In this document: piece after piece, positions 1-64,000 of the stretch
Position numbering within the stretch: the first letter of the stretch is position 1
How the letters are laid out: each line of letters starts with the position of its first letter
NCBI RefSeq assembly: GCF_000003815.2
Contig: NC_049980.1
Coordinates: 21,423,026-21,487,025, forward strand
Length of the DNA stretch: 64,000 bases
Origin: Branchiostoma floridae
Lineage: Eukaryota; Chordata; Leptocardii; Amphioxiformes; Branchiostomatidae
Direction of reading: 5' to 3'
Program-made: the position numbers and the translations under genes
Notes under the pieces: generated by a model
Database searches by the model: none
Told to the model about the DNA's origin: nothing
Seen by the model: the letters and a program-made list of their open reading frames with translations, nothing else

Positions 1-267
1 TCCATATTGTCATACTTCCATAGAGCACAGGTCTAGACCACCTTAAAATAATTTTATTTCTCTGAATCCCAAGGTGTTCAATACAACGGATAAAGGTTAC
101 CCTGCAAATAAAGGTGAACTAGCGTTATACTGCAAATTATTAATTGAAAAAGACTGAAAAAGACTTGAAAAGCAGTTGAATTTATGAAAGAGCATGATGT
201 AAGATGAGTTGAGCAGGTGTATTGGTGAACTCAATGATCAAGTTGTTTCCTCCTTTGTTGTGCTCAG

Positions 268-424
268 ACTGAGGAGGCGACGCAGCAAATCAAAGAAGTA
301 CGGTGTGCTGACAACATCGGCAGACATGGAGATGGCTCCGTTGGACCAAGACGATGACGATGAGGACATGACTATGTTTGATATCAAGAACACCACGTCT
401 GCAACCCCGAGTGAGTCCAGATAG
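268..424 (+). CDS. FAM174: FAM174 family protein, last coding exon (partial gene)
   Basis: This is the C-terminal exon of a FAM174-type membrane protein; the rest of the gene lies left of the window. A pyrimidine tract ending in gctcag sits just before 268, and the frame stays open to TAG at 422-424. The encoded tail has a basic stretch (RRRRSKSK), then KKYGVLTTSADMEMAPL, then an acidic run (DQDDDDEDMTMFD). This is the layout I recall for vertebrate FAM174A/B/C cytosolic tails, where R/K-YGVL is followed by EM-PL and an acidic patch. The family are small type I membrane proteins with a signal peptide and one TM segment upstream. The upstream ATG at 209 belongs to intron read-through and is not the start. 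Shortly after the stop, cag/gtgagt near 440 could be a donor in the 3' UTR; an AATAAA occurs at 680-685. Which vertebrate paralogue is closest cannot be told from this exon. Confidence 0.8.
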
Positions 425-1857
425 GTGATGCACCTGACTCAGGTGAGTGGTTTGTGCAACTGTTTACATCATGGTCCGTAAATTCACAGATTGCAGATTG
501 TTGAATCCGGAAGGCCATCATTTTTAGTTCAAAATTCTGTGGCTGTAGACTTCATAACTTTTAGCAACAGAATCCTTGGTTGTGGAATTCATCTCTTTTC
601 AATGGTTTGGTTTGGTTCATGGTATTGCTGCTGTCCCTAAACCTAAAGCCAAAGTCCCTTCACAGCTGTGGAATTTATCAATAAAATTTATGAAATCTAC
701 GGCCATGGAACCGTTTGGAAGTCATCAATTCATGGTCTCCTTACCAGCCAAAAAAATTCAATTAGTATGGCTGTAACCCTTATTTCCAACAAATTTTGTG
801 ATGTTTTAAAGTTACAAGTTGTGTGAAGCCCTTGAAATGTTACACGTATATACAGCATTCACTGAATAAGAGTGTATTATGTTATATGTTTATAGGAAGC
901 TGGTTGGTGCCCAACTGATAGGACATGACTGAGAATGATACTGGATATGTATAGGACACTTCTATAACTGCATCAAGGACTTACCTCGCAACAGACATCA
1001 CTTCTCTTATTGCTACTTTTTAAATTCTGGGAGAGGCATGTCTATGGAGGCGGGAGTTACAATGGGAGATATCTGCCATTAAGGGAAAGTCTGTTGTACA
1101 TATTTACCCTCTCCCTGTTGCTGAAATAGATAGACATTTTCTAGTGGTAAGAAGTGGAGTAGACTACTACATGTCAACATACATTACTGAAGTAATCCTA
1201 GATTGCCTCAATCTTGACTTTAATTAAATAACCAATTGGTACACAACAAGTTTGAATTTTGGCAATGTTCTACTGTGTGAAACTTACCCTTTGGGAACTT
1301 GTGTAGGTACATGTATTTAAGAGAGGAAAAGAATACATTAGAGACAGGCAATATGACCACAGTTTACTTGAAGAAAAGGTTATATGCAAAAAGCTTTGAA
1401 GTCAACCTTTTGTTGTAATGGATTTATATCAAAAAGGTTGCATTTGAACTTTGTAATAATGATAATTGTCATGACCACTATTATAGTGACAAACTGACAA
1501 TGGAACCGGATTACTAGATACAGCAGGCTCAGTACAGGCCTGGTGATGCCAGAAGTAGATTTAGGCATGTACTGCAGGACTAAAATGTATACCAGAAATC
1601 AGCTCCCATCTTAAGAGTCTAATTGCTTACGAGAACTGAAAGGTGACACTGAAAAGTGCCACTGGTACAATCATACCAGTTAATGTGCAAAATAGTATAC
1701 ATGTACAATTGTACATGTAGTTGTTAGTAAATCCCATAGTATGCTGAACAGTTGCAAACTACATGTATACAGCCATGCAAACTATGGGAGCCACTTTGAC
1801 ACATTGCAAACAGATCTAGTACAAACAGGGATGGTAACATTATTTAAATTGTGCAGA

Positions 1858-1957
1858 NNNNNNNNNNNNNNNNNNNNNNNNNNNNNNNNNNNNNNNNNNN
1901 NNNNNNNNNNNNNNNNNNNNNNNNNNNNNNNNNNNNNNNNNNNNNNNNNNNNNNNNN
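1858..1957. other. Assembly gap (100 N)
   Basis: A run of exactly 100 N, the usual placeholder for a gap of unknown size. Open frames crossing it are artefacts. Confidence 0.99.
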
Positions 1958-4858
1958 TGTATATGTGATGGTGATTTATGTGCAATGGAGTAGATAACAG
2001 TAATGAATGTTTCTGTCTAACCAAGGTTTTATCTTGATAACCAGCCTTTTCATTTGAAACTCAAACTGGCTGCCTTCTACAGATACTCTTTATTTTTCAA
2101 AAAATATGCACACATCCGCATGGAGACATACACAAAAAAAATTGCTTTGCTTTGATAACACCAGGTTTCATTAATTTTTTACATGTATGTCACCCCAATT
2201 TAGTATGAACTCACCAGGTTTTTTCTTTTTTTGCCATTAAAAAGATATGAAGATCTGATAAACCTCTCAGCATACGCTCATTTACAGGAGTTGAAGTATA
2301 TTGAATTCTTCGTGATTAACAATGTATTTTGATTTTCTAAATCAAACCAACAGTTCAGAAAAGTCTTCCTAGTTGTTTTACATTTCATTACAATACCAAA
2401 TTGTTCAACCATTATGAAACAGCATATTGCTTCACACGTTTTCATTTGGGTTTATGATACACAACCTTCCCACTGATCTTCAGATGCGAAGAAACAGCCA
2501 TCATCACCATGATACACAAATAGTTCAACATTTCTTGTTTGAAATCTTAACCTGTCCATTGTAAACTATAGGAACTGCCACAGAATCCTTTTTATTTTGT
2601 AGCCAGGTCTATTTCTTACCCATAGCAAGGAAATGACCTTTAGGAGCTAACAACAAATGAAATTCCCCTTCTTATGTATAATATCATGTGCATGCATGTT
2701 ATATCCATTGCCATATCCTAACATAACAGGATCCATATCTTGATAAACAAAACTATGTTTAAAATGTGCTATTAATTAACCTTCCAGTATTTATTGCCTA
2801 TATGGTTCAGATATTACAATAGGCAAGAGTGTTGTAAATGATTTGTATATCTGGTGGATGTATGATTTTATTGTTTATTTTTCTGTTTAAGTTTTTCAAT
2901 GAAAGTTCAATGGTTCTCTAGTACTGTCAGTATCAGCTGTACAATTTTTATTTGGTACTTGAGTTATCTTCTAAACTCAATATACATGGAATTATAAGTT
3001 TGTGCCATTCAGTAGGCTCCCTATATCTATTGTTTACAAGTTGTTGTGTAGCATTTGAAGTAAAAGTAAATGATGATTGCATTGGAAAATGTTTCATGTG
3101 ATACATCTTTATGCATATGCACACATACACACTCTCTATGTTGTGAATATAGTAAAGAAATATTATTAAGTATTATCAAACATAAAGAATATTCAAGATT
3201 ACTCCATGCTACTGGTATTTTATCTACTGTGTAAAGAGTAGAAAGCTACTGGGACACATGATATACATGTTTTTGGATTAAAAAGGGACAGTGAACACAA
3301 TGCAGCAAATGCAATATGTTAGCTTCAACTTAGCAACCATCTATATCTCACATGGTTAACAACATATACCATAGGCACAACACAACTGCAGTTCTTTCTT
3401 TGTCATTCCTATTGTTTAAAAAAATTGGTTGTTCCTATTGTTGGACAAACATAAAAGGGGAACTCTTAACCTGAGCAAATAGATACCCTGGCTGAGTAAC
3501 TTAGAATGTCCTCAATATCACCCCAAGTTTTTATTTCAACAGATGAAACAGCCTATGTAAACAATCTCTTGTTGCAGGCAGGCCACTAGGAGCGTAATTC
3601 AGTTAGGCTGAAACAAATCATACCATACATGCATCTTCTCAAACCTTCCTACATCACAACTGCAACCTTTCTGCTGTTCAAAACACATCCAAGACATTTG
3701 TATGAGATTTTCCCAAATATTGCTTACTCATTTCAACTGTTGCAATAGAAACTTTATTCTAATTTTGCTGATAATGGCCTTTTGCAATGCATCAAACAAG
3801 TGAAGTTTTTGTAACACTGTACTCACTCTTATACAAACACAAGTAACACCATGATCCAGTCAACTAGTGAGAAACTTGATGTGTTCCTCAAATGCATCAA
3901 GATGACAAAAAGTTCAATGCAGACTGATATTATTGAAGAGGGTGAAAACAATCTTCCCTATTCTACACACACAACACTAAATAAAGTTGATAAATGATAA
4001 ACAGCAAATCATGTGTCACTGGTGCACGTATTTACACTTTGCTAAATGTGTGCATCCTTTCACATTCAATATACACAGAAATTGAAAGTAATGGTACAAT
4101 AGAATTATTTATGGATATATATTACAGGAGTAGATGCATGCACATGTAGTTTACATAGAAAGGCATTACTGTATGTGCATTTTACCTTTTGACAGACTGA
4201 CAAGAAAATCTCAATACTTCAGTTACTGTGGCATGATAGCTCCACTTCAGACTGTTCTACTTACATGCTGATAACATGAGGCTAGAGTTATACATACATC
4301 TGACAACCCTGGGACTTAAATAGCCAAACTGCAGTACTGATGAAACCTACAAATGCCTAGACCACTTTTTTAAGGCTACACAGTGGAAAAATTCTTCACA
4401 ATTACAATTTTAAGTACTAGTACTGTTTCCCAGGAGACAAAGGCCTCAAGGCACTCAGAAAGCTAACATTCTGAACAAGTATGTAAAGATAGACATACAT
4501 GTACACTGAGGAGACCGGTTTGCTGGCAGGGTAACAGGGCTGGTTTCATCAGTGTATTTCTGTTGTTATCTCCAGAGAGAAGGCAAGTTATATAATGTAT
4601 ATGGAATGTTTAATACATACAAAATCTTGCTGTGGAAGTGTTAGTACTTGTAGTGGGTGTTTGGTGAGAGGAGGTAGTGGGCCTGGGGATGTGGGTACTA
4701 TGAAGGTAGACTCTAAGTAGTCTGTGTGAATGCAGATAAAGATTTCATTAAATATACAATTTACGTTCTAATTGATCTGTTTCAAATGATATGCATTTTA
4801 CTATAGGGTACTCAAAATAGAATGGCCAATCTATTCCAAATGTCACATGTTGTTTTTA

Positions 4859-4897
4859 GCCAAATCAAGGACATTATATGACGTTCTTGGCCAAATC
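4859..4897. mobile_element. Mini-hairpin insertion (AAGGA...TTCTT) with 8-bp direct repeats
   Basis: A 23-bp imperfect hairpin (4867-4889) starts AAGGACAT and ends ACGTTCTTG. It is flanked by exact 8-bp direct repeats GCCAAATC at 4859-4866 and 4890-4897. It belongs to the dispersed hairpin family seen also near 12.0, 33.6, 34.2, 34.6 and 55.7 kb. The direct repeats look like a target-site duplication. Confidence 0.6.
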
Positions 4898-5279
4898 AAG
4901 AGTCGCTGATCATGAACTGGCGGAAGCATGGGGTTACAACCCTTCTGATGAAAAATATTGATGTAACAGTCATTTAGCTTACAGTATGTAATCACTGCCC
5001 AGATGACTTGAAGAAGGCAGTGGCACCACATTGTGCTTTTAACTTTCTATACACTCAACTGTATCAAATCAAACATATATACAGGGTAATTAATGGGTTC
5101 GCAACACTATTGATTGAAAGAAAACAACCCCAAACACATTAACTTTTTACATGTAGATACCTACATGTGGTCAAGGCTTTTACTGCCTGCCAATTTCCTA
5201 TATGCAACAGTGGTACTATGAAAGTCCATTCGCAATTGCAGCTGTGATATACATCTTATGGAAGGGTGTATGGTGTAGG

Positions 5280-8200
5280 CTATGTCAGGTGCAGCAGCTC
5301 ATTAGAACCTTCCTTCCCAAGTACATTGTGAGCTGCCTGGTGGATGATCCTTCTCCTCTCCTCTACTGTTAGGGGCTCTGCCCTCAAAGCTTCCCTATAC
5401 CACGTCCTCTCCGCAGGAAACAGCTCTGGTCCCTTATCCATCAGTTTCTGGGCCGCCTCCATACTGATGCCCTTGACCTTGTGGAGGCCATACAGAATGG
5501 CCTGCAACATACATATGACAAGGCATGCTTTGATCTTCAGAAACACAGAGGGCACTGTTTACTCTTGGGATTGACATTCAGTATATTTCCAGAAAGTGAC
5601 CTCAACCACTGTCTTTTACATGCCACCTGTTTGGGCACAAGTATGTTTACATGAAACCTGTTTGAAACACTACTCAATGGAAGTTATTGAAGAATTGATG
5701 TAGATAGGTTACAATGTTCAGTTTCTGCACTCAACAAAGCCAATTCTCATTACTACTGTGTTGAAGAAACCTTAGAGCTATCATTATATATTTACAAGAT
5801 AAAAGCGTTAAGTTGGCACACCCACCTCAGGCATCAGAACAAATGCCACATATTTTGTGTCTGCAAAGTTTTTGTCCTCTTCACACCTCAGATGGTAAAG
5901 GTCAGCCAAACATGAAAACAGCTCTTCTGCCTGAGTTAAAGATAAGATCAAATATTAAAAGGTTAGGCACTGACAGGGGCAAAGTCACCTAGATCCAGTC
6001 ATGAACAAGTGATCCTCTTGAGCCAGCAGTCAATCAAACTGCTTACAAATAGATGAATAATAATTGCATATTACAACTTTGTTTAATTAACAACAGTTTG
6101 AACAAACTTTTAACTACAAATGCCAACAATAATGAAAAAACAAACATTTACAACTACCCAGCTCCTTGATTTCACTCATTAAGAAAGGGTGCATATTTTC
6201 TTCACGACAATCAGAGATTCAAAAGCCAGGTGGATCCCTACCAGCTCATCACTTGTAATGAAGCCAGTCCCTTGCCCATGTAGCATCTCACGAACAGCTC
6301 GGTCTTTGCTAAAGAAATCTTGATGCCTTTGAGATGTGACTGACCCATGGTAAATGCCAGCCAGATGATCCTATAAATTTTAAAACAGGAGACATCACAA
6401 ACAACATTTAACTCAATAACCTTTCCTAGCAAAAAAACTGCATTGTCTACGGTCATGGTAAGGCTAGCACTCAAGAGTATGCATACTTATATCTGGTGCA
6501 TGAATTTCATATGTGTATGAATACACAGCCATCAATAGAGTAGCAATAGCAAGACTATAAATGAAAATATCGGTCCTGCTACAGCAACAAGGAAATCTAA
6601 TAGAGAGCTTATAACTCAATACATGTATTTTTTATTGTATTTTGCTAATACTTACTGATGTACCAGATATCATAATGATTTATTCATGAATTTTACAACT
6701 ACAATGCTGTTCACCAAAAACAAACAGATACAAAACACAGCCTTCTTGGCAAAAGTAATGAATAGTGACTATGGTGGAGACAGGTCTAAGTAGACAGTCT
6801 AATGCTAGAGTCACATCTCCCAACCAGGGCTCAGTCGGGTTGTTTACGGACACAGAAAATTTAAGTGTAAATCAATGGACATGTAACAAGTATAGATAAG
6901 TGCTCTCGAATAATTTTTGGTACATTTTTTTGCTGTTGTTGTCTTTTATACAATACTTTTTGTTCCCCAAAACTGTACGACCATGCCCTAGATAAGAAAT
7001 GTGACCACAGCATTACCTGGGCATCCTGTTGGGTTCTGATGTACTTGACAATGCGCTTCTCCAGATCTTTCCTTAAGTGCATCCTAGGTAATAGAAAATG
7101 GCTTAGTTGTAAAAGCTATATGTACAACATAACAGTTACACATTCTGCCATGTAAATATAAATAATCATGTAAAGGGAAAGGCTTTACTTTGCTTTGCAA
7201 TTCATGTACTCATTGATAAGAAGATTTGCTGTGTCAAGTTTGAAAATGTGACACAATAACTTCTGACCTTCTGTCATGCCTAGAGGGGTCTCTGGGTTTG
7301 GCCACAGAAGTCCCTGCACTCTGAGACAGGGGACTGATTTGTGTTGCCTCAGTGTCCTTATGGTCTGTTTTCATAATTCCTTCATCATCATCACTTCCAC
7401 TGGAACTATCAGGTGGGAATGTTTCTGGTGAGAAAGCGATTTTTATAGGGTGAGTCCAAGGGAAGGAATAGATCATTAAATAATAATCAGTCTCATGAAA
7501 CAACCAATTTGAAATTCAATATCCCAACAACTTTTTAGAAATTTACTAAAACTCAGCTCTAAAAAAACATTGAAATTATTACCATTTGGAAAGAAGTACT
7601 GAAAGGCATCAAGTCCCTCCAACTTGCCACAGGCTGTTGAACAAAACACAAAAGACAAGATATCAGATCATGACATATTTGAGTGACTTTTACATACGAT
7701 CCGTAGAGTTAGTGGTTCAACCAGTTTTTTACTTAGCTGTACTTGTATTGAATTGTTCTGCCAGTTCATTCTAGTGACACTGAACAAGTGTGATGGATGT
7801 CACTCAAAATATACCAGAAGAAATCTCTATTTTTTATCCAGGTATAGATATTGAATTGTATTTGAATATTGTTTACCTGGATGCCTGACCTTAATAAACG
7901 TAACAAGACACGTGTATCAGTTGTTACATACTATGTATATTGGGAAATCTCATTTTCCCCCATATCTTTGACACAAAAGACATAAATGGAGCTAACTTGT
8001 AGACATTTGTGTAGATGATATAATCATATACTAGTATATCGTTAGCCCAATAGGAAGAGCTTAGAAATAAATAATTGCCATAGATTAATGTTGCACAGTT
8101 ATTCTGAACAGCACTACATAATGAAAGGGAATAAATCATCATTTTGATACCTGTACATGGTACTGTACAAACATGCACTTATCTGTAGCACATGTCTCAC

Positions 8201-11200
8201 CTTTCTTGTTCAGAAAATCTTCTACCTGCGTTACAATACTCTGAAAGAATTCCTTGCTCTCAGTTCTCAAGGCCTCTTCCTATACACGAGAATTTCAATA
8301 CAAATAAAAGACATCAATGCATCTTGCTAACAAATAAGACATCGACGTAAAGTACAATAATTGTAACCTGGAGGTTTACCTTTAATTTCCAATTATTCAG
8401 CAGAATTAGTGAGGCAAAACAAATACAAATTACTCACTATGAAATGGTCCCTCATCCTGCTGTTGAATACTTTTGCAGCATTGACGTGTACCGAGATCCT
8501 GATTTGAGGAAAATGACACGGATCTGTTGCAGTTCGTTAATATCTCACAGAAGAAGTTTAGATTAGATCTAATGTATGTGTAGGTCGGTACGGATAACAG
8601 GTTTTGGTCAAGCTATTCATGGCATAGTAGATGGGGTAAATATTAGATGTACTAGTTTCAGTATGACTATTAGCACTTATACTTAGGCTTGAAATGACTG
8701 TCTGTCATCGTCACCATGAAAAAGTTGACAGACAGCTGTCAACAGATCGGTTCTTAAAATACGCGGCTGTAGTTATTCACCAATGAAACTATTCACAGGC
8801 ATAAAGGCATAATCCGGACAAGAAATTCTGAATCATTGTTATCTGCAACTCACCCTTTCTTCTGCCTGTATCCAATAAAGAGGACCGACATGCGCTTCTT
8901 TTTGTGGTACACGTGGTTAACCTGCAACATAGACATATCTACATGTATGTGCATTTAGTATTTGTAAGGAATTTATACTAAATATATTCATTACAGTGAG
9001 TTAATTGCAGTTTTGAATTTCACTTAGGACACTACAAAGTACAAACACACAATGTGTACTTACAATGGCTGGCCAGGAAGGATTCCTCCCACTCTTTACC
9101 CACACAACCTCTCCTGCCTTAAACGTCGGCTCTGAAATATATCATATTTCAAAGCTCTAGAACATTCATCTCCAACAAAACATGTTCAAGTGCATGTTAT
9201 ATGATCCTATCATTAAACTATAGTCTAATTATGAATATTTGCACATGAAACACCTGCCCATGAAATATTTAGTGCCTGCAATATGTTTGAAATACAGTTG
9301 TTGTATTTCCAAAAGCTTTAGGCTGACGAATTGGACCCTGTGATATGATTTGCCATCTAATACCTAAATATCTTTTTGTAATCCTTTGATTCTTGATCCC
9401 TTGGTAATAGATTAATTTACATATCCTCCTGCACAGAAAACACGGCTGAAACTTTTTTGCATGTGAAACAGCCAGAAACCTGAATTAAATGTGTCAAAAA
9501 TACATGCTACCACTTGTAGATTTTGTATTGTACAATCATCATCATCATTGTACAATGTGAACAAAATTATTAAGTCTTCATTATTCATTCTAATATTAGC
9601 TTTATTTTTCTAATGTACCTGCACCTCATTGATACATTTGTGACTAGGGAAAATAACAAAAGAAGATTTTTATTAAGATGTGAGAAAACAGATTCTGTTA
9701 TGGAAACCAGCTCCTTGCCACTTAAGTGCAGTGATTATTACAAGTGAAAGTAAATCACTTTTACAAACAAGACCAACACTATGCCTTTCAAAAGAGACAG
9801 AAATCAGCAGCTTACTGGGTGGGTCCTGCTGCAGAGAGGTGTTGATATCTGGGAGGTCATCATCTGAATCACTGTCGTCACTACCTACATGTAGGTCCAG
9901 ATCTGGCTCGTGATCCTGTGTCAATAACCTAGTAAAAAAACAAAGATAATCAAAAAGTCTTGTTCTGTACCTCTCAAAGACGAATCTTCTTCAATAGGAA
10001 AGAATTTGCGATATCATAATTTACAAATAACGAGTTCCCTTTGTACTTATGGAACAGACCTGACTAAATGGCAAATACACACACTGGAAATAGCAGGATA
10101 CAGCAAAATGAACAGCAAAATACTACATACATGCAAAATTCATAACATATACCTGTGGCCATTTGCAGAACTAGCTTCTTTACAACCTTGGTTTATACCA
10201 TCTTCAGGGGTGGTTACTGAGCCCTCTTCCTGACACAATGGTGTAGCCAAAGACGACCCATTCAAGCGCTTCCTTCTCTTTGATGGAATACATTTCTCTC
10301 GACTCCTGTTTCTTTTTGAAGCATTTTCCCTTCTTATTTCCAAGTCTGGCCTATTGGAGTCTTCCTTTAAATCTATTTCACTGTGTGTCTCTACTCCTGT
10401 TTGAAAAGCTGCCATTTGTGAAATTCTGGAATCTTTGCTGACGTCTCTCTTCTGTGTTTGCAGTTCCAAGTTTTGGATAACTGTTTGGTCACTTTGTAAT
10501 TCAGCTTTTCCACTTCCACGTCTCTGTGCTCCCCTACTTGCTGCGTGTGGAATTCCATTTGGATGAACAAGAGAAAAAGTCTGCTCTTGCTGGGCTATTG
10601 GCTGCCTGGAAAAGTTTCTTTTGGTTCTTGTTCTTCCTCTAGTTTGCCCATGACTGGAATTGTTCATGTGATCACCATCTTCCTTGATAGGGTATCCTGG
10701 AATTTGCTGTGTTACAGGTCCATCATACAAGGTTTCAGTAGTTACAGTACATGGTGGTTTTCTGCTTGCTCTACTCCCCTTGCCTCTCCCTCTCCCTCTG
10801 CCCCTTCCCACACCTCTACCTCTACCTCTTCCTCTCCCTGCACCTCTGCCTCGCGATGCCCCTCTTCCACACTGCAATGAAGCTGTTTTAGTCAGTCTGA
10901 AATCCTCTTGCAACAGTTCCAATGGAACTTTTACAATCAACTTTGTTGGTGTATCCTTCTTGTTGGCTTGGCCCAACCTCTCGGGCACAGCAGAATCTAC
11001 ATTATAAATAATAAAAAAAATGTAATATGCAGTTACATGTATCTGTACCAGTTGATGTGAATGTGCAGAGTTCAACATTTAGGTCTAATGTTTAAATCTC
11101 TTAAAATGTAAAAGTAGGATGTAATGTAAATGTATTTAAGTTCGCTGGGATTTAATTTTGCGGTAACGGGAAAATTTGCAGTAGTACCATGCTCTGTTAG

Positions 11201-12186
11201 TCTTTTACTGCCATGGAAAAATGTTCGGGGTGGTTTTAAGAAGCATGAGAACAAGATTACAAAGCCGAACTGTTAAATATTAATAAACAAACCACCGACA
11301 TTTGAGCAATTAACAATTAAACCAAATCAAATGTATGGGTCCAGATGCTATACACCCACGAGTCCCAAAGGAGCTAGCCGAGACCCTGCTAACGCCCTTG
11401 TAGGCGATCTTCACTAAGTCCTAAACTTTTTTAAGGAGGGTAGACTACCCAGAGACTGGAAATTGGGCCATATTACTCCCATCTTTAAGAAGGGGAGCAA
11501 GAAGGGAACCTAACAACTACAGACCAGTATGCTTGACCCCTGTAGCAGGGAAGGTTCTAGAGGGTTTTGTTAGAGATGAAATAGTCAAGCACATGAAAAG
11601 TAACCAGCTCTTTACCGAGCATCTACATGGCTTCTTACCCGGAAGGTCGACAGTTACTAGCGTGTCTGGAGGCCTGGACCTGTTTGCTCAACAACAACCT
11701 CCCTATCATTGCCATTTACCTGGACTTCCAGAAAGCATTCGATTCCGTCCCCATTGAACGATTGCTGGTAAAGGTTGAGACTTGAGAGCTTTGGCATCAA
11801 CGATATGCCAAACTCAGTGGAAAGTTAGTCAACAAAAAGAGTTTAAAAATCAAGATTGATTTTTAACCTCCTTGGCATGATTTACTGATTTCCTTGTGTT
11901 ATAAATTGGCTCATAACAATGTCATTGTCGATAGTGAATAAATCTTACTGCCAGGAACGCCCTGTCGCCAATGCAAAATATTTAGATTGACAGATACGTT
12001 ACAGCAAGGAGGTTTTAATGAAACCTCCTTGGTTACAGCCTTGGCGAATGGTTATTAACGTTATAATTATAAAACGTTGTCATCCTGCAAAACGGGTTTG
12101 ACTTTCGAAAGCATTTGCGACTCACCATGCGGCCTTCTACCCCTCCTACAACCACCTCTGCCACCTCCCGATCGTAACCGAGCCAT
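5280..12186 (-). CDS. PWWP3A-like: PWWP domain protein of the PWWP3/MUM1 family, 13 coding exons
   Basis: Likely nuclear chromatin-associated protein. Exons (high to low): 12186-12126, 10996-10153, 9928-9816, 9131-9064, 8921-8854, 8498-8438, 8279-8201, 7633-7583, 7424-7189, 7083-7017, 6370-6242, 5930-5826, 5501-5280, giving about 700 aa, near the 710 aa I recall for human PWWP3A. The N-terminus is Arg/Gly rich (near-continuous RG repeats around residues 60-85), then a basic, low-complexity stretch and an acidic DSDSDDD patch. The PWWP domain follows (FKAGEVVWVKSGRNPSWPAI; the PWWP motif is SWPA here, then MSVLFIGY and AAKVF). The C-terminal part has LEKRIVKYI and ISMEAAQKLMDKGPEL, matching the conserved PWWP3A tail. 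The start is ATG 12186: its exon ends in phase 1 and joins in frame to the next. Exon phases agree throughout except in exon 9 (7189-7424), where a one-base excess breaks the frame near an A4 run at 7243-7246 (T4 on the coding strand). PWWP3A versus PWWP3B cannot be separated. Confidence 0.85.
11330..11770 (+). mobile_element. Degenerate LINE reverse-transcriptase fragment (CR1-like)
   Basis: A decayed reverse transcriptase lies in intron 1 of the PWWP gene, on the opposite strand. Translated segments in shifting frames show GPDAIHPRVPKELAE, GRLPRDWKLGHITPIFKKGS, NYRPVCLTPVAGKVLE and HGFLPGRSTVT. These are the order and spacing of RT motifs in CR1/L2/Jockey-type non-LTR elements. At least two frame changes and internal stops are needed, so it is a dead fragment; no endonuclease or 3' end is seen. 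The clade is a guess. Confidence 0.8.
11998..12039. mobile_element. Mini-hairpin insertion (AAGGAGG...CCTCCTT) with 8-bp direct repeats
   Basis: A perfect hairpin with 10-bp arms (AAGGAGGTTT / AAACCTCCTT, loop TAATG) plus a trailing G occupies 12006-12031. Exact direct repeats GTTACAGC flank it at 11998-12005 and 12032-12039. Same family as the hairpins near 4.9, 33.6, 34.2, 34.6 and 55.7 kb. Confidence 0.7.
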
Positions 12187-13163
12187 CTCTGTGTCTATTG
12201 CGTGGATTTTCAGCCCGCTAGTCGATGTTGTGTTCTCAGGTGTTCATTTCATGCCGAGTCCTTGAACTCAGCTGCTGCATACTCCAGCTTCCGGCTTGCA
12301 GCTGTCTTCAATTAGGACCTTGCAATCTGGAATGCTGAAAGTTGAGAGTTCGGTGCGCTGGTGTGTCAGGTCCAAGGCCTACATGTCCCGATACAGGTTA
12401 CGTTACAATTTACCCGTAGCTAGACTTCTGGACACCTGCCCGTTACAGCCTAAACCAGGTAACGCTAGCCCAACTAACCTCTGTACCTCACCTGGGTTCT
12501 CACGCCCAACTCTCGCGAGATCATGGCGACTACAGAATAGTTCATTTAGTAATGGGTACAATGTTGTACGTACTGTAGGCTTTACTATCTTTTATCACAA
12601 TATTTGCCCAAAAAATATATCTATCTTGCATAGGCAAAATGATACAAAGTATTCAGTTGTATTCATATTGTAATGTTTTATCAGTTCAAGAGTTTTCTAA
12701 CGATAGAACAGATACTGTGTACCCGACGAATAGAATGGTTTCTTCCAGCTCAAGGCCTGGAGGAGACGGGAGGAAAAACACTGAGCTTTTAGAGACACAA
12801 CGTGGATGAAGTACTTTAACTACTTACGTAACGTTGTATGCTTTTATCATGAACTCTACCCTCATTTTGAAGTTCTCGATGAGCGCAAGGACTAGACTAG
12901 GCCTGGAGTAGCCTGGAGCAGACGTCTTCAGGCGAGAACACTGACTGGGAACGCACCGAAAATATGGTTCGAGATAAACAACACAACTGTTGAGAGTAGA
13001 GCTGTTGCGGTGTTTACCGTTACATTTTTGGTCATAACTGTTTCATGCATGTTGCCTTTATAGTGGTACAAAATCATCACGTAAATCCTGTCTGATGAAG
13101 TCAGTCTACTTAAAGTATATGTATTACGTAAGCTTAAAACTGAGGTAGCCATATTTATAAATT
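12187..13163. promoter_or_regulatory. Probable shared promoter region between divergent PWWP3-like and BOK-like genes
   Basis: About 980 bp separate the two start codons, which point away from each other. The interval has no credible coding sequence. A TATA-like tatttataaatt lies immediately before the ATG at 13164, too close to be a promoter for that start unless the leader is extremely short, so transcription probably begins further left. No transcription start can be fixed from the sequence alone. Confidence 0.4.
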
Positions 13164-16100
13164 ATGGCCTCGACGGACTCGCAGTCACCGGGTCATTCTC
13201 ACATGACGTCTCAGTCTTCAACTGACGACGGTGAAGTCTTCGAGGATTATGATGGCTACACGAAAAGGCGGTCCTCGTCTGTGTTTTTGGAGAGACTCAT
13301 TCGTTCAGGGACGCCCTTAGGTTAACTTTGAGCGGAGTAGGGTTGTGTCGGAGGCCAAGTCACAAGGAGAAGAGTGGATGAGGCGTTACCTGCGACAGGA
13401 GATAGAACGGGCAGGGTTCCCAGTTCCAAGGCCAGCTATGATGTCTGTGGACTCACGCCAATCATCAGGAGCAGAGGAGAATGCACAATCACAACAGTAC
13501 GTCATCACAAAAACTGACTGATTGGCTTATAACAAACAGTCAACATACATCTGTTTAGCAAAGACACGCCAGGCACTGATCAGTTTACAAACACATGTTA
13601 CACTGTTATCATTAGATTCTAGCGGAGGAACACAACGCATTATAATGATAAAATGATGTTGTTACACTTGTACAAACATGTATTATCTAAATGGGTTTCA
13701 ACATCATCAAAGGCCAGGCCATGGTCAAGCCAGCATGTACATGTATTGTAATTATCAACCCTGTGCAGATCAGTCAACTCATCACCCATATTGTAGGGGT
13801 TTTATATGAAATAAATGAAAACCTTTGAACAGATGTATAATGCTGTATAAAAAGTTTGTTTAAGTCAAGCTCATAAAAGTATGTGTTAACTAGTCAATAT
13901 AATGCTGACTCCTTCTTTTCCTTCACCAGTTCTGAAGCAGCTCTTCTTGCTATAGATGTGGAAACCTTGACTCACCAGCTGACATATCTTATCAAGAAAT
14001 ATGTCTATGTCTGTAAAGGAGAAAGGGAAAAGCTTTGGCAGAAAGCTGCTCTGGTAAGTTATACTAGTAATTGTTGCTTCTTTAAATTCATGTAACAGTT
14101 ACGTGTAATAGGGCTGAGTGGCAAGTATGCACAGTGTCAGTTTGAGGTGTATTTTTTGGCAGGAGTAATGTTTTACATAAAATATTAATATTGAAGAGAT
14201 TCATTAGTCGCATATGTGCACAGTCAATAGAATTTTCATCAAGCAGTGATTACTTTTAAAAGGTAAACACACATACCTCCAAATGTTAAGTGTTATGAAG
14301 ATGGAAGTATTGTTTTGAGGGTTCTGATTTAGGTCAGAATGGTGTATGGGGATACATCTCAAGAAGCGCTGGAAGGATTGCAATGGTTTTTGCCTTGCCG
14401 CCAGGCAAGGCTTTACGCCAGCTTTCTTCCATGGATCCATGGATCCATGGACGGACCTTTTAACCCAGCCCTTCCAAAGCCCCTTCCAAAGGCCCTTTGT
14501 TATTTTGGGTATACAAACAGTTTTAGTAATACAGACAGAGACCAAACTGAAAACCATCATAATATAAGAAGAAACAACTCATGAATGGAAACAAAGAAAA
14601 AGGATGTGCCATTCCACCCGAGGCAGACTTGCACCCGCCCACCCTTCTGCCAAGAAACGACACATCAAAGCAAACTGGAAATTATAAAGAGGACTAGAGA
14701 GTAGAAGGAGAACACCATAGTGAAGGACTGACCACACACACTGAACATCTAACAGACAATCCACCAATAGCAAAGACAGACTGTAGCACCAAACAAAGAC
14801 TACTACGACAAAGACTCTAAAAACGTAGAACCAAAACTCCCGTCCGCACACTTGCCCATCTAACAGATTGGCACCACTCAGCCAAGAAACTTTCAGAACC
14901 AAGTCGAACAAACTCCATCTTGAGTTTAAACCTAAGAGCCTCCTTGATTAGAGACACCAGCTCAATGTGAGATACGAAATTATTGTCAAAGAGAGCCTGA
15001 CACCTGGACCACCAAATCTTAGACCGAGCGACGGCCAAAATGTAGGTGCAGACATCTCTCTTACACTTCTTCAGGGTAGACGACATAACACCATAGAGAG
15101 CGACCGCGCGAGAAACACGAAAACTAGAGACCACCCATCGCCTAATGAACCCTTCGACCCAAGTCCAGGTCAGGAGCACCTCGCCACAAGACCAGATGGC
15201 ATGGGTAACGGTCTCCGTAGCTCTACAGTTTCTCCTCGGACAAAGAGGGGAAGGAGTTCTGTGCCAAATCGAACAAGTCAAGTAGTTGGTTTTGAGAGCC
15301 CCATGTGCGACCTTCCAGGAAAGCTCCTTTAGGTTATTCTCAAGGAGAGTGTTATGCACCGTTGAAAAAACAAGTGACCAATCAACACCCCGCTCTAAAA
15401 AACAAGCGGAAGGGGTATGAGAACGAGCTAAAATGGCAGCTTTGTACAAAGACTGCACGGTGCATATCTTGTCCCAAGTCTTCGAAGCAGAAGCATTAAC
15501 AAATTCCAAGGTGAGCTTCCGCATCAAAGAATAGTGAGGTGGAGCCTCAGGAGAGTGGGGGGAACTGTTAGACCACGATGATGGTTCAAAACGACGGGCA
15601 AAAAAACCCAGCCAATATTTTGCCAACTGGACCCATGGAAGATCCGGCCGGTCAAGAATATTGGTAAACGGCCGACAATAAAAACAATTGGCCTTCACTC
15701 CAAAATCAATGAGATCCCATCCACCTTTGTCCAAAGGTAGTATAACTGTCTGTCTAGAGACCATTTCTGCACGAGAACTCCAGAAAAACTTAAAGACGGC
15801 TCTCGTAATGTCCTTGACGACTGACTCGGGAGGAGAAAATACAGGAGCACTATACCACAAAGTAGATAAAGCAAGGTTATTAACGACGACAACCTTGCCA
15901 GCGAAGGATAAAGAGAAGCTGTCCCACCTTCGCAGAACCGCTTCAAACTTAGCTTGCCTCTCCCTCCAGTTGACTAAAGGCATATTAACACTTCCAAAAG
16001 TACCTCCCAATAAACGTATGGATACAGATGTCCATTTAAAATTCTTCGGACAATCGAGTCTTTTCCTCCAACTACCTAGCCAGAGACCCATACATTTGTC

Positions 16101-19100
16101 AAGATTTAAAAGAGACCCGGAACCTCTGTTATACATGTCAATAACAGCAAAGAGCCGGCGGATCGACTCATCGGTTGTAACAATAGCCGAGTTATCGTCC
16201 GCATACTGCGAGATCTTAACTTCACGGCCACCAGGCAACCTGAGGCCGTGAATCGCAGCGTCGGCCCTTACTGTAGCGGCAAATGGCTCCAAGGAAATTG
16301 CGTACAGCAGGGGTGACATAGGGCACCCCTGCCTAACACCTCTTGAGAGAGAAAAAGAAGATGATAGCGACCCATTGACGGAAACAGCACTGGTAATGTT
16401 GTGGTACAATATAGCAACCCATTTGCGAAAAACCGGGCCAAAACCCATCTTCGCAAGAGTCAAGTGAAGAAAATCAATATTCACTCTATCAAAGGCCTTG
16501 GCCTGATCCAGAGAAATGATCGCACAGTCAAAGTTATTCATATTAACATATGTAACGATATCTCTCATCAAAAGTAGGTTACATTGTATCGACCGGCCTG
16601 GTATACCGCATGTCTGGTCAGGACTGATGACCGAGGCGGCAACCATCTTAAGCCTATTGTTAAGGACCTTTGCAAGAATCTTATAATCGCAATTTAACAA
16701 AGAGATGGGGCGACGGTTCTTCGGGTCCAGAGGGTCCCCTTTTTTTGGAAGGAGAGTAATAACACCAAAACTCTGGCTCTGAGAGAGCTCGCCAGAGGAA
16801 AAAACTTCCTCAAAAACTGAGAGGAGATCCCCGGCAATGACGTCCCAGAAAGCGACATAAAATTCCTTCGGGAGACCGTCACTGCCAGGGGACTTATTAT
16901 TCTCCATACTGCGCAATGCAGCCCAAAGCTCATCCAATGAAAGAGGACCTTCTAATGAAGAGACTTCATCAGGATCCAAAGACCCTTCTAAATTGTTACA
17001 AAGGTTATTCGCCTCACACTTATCAATAGGCTCAGCACTAAAAAGGTCTTCATAAAATAGCTTAAAAACATCTAAAATCTCCTCGTCATCTTGGACAACA
17101 CGTCCAGTAGAATCTCTGACCGAAGAAATGCGTCGCTGCCTACTTCGGGAAGAGGCCTGGCTTACAAAATACGAGGTACATTTTTCCCCCTCGACAAATT
17201 GCTTGACTCTGGACCGAACAAAAGCACCGCGAGCCTCCTCAGCGGACAACTCGGACAAGGAAGACTTAGTACATTCATACCTACGCAAGATGTCCGCCGA
17301 GGAGGCCCCGTCGTTCATCTTGTTGGTGAGATCGACAAGTTCATTATTCAAGGTAAACATGGACTCCCGTCTCTCCCTAGCCAGTTCACAAGAAATTCTG
17401 ATCAAGAGAGAGCGAGTTCTAGCCTTTACATCGTCCCACCAGGCTCGCAAAGAAGGAAAACCTGGTTTCAAAGTCTTCCAATTGTTAAAAGCGAGTTTAA
17501 AATCATTTAAAACTTTGTCTCTTTTTAAAATCGAGACATTACATTTCCACAAGCCAGGCTTCTTCTTCACATCCGGTAAAATTGACAAGGACACACAGTC
17601 ATGGTCTGTAAAATATGCGGGTAAAAAACAGTAGTTTGAAACGACGAGGCATTTAGACGAATAAAATCGGTCCAGCCGACAGGCAATACCTTTGGTCGGC
17701 TGTCTCCAAGTGAAGACCTTTTTAGAAGGATTCTCATGTCTCCAAGAGTCATGCACATTAAAATCGGCGCAAATGTCTTTTAAAACGGTGGAACCGCCAC
17801 TACCATGAGCCGGGTTCCCGCCCCTCTTATCAATATCAACATCTTCAACGCAGTTAAAATCACCGCACAAAATAAGGGGCTCAGCCCCCGACAGAAACTT
17901 ATACAAATTTTTAAAAAATCCAGTACGCTCCGCAGAAATGTTAGGAGCATACATGTTACAAACTTTGAAATTACGCGCACCATCGGACAAGACGACACAG
18001 ACAACACGCCCACTGTCGTCACAAGACTTTTTAACCACATCAAAATTGAAAGATGGAGAGAGTAAAATACCCACACCTCTAGATTGGGAGGAGCCCAATG
18101 CCCAAAACGCTTGGCCTCCCCATTCCTTCTCCCAGAGCACCGCTTCAGATGTTGACGAAACATGGCACTCTTGGAGGCAAACAACGTCAAATTTATGTTG
18201 ACGGCAAAAGCCGAAAACCTGCCTCCTCTTCTGCGGACTACGGAGCCCACAGACATTGAGTGTAGCAATAAGAACCATGAGGCTACATAGAGAAGGAATG
18301 TCAAACAACATCGGAATGTGAGGAATTAGTGGTACAGATCATCGATTCCTTCCACACCAATTCGGTTAACAAATTGGGGGTGGACATTGTAGAGGTGCTT
18401 GAGACATAACATGGTGGTTTTAAAAAACCTCGAACAATTACCAACCTTACAAGGCACAATGTCCCCGGAGATGCCATGCGCCTTTGCAAGATGAGATTTC
18501 AAAGACCTAAAACTATGCAAGAGTTCGTCACAACCATGAGAAATAAACTGGTTGCACACAAAGACAGCCTTATTCTTGTACAAGTCAGAGGAGATGACAA
18601 TGGCTCTCGCCTTTGCTACCAAATCGGGACTTGGAGCCTGGGAGGCATCCGAAGTATCCTCATCAATGATGAGGCTTCTGGAGCCAACAGTAGAGTCAGA
18701 CTCGTTACCGTCCACAGAACGAAGACTGTCCGAGGGAAACTTCTCGATAACAAGACTGGAGTCGGAATCCGGCTCCTTACGAATCTTTTTTCCTTTCGAC
18801 AAAGTCTTTGCAGAGGCAGATCCCTCACTGGAATCACCCCTACACCTTTTCCTGGAATCTTTGTCAGCAATATCAGAGTTGCCATCATGGCAGCTCTGAC
18901 AAAGAAAGAGGCGATTATCGCTTTGACAAACTGGGCCCTCACAGAAAGCAAGGAGAGCAGATTCTGGAGTTATGTCTGCCTTGCACTGATGACAAGACAC
19001 CACCTCCAGAGTGATTGTGTAATCCAACTCACAACCCTGACACATGTACCGACGAGTAACAGGTCGGATAGGACTGGCCGCCTTACGCCTCCTTCTCTGG

Positions 19101-22100
19101 GACCGGGCGCGAGGGGCCGGTACCGGAGCAGCAGATGTTGAGGGTACCTGCTCGCTAGAAGAGGAAGAAAGGCCAGGCTTGGCCAGAGAAGGAGCGGCCT
19201 CCGACAGCACGTCCTCAGACGGCTCAACCACCGCGACCGGAGAAGACTTGGCCAGAGAAGGAGCAGCCTCCGACAGCACGTCCTCAGACGGCTCAACCAC
19301 CGCGACCGGAGAAAACTTGGTCAGAGAAGGAGCGGCCTCCGACAGCAAGTCCTCAGACGGCTCAACCACCGCGACCGGAGGAGAAACCTCCGGCTCCGCG
19401 ACCGGAGAAGAAACGACTTCACAGCCGAAGAAGTACCCGGGTCCACACTGCCAGGGTGACCTGGAGGCGAAACAGGATCAGATACATCAGACACTGCGTC
19501 AGAAACATGAGCCAGTTCCGACCGACCAGGCTTATTTACAGCCTGAGGAACCCCTCCATCATGGTGTTCACGGACCTGACTCACACCTGTCGGGAGCTCT
19601 TGGCTCTTAGCCCAACTGGCTCCCATCTTAATCCTGTTTGCGAAGGACAGGGGACAACGGCGGGCCGTATGTCCCTCTGCCCTGCAACTGAGGCACACAA
19701 CATCGTTGGTACAATCCATGGCCAAATGCCCAATGGATTGGCATTTGTTGCAAAATGTTACTGCACAATTTGCCGACTCATGGCCTTCCTGGTTGCATCT
19801 CAAGCAGGTACGGGGCTGCCCCACGTACCTGAAGAAAACCATCCTCCCGTCAAACATTTTCCATGCTGACGGGATATTGCATCCCGGCTTTAAAACTACT
19901 TTATATTGCCGGTTCCCATTTTTGATGGTCGGTCTGTCCCGGTATGTTACCATACGGGACGTGATGACGGCACAGTATTGATTTAACCAGTTCCTGACAT
20001 AGTTGTCATCGAGCTCATCCGGAATTCTTGTGGCCGTGACAATTATCTCCGCCGCCGCGTAAGATGACACATCCACGGCGTCTAAACCAGACAGTTTCCC
20101 CGCATACAATGTACGCTCGTGTACCGAGGAAAATGACACGTCGAATGAGTTTGGTCCCAGAGACTGAACAGCCTGAATGCTGCTCATGGGAGCCGAAACC
20201 TCGCTCAGCAAAGTAAACACTTGTTCATACGTTAACCGATCACGGTACACGGCAACTTTTATTGAAAGAGGACGCTTCATAATGCAGCTTTAACTAGAAC
20301 CAAATAAAACTAAAAAGGAACCAAAATATGAGCAGACAGAGCTGCCAGAGACCCTGAAAAACACTACCTGTAAATCAGACAGCCTCCACGGACTCCACGG
20401 GCAGCAAGGGTTGAAAACGTAACGTAACTGAAGGCGTGTAACCAAACTGACACGCTTAAAGAACAACCAAGTACGAACCAATAAACTAGGCAGCCTCTCC
20501 GGGCGCTACTGGTTCTCAAACTAAATTGCTAAATTTGCCAAGGAGCAAGCCCAAGTGGAAATTTCCACTCAGACAAAATGGACACCACTGTCTGTCTCAA
20601 CCCTTGAAATGCAAAACAGAGCAGCGTCCTACAATGGATGACCTCTGCCCCCTCTCAGCCCAGTCTATATAATGGGCGGGGGACAGCAGAAACTACAATG
20701 CTGCAGCTAGATTTTGCAGATGCGAAACAGGGCGAACGCCCCACACTGGATGGACCACCTCTGCCCCTCTCAGCCCAGTCAACGCAATGGGCGGGGGGCA
20801 GAAGTAAACCACAATGCTGCAACTAGATTCTGCAGTTTTAGATCAACTCATTAAAGCCCAGAGTTCAACCGACTTGCAAACCATTAGATCAACTCAATAA
20901 GCCCAGAGTTCAACCGACTTGCAAACCAATAGATCAACTCATCAAAGCCCAGAGTTCGACCGACTTTCGAACCACAAACTTACGGGCAAAAACACATTGT
21001 CACAATGACGTCCTTTTTGGTTTGGGTCAAAACAAAACTTGATAAAAATTTGACGTGACCAATTTAGCGGGACTGTCCGAAACGGAATAACATTCAAAAC
21101 AGGTAAACTTGTACCCAGGCAGGGTGCATCAAACACTGGGGAGAACCAAGGGTTGCGAGCCCTCCTGCCACCAAGTTCACCAAATCAAATATAAACTGAA
21201 ACTTAATAATATATAACTTGATGTCCCATGAACATGTACAGACAAAGACTTTTCCACTAGTCTTAATTATATACCCCCTACTGTTTGCATATCCAGAACA
21301 AAGTGGAGACCAGAACGAAACTCGCTGAGCTATCATAACACCACAATGCGAACCCTTCCCAGGCCGGAACAAACATACTGTAAACACTGAGATATACTCA
21401 ACGATAATCTCTCATCCGTCAAGCTAATTCGCCCAAATGGATGACCACACTGATTAGCCAAAGTCAACCGGACAGATGTTTCGTTTTTGTTTCAAACCAA
21501 TCAATATCGCCATTTCCAACCAGCAAATGAGCAAAACACAACGACTGATCCACAATCACATGAACTATTCAAGATGGTGACCTAATCCACCCAGAAGGAA
21601 ATCCACATGACTGCCACTATCTCCTACATACCAACAAACAGGTCGTCCCAAAGTTCAAGACAAGCAAGCACATCAAACTCGGCGAAGAGAGAGCAGCTCA
21701 AACTAGTCAAGAACATTAAATCCTTGATAGTAGATCCTTGGATCACCCAACGTCCTTGGATCGACTAGGTCAAGCCCAAGGCTTCACTTGGTAAGAAAAC
21801 CCAAGAGAAGCCAGAAGAAACTAATCAGCGGAAACAAAGCGATGTGATGTGATGGTCCATGGCGAATGGCCCCAGGACCAAACCTGGGCGAGCCCACAGG
21901 CTCCCCTGTAGGGAAAGCAAGATCTCCAAAAGAAACCAACAATCAAAACAATTCCAGAACAACATCACTGTGCAATCAACTACTCAACAACATATGACCT
22001 ACGTTCCACAGACATTGTACACATCTTCACGCCTCGGAAAACCCTCATTGGCATGAATGACGCACAACAACATCCTCCCGTAAAGCCACAGGTGCAAGAC

Positions 22101-31900: not shown

Positions 31901-33425
31901 CTAAGTGAATGCGCATGGCTTTTGTCATCGTACGTTTTACTGACAACCCATCAAAAACAATTTAAGATCTTGTTAACAACCATATAACTGTGATTTAAGC
32001 TGTGCAGACATATGTTTCCTTTAACGGCAGCATTCCGAACTTTACTTTGACAGCGCGCGAAAGTTTTGGCAGGTTTGGACTTGCGTTTCAGTGGAACGTT
32101 CTAACACAAAAAAGGGGGTCCAAACTCCGATAAGTTAACAACCAATCCATCTCTGCATATCTTTAAGCATCCTATGCATGCAAAATAACACTAAGCTTCT
32201 GCAATACTATTTTTTGCCACAAATATATGCAATATTTTGAATTATGATGCATATTTAAATACGTTTACTTACAAGGATTACCTCTCACGGTGAAACCAAC
32301 CTGTCGCCAAAAAGAAAAATGGCGGCACTTTGTTTACGTCTGCCTGCGATTACACTTTTTCACTTTCGGCTTCTGTATTTCCTGCTTCAACCTCGTTTTT
32401 AACAGCAGAAATGACTACAGGATTTCTTTAGTCGGTAGGGATCGATTTTCTTGAATGATTGGTACTCTACTGACGGGTTGACTAACTCCATCGTGTTGAG
32501 CATCGCTCGGCTTCCTTCATAGGTGATTGACAAAGATGGCGGGGTTGACAGGGCCGTGAACATGCGTCATAATTCAGCTCCGATTATCCAACTATAATTT
32601 TATAAAAGCAAAGACACGGCATAGCTGTGCTTATTTAGGAAGTTTTATAGATAGCATTCTCATCTGTGGTGGTATCTTTTCACATTTCGTATTTGACGAT
32701 GAATTATTTAATAGTTTCCCGGGCCATGTTCTCGATATGTTCGCTCGTCAGCATGCACGGAAGGCGTCAAACTTGTGTACTTTTTTCAATCGTTATCTGT
32801 TGGGGCTTACCAACTTGGACACATACTCTGACTTTTCAGTTATTTACAACAAGGTTTAGTCCATAACAAGTTGCACTTATTATGTGCAGACACTTATGCA
32901 TATCTCCGCAAAAATGATTTTAAAATCCTACCGGACTTTGGACCCCTACCGGACTTTGGACCCCTCCCGTTACAAATACACAAAAATACACAATGTACGG
33001 CACTAAATTAGCAGCCAGTCAATGGCGAACAATAGGTGTGAAATACTACTCACTCGTCCGTCACATACCCGAGTTTATTAGGTATTTTACCAATGAAATG
33101 ACATAAATTCGTGCTCACTACTTCATTCTAGCTTGATTTAAAATCTCTTCAATTTTGTTGGTAGACACAACACCCTCCCCCTTAAAATTCAGCCTCACAA
33201 CTGACCTTCTGAGTTTGACGTAAGTGATGGTACAACGGGTGGGTACAGTGGCTTCTTCTCTTGTTCTGTTTCCGCTGGAGGTTTAGCTTGAACACTTGTC
33301 ATGCATGCGCGTGCTAGGACATTGGGCGGCCAGCTGAAACTGCACGACTTGCCAACGACCAGGTACGGTCGCATGTTCTGAATGAGCGCCGCCATCTTGA
33401 AAACGACTGTCTCTGATGACGTCAT
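28992..33425 (-). CDS. MRPS30: Mitochondrial ribosomal protein MRPS30 (mL65), gap in gene
   Basis: Structural protein of the mitochondrial ribosome (large subunit, mL65; formerly S30/PDCD9). Exons: 33425-33206, 31604-31363, 31113-30850, 30615-30504, 29921 into the N gap, and 29509-28992. Phases 1,0,0,1 agree. The first exon begins with a basic, hydrophobic presequence (MAALIQNMRPYLVVGKSCSF) and ends YPPVVPSLTSN, matching YPPIVASMTAD in the vertebrate protein. Later parts match HCGHTQF, SQVVLTDGRFFTFGCYQLNT, NPRRNV, PLYDDIQDGQVIGFNDDVL. The missing stretch in 29576-29804 should encode roughly 20-25 residues (the part after GHTQF...DQ) and intron. Start is either ATG 33425 or the in-frame ATG ten codons on (MAAL), which suits a mitochondrial presequence better. 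The C-terminus runs about 90 residues beyond the human end and is basic. Confidence 0.92.
29576..29804. other. Assembly gap (229 N) inside MRPS30
   Basis: 229 N remove the end of coding exon 5 and part of the following intron. The odd length suggests a size-estimated gap rather than a fixed placeholder. Confidence 0.99.
30170..30260 (-). repeat. tRNA-like relic (possible SINE head)
   Basis: On the - strand GTAGTTGGTAATC resembles a pol III A box (D-arm) and CCGGCTTCAAGTCCCGGGAG resembles a B box (T-arm). They are about 59 nt apart, longer than in a normal tRNA, and no cloverleaf with matching acceptor ends could be folded by eye. It lies in an MRPS30 intron. Probably a tRNA-derived repeat fragment, not a gene. 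Confidence 0.25.
32105..32968. mobile_element. Putative TIR element in MRPS30 intron 1 (GGGGTCCAAA termini)
   Basis: The left end has GGGGTCCAAACTCCG near 32107; the right end has two tandem 19-bp copies of ctaccggactttggacccc (about 32928-32968), whose reverse complement gives GGGGTCCAAAGTCCG. The two termini match at 14 of 15 bases in inverted orientation, about 860 bp apart. No transposase frame is present. No clear target duplication was seen. Confidence 0.4.
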
Positions 33426-33623
33426 AGATTAGTAATCTTCAAGCAGATGTTGGGGTGAAAGATCTCTACAACCAAGAACGTCCTTGTCCCAAGCCACCTC
33501 CTTGCTTGTCCAGAGCCGTAACTATTAACATAAAGAAATTACCGCCATAGCCCCTATGTCAATCAATCAATAGGCTTTATCAAGGACATTACATTACACA
33601 ATTTGTTACATATAACAGAATAG

Positions 33624-33664
33624 GTTGAAGCAAGGAGCTTTTATCAAAGCTCCTTGGTTGAAGC
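33624..33664. mobile_element. Mini-hairpin insertion (AAGGAGC...GCTCCTT) with 8-bp direct repeats
   Basis: A perfect hairpin with 10-bp arms (AAGGAGCTTT / AAAGCTCCTT, loop TATC) plus a trailing G at 33632-33656. Exact direct repeats GTTGAAGC flank it at 33624-33631 and 33657-33664; the match extends one further G on both sides. Confidence 0.7.
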
Positions 33665-34236
33665 TCAGGCTAGTCTGTGAAACCCTTTAGTTAGTGGTGT
33701 GATAAACTCTACAGCTTTGCCGTCTGGGGCTGTAACTGGCCCATCTCTGTAGGGGGCCCGGGGACCAGCCGGATGCTGGGCGGGCTCAAGCTAGGTTGAA
33801 GCCAGGATTAAATTCAAGAGCCTCATAGTCATACACGCAACCGGCACCCTTCAGTTACCGTAGTGTACAGTTCAGGGCTCTAGCCAGCGTCCATTTTTCC
33901 GTCAATTGACGGAATTTGCGGCGTGTGACGGAAAAGTTTTAAAACCAATCCACCAAACCCGTTTTTCAAGGTCTCAGTCCCGTCTTTCTAACTTAATTTT
34001 CGCGGTTTTCGCGACAATGGGAATTGGCTGACGGAAAAAAAATTCGAGCTGGCTAGAGCCCTGGTACAGTTGTATATACATGTATGTAAACGACGACTAA
34101 CCGCAGTACTGCAACAACAAGAGCCCATGTGGCAAACTCAATTATCTATATAATAAAGCCTTATAAATACCATTATATCGAACCCACTAAGTCCTCTTTC
34201 ATGATCTTTTATGTACAGAGAAAGAAGAAGCTATTG

Positions 34237-34294
34237 ATTGCACCAAGGAGTTTTTCCTTGATTGCACCAAGGAGTTTGAAAAAGAACCTCCTTG
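34237..34294. mobile_element. Mini-hairpin pair sharing 8-bp direct repeats
   Basis: A 16-bp minimal hairpin (34245-34260, AAGGAGTTTTTCCTTG) is flanked by exact ATTGCACC repeats at 34237-34244 and 34261-34268. A second hairpin of the same family (34269-34294, AAGGAGTTT...AACCTCCTTG) follows directly after the second repeat. The second has no repeat on its right side, suggesting nested or sequential insertion at the same site. Confidence 0.6.
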
Positions 34295-34609
34295 AATGTA
34301 CGTGTAAGAACGTCCATCACTGAGAATAAGAACTTTGGCTGCAGTACTCTGAGGCAGCTGTATGTCAGCTGTAGCTTGTGTAAGATGTCTTTTTCAAAGT
34401 TTAAACCGACCTGCTGACTGCATTGCCTTTTCATCATACCAATGGTTGGAAAGAAGGGCCAAGATGTATCATGTACTAGTGCTCAGTTGTAAGAAAGTAT
34501 GTGGATGCTTCAGTGAAGCAGCCAAATGACTACTTTCTTACCAATCATAAAGTTTTTCAGAACGGCAGCGAATGTCAGCCAGCGGATATACACTAGTAGT
34601 ACACACTAG

Positions 34610-34670
34610 CTGGGAACAAGGAGGTTGAAAAAGGAGTCCTGGAATCTTTTTCAAACTCCTTGCTGGGAAC
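34610..34670. mobile_element. Mini-hairpin insertion, 45 bp, with 8-bp direct repeats
   Basis: Element 34618-34662 has 16-bp arms (AAGGAGGTTGAAAAAG / CTTTTTCAAACTCCTT, one mismatch). Exact CTGGGAAC repeats flank it at 34610-34617 and 34663-34670; a preceding G extends the match by one base. Confidence 0.7.
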
Positions 34671-34677
34671 AAACGGA

Positions 34678-34806
34678 AACTAATATTAGCCACCTTTGCG
34701 TACTCTCCAAGCAGAGGTTGAGTCGCGTAGATATAGGAGTAGTCGGAAAAATTACACCGGCGCTAGAGGAGCCTTCGGAAGTCTGCAAAGGTGGCTAATA
34801 TTAGTT
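34678..34806. mobile_element. 129-bp MITE with 22-bp perfect terminal inverted repeats
   Basis: The left end AACTAATATTAGCCACC (34678 on) and the right end GGTGGCTAATATTAGTT (to 34806) are part of a perfect 22-bp inverted repeat. Just inside the left end is CTCCAAGCAGAGGTT, also found at the termini of the larger foldbacks at 35.0 and 41.6 kb. No coding capacity. Confidence 0.7.
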
Positions 34807-35017
34807 AGCGGCGGCGTTTATTTTTGCGGGGTAGCGCTGATTCGCGATTTTCAACATTTGCTATAGGGTTCTCAATGCCGGGAAAGGGAGATCATGTGAT
34901 GTACCGCACGTATGGGGTGTGGTAAAAACTTTCTAGTAGCCTATGAATCGCGAATTAGCCGCCGCCAGAGTCCCCATGGCCAAGTCGACCAGGACCAGTA
35001 CACGCAGCCCCGGAGAC

Positions 35018-35428
35018 CAAACAACCTAATCTCCAAGCAGATTCCTCCGTGGCATGAGCCAGTAACATAAGCTGAAGAAGGAGTTTAGCCGGCAGAGGAG
35101 TAAAATTGGCCAATTTTACTCCTCTGTCGGCTAAACTCCTTCCCCAGCTTATGTACTNNNNNNNNNNNNNNNNNNNNNNNNNNNNNNNNNNNNNNNNNNN
35201 NNNNNNNNNNNNNNNNNNNNNNNNNNNNNNNNNNNNNNNNNNNNNNNNNNNNNNNNNACGCTTCAGAAAAGCAAGATCTTGCACTTGGGAGCGGAATGGG
35301 AAGTCCAGAAATAGCCCATCGGACCGTAAAAAGTCTCCAAAATCAAGAAGCTGTTGTCTAAACTCCTTCCCCAGCTTATGTTACTGGCTCATGCCACGGA
35401 GGAGTCTGCTTGGAGATTACAAACAACC
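35018..35428. mobile_element. Foldback element with 9-bp target duplication, containing an assembly gap
   Basis: The element (35027-35419) begins TAATCTCCAAGCAG and ends CTGCTTGGAGATTA; the outer arms match over about 60 bp, including cctccgtggcatgagccagt on the left and its complement on the right. Exact 9-bp direct repeats CAAACAACC flank it at 35018-35026 and 35420-35428. A second, inner palindrome is centred on aaaattggccaatttt near 35110. The 100-N gap (35158-35257) lies within the hairpin. Confidence 0.8.
35158..35257. other. Assembly gap (100 N) inside a foldback element
   Basis: A fixed 100-N placeholder. The arm sequence taaactccttccccagc occurs on both sides (about 35128 and 35356), so the gap probably reflects a hairpin that was hard to sequence or misassembled. 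Confidence 0.99.
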
Positions 35429-36328
35429 CTGAGTAGCATACTGTTGAAGTATTTCCGCCGTTAGGGTTCTCTATTGGACTATGTCAGCTGTAAACGCATT
35501 TCATGGTTACATGTTAGCCTCCACCAGGCATTCCTACAGGGATACGGGGATCGTAGAATTCGGGGGAAAATAGGGAAATTGGCCAGGGGAGTCAGTCATC
35601 GACAGTACGGTAGAGACTAGTTACAGGTAAAGGCGGCGAAACTGTGTGAAATTGTTGAATGTTGTTCAGACCACATTGCAGTAGACTGGTCTATTGGGTC
35701 TTAGGTATCGAATTCCTTTCAACTGTAAAATATGATCGTTTCCACATTACTTATTTCACGTATCTAGACGCAGATCCAAAGAAAAATGCAATGTAGAGTT
35801 ATTCAGAAAGGATTAAAAACTCCATCCAGTATATGTCAAACCATATTTGGTAACTTTTAACGCTGACTAGTAAAAAAACGACTCGTCATTTTAAGTGGAA
35901 CTGTTATGATATTCTGTTGCCAGCTCCAAATATTTTCTGAATTTCAGAAATTACCAGAGACGAAACATCCGTACAGGTATCATTTACTAGTAATCAGTCT
36001 CGTGGGTGTCCGCATACTGTCGTCATGATACCCACTCATCAGTAAATGTAATTACGATTATGACACTGAAATATTCATGCATTACAATACCCACTGGACT
36101 TATGACAACGACGATACATATCACTTCCTGGGACAAAATTGCAGTGATCTGCCGCCTGCCGGTTTGACCGACACCTGTTGCCGCCATCTCTTGGGAGACA
36201 CCTCCATGATTTAGAGCGGCTGACTTTTGATCATCGCAATCTTTATTGGCTCGAATAAACCGTTCATGCAAAACTGTAGAAGTTCAAAACTTGAAGCAAA
36301 GTCCGCCAAGCTAGTCCTTACCGATGCC

Positions 36329-37367
36329 ATGACAGAGGCAGGGTCTGGCGGAGCAGTATCGACTTGGGATAAACAATACTGCGTCCAAAAACGCGTCGAG
36401 ATGAGGAAGTTAGATGAAGCTATGCACAACCTGAAGAGAGAGGAAACGGTGTTCCTGACTTCCCATGACTACAGGGTACGCCAGGTACAGCGACGAATGG
36501 AGATTCTAAGGGACAAAAGGAACAAAATCATCCAAGAACGAATGGTGGGGGTAGAGACGAATGTTTTCACTCTCAACAGTCTGGCAGAGTTGTCCCGTTC
36601 CGCGCATGACGGTCAGATGAGACGTAGAGCAAGGGACACATTACTTCAGACCGAGGAGGAGCTTAAGAAGGTACGGGCCATTCATTTTTTCACTGCACTA
36701 AATTGATCTTAAAATACAAATTCAAAGATGCCAATTCATAGTAATGCATATACTAGTAACCAAATGGTCACTCAGCATGATAGTCATCTTGACTTGACAA
36801 AATGTTGACAGGATGCATGAATCTCTACTTGACTACTAGGTCTCGTGGAGAACGCCCCCGCCTACCCCGTACAGTAGTTCAGACGAGGATTCGGACTCAG
36901 AGGACACCGAGAACACCCAGCGGATGGGAATTACACGAACGAATCGCTTAGCAGGACACTACTCTGGTGTTTCTGGATTCAGAGCCCTGCCGTTCATGGG
37001 TTTGAAGCAAACTGACGGCGCCACTAGTCCAGGCAGACATTCAAGAGGTTGTCTGCAGCATGGGGATACCACAGGGGCTACCCGAGATCGTGGGTCAACG
37101 TTTCTACCAACTATAACACGAAAACACACGAATAGCGGATCTAGGGACATGAATCACAACAGACTAGCTATCTCAGGACATGGTTATAAAAAAGGGTTTT
37201 CTGTGGGCACCAACAAAAGCAGACTACCAGATGACCGGATCCACACAAACAGCCTCTCCTCCTCCCCTGCACTGCCACGGAATTCCAAGAGGACTACAAA
37301 CTTCCCTGCACTTTTCAGGGCCCTAGCAAGTGGCAATGCAAGGACAGGGTCTTCATTCAGTTGCTAA
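36329..37367 (+). CDS. Unrecognised coiled-coil protein, 2 coding exons
   Basis: Exons 36329-36670 and 36840-37367 join in phase 0 to a 289-aa protein. I do not recognise the family with confidence. Residues about 10-110 are charged and heptad-like with no Pro (KRVEMRKLDEAMHNLKREE, RVRQVQRRMEILRDKRNKI, RRRARDTLLQTEEELKK), predicting a coiled coil. Exon 2 opens with WRTPPPTPYSSSDEDSDSED, a Pro-rich then acidic Ser-rich patch that could be a CK2-type phosphorylation region, followed by a basic, disordered Ser/Thr/Arg-rich tail. There is no signal peptide or TM segment. A weak likeness to vertebrate CCDC190 in the N-terminal coiled coil is possible. ATG 36329 is chosen because upstream frame is continuous with non-coding sequence; an ATG at 36324 opens a two-codon uORF whose stop overlaps this start (ATGCCATGA). 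AATAAA at 37771-37776 may be the poly(A) signal. Confidence 0.7.
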
Positions 37368-39319
37368 AAAATTATACTTTCAAGCGTATGTACAATTAAG
37401 GTTTTTGTCAAGCAGCATATCAAATATCAAAGATGATAACATTGTGTCCAAATCCACTATATATCACAGTCGAATGGCGCTACCCTGTGTTGTTTAATGT
37501 GGCAACGAAGCTCCCTTTTCTCCGTTAAATCCAGTTTTCTGAGGTAATGTATAACATGAATGGGACAATACCAGTTGAACATACTTAGTCTGATATTTAA
37601 CAAGTCTAATCCCACTTGGAGAGGGTTAAGGCAAAGCTAAAATCTGCAAGAGGTTTAACTTTTCCTAGCTGAGCTTGTACCTTTTACAAACCTTCCTGCT
37701 TTGACCAATAATGTGTTTTTTTTATGATTCCACACAGAGTTCTAGATTTAAGTAAAAATTGAGGAAAGAAAATAAAAAGGTTCTTGAAAATGATTCTGGC
37801 TACTGTTACTTGTCTGTCTAGATTCTATACATGATAAAGATTTACACTATCATTAAGAATTAGCATAATTCATATACTGATTGCCTGTTAATTACTTTGT
37901 TTGTAATCAATGGTAAGAACAGACCTGTGATAACAAAACAACTCTACACCAGGATCAGGGTAAACTTGTCTTGACTCTATGAAAAAAAAATCCTAGTCAC
38001 ACATGTGAATAATGTGGATTAGGCTTGCCATAACTAAAAATGGACTGAAAATAACCTCACCTGAGTGAATACCTCATTAAATAGCACAGCTATAAACACT
38101 CCTTTTCTCTGCTTATTTCTAGGGTCATACAGTATACAAAGAAAACCTTACCCAATAGTTATATTCTTATCATAACCTCAGTGAAAAAATTGACATTTAT
38201 GTCCTCTTCTGAGATACCTACGAATCCTTCAAGGAAATACTGGATGCTTGTAAGGGCGTTATATATAAGGTCGCAGTGAGATCGCAGTGTGATCACCGTC
38301 TAGTGGAATGGGGCTTTCACGCCAAGCAAACATGTCAGCCAAGATGTAATGTCCTTGATGCTTGGTGTGAAAACTTCACTAGCTACTGTATACTGGCTAC
38401 ATGATGTGTACAAGGGGCATTCCATAAGTTTTGATATATTTTGGGACAGACAGTTTTAACCATCCTAGATTATTGGAATCTTAGTACAGCATTTCTGTAT
38501 AAACCTAAAAAGGTACCCCAATTTCGATAAAAGTGGGGAAGTCTTTCCCTAAGGGCAAACCTAAAAATCATCTGTTCACAAATGGGGTATAGTTTGTAAA
38601 GAAAAATAAACAGTCTTACTTTAAAGTAAAGGACATAATGATAACTGGAATGCCACAATCAACGATCAGAATGAGAGGCAAACATGGTATTTACCACATG
38701 ATATACCATGCCAGAGGAAAGAAAAAGAACAGGCCAGTAAGATATGTTTTCCTTTGGAAATATAATAATGAGACTAAAATCATGCAATTGGGTATGTATG
38801 ACCTATGTTTAACAACTGACCACTGCAGGTAGTTGTTACTCTAAATTGTTAGAAAACACTGTCAGCAAAGATCAGTCAAGACTTGTGGACCAATATAACT
38901 GGTTTATTACTTCGAAGTAGAATGAATAGAGCTGGCATCCATTATATCATGTCCACATCTAAACCTTCCAAGAAGCACAAATTCAAACATCGGAATCATT
39001 GTAACATGTGTCCAGCTGACATCTCAAAGTTATGAAATCAGCAATAAGAGTATCATCTCAGCAGCTCTGGAAAGGTCTCATCTTGTTCACTCATCTGTGG
39101 AGGCAGAAATAAAAATCTTGTCAGTGCACATGTATGGTCCACTAATCTTTACCTGCTTCTCAAAAGTTTTGGAATAAATAAGGTCACAAAGAATTGAAAC
39201 ATTGTAAGTTTCATCCCTTCTTATTCCTGATTTTAAGCACTTTATCAGTATCACAGATAATGAGATTGAAGCATAAAATCATGAAGCATGTAACATTACA
39301 GTATGGGCAAGGTGCCTCT

Positions 39320-40150
39320 CCAGCTGTGGCGACTGTTGCAGGCATTCTTTTGCCTGCATTCTTGAACACACCATGCCCAACAGTCACAAACCTCTCCATC
39401 AGTGCAAAAACAACGGCCATCCGTAACCCTTCATGCTGGACAGGTGCCCTAATCTTGGGTTGTCCCTGACTTCCCTATAATCCTAGCTAAGATTCTGGAC
39501 TGAGTTTCCAGGTAAGTAGAGTTCTTTGGTTAGGTGGTAGTAACACTCCACTTGGAACTGCTCCTCTTGACCGCCTATTTGACTCTTTACAAGCTTACTG
39601 TTATGACGGGTCTGTGCAGACTGCCCAGTGATCTATAATTGTACATTACCGGGTGATCATCCATGTATTTATCAAGTCTTGCCTTGAAGCTGTTTACTGT
39701 AGACGCTGTAACTACTTCTTCAGGTAATCCATTCCACAAGGGTATGACTCTGTTACTAAAAAAGGGATTTTCTTTTGTTGCTGTTTGTTCTTGACCTTAC
39801 TACACCTTACTTATACTCTTGGATTCTCTTTTCTCTATATCTCTGTATACACAGTACAGTGTCATATAACCAGGTACACTATATACCATGTAGTAGTAGA
39901 TGATCTCATGATTATGGGCATGAGCAGAGGAGATCTCACAGACCAAGGAGATGCATGGAGATCAATCATAGTGGCATTGTGACAAGGTATTGCGGGCACA
40001 AGTCAATTTTTTTCAGGAGTGTAGGAAAGTCAGGGACACCCAGACAACAGTTGTGGTGGTTCACAATCACAGAGTACTGTTATAGCAAGTTTTGTGCAGG
40101 GTATGTTCAAAACTAAGTAAAAGAGCCCCTGCAACAGTCACAACCGCAAG
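39320..40150. mobile_element. Foldback-like element with about 150-bp diverged inverted arms
   Basis: The left arm (about 39324-39475: gactgttgcagg, cttgaacacacc, ttgtccctgacttccct) recurs in reverse complement at about 40015-40150 (gactgttgcagg, ttgaacatacc, tgtccctgactttcct). The arms are imperfect with indels. The interior carries the LINE tail at 39600-39785. Boundaries are approximate and no target duplication was found. Confidence 0.5.
39600..39785 (-). mobile_element. LINE 3' ORF tail (CR1-like), fragment
   Basis: On the - strand one frame reads NPFFSNRVIPLWNGLPEEVV then ASTVNSFKARLDKYM. This is the characteristic C-terminus (F-S-x-R-V-x-x-L-W-N-x-L-P-x-x-V-V) downstream of the reverse transcriptase in CR1-type LINEs. 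Only this tail is present, flanked by the inverted arms. Confidence 0.75.
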
Positions 40151-40222
40151 AAAATCTCCATACCCTACATTGATTAAGCATAATATCTTACCTCAACACT
40201 CATGGAGGCTGTCTACAGGATG

Positions 40223-41077
40223 TTATTCGTCCTTTTGGATGAACTTTCCCCTGATGTATGGCACATACTGCCACACAGCCTTCCAGTCTGAGGCCCACAC
40301 CACTACTACGGCTCCCAGTCCTCCCCACACTGCGGCTGTGCTTTTCCTGGAGCATGGGAGAAATTAATGTAAGCAACTTCCTTCCAGTTAATCTCACCTT
40401 AGCTGACGTTTCGATGCTTGTCAGACATCTTCCTCAGAGCTTCTAACTGGAATTCTATTTCTCGCAATATGTAGCCGATGAAGGTGGCGCTTTTGCAGCG
40501 AGAACACATGACAGGCACATTCTTTGGATTAAAGATGCAGCCGGATAAGGAAGTCAAGCCCATTGATGAACCGAGACGAGGGGAGGGGGGGGGGGGGGTA
40601 CAAACTTAGCCACCTTTGGGATAGTGTTCTCATCGCAAAAGCGCCACCTACATCGGCTACACATAGCAGCAAGAAGCAGAACTCCAATTATAAGCTCTGA
40701 GGAAGATGTGAGATTAGGTGAGACTAACTGGTTGTGCAAAAGAAAACTCCTACGTCGAATGTAAGCAAATTATGGTGTAATAACTGTAAACCTACCACCG
40801 AATAACTCTACTGGAAAAGTTTTTAGTTCATTTGGCCAACTTCTACATTTTTTCAGTAAGACATGGGACTCTGATAGAGACTAAAAGGATATGTACATGA
40901 TGATAGAATCGAAAAATATGTACCGCCCCCCTCCCCCTAAAACGATGACTTCGAGAAGGTCATTGTCGACACGGTCCGCCATACTCACCAGTTATTGGCC
41001 AGCTCCCGATATTTGTCTCCTGTGAACACCTTTAACGTGTGGTTCTTCTGTAGCAATTGTCTTACCAAGGTACTCAT
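40223..41077 (-). CDS. UQCR11: Cytochrome b-c1 complex subunit 10 (6.4-kDa subunit), 2 coding exons
   Basis: Small single-pass subunit of respiratory complex III in the mitochondrial inner membrane. Exons 41077-40989 and 40346-40223 join in phase 2 (the Trp codon is split) to 70 aa. The sequence has KYRELANNW, then the TM helix AAVWGGLGAVVVVWASDW, then the tail WQYVPYIRGKFIQKDE. These align with the vertebrate YRELVKNW...GLVWATDW...WVPYINGKFKKD pattern. The protein is slightly longer than the 56 aa I recall for human because of an N-terminal extension (MSTLVRQLLQKNHTLKVFTG), which could be basic enough to help import. Neither exon is long enough to stand out as an open frame. Donor gtgagt and acceptor ctccag are canonical. 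It is divergent from NR2C2AP, with 302 bp between start codons. Confidence 0.92.
40384..40731. mobile_element. Foldback element in the UQCR11 intron
   Basis: The ends CCAGTTAATCTCACCTTA and (reverse complement of the right end) CCAGTTAGTCTCACCTAA pair, and the arms stay similar over about 100 bp (acatcttcctcagagctt, tgtagccgatg, ggtggcgcttttgc), with substitutions and small indels. A G-rich run (40574-40598) lies between the arms. No coding sequence; no clear target duplication. Confidence 0.65.
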
Positions 41078-41379
41078 CTTCAGGGATAATTTAGGTGTAT
41101 TCTAACGGCGAAGAACAGCGGAGCTGAGTCGACCTGGGTGACCACCAGACGTGACACTAACTGCGCATGTGTCAGTTGGACTACTCCATTCTTTTCGAGG
41201 TGAAAATTTTGATCTAATATCTCTCGTAATTTTCCCAAATATCCAAACTCGTGTTGATTATGTTAAGAAGATTTTAGGTACCTTAATATTATCAAATATA
41301 ATATTAAAACTTGTACTTGTGATTACTCAATTGTTTTGATAAAAGTCTATCCCATATCAGAGTGGACTATGCCACAATT
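41078..41379. promoter_or_regulatory. Compact bidirectional promoter between UQCR11 and NR2C2AP
   Basis: Only 302 bp separate the two divergent start codons, so the core promoters and both 5' UTRs must share this stretch. No TATA box is placed obviously for either gene. An upstream ATG at 41369 opens a short frame that overlaps the NR2C2AP start at 41380. Confidence 0.6.
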
Positions 41380-44300
41380 ATGGCGTTTTCTTTGACACGA
41401 GAAGATGGACAACTTCCTGCTCCCAAAGTAAGGTAAGACTTGCGAAAATCATGTAAATGTGCGTGTTATGTAGTAGCCTACATGCATGTTTGGCCACGGC
41501 TCCAGGTGCTGGGGGTGGGGAGGCAAGGTAGACGTGAAGATTATAAGGGAGTTGCCCGTTTTAATAGAGCAGAGTGTAGAAGCAAGTAATCTCCAAGCAG
41601 AGGTTAGGCTCCGGCTGTTTTTTAAACGTTTTTTCTAGTCGTTTTTATCGGGCTTTCTATTTTGTATTTTATCTTGCTGTGTCAAAACGTTTGGCTGGCG
41701 TACTTCAAGAAAAATGACAAAATAGAAAGCCTGATAAAAACGACAAAAAACGTTTAAAAAACAGCTGGAGCCTAACCTCTGCTTTGAGAGTAAGGAGCAA
41801 GGAGGTTTTCCTTTCCCTGGTAGGAGTTTTTAGCCTGGGTACCATCCGTATTCTACCGGGCTCCTTACACTTTTTAGGTAGCGAGAGTAAGAAGTCCAGT
41901 AGAATACAGATGGTACCCAGGCTAAGGAGTTGGTACTCCATCATGGAACCGCTCGCTCCCCATCAACCGCTCCTTGAACTCTATGGTCAGCTGACTGTCA
42001 TCCAGGGCACTACAGGGTTAACTACCGTGCAGGGCGAGGGATGACCACTCTGTAATGTTGTCCTGCCATTTCAGGCTGCCAAGCTTTCCGCTGTCGCCCC
42101 CGGCCAGGATGTTCCTGTCAATAAGATTTTTTTGGCACTACTGACAGTGAGGATGGCACTTAGAGGGTCTGCATGGGGGTCCTGACAACGCTTTACGCTA
42201 AATTCGGGATGGCCAACAACGTTTTACGTTAAATTCACAAAGGCCAGCAACGTTTTAAGCTAAATTCAGAAAGGTCTGCATTGCTTACGGTAAATTCTAG
42301 AAGGCTGGCAACACTCTACAGAGGCGACGGCAGCAAATTTCGGATTTGGCAGCAAAATATTGCTGCCAAACGGCGCGACAATCCTAGGGGGTTCTGGGGG
42401 AATGCTGAGCAGCTCCTTGAAATTTTGACTCTCTGAAACGTTATAATGTACTACATTACAAGGGAAAATTTCGCTGAAAGAGAAAGCTAAGTTTTGTCGG
42501 TGACGCTACCCGACATATTTTACCATGTCAAGCGATGTAGGCGCAAGGTGTCGCAAGGGAGGTCCGGGGAAATTTTGAAATCCTGACCCTCTGAAACGCC
42601 ATTTCCAGAATTTTTCTGAGCAAAATTTTGCTGGGCATTATATAAAGCTTGATAACATTTCTATATGCCAAAAAGTCTTTTGAGGGCACTCCGCCCTGCC
42701 CCACCCAACGTATTGTCAGTATTTCGAGCGCCGGAGGTGTGAGGGGTCGCAAGGCCAATTGAGGCACAGGACAATTTTGACATCTTTTGACTCTAAAACG
42801 TTATTTCCTGCATTTGGGGCTGTCAGACTAAGCTAGTTCAAGACATTTCTATTAGCAAGAAAGGTTTGTGAAGGTAACGCCCCCATATACAGTTTCAACT
42901 TTCAACATGTCGATGGCCGAAACAGAAGGTGAACAGCATCGCAAGGGAGGTCTGGCAAAATTTTGAAATCTTGTCCATCTGAAACACCATTTCCTGTATT
43001 TTGAGGGGCAGAATTATAACTGGTAGACTACGCTACAACTCACGAAAATTGGGAGACCAGACTACGATTTATGGAACATTTTTAGGGTTGACTACGTTTT
43101 ACTTGGAAATTTTAGGCTCTATTACGCTTTATGTGAAATGCACTGGCTACGCTTTACGGTAAATTTTCCCACCCTCACTACGAATTATGTAAAATAAAAT
43201 AGCTTCCCTACGAATTACGGGAAATTAAAAAGGCAACCTACGCCTTTATACAGAAAAGAGCATGCAGACCCTCCACTTACTGTCAGCCCTAATCATCTAC
43301 ATTCATATACCCCCAAATGGCCCCGCATAGGGCATCATAACTCCTTATATAACCCTAATTTTGGGTAAGATGGTACAAGAAAGGACTAATGGACAAAATT
43401 ATTACACTTCTTGGTAAGACTATTGAAAGATTGATCAACTATTGAATTGATTTTTTTAAAGGCAATTTCCTATTAAGGCCACACCAATTTTATTTGATGT
43501 TTCCTTTTTTTTTCAGAAAAACATTGGGCCGGTTAAAGATTGGGTTGGTTAAAAAAGCTTTTGCAAAAAGTCGGGGGTAGGAGAGATTGAGGGGCTTACT
43601 CAAGTTACACAACAGAAATAACAACAGGTTTCACAAGTAATAGTTGGATTATTTACCTAAAATTCGTAGCTTAAAGAGAAAAGAGAGGCAGTGAAATTTT
43701 GTCAACACGAGGTGTGGCCATCAATTTGAATTTTTTTTTTTCAAATCAGAAAAAAAAGGGTCGTCAAATCCGAGAAACAACAAATAAAATTGGTGTGGCC
43801 TAAAAGAGATTAGAACATTGGTCTTGTGATTGGCAGGCGTAGGTGTTAGGTTTCAGTTGGTTCAGGTTCTTGTGAATGATCTGTAGATTTTTTAGCTCAT
43901 GGTGCATTTGTGTTGTTGAAGGTACTTAAAGTCGTCTTGTCTGTGTGTACTCTCAATGTTCCGAGAGGTTTTGTACATCTGTTTGTTGATTTTATTTATC
44001 AGTTTTTCTCTCATTCCAGGTAGACTGATGATATGATTACGAGTGCTTCTGCTTTCCTCTTATTTGCCTTTTTTCTTGTACATAACGTTATGATGTATAT
44101 GTATTACTAACGGTTATGCCAAATAAATTGTTTTTTCTTGTAGAGTCAGTTCTGTGCTGAACAGGGATGTGAAACAGTTCGGCAAGAAGTTCATGTTTGA
44201 TGGTGACGAGGAAACTTGCTGGAATTCAGACCAGGTAACGTTACTCATACTTCTCCCAGGAAATTCTCCCACATTATTCCCTGGTGGAATGCCCTACAAG

Positions 44301-45346
44301 TCTGAGATAAGCAAAAATCATGACTTCCATGGCAGTTACTGGTACCAGAACATCCTGGTAACTTGATGGAAACAGATCCCTTAGAGCTTAGTAGAGGCCT
44401 TCAGAACCAGAGGGTATCAATTTCCCCCGCCTTTGAATGTTTCTTAAATTACAATTTCCCAGTATTGTATTGTTGATATTTGAGGTATTTACAACTTAGC
44501 ATATAATCAGTGTTTGAAACTTCAAAATTTATCACTTTTACACCTATGTGGAGAGCAGAACATGTTCACGCTACTTAGATACCTTAGATCCTTCTCCTAC
44601 TATTGTTGTATCGCTTGGCAATCAGTATTTCTCCAGAGAATACATTAATGCATAATAAAGATGTCACATAAGTGATGTGCACGTAGTTTCAAATACACTG
44701 TTACAGACTACTATAAACCAGCTGTCATGAAGCGCATCATTCTGTCTACAGTGGGCAGCCTGGGGTGTATCCCATATTGATTTAGTTTCTTCTACATTCA
44801 AAAACATTTTGCTTGGAACAGGGTAGTCCACAATGGATTTTGGTGGAGTTCACAGAAGAAGTGTGCCCAGAAGAAATCCAGCTGCAGTTCCAGGGAGGCT
44901 TTGTAGGTAAAGACTGCTGGCTGGAGGGTAGCAGTGGTGATGGGGACCTAACAAGGTTCATGGACTTCTACCCAGAAGATGTCAACTCTGTGCAAATATC
45001 CTTTCGTTTGTTTATCATATACTGCAATTATCACTGGTTACAGGTATAAATAGAAAGGCAAACAGATTCTATGCTGATGATATGGTTTATTTATGTCATA
45101 CAGTTCATAATTTGGGTAAGTCTTTAGTGCTGTAAATCACAGTTACACTCAGTCTTTGTAGTATTGTAACAAAGTGTTTATTTGAACAGCCCAATTGTCA
45201 GTGATTCTTCCTTAACTCTATATTACAGATTTACAGTAAAGGAAGCACCATCAGTCAAGAGGTTACGGATAGTCTTTCCCACTAGCACTGACTTCTTTGG
45301 AAGAGTCACAGTATACAAGTTGGACATCATAGGGACAAGTATATGA
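41380..45346 (+). CDS. NR2C2AP: NR2C2-associated protein, 4 coding exons, last intron of AT-AC type
   Basis: Orthologue of NR2C2AP (TRA16), a small F5/8-type beta-sandwich protein that in mammals binds and represses the orphan receptor NR2C2/TR4. Exons: 41380-41432, 44144-44234, 44822-44995, 45227-45346, phases 2,0,0; 145 aa against 139 in human. Diagnostic stretches are RVSSVLNRDVKQFGKKFMFD, GDEETCWNSDQ, IQLQFQGGF, MDFYPEDVNSVQ and TDFFGRVTVYKL. The join between exons 3 and 4 works only with an intron starting ATATCCTTT and ending TATTAC, a U12-type AT-AC intron; this gives the same spacing as the human protein (NSVQ then RFTV...). A GT donor further on would add residues and misalign the frame. 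AATAAA at 45386-45391 fits the 3' end. The 2.7-kb second intron hosts several transposons. Confidence 0.93.
41578..41801. mobile_element. Foldback/MITE with TAATCTCCAAGCAGAGG termini and 9-bp duplication
   Basis: Element 41587-41792. The left arm (TAATCTCCAAGCAGAGG then ttaggctcc, aaacgttttt, tttttatc) is repeated in reverse complement on the right (to CCTCTGCTTTGAGAGTA) over about 80 bp. Direct repeats AGAAGCAAG (41578-41586) and AGGAGCAAG (41793-41801) differ at one position. The termini match the foldback at 35027-35419. Confidence 0.75.
41822..41933. mobile_element. Short foldback with TAGCCTGGGTACCATC termini
   Basis: Element 41831-41924. The ends TAGCCTGGGTACCATCCG and (reverse complement of the right end) TAGCCTGGGTACCATCTG match over about 30 bp with two or three mismatches. 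Flanks AGGAGTTTT and AGGAGTTGG agree at 7 of 9 bases, a possible old duplication. It sits next to the preceding foldback. Confidence 0.65.
42141..43286. mobile_element. 1.15-kb TIR element packed with tandem repeats
   Basis: The termini CTGACAGTGAG...GAGGGTCTGCATG and (complement of right end) CTGACAGTAAG...GAGGGTCTGCATG are inverted. Inside, both flanks carry degenerate units of about 30-36 bp containing acgctttacgctaaatt or similar (42186-42315 and 43025-43250), in the same orientation. The middle has about four copies of a longer unit with cgcaagggaggtc, aaattttgaaat, ctctgaaac and ccatttcc (near 42400, 42550, 42740, 42945). No long frame is present. Confidence 0.6.
43477..43800. mobile_element. 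MITE, GGCCACACCAATTTTATTT family, copy 1
   Basis: Starts GGCCACACCAATTTTATTT and ends with its inverse AAATAAAATTGGTGTGGCC; the terminal inverted repeat extends to the rgaaacaac part with mismatches. It lies in intron 2 of NR2C2AP. A second copy is at 61409-61921. Confidence 0.75.
44996..45226 (+). other. U12-type AT-AC intron of NR2C2AP
   Basis: The intron begins ATATCCTTT, an exact match to the U12 AT-AC 5' splice site, and ends TTAC. A branch-site match TTCCTTAAC starts at 45208, with its adenosine about 11 bases from the AC end. Reading phase and protein alignment require these exact borders. Confidence 0.88.
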
Positions 45347-45923
45347 AACTTGAGACATCCTATATCAACATCATTATTTTTTTACAATAAAAATGAATGT
45401 CAGATACTTATGTGACCTACATGACTGGTACTTTGAAGATATGGAAGGTTGTGAGTTGGGCAAGTTTATAATTTTTGCTACTTTCCTGCCTCAGAGGATG
45501 CCACTGATTCAAATCAGGATACATAAGACAAGTCAACAAACATTATTTTACTAAGAGAAGAGGTAGCTTACTAATCAATCACCTTACATGTCACTGAAAT
45601 CTAGGGAATGCAAAGGATATTTTCTACTCCATCCCAAAAACTGACCTTTAAATTTCAGTAGCCTGTTGTTAACTTCAAAAATGAAATGTACAACTTCAAG
45701 GAAAATCACATTTTTCTGTAAATTTTTGCAATACATATTTTAGATATTTTGAAGAACAGTGTACAACTGTATTGTCATCAAAGATTTCTATACTAGTAGA
45801 AATAGGGAATAAATCTTTAATCCACAAAAAATGTGACCAGACTAAAGAAAATCTGATTGCAATAAAATGATAATACAACAAGACGTACTAACTTAAATAT
45901 AGAGAACTGAAGAAAAGGTGAAT
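45347..45923. other. Tail-to-tail intergenic region between NR2C2AP and EFL1
   Basis: 577 bp of 3' UTRs from the two convergent genes. AATAAA at 45386-45391 serves NR2C2AP. No other feature is seen. Confidence 0.6.
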
Positions 45924-48900
45924 CTACTTATTCTTGGATAGAGTTCTCTGTTTCTCAGCATGTTCTACTATTTTCTCATCAACATACAGTCCTTTTCTCC
46001 GTCGTACACTATTCATATACAGACGTCCTTGATTTTCAGAATCAGCCTTCTCTCCAAAGTGCATCAATTCTTCCTCAGTTATTGGCTCCCAGAATGGGTC
46101 ACTGTTAACAACCTGAAACACCAATGGAACACTTTTGAGTTTGACGCTATTAAATATAACAAAGATCATTATTCAACTTGATACATTGTACCATGGAGAA
46201 AACATAGTTAGAATTATTCTTAGATGTGATTTACCTTACAAGAATGAATTTTACAATACTTAATTGTGAAGCCAAATTTTTATTATGTGCAAAATGCCCA
46301 AGCCCATATTGCAATACAATAGCTTTGATGCTATAACACAATCAATATGAAGAGATGACTAAAGACTATAATAGACTGCTGTTAAGCTCACCTCCCAGTG
46401 ACTGAACACCAGTTGAGGGCTGGCCAGTCCACTTGTTTTTTTCCTGATTTCCTCAGCAAACCCAAAACTCTCTGCCACTGGTAGTGCTGCCTGGATGCTG
46501 AAGACTGACAGGCTTTCATTCATGTCCTCTTTCAGAACCTTTCCATTCTTCCGTCCAAGCACAGCATACATCTTGCCTTCAATTGAAACCATGGATTTCA
46601 GTATATTTTCAATATATTCATCATGTGAAGCTCAACATACAGGTATACAAGACCTTCATCAACGTAGTCAAGACCTTCATTATGTAAAAGCCTCCATCAT
46701 CATCATCATCATCATAAAAGCTTCCAATACATTTCTACGGTATTTGTACATTTCAACTATGACCAAAACTCAGAACCCTTTTCTAGTTCAAGTTATAAGT
46801 CAAGTTATATATTGACTTGCAGTAAAAGACATGTTCTGGACAAAACAAGTATTGTATAGTAGCAAGCATGTCTGACCTAGTACATCTGCTGTGGCCTGGA
46901 TGTCACAAGTGTACATGGCAGCCATCAGTCTCTGGGGATGTTTCTGAAATGCTTGTCTGCAAGCCTCCTTCATTGTAGAGATCAGCTGACCTGAAGCAAA
47001 GTTGTAGGCTGAGTATAAATTTGAACCTTGAACGCATAAATGAAAGGAAACACTGGAAAAACTAGGAATTTCTTCAACTGTTGGTGGCAAAACATTCTGG
47101 GATTGATAATTATATTTTCTGAATGGTTTGGGGTTGTCATAAGCTCTTAATTTGTTAACGCTACTGCATGTTTGCAATCTCAAAACATCCAGTCTAACTG
47201 ACCTGTGAACGGGCCGTGACGATCCATGAAATCTGACTCAGCCATTTCCCCATCTGAGTCGTCTCCGCTGGACTGGGATTCCTCATCCACTCCTTGTGAT
47301 AGTTTATGTTCCCTGGGGGAGAGAAAGTGACTTCGGGGAGACATAGACACACCAAACGTATCTGAGTGTGCAGAGGACACATCCTCCTCTGCCATTCTTG
47401 TGGCTTGGATTTCCTCCTTGTTTGTCAGAGTGTCATTAGTTCTTGGTTGTCTCTTCTCTGACAGTTGTTCCTGCATGGTCCACTCTTCCACCACGAAACA
47501 AACCCCCATGAGTGGCTCCTCACACAGTGGTCCAGCCAGGGTTGCCAGCTGAAATCCGCTCCCAATGGCATGGTCAAAGTGCCGAAACTGTGCAGCTGAC
47601 TTCACCTCTCCCTTGTCTATAGAGTCCCACACCGATGGTCGCTGATACCCCGCAACCCTGTTTAGCAATATGTTTGGACCATTTCGCCTTGGACCAAATG
47701 CCCAGATCTGATCTATGGCATCTCTGTAATGTCTACCTGCTTGTGCAAACTTGGCCCCAAGAGTGGACTTGAACTCGGTTAACCTATTAAGTGTTTCCGC
47801 CGTGACCTTTGCCCTTTCAGCTTGATGGTGACTGATGTCGCCACTTGACTTGGTGATCCTGTCCAGCGTACGGAGCAGGTCTGCATTATCCTCCAGAAAG
47901 TTGCTAATGTCCTCTGGCAGAGGCAAGGCACTCACCTTCAAACTGCACAATTTGTTAGGAGTTTGTAACAATATGGAACCACCTGGAAATAATCCATATG
48001 GATACCAATGAGTGCAATGTCTACAACATAAATAAAATGCTTTTTGTAGAAGAATTGACAGCCAGTACATATCAAACATCTGATGATCTCCTCAATGACA
48101 ATGAAAAGGTATATTTTCTTATGCTAAACATTCACCTATTCATTGATAGAATAACTCTGGAGACCAATGAGGTTTTTATTATGGTGACAAAGTAGAGAAA
48201 GACTGCTGGAAAGATTGAAGGAGTACAACACAAAAGCATTAAAATTACCCCATTTTATCTTTTTATCTGTAGCTTCCTTTCCAGACTTGGTGATGCGGTT
48301 TGTGTCGTGGTCAATGACCTCATTGACCATGTCCACCTTGGGAGGGGGGATGATGGTCTCTCGGAATGGCACCATGGGGTCCGACACATTCAGCTCAATT
48401 TTGGCAAATCTGTGGAGGTGGAATATTAGTATGATACCTTCTCCTATTCTTGCACTGTCACAATCTTGCTAATACTAAGATACAGCCCAGATCACCATGG
48501 TGCATATATCTGATCCTAAACTACATGTATATGGTAGTTGCTGTGAGTACCTCTGAGTCAGATCATCCAGGCACCTCTGCAGGTGGACCTCCCCAGCAGT
48601 GACCAGGACATGTTCCCCTGACTCCTGCACCAGAACCTCCACTGACGGGTCAGCCTGGTTCAGCAGCCGTAAACCCTGCATCAGGGCACTCATATCTCCT
48701 GTGGGATGATGTGTACCATTATATGAACTTGATATTTCAAATTCAAGTACCCCCCGGTAATAATTTCCAGGTAGGGGACACATAGGAAACAAGGCATTCT
48801 TCAAAGCATACATGGCCCAATAGAAATAATTTGCCTTATAAAAAAGACTGCTAAAGTTGTATATTTCATTTCAATAGATGAAGTCTCTACCTTTACACCA

Positions 48901-51900
48901 CTTAAGTACAATGTAAGTGCCCCATCCATAATATTCATGCTCAGCATATAAAACACTCTCAATTCCTACCTGCATGTTTGGGTTCAACAGCCACTCTAAC
49001 AATAGGTGCAGCATCCAGATACACAGGAGAGAAGGCAGGGCAGGCAATGGTACTGGATACAGTGGCAGACTTTAACACATGGGCCTGAAGACCTCCAATT
49101 CCTGTTCAACATTCAAATATAGGTGTTAACAAGCCTACAGAGCTGATTATTTAGCTGTACATACTAGTAGTTGGTATCACAGAAAAACTGCCACATTACT
49201 TTCTATTTCCTATGTTTGACCCACCTAGTATGTTGCCAGCTGGCACCTGATCAACAGTTTCCAGCTCCTTCCCCATTAACAAGTACAAGTCTTCCACCTC
49301 AACAGCTGCCACGTGCTTCAGCTGCGAGAGATCCCCAGGTGCATCTGACATCTGCTGAAGGGCATGTGAGGGGTTGTGTTTGGGACCTAGAACATACAAC
49401 TTCTGACCCCTCTTCACATTTCCACTGAACACTCGAGCAAACCCGACAAAGACGTTGGGGTCATCATCCACCTTGTCCTTTTTCTGAATGAGAGTGGATG
49501 TTGAACTGCTGTCATTCCCTGGTGGAGGAATACAAAATGTAATTATCATAAGAAGAGATCACTTCTAAACACAGTTTGTGTAATCTCCATAATAATATAT
49601 TCATGATGTACTTTACAGGTTTGTAGATAGTTCATTTCAGCATAGACACTAGCAAATCTTAATCCTGACCTGGCCTGCCATTCATTCTGTTAGGCATGTT
49701 GATAGAGCTCCTATAGGATGGACTCAAGTTGAAACTATACTAAGTTTTCCATTGTTATTGCTAATGGACTACAACCCATATATACTACAAACCATTTTCC
49801 TTAGTAGCCTGGTCTTGTTGAGGCACTTGTGTCTGATTGGTAAGAGCAGCCAACTTCTCCTGGTGCCGCTGTCTGGCAAGCTCACGTTTCTGCTCTATCT
49901 CTTCCTGAGTCAGAGGTCTGGAAAAAAAGATATTTTCATTACTTTCAAAAAAGCCAGAAAATACAAATGAGTTTTGAACTTTTACCAAAGCATGGCCACC
50001 GCTGCCCGCAAGTACTCTCCATGAGTGTCTCTATCTGAACAACTTATACTAATACATGTATCTACATGTGATTAAGAAATCAGTGATGCAGTGTAAACAT
50101 CTACCTTGGCCTGTTGTGAGGTAGGGCTTTGTGATCCACAGAAAACATCTTGGAGATGAATACAATAACAGGAGCCGAGTCCTCTGCACTGCACATCAAG
50201 AAATCTGCACACAAACATGTAAAACAAATTATGATTGCCTACTTTTTGTCTATCAAAATTTTGTTGTGAAATACGTGATACCACGTGTTTTAAGTTCAAC
50301 TAAGAAGAAAAAGGGTTTACCTTCTTTCAAATTCTGTGTTGGCTGAGGTAATGAGTCAAACCTCTGGGCAGTGTGACACATGAGGTGCTCCACCTTTTCA
50401 GGGGAGATCTGTAGGGGGCTGGGTAACTGGTCCACTGTCATAGCTACATGATGTGGTTAGGGAACAACATCATATCCTTGGGTCTAAACATTGCAATGCT
50501 GCTTCATCAAACCTTGTACAGTTTTATTCCTCAGGTAGTTTACATGGCAACTTTGGATCAAATTAACCTTAAGAGATGTTTGTGGATAACATGATTGTTG
50601 TAATTACGGTGATACATATTCTTATCCAAAAGTCAACACTGGCTGATGTACATTTTCTATAAAGTCTTTCATGTTGAAATATTTACCATTATGGAAAAGA
50701 CTTGTCAGACTGGGCTTTTACAGTCTCGACATAAATGTCATACTTCTTAAGATATCGTGGTCAATGGAATAAGAACAAGTCCAGAAGAAGGATACCCAGC
50801 ACAGCATCAGACAATGGCAGCCACTGTCCACATACAGCCTGCAGCAGCACTCTGGGGTCATTGTGACGGGTGTCTCGTGGTGACAGGGTCACGTTCAAGG
50901 ACTTCACTATCTTCTCGACTTTCTCCTTGTCCCTTAAGGCAAAACAGACAGACAATTAACAAACCTGCTATTTAATACCTGCTACTAAACTGCTGCCCCT
51001 GAAGAGGGCTTTGCCCAATGATGTACACTTGTGTAGAAATTATATACAATGCACTTTAGGCATTCTATACTTGATAGACTAATTGGTTATCTCATCCTTC
51101 AGGCTTTTGGATTATTTTATCTGACAATGTTATCTGACATCTTCTTTGTCCTCTGATTTTCTTAATCTTTACTTAGTTTCTGGTTAGTCCACCATATTTA
51201 CTAATATTACCCCCATGAAGAGTTTCACAAGGTTAGTTAATCATTAGAATTAAAGTTATTTATGCTATAACAGAGGCTGTGAATTGAGTCCATGAACATT
51301 ACCTTCTCACCAGCACAGCATCATATACAGCCCAGACATTTTCCAACACAAACTGCACGAAAAGTGGTTTCTTCCCCTTGGCCTGGAAAAGAATAAGAGA
51401 AAATTTCATATGCAAATATTACATACAAGTGCTTTCAGAAGTTGTACTAAATTTAATTATAGCGTTTTACCATAGTTGACTTTGTACCAAAATGATTGTA
51501 CATTTCCAAGTTTGTACCTGAGCTCCTTTCATGACCCTCTTTGTTTTGGAGTGAACATAGAAGTCTCCCCACAAAACTTTCTGGAGGATGTCCTCTTTAA
51601 TGTTGAGTTTTGAGGCATACTGTTTAGCAAAGTGCTCCAATCTGGAAACAAAGGATATCCATTAAAACAAAAGAGTATGTTACATGCATACCAAAGGATA
51701 AACCAGCAGTCTCAAAGGAGCACTTAAATGCAGTAGAGGGGTGATATTTTCCAATAGATTGTGTATTGTTTAACACATAATCAGCCCAGATTTTCCGGCA
51801 ATCCACTTGTAATAAATTGTGTGTCATTTGTTTTATAAAACAATATGATACTCACTAACCCCAAGCAGATGCAACCCATATATTCCCCATACATACACTG

Positions 51901-54726
51901 CATGAATATTTTTCACATAGATACGGGTCGATAGGCACACAAACAATTGTTGATAAGATTTTTAAAAGAAACACAATAAGACAGGTTTTCTTAATACCCC
52001 TGAAATTATTTTTGCATCCCAACATTTGTCAGGGATAGGCTGAAATTGCCTACAATTAAATTAGTCACCACAGGACAAGTGGGGACTTCATAGTTTACTG
52101 TGCAGCATTGTAGTATGCATTTTTTTAATTCGGAAAAATGTCATCTATCAGAAAATATCACTATCTTCTGGAGGCAACAAAATACTATCTATCCATTACA
52201 TTTTCATACAAGTTACAACAGAAATAATCATATTGCCAAGCTACAGGATTGGCAAATATTCTTTTGAAATAAAGTAATACAGATTTTCCTTCACAATACA
52301 GCAATGCAAGGTAGACAGGCTAACCTGAAACCCCACCCATCGATGGCACTGGCAAACACAACATTTCCTTGCTCGGGTGAGAAATACAGGTTGGAGTCAT
52401 CAGTGTGGTCCAGCTCTAAACTGTAGTCAAACACATGGTCCTCAGGGGTAACTGAAGACTCCTTCACATCACTGCTACTGTCTTCCTATATGTTACAATG
52501 ATGGCAAAAATACATAGTACTTGGTTTTAAGCATCCATAGCATCCATGTAACATGTGACAAGCAAAACTCGTAGAGAATCCTTAAGAAGTTAAGATCCTT
52601 TTCTAGCCTGACCAAATCGCACTCCCAGCAACCAGCCTGACAAGTTACAAGTTAAGTTGGGGAAGGGGGTCATTAACCCCAGCCAGCCAGAGATTGTGTA
52701 AACACAGGCTAGACAGCTTTCCACTTGGCTAAGTTGTCTACCTTTTAGAAGTATAGTTATGCAAATGATGTACCATGTATTATCTATAGCCTTCTGTCTA
52801 ATTTATGACACACGTGTTGTATAAATCCAAATGAACATTCTGTGACATAATTATCAAATACTGAAACAAAATCATTGCATGAATCCAAGCATGGCAAACA
52901 TCCTGGTTAAGGTGGAGAGATAAGGCTATTTCCAAACATGTGAAACTAAACTCACAGTTGTTCCTTTCTTCATGACATCCGTTGAAAAGAGGTCTCCCAT
53001 AACAGAGTTGACCTGTTGGTACAAAATTGATTTCAAGATGGTGCATATTTTGATGCTTGCACAAATCTTGTAGGTTATGACAGGTAAACCATTCCACTGA
53101 TTACACTATCAGAACACCAGCAAACCAAACCAAAACAGTACATACATTATGTACTCACAGGAAATGGAAACTCACATTCAGTTTGATTGGAAAACAAATT
53201 CTCTGCTTGTGTGGCCCAAGACAACTTATAAGTTTTATATAAAACACAATATACTTTGTACAAGTGTATGTCAAGTTGCCTGCATCACAGCTGACGGACG
53301 ATAATGATAATAGCAAATGTGCACCTGTTCCAGAACCTGCTGCAGTACCAAGTGTGCCTCCATGGGGGAGTTTTTGAGTTCTGTGATGAGCCTGTCCACC
53401 TTGTTCAGTACCAGGACAGGTTTGATGTTCTCCAGCCATGCCTGGCGCAGTACTGCATGGGTCTATTGTACATATCAAATCTGTGTTAAGTGCAAACTAA
53501 CTATTTCATAAAAAACAGTTCACATCTTATTACCAATTCATGTACTTAGTCAAAATTATTGTCCCCTTGAAAAGTTAGGGTCATTGGATTATTCTCATTT
53601 GATAGTATTAAAGAATGCAGGTTATAAGATGCACGCACACACAAACATGCAGACTTTTAGCCCTACTGTACTGTTATATGAAGGCTATGCCAACCTGTGG
53701 ACACACCCCCTCCACAACATCCACCACTACTACAGCTCCGTCACACAGGCGGACAGCAGTTGACACCTCGCTGGAGAAGTCCACATGTCCAGGGGAGTCA
53801 ATCAGGTTCACCAGGTAGTCCTCACTCTCTACAGGACAGGTAAACATTTCATCAGGGCACAACATGTTGAGAGAAATTCAAATGTTACTGAGGTGAAAAT
53901 TGCCATGAAATAAGGGTAACAGAATGAAGACTTGCTGACCTTTCTGAAACTGCAGTGAGATGGCGCTGGACTTCATGGTGATCCCTCGGATCTGTTCATC
54001 AGCCCGACTGTCCAAGTAGCGCAGCTGACAACATCACAACAGTGTCAGTACTTCAGTTACTACTAACAGTAATATCCTAAGCTTGTTCTAGCTGTTAATG
54101 AATAGTTTCCAAGATTCTGTGAAATAAAACATTCTAATCATAAATAACAGCCGTTAACGTTATATATAACTTCATTAATACAATAAACTCTAATTCTGAG
54201 TGCAAGGCGTGGAAGCATTACCCAACAAAATTTCTTCTCCATAGCCCTTCTGGCTTACATAAATGCTAGTAACTTAATAATGTTCTCATCATCATCATCT
54301 GGGTGTGCTGGATGCACAGATGGACATGACTCTCCCTAAGACGTTGTATTTGGTAATGTTGTGTTGCCCATACTAGTACTCACTTTTCCAGCAAGTCTCT
54401 TTGATATAACACCATTGCTTGCAACAAGAACGTCAGCAAGAGTCGTTTTACCTGAGAAAAGAATCATGACTGTAAACTTCTGAAAGTTTGTTAACGTTAT
54501 TGGTAACTAATAAATGGCTATGAATCAAAGAATGCTATTAATCTATTATAGATAAAGGGTTTGAAATACTTGAGTGCACAGGAAAACAACCAACATTGAA
54601 AATTGAAATCAAGGCATTGATACAGATGGCCTTACCATGGTCGACATGTGCCAGGATACAGATGTTCCTGACGTTCTTTGGGTTCCCTTGCAGCTGCGCC
54701 AGCTGGCCAGGTGTCACTGTCCTCAT
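45924..54726 (-). CDS. EFL1: Elongation factor-like GTPase 1, 21 coding exons
   Basis: Cytosolic GTPase that with SBDS releases eIF6 from new 60S ribosomal subunits. Exon starts (high to low): 54726, 54451, 54024, 53828, 53462, 53012, 52485, 51641, 51382, 50932, 50443, 50204, 49917, 49518, 49101, 48698, 48409, 47982, 46990, 46576, 46112; the last ends at 45924. All phases agree, giving 1141 aa (human about 1120). GTPase motifs: AHVDHGKTTLAD (G1, split by intron 1), RGITMKSSA (G2), DSPGHVDF (G3), NKVDRL (G4). Then come the EFL1-specific insertion ([19 protein letters not shown], charged), domain II ([20 protein letters not shown]), domain III/IV ([28 protein letters not shown]) and the C-terminal EF2-like domain ([23 protein letters not shown]), ending [15 protein letters not shown] as in vertebrates. 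A non-coding 5' exon probably ends at 54997. The intron after exon 10 looks U12-type. Confidence 0.97.
50444..50795 (-). other. Probable U12-type GT-AG intron of EFL1
   Basis: On the - strand the intron begins GTATCCTTC (U12 consensus RTATCCTTT) and ends TTCCCTAACCACATCATGTAG, where TTCCCTAAC is one base from the U12 branch site and its adenosine is about 13 bases before the AG. Confidence 0.75.
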
Positions 54727-55654
54727 GGTGACACTGTGCAGGTGATGATGACAACAACCTGGCAAGCTTTGGGCATGAAAGATAAATACAGTTGTGTTAG
54801 CTTTCTTATAATCTATCACTATCCAGCCTTTCTTACTATTTATCCGTCACAATCCATTCTTTCTTTAATACCTGCATCATAATTTATAATACCAGTAACG
54901 TTACAGTCCAGGATAAACAAAACGTTGGATACATGTTGCGAAACACCACTAACGTTTTGTGGCGGATAATCACCCCGTAAGTTGAAAATACTCACCTTTT
55001 GTGATGGCTCCAAGCAGAATATGAATATATGTGGTGTATTGAGTCCTTTGCAAGCAGTATTTCAATGTCAGAACGTTGCAAAATCGTGAAATTTTGCAAT
55101 TTTTTCACGTGTCACAATTTAACACTGTAGGGCGCCATGTTGTTGCATACACTTCCGGAAGAGGTCAATAAACCTGGTAGCGTATTCAGAGACATGCGAA
55201 TTTGTGTCGTAAAATCATTGACGTCACATCATGACATTTGGAAACGGTTTTATTTATGAAGAAAAATATCCAATACTATTTTAGAGTAAAGTTTCTTGAC
55301 AAATTTCGGTTCAATGTTCCAAATATTTGTTGTGCTGAATGCGTCCACTCTAGCAGACAGCCGACTGTCGTAATTTTGGTATGCCGTAAATGGTTCAGTG
55401 TCGTAAAGGTGGACACGTGTACTACTTCCAAGGGGCAGGTAATCCATGCAGAGTAGACCAGATCTTTCAATTTCCATTTACCTAGGATAGAAGTACCGAT
55501 TTGGTTAGTCCATGGGACTCGTAATGAAAGGGGGGTGCGGGTGGGGTGGGGATGTGATAGCATGAAATATTTATTGTACGTTTTGAAAATCATAACGTTA
55601 CAGATATGACCAGATATTCCTTACCTGTTCAGTGATCTTCAGTCATCAGTGAAT

Positions 55655-55702
55655 GTTTGGTCAAGGAGTTTATATAGGACATATAGGGACCTTGGTTTGG
55701 TC
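55655..55702. mobile_element. Mini-hairpin-family insertion with 8-bp direct repeats
   Basis: Element 55663-55694 starts AAGGAGTTTATATAGG and ends AGGGACCTTG; its arms pair only partly. Exact GTTTGGTC repeats flank it at 55655-55662 and 55695-55702. Another aaggacgtac...ggactcctat stretch follows. Confidence 0.55.
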
Positions 55703-56091
55703 AAGGACGTACAAGTATATCGGACTCCTATAAACGTAACCAATTTAAAACCGTGAAACCAGTACATTGTAACGTTATGTCTCAGGCCATCAGATCAGAT
55801 AAACCACCCTACTAGTACAGAACCCCAAAACAAAAGGGGATGCATGCCGGGACTGGGCCTTTCTATGGTATTGACATGATGAGGTGAATTACCTTGCTGT
55901 ATTATTTCAAGGGTTGTATTGTTACAGGCAGTACATGCTGGTACCCATCAAATGAGGCGGTAAATATGCTGGGGACAACTCTTTGAACATGCTGGGGCGT
56001 ATATTATGTCCCTTCTGAAAGACGAAATGCAGTTCTAGTCTGGTTACCAGGATCTGAACCAGAGTCTCTTACCAAATTGGAGCCCGAAGAA

Positions 56092-56118
56092 CCAAGGACG
56101 TCATATAACGTCCTTGGT
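56092..56118. repeat. Perfect hairpin CCAAGGACGT/ACGTCCTTGG without flanking repeats
   Basis: Eleven-base arms (ACCAAGGACGT / ACGTCCTTGGT) around loop CATATA. Same core as the mini-hairpin family, but no flanking direct repeat is visible. Confidence 0.75.
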
Positions 56119-56969
56119 CAATGGTAATCCCAGCTGTGGGTGGACTGGATGGAACACGACAGCTAATCATATTAATGGGGGAATGGGGGTGAGGAAATTA
56201 TAATAAGCAATTAACAATCAGTATCTACTACAGGAACCCTCAGTGCTCAAGATACTCCTGTATTCCCTGTGGCTGCATTGCCAGCCAGTCCTGTGTTACA
56301 AGGAATATGCTGTCTATCAGTCACATATCCTGCACATAAGAAAGGAACAACACAGACAGCTCTACTAGTTGTACATCATACAGTACAAACACACACTCAC
56401 AGCATGCGCACACAAACTTTTTTTTTGTAAACAAATGATTATTGACACACTCCTTCAAAGCGTGAGACATCTGTTTTGAATTTGATGTTGTGCCCCATCC
56501 TGGTATTATTTGTTTCACCTAGTAACAGTTACCCCTTCCCTTCAATCTTAACATTCACAGCATTTTCTGTTGTTTAATTGGAATTTAGTTTATATAATTG
56601 TTTTCTTACAGACTTGGATGAGCTGTTCATTGCAAGCCCAGCAAAATGATCAACTGTTACATTTCCCCCATCCCAGCCCCATCCCACCCACAGCTGGAAT
56701 TGTCACTGACCCAGTGTTTACTAAGAAAAAAAAATTGCAGCTACAGGCCAAACCCTATGCATAGCCTTGGGGCCCCAAAAAGGTAGTCTTTCAGGCTAGC
56801 CAGCCCAGCTCCTGGGCCCAGGCTTTTCCGTAAACCCGATGCAACAGCCCCTCCTGTCCCTCAGTCATTTTACTGTATAATGTCATAATAACCACTTGTT
56901 TGCATAACAGTACAATGAGCCTACAATAGGATCAGGAGTAAAGCAGACTACAACAAGTTGGAAAAAGCA

Positions 56970-59900
56970 ATGATGCTGAATTATAGATGCCTCATCATCA
57001 TCATCATACTTGTCTACAATGCTCTGCACACAGTGTCTCCTTTACCTGACAGAAAGATGGCCAGTGGATACACAAGTGAGCACACTTTATAATCTGTCTT
57101 GCATAAAGATACGTAATGATATTGTCCTGACAAGACATACATGTAATATGATTTCATGTCATGGATATAACGTTATGGTCACAGGATGTCATATTAAAGA
57201 ATCTTGTTTGATACTGTATGTTGTCATCTTTGGTTACTTGTGGAATACATTTTTAACTTATGTCTATCTTATGAACTATATACACCAGGGTATTACATCT
57301 TCATCACAAATGTTATATTCTGATACATTCATATTTCCTTCTCAGTTCCTGTACTTGGTTTGGGTACAGCAGCAATGGGGGACAAAACATATGATGCTGT
57401 GATGGATGCTTTGAAAGCTGGGTACAGGTAAGATGTTACAGTGTTATATCTCCTCACAATAGTTACACAGTCTGACACTAGACAGTTCAATTAAAAATAT
57501 ATGTTTCTTAATTGCTAGTTTTTCACTAGTGCAAGCACACAACCTAAACTAAAGCTTGCTGCAGTGACTGTTGGAGGGCTACCATCACATTAGATCACAT
57601 CGATATTGTCTTTGACCTAGTAAGCAATCTCTTAATGAACTTCTTCTTATCAACATGATAAAACCAAAATATAAATCTCTTGACAATGTGTGAAAGGAAT
57701 AAAAAATCAAGAATTTCTTTTTTTTTTTTTTTCTTCTAGAATGATTGATACAGCTCAGGCCTACTGGCACTCTGAGGAATCCATTGGTCGAGCCATAAGG
57801 GACTCAGGCATTCCTCGAGAAGACATCTTCATCATCAGTAAACTCAGCCCCCGTTATTTTGGTCGTGATCTAACAGCTCGCTCAGTGGATGTGTCACTCA
57901 GGAAACTTGGTACTGACTTCATTGATCTGTTCCTCATCCACAATATACATTGCTCTGACTACTTCCAGTGTGCCCCTGATGAACCTAAAGCCACATGGGA
58001 AGTTGCCTGGAAGGCCATGGAAGAGCTGCACAGACAGGGTAAACTAAGGAGTCTTGGAGTCAGCAACTTCTACCCTCCGCTTCTGGAAAAGCTGGTGGCC
58101 ATGGCAGAAGTACCAGTTTCCTTGGTACAAAACTGGTTTGATCCGTTCTATCGAGACAAGGCAACAAGGCAGTTCTGTGAGAGACATGGCATTGTGTACC
58201 AGGGGTACAGCACTTTTGGGACTCAATGGATGTATATGAGACAAGGGCAAGAGAGAAATCCTGTCCTCACAAATCCTTTTCTTATGAAACTCTCGGAAAC
58301 TTTAGATGCGTCTGTAGCCAACATTGTCCTGCGATGGGCCCTACAGAAAGATGTTGTTGTGATTCCACGATCTGTGAATACTGAGCATATACAAAATAAT
58401 ATGGAGGTCCTTGACTTAGAATTAAGTGAAAAAACTGTGAGTGACATTGACAACAATCTACCTTCTGTCAGGATTGGGGTGAACGGAGAACCAATCATAG
58501 ATGATGCTACATGGAATAGGATAATGGGAAATGTAATTGCAGATAACCATGATGATGATCTTGATAGGATGAGAACTGCAACTGAACAGCAACAGGAGAG
58601 GAAAAACTCTGGGCAGACAAAATTAACTGATGTGGTTCATCTTGAAGATGAGACAGTTTTTATTGGGTCCGATGACGGCAGGATGTATGCCTTAGATGCT
58701 GAGAATGGACATGTCAAGTGGACATTTACCTCAGGTTAGTCACAACAGGCAATGTCATGCAAAACACTCAGATATTGTATGAAAATGAGCCGGTTTTGAT
58801 GATGATACATGTTTCCAGGAGTCCAAATGTTCTTAAACTTCAATCCTCTTGCTACTTCTGCTTGTGGATTTGATTGCCTAATTAGAGTTAATGGCAAGAT
58901 GACGATAAAGAATTAGAGCTTAATGCCTTATAAGAACTCGAGTCATGATATGTGATACAACAGGATGCAGTTACCTGTAGGTTGACACCTCATCGACCAT
59001 GCTTTTTTTTTATCATCCAGAGGAGGATCTGGGGTCCACTGCTGCATTCAGTCCAGACCAGTCTGTGCTATACTTTGGGTCAGAGGATGGGTACATGTAC
59101 GCCTTACGTGTGAGGGATGGGTATGCAGTATGGAAAGTAGAATCAGGTTAGCAAAGGGCCAGGAGAGTTAGTAATAACAGGGTACATGATAGTTACTTTT
59201 CAATGCTCATGATGTTTTTGGTAATGTTGTAATTCAATCAAACCAAGATCGACAGAAAGGTACTGAATTGAACATTTGTTTCCAGGGCCTGTCAGAAGTT
59301 CATCTGTGGTTGGCTGGGATGGTACCATCTATATTGGCACCCTGGACAACCAGATTTATGCTATTAAACCTGATGGAGAGGTAAAGTGGTCACGTGATCT
59401 GGGTGGGGAGATTTGGGCGCGTCCTACCATCGGGAGTGGTGGAAGACTGTTGTATGTTGGTGTCATGGCAGACAACAACCACAATGCTTTTGCACTAGAC
59501 TCACACACAGGTAAGGGCATTTAATGTCAAAGCTACCCTTTATATTCTCTAGATAAGTGGTTGTTGGACTGTAAATGGTCCAGATGTTGTAGATGTGTTT
59601 TGGAATGTGATTCAATTTTTATACTATATATTGTAGTCACGTAGTATGCTAAACCTATAACTTCCAAGCTTACACGTATTGATACAACAGTAACAGATAT
59701 AACAACCTTTAAAGTTCAATGAAGTGGTGAAGGTTGATTGCAATTTGTTCCTCTCAGGGAATCTGGTGTGGTCGTTCAGAGCTGGTGGGAGCAACTGGTC
59801 GTCCCCAGTCCTAAGTCATGATGGCCGCTATGTGTTCTTCAGCTGCCAGGACTCCCACATCTATACCCTGCTGGCACACACTGGGGACCTGGTCAGCAGC

Positions 59901-61108
59901 TTTGATGTGGGAGAGGAGCATGATGGGATAAACTCTACACCTGCCATTGCCAAAGATGGAACTTTATTTGTTGGTAGGTTTAACTAAAAAAAAAAAAAGC
60001 TTCCCAGCTGCAGTATTGAAAGAAAAGCTAGGTGTCTCTGATAATGCACACTGTTGTTGAGACACTCAAGCAGATGTTTGAAAATTTGTGTTTTATTTAT
60101 TTTCAACATGATGTAATGCCTTTGATTTGACATAGTTAATTTATCTACCCCAAGTTCTGGACATGTGTTGTTCTTGTGCCTTGGACAGGGACCAATGGAG
60201 GGTCTGTTGTTGCTGTTGAGATTGGAAGGGGGAAGCTGAAATGGGAGAAGAAGCTGGGAGATGAGGTTCTATCCTCACCTGCACTGGACAATGGAGGAAA
60301 CCTTTACATCGGCACCAGTGATGGCCAAGTTCTCAAGCTTAAGCAAAAAGGTTTGCCCAACATGTGCCAGGGTTACAAGAAATTGTAGTCAGGTAGAATC
60401 ACCGATCCCAGTCAGAGTCTATAGATTTAAAGATATTCCCTTAAAAGATAGTCAGAACTTTTAAACTTTAATTCAAGTCATATTTTTAGGATTTATTAAT
60501 GGGAGACTACCTAACACATTCCCTACATCCTTATCATACTATATGATTCATAGTATATGTTGATGAATCAGGATCTCTAACGATAGAATCGCTGATTCTG
60601 CCAGATCCAATTGTCTACCCTTACCACCTTAGTCACCTAGCACAAAATTGTAGTATTAGACTGAGTACACTTCCAATGTCTAACAATTTCATGAAAAATA
60701 GCTCAGTATACTCATGTCCAAGATCCAAAATTTGCATGTACATAATGATTGACCCTATGTCTTTGAAGTTAACAGTTACCCCCCTCCTTGATGTAGGCTG
60801 CAATTGATTAGTATTTTGACTGAGGTTGTGGAAGCTAATCAATAAGGCCATTTGCTATGTTTTCAGATGGGTCCACTGTTTGGCAGATCTCAACTGGGGA
60901 TGCGGTCTTGTCCAGCCCCACATTGGACTCCCATGGACGGGTATTTGTGGGGTCCAACAGCGGCTTTGTCTTTGCTATTAATGAGGAAACAGGCCAAGTG
61001 ACCTGGAAGGTTGAGACTGAGGGACCAGTGGTTGCATCTCCATTGATCACAGCTCACCATCAGTATAACTATTGGTACGGTGGAGAAGACACTAAGGATG
61101 AACTGTAG
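56970..61108 (+). CDS. Aldo-keto reductase fused to PQQ-type beta-propeller, signal peptide and KDEL
   Basis: Exons: 56970-57075, 57346-57427, 57740-58734, 59021-59146, 59286-59510, 59758-59973, 60189-60350, 60867-61108; phases 1,2,1,1,1,1,1; 717 aa. Residues 1-20 form a signal peptide (MMLNYRCLIIIIILVYNALH); the last residues are TKDEL, the ER-retention signal, so the protein should sit in the ER lumen. The aldo-keto reductase (about 35-300) has IPVLGLGT, the tetrad residues Asp and Tyr in MIDTAQAY, Lys in IISKLSP and His in LFLIHNIH, and the NADPH-binding IPRSVNTEHIQNNM. After a charged linker, PQQ-like repeats form a propeller of about eight blades (VFIGSDDGRMYALDAENGHV, YFGSEDGYMYALR, IYIGTLDNQIYAIKPDGEV, LYIGTSDGQVLKL, VFVGSNSGFVFAINEETG). 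The catalytic tetrad is complete, so reductase activity is likely; substrate is unknown. The ATG pair at 56970/56973 is in frame and the only start giving the leader. Confidence 0.88.
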
Positions 61109-61408
61109 TGCTACGACATGTGGTATATGGAGGAAGCTTATTTAGAACATCTATCAATGGGGACAACAAATCCTAGGGCCACACTAAGCTAATTTCTTTG
61201 CTGTCGGATTTTTGGATGGAGCAGACGGAAAATAAAGTCAACATACCTAAGTCACATTTCATGCACTGAATTTCGAGCTACAGATGCATTGGTGTGGAAA
61301 TAACATCACATCATATTGGACTGTACATGCATAAACTAAAACAGCTACTACTGACACCACAATACTGACTACTATAGTTATTTATCTGTCAAAAATATTT
61401 CTCCATTT

Positions 61409-61921
61409 GGCCACACCAATTTTATTTATTGCTTCTCAGATTTGCCTGTCCATTTTTTTTTCATTTAAAAAAAAAAGAATTATGTCCTGAGAAAAAAATA
61501 ATACAGTAGAAGCCAGTTAATTGCACACCAGATAAACGCACACTTCTGTTAACTGCATGGAATCCTAAAATCCCAAAACAGTGCGGTCCAGCAAGATAAC
61601 TTCGCATTATTGCACCAGTCGGATAGTTGCACGAAATTTACTGGCAAATAGGCCGTGCAATTAAGCGGCTTCTACTGTACAGGTTTTGCTATCACAGGCC
61701 TGTAAATATTACCATTCAGAGCCACATACACATAATTTCAGTCTAAAAACAATGCCTTTTATTAAAAACATTAGTAACAAATCAAAGGAAGGGTTCAATG
61801 TCTAAAAAATGCCATCAAAAACATTTGGTGTTATTTATCTTCACCTCAGACCTTTGAAAAAAAAATTTCGACCTTTTTTTCTGAAAAAATCCGAGAAGCA
61901 ACAAATAAACTTGTTGTGGCC
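61409..61921. mobile_element. MITE, GGCCACACCAATTTTATTT family, copy 2, interrupted
   Basis: Starts GGCCACACCAATTTTATTT (61409) followed by gcttctcag, and ends aaatccgagaagcaacaaat then ...gttgtggcc (61921). It is longer than copy 1 because it contains another element at 61504-61677. Confidence 0.7.
61504..61677. mobile_element. Pogo/mariner-like MITE nested in another MITE
   Basis: 174 bp with ends CAGTAGAAGCCAGTTAATTG and (complement of right end) CAGTAGAAGCCGCTTAATTG, flanked on both sides by TA. The TA duplication and the CAGTAGAA start are typical of the pogo/Tigger side of the Tc1/mariner superfamily. No transposase. Confidence 0.8.
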
Positions 61922-63303
61922 TTTCCATCCATGAGTGCATGTAAAATTTCTTCCCATCTGGATCTATTCTGTGGGAATACCAAGGCTATTCAATAACGAT
62001 TTTGCTGTCCAGAACTCCTAAAAAGGACATTATATATTGTGTGGAATGCTTTGAACAGTTCCCATTTACACTATTACATCTTGAACCTACGTGAGATGTG
62101 GTCTACGTGACAACCTAACTGATTTTCTTATAAACACATTAAGCTGAGAAAAGGTAATTAGGCCTCAGCAAATAAATTTTATGGATGACCAATGATTGAA
62201 GTCACAAAGCATGTTACATCACAGCCAACAAGTCTTTTATTCCTGCTTTCAGGAAGTGCAGAAAAAGTGATACAAACAGATATAGAGACTCACCTGTTCC
62301 ATACCTGACAAGGTTACTTAACGATGATATGTGATGCAGATGCCTATATACTTGAGAATTCTATAAGCTTTTATGATCTATATTGATATGTAATAGATTC
62401 TGCAATTTCCCTCATTGATATATCTTTTGTCACCAGTTGGTGCTTTGCCGGATATTTTAATTGTTTTTTATCCATGTTTCTATCCATTTGTTAGATTTTA
62501 ATGTGTATTAGATTTTGATGGATGAAGATTTCAAATGTACATGTTAAGTCTGTAAGTCAGGATACGTAATTCAGCCTCCCCGGCTGCGATGTATTTACGA
62601 AATAAACCATTCATATAGTTACATGTACTAGTGTTGCAGCTTGGTATCACTCTCAAACTTCACACAAGGCAACTGAAATGGATTCACTTGAACTACGCTC
62701 ATGTCATGTTCGCCATCACTGAAGGGAACAAAATTTCTCTTTTTTTTCAAAATCAGGCGAAAACTAATGCTATCATCCACAAAATGTACATGTTGTGGCC
62801 TTAATGTTGCTAGAGATGGTGCTGTGGGAGGAGGCTGAAGTCACCAGAGACACGTGGCGTGTACATGTCAACGCCAGGAACGGTCTCCTTCTTTAATAAG
62901 CAGTTGCGCTCATCCGTGTAGACATAAGCTTTATACTAAAACGGAACGGTGCATATTCATCACGAGACCCGAAATATTTGTTGTCAGAGTTCAACATAAC
63001 ACGTCTTGTGAATTGCCTCCGAATGAAGTGCGTTTCTTTCACCGCGCCACATTTTGTATGCAACTGGACACAACTGTGGATTTGCGTGACAAGGTCTCCA
63101 AGTACAAGACTTCTACAACCGCCGGTCCCTTTGCGTCTGAATGCATCTTTGCGTTGGCGGTACTTCTATACAAACAGTTGGTTTGTCAACGCCGCCAACA
63201 ATGTAAATCACTAACACTCAGGAAAAGGCTTTGTTAACTTGACGTTGCTATTCACATACCCTTCAGTGGACGTCAAAGGAAGAAATTCTGACTCGTTGTT
63301 GTG

Positions 63304-63391
63304 CCCAAACACAAGACAAGGATGTAACTAAGGAGATAGAATGGTTGGCACTCCCGACCATTCTATCTCCTTAGTTACATCCTTGTTTGGG
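63304..63391. repeat. Near-perfect inverted repeat with about 28-bp arms
   Basis: The left arm AAGGATGTAACTAAGGAG then atagaatggt (63318-63345) is perfectly repeated in reverse from 63357 to 63384, around an 11-bp loop. Outside this, CCCAAAC (63304) pairs with GTTTGGG (to 63391), with 7 extra bases on the left. It shares the AAGGA/TCCTT edge with the mini-hairpins. Confidence 0.85.
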
Positions 63392-64000
63392 ACAATATGT
63401 CAGCTCTAACCTGAAAATATGATCTGAAGCACAAAGTGTCAATGAAATTTGAGCCTGAAAATATGATCTTGAACACAAGCGCAAAGTGCCCATTAAATCG
63501 TTGAAATGAGGACGCGTATCATAGGGTAGAGGTGGCAAGCTTAATCTTACAAACAGTGACAAGAATTACTTCTTTTGTCAGTCCGGATCCCACCACACGA
63601 CATGTTCCCATGACAACTTTGGTAAACATCTACTCTCCCGTCAAGGCCCCTGGAAATGGTAAGCAGCGCCTTTTTTTCAGCATTTCCTCTCTCCTTTATT
63701 TTTCAAGTATGTACAGATTTCGTGACATGTCCTCCCCGAGGGGAAAAAACTTTAACTCGTGCTTTAGGTTGACACGCACCGCTCCTAATCACAAGTATCC
63801 GTTGAATTACAAGTTTGCAAAGTATACATAATCCACCACCTGTGTTCTGCCTGACAGCGAAAACAACTAAGTTGCCATATTGTGCACTGTAACGGACGAT
63901 AACTTGAATTTACGACGAGGTTATTTACGGTTATCTTCGCAATCTTGTCAGGGTCCGTTTAATCGCACCAATTACAGCAATTACTTACCCTTTTGATTTT

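Follow-up and report, generated by a model that had tools for sequence, protein, structure and literature searches.

Aldo-keto reductases (AKRs) have mainly been described as enzymes of the cytosol. A locus of the lancelet Branchiostoma floridae raises the question of whether a single animal gene can join such an enzyme to a PQQ-like beta-propeller and direct both to the lumen of the endoplasmic reticulum (ER), and which chemistry the product might perform there. The locus lies in a stretch of 64,000 nucleotides, hereafter the window (C2:21423026-21487025), which was analysed together with the whole genome (513 Mb, 431 contigs). An earlier, sequence-only reading had described it as one gene encoding an NADPH-dependent reductase of the ER lumen with a PQQ-type propeller, and had regarded the pairing as unusual.

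Gene structure

The rebuilt gene bears out the proposed fusion of AKR and propeller. It comprises eight exons on the + strand (56970-61108) that join into a single frame of 717 amino acids whose sole stop is terminal, and an in-frame stop at 56916 lies 5' of the start. All seven introns are bounded by GT-AG, with phases 1, 2, 1, 1, 1, 1 and 1, and the junctions 57427/57740 and 58734/59021 of the sequence-only reading proved right in frame and splice sites. The encoded protein consists, in order, of a signal-peptide-like leader, AKR, linker, eight PQQ-like blades and KDEL. The features are as follows (window positions):

Exon 1, 56970..57075, + strand: signal-peptide-like start (MMLNYRCLIIIIILVYNALHTVS...), then the AKR N-terminus DRKMASGYT; donor GTGAGC, phase 1
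Exon 2, 57346..57427, + strand: beginning of the AKR (IPVLGLGTAAMGDKTYDAVMDALKAGYR), ending in phase 2; paralogue exons e2A and e2B are likewise 82 bp
Exon 3, 57740..58734, + strand: remaining AKR (D66, Y71, K97, H130; cofactor-loop R273 and H279), linker and most of blade 1
R273 codon, 58368-58370, + strand: position of xylose reductase Lys270
H279 codon, 58386..58388, + strand: position of xylose reductase Arg276, which contacts the 2'-phosphate of NADPH
Start of blade 1 (residues 359-394), 58626..58734, + strand: fusion joint inside exon 3, placed by frame, repeat segmentation and AlphaFold model
Exon 4, 59021..59146, + strand: end of blade 1 and most of blade 2
Exon 5, 59286..59510, + strand: blades 2-4
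Exon 6, 59758..59973, + strand: blades 4-6
Exon 7, 60189..60350, + strand: blades 6-7
Exon 8, 60867..61108, + strand: end of blade 7, blade 8, C-terminal tail, KDEL (61094-61105) and stop (61106-61108)

Exon boundaries were picked for frame and homology fit, and the frame and phases of the window gene thus depend on that choice; their recurrence in the paralogue described below is independent of it. On its own, exon 3 encodes 36 of the 45 blade 1 residues along with the linker and all of the AKR from residue 64 onwards. The fusion is therefore no artefact of splicing prediction, and a separate mRNA for the propeller becomes less likely. The final 12 or so codons of exon 1 align with paralogue exon e1A, where the leader portion is without a match. 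The upstream neighbour, on the opposite strand, is EFL1 (domain match at 47183-48091; start at about 54.6-54.8 kb, judged by eye).

A longer paralogue on contig C14

The protein search of the whole genome returned at least 27 matches (all 42 candidates were scored), and among the matches listed those to the propeller part fell only at the window and on contig C14. The C14 paralogue lies on the minus strand (17164309-17142324) and has 14 exons, with GT-AG in 13 of 13 introns, encoding 1382 amino acids without an internal stop. Its predicted order is leader, JmjC/Cupin_8, AKR-A, AKR-B, propeller and KDEL. Aldo_ket_red matches it at 358.3 bits in two stretches, and Cupin_8 matches the second half of the JmjC part at 95.4 bits against a cut-off of 27.4, the first half alone scoring 23, below that value. 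The pairing called unusual in the sequence-only reading looks real and is no lone oddity, the C14 copy adding two further enzyme parts, an extra AKR and a JmjC-type oxygenase; a search of the window sequence 5' of the window gene yielded neither.

The two proteins share 63-64% identity across the AKRs and 64% across the propeller. C14 repeats all seven intron phases found in the window gene, and it also has the joint exon for AKR, linker and blade 1 (342 aligned columns, 60.5% identity). Conservation is low in the linker (38.5% identity), whereas the 19-residue tail is 68% identical, the paralogue ending in DAKTKDEL. Since intron phases, both domains and KDEL all recur, the AKR-propeller gene is not a product of chance; as far as genomic sequence can tell, the window gene is confirmed as a real animal gene with both domains in one frame. 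Nei-Gojobori proportions between the two genes were pS 0.69 and pN 0.20 for the AKR, and pS 0.68 and pN 0.19 for the propeller, with synonymous sites so near saturation that the ratio should not be pressed; both halves are nevertheless clearly under purifying selection.

A hydrophobic alternative first exon with a phase-0 donor (17158168-17158028) was also considered for the C14 gene. The JmjC exons were preferred because the last JmjC donor is also of phase 0, because e1A starts where standalone JmjC proteins continue (a weak likeness), and because the JmjC part read past its donor gives no retention signal of its own.

ER address

Both proteins end in KDEL. The window protein begins with MMLNYR followed by CLIIIIILVY, with a hydropathy peak of 2.9 over 11 residues, the leader being judged by hydropathy alone. 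Upstream of a shared KMxSGYT stretch the N-termini differ: a bare leader in the window protein versus a leader and JmjC part in the paralogue. Two unlike ER-type fronts on one KDEL-ended module constitute the best evidence for a predicted lumenal protein, and the ER address read earlier from leader and KDEL is supported, and strengthened by the KDEL-ended paralogue. Three standalone JmjC relatives (L034, L035 and L037), the best separate places of the same-genome search, end in RDEL, RDEL and HDEL, respectively, and have hydrophobic starts as judged by eye.

AKR domain and cofactor loop

A Pfam search of the 717-residue protein, as suggested in the sequence-only reading, returned both domains: Aldo_ket_red with 172.5 bits (cut-off 24), aligning residues 39-301 to profile positions 2-288 of 291, and PQQ_2 at 143.7 bits against 27.6, in four stretches, as a match at repeat level. 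The catalytic tetrad is complete, as had been claimed, with D66, Y71, K97 and H130 (codons checked) invariant in all three AKR copies, which also retain the nicotinamide-side motifs VSNF and GYS. Among the best 80 of at least 459 prokaryotic AKRs, the same positions hold Asp in 80, Tyr in 74, Lys in 80 and His in 80. Just past the catalytic His, C134 and C140 are retained in all three copies, and a disulphide between them could form.

An AlphaFold model of exon 3 alone (27 sequences; mean pLDDT 78.3, pTM 0.71) consists of an AKR barrel minus its first strand, followed by a helix and four strands, with low confidence beyond about residue 303 of the window protein. The first strand and helix of the AKR are encoded in exon 2 and hence lie outside the model. 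Its top Foldseek match was 4g5d, the NADPH-bound prostaglandin F synthase of Leishmania (E 6.2e-21, TM 0.64 by query), and the exon 3 model places the window AKR in the (alpha/beta)8 barrel fold.

The 2'-phosphate loop departs from this familiar picture. It reads IPRSVNTEH in the window AKR versus IPKS....R in the three solved proteins aligned. The position of Arg276, occupied by Arg in four of four alignments shown (covering these three proteins), is His in all three copies (window, C14 AKR-A and AKR-B), and the Lys270 position is Arg in the window copy. The Lys and Arg pair expected of an NADPH-specific AKR is thus replaced by R273 and H279. At the Arg276 position, the best 80 of at least 459 prokaryotic AKRs carry Arg in 62, Asn in 8, His in 6 and Tyr in 4.

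Pichia stipitis xylose reductase with the R276H change has a kcat NADH/NADPH of 25.5, and its specificity ratio favours NADH by 2.62, with a Km for NADPH still tenfold below that for NADH (Watanabe et al. quoted in PMC2213684). Given these figures and the His in place of the 2'-phosphate Arg, the window AKR is more likely to use NADH, or NADH and NADPH, than NADPH alone. The preference is not proven, since prokaryotic AKRs with His exist and the R276H enzyme has the lower Km for NADPH. The NADPH dependence assumed in the sequence-only reading is accordingly not supported as stated, NADH or dual use being at least as likely. The supply of free NADH in the ER lumen is uncertain. A clear prediction about cofactor use by an ER reductase follows from the natural Arg-to-His change.

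Propeller domain

Eight repeats, segmented by eye, occupy residues 359-698, in agreement with the earlier estimate of about eight. The best propeller model was PF13570, the AASDH/ACSF4 propeller, whose 254 bits (cut-off 133) are summed over repeats and so inflated. The Pfam repeat model PQQ also exceeds its cut-off, and PF01011, the model of the PQQ dehydrogenase propeller, scores 53.7 bits over the whole protein against 26.7 without any single stretch passing (43.9 bits in the C14 paralogue). As the unrelated propeller models CGLA and ANAPC4_WD40 pass too, the PF01011 and PQQ_2 matches are read as repeat likeness. The earlier label 'PQQ-type' therefore holds at the level of the repeat models PQQ and PQQ_2, but not at that of the NCBIfam models, which stay far below cut-off both for PQQ dehydrogenases (TIGR03075, 79.3 versus 480.05; TIGR03074, 34.6 versus 832.65) and for BamB equivalogs (TIGR03300, 159.9 versus 285.2; NF008351, 139.6 versus 423). 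The window propeller has a single cysteine and so lacks a vicinal Cys pair; such a pair is typical of PQQ dehydrogenases.

Nor are propellers of this kind confined to bacteria, an AASDH-type propeller gene being present on contig C7. That locus fits PF13570 better than the window gene does, covering positions 20 to 328 of the model in successive pieces, whereas the window-gene exons match overlapping parts of it; an origin of the window propeller by copying from AASDH was dropped on this ground. No adenylation domain was matched among the 13 Pfam families listed for the window protein. Many PQQ-like propellers merely bind proteins, and the fold class suggests a putative protein- or glycan-docking surface here.

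Proposed function and alternatives

The product of the window gene is probably a carbonyl reductase that is soluble, resides in the ER and carries a propeller for docking. The signal peptide would bring the protein into the ER, and KDEL receptors would return it there, to judge from its sorting signals. With the tetrad intact, the AKR would reduce an aldehyde or ketone by hydride transfer from a nicotinamide cofactor, Tyr71 acting as the acid with assistance from Lys97, His130 and Asp66. The propeller, presumably non-catalytic, may serve as a docking surface for a client (protein or glycan) or for a partner. The carbonyl reduced would be that of the docked molecule, or of a small molecule brought close to the AKR; both the carbonyl substrate and the client are putative. 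That an ER-type JmjC oxygenase stands in front of the same module in the paralogue suggests that its clients in the ER are proteins.

A bolder, distinctly improbable extension would be a two-gene family of ER-lumenal multi-enzymes, in which a propeller-held client is handled successively by the JmjC oxygenase and by one or two AKRs. The oxygenase would create or uncover a carbonyl, or else a hydroxylated residue that is unstable, for the AKR to reduce, and the window gene would be the short, NADH-using form, limited to reduction and docking. If true, this scheme would amount to a novel form of editing or repair of proteins in the compartment where they fold.

Several other explanations bear on the gene and its product. 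That two neighbouring genes, one for an AKR and one for a propeller, were wrongly joined might be suspected from a propeller spread over several exons and a gene model built from sequence alone; it is very unlikely, given that exon 3 stays open from the AKR through the linker and across most of blade 1, and that the paralogue has an equivalent, conserved joint exon. More room, if still not much, is left for two start sites, a long form entering the ER and a short form from M30 (MASGYTIPVLGLG) being a cytosolic AKR with a tail, where KDEL would be meaningless. M30 does stand at the usual AKR start position, with A at -3 and G at +4, a favourable start-site consensus, but the same Met is internal twice in the C14 protein (KKMPSGYT and FRMPSGHT), and KDEL is retained in both genes.

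As for activity, the protein might be a pseudo-enzyme, that is, an ER-lumenal scaffold or chaperone-like protein whose AKR fold is retained just for ligand binding or redox sensing. The loss of the 2'-phosphate Arg in all three copies and the protein-binding role of many PQQ-like propellers would fit this, but the retention of tetrad, VSNF and GYS in the same copies, with few amino-acid changes, makes it a minor contender. A quinoprotein, with the propeller binding PQQ and acting as a dehydrogenase beside the AKR, would account for the whole-protein passes of PF01011 in both genes; it is nonetheless hardly credible, as CGLA and ANAPC4_WD40 pass as well, the dedicated PQQ-dehydrogenase models fall far short, and the single propeller cysteine rules out the usual vicinal pair. 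The docking carbonyl reductase of the ER lumen is the reading we prefer.

Occurrence elsewhere and origin

Among 72,556 plasmid records, 1783 match the window protein and none covers at least 80% of the query; viral contigs gave no pattern match, with patterns that derive from a single protein and find close relatives only. In prokaryotic genome contigs, searched with two patterns from the AKR part, none of 80 loci (the best of at least 459) had a propeller match within its flanks at E 1e-3. An Arthrobacter match (H9), without annotation, extends to query residue 383. A recent bacterial origin was considered; in a tree of the three AKR copies, its only animal members, and 14 bacterial AKRs taken from the 80 loci, the three copies form one clade apart from the bacterial ones, a result that does not decide the matter. 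In this tree the window AKR and C14 AKR-B pair at 87/84, which is not firm, so that a loss of AKR-A from the window gene is no more than a hint.

The literature search found no paper describing an AKR joined to a PQQ-like propeller. The protein thus appears to unite known domains in an ER architecture that is duplicated, under selection and new with respect to the literature, the plasmid and viral records and the 80 prokaryotic loci. Lancelets are described as gaining domain pairs unusually fast (PMC4284660), which makes any single lancelet fusion less surprising. Were an AKR-propeller module to work in the ER, alone or behind a JmjC-type oxygenase, carbonyl reduction would be indicated as a step of ER protein chemistry, and the window protein is a defined protein with which to test this.

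Comparison with known systems

The best AKR matches in both sequence and structure are prostaglandin F synthase of Leishmania and Trypanosoma and YvgN of B. subtilis, whose subfamily we take to be AKR5. Fold, tetrad and motif order are common to these enzymes and the window AKR; they are, however, single-domain proteins, and those aligned have Arg at the 2'-phosphate site where the window AKR has His. We know of no leader, propeller or KDEL in AKR5-type enzymes. The C-terminal propeller of AASDH/ACSF4 supplies the best propeller model, but its adenylation domain was not matched in the window protein and the C7 locus matches PF13570 better. EMC1, IRE1 and PERK have lumenal propellers of a similar repeat type, and are, to our knowledge, membrane proteins without an AKR; the EMC1_N model reaches 27.1 bits on the C14 paralogue, below its cut-off of 34, and is not listed for the window protein.

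JMJD8 has a signal peptide and a JmjC domain and is found in the ER lumen of human cells (PMC5684140). It compares with the C14 paralogue in the JmjC part of the latter, for which signal peptide and ER lumen are predictions. It differs in being described as a JmjC domain-only protein, in a source whose main text does not contain the term 'KDEL' (PMC5684140). The NADH-preferring xylose reductase mutants (Pichia stipitis R276H; K270R/N272D) are engineered single-domain yeast enzymes, whereas the window AKR, with Val rather than Asp at position 272, naturally carries both the Lys270-to-Arg and the Arg276-to-His change.

Other features within the window

The window also carries, on its minus strand, two pieces of an EFL1 gene and a non-LTR retrotransposon-like stretch, within which one frame (1173 aa) encodes an endonuclease and a reverse transcriptase and another (322 aa) a zinc-knuckle.

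14820-20289, minus: non-LTR retrotransposon-like frames
47183-48091, minus: EFL1 gene piece (EFL1 domain, 83.9 bits)
about 54.6-54.8 kb, minus: EFL1 gene piece, GTPase start, read by eye from the sequence

Two perfectly matching 30-base arms, spaced by 11 bases, form an inverted repeat at 63316-63386, around GGATGTAACTAAGGAGATAGAATGGT, and runs of unknown bases occupy 1858-1957, 29576-29804, and 35158-35257.

AKR-propeller paralogue and standalone JmjC genes

When its exons are joined in frame, the paralogue of the AKR-propeller gene encodes 1382 aa, ordered as leader, JmjC/Cupin_8, AKR, AKR, propeller, and KDEL. Standalone relatives of its JmjC domain lie on three other contigs.

G000:C14:17164309-17142324, minus: AKR-propeller paralogue (loci L012, L009, L010)
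C4: L034, JmjC/Cupin_8 gene, C-terminal RDEL
C3: L035, JmjC/Cupin_8 gene, C-terminal RDEL
C1: L037, JmjC/Cupin_8 gene, C-terminal HDEL

All three standalone genes are intronless open frames of 439-513 codons with a hydrophobic N-terminal start, as judged by eye, and an apparent EF-hand-like stretch; in L034, the sole gene scored for it, this stretch falls slightly below Pfam cut-offs. Together, they constitute a putative ER set of JmjC proteins.
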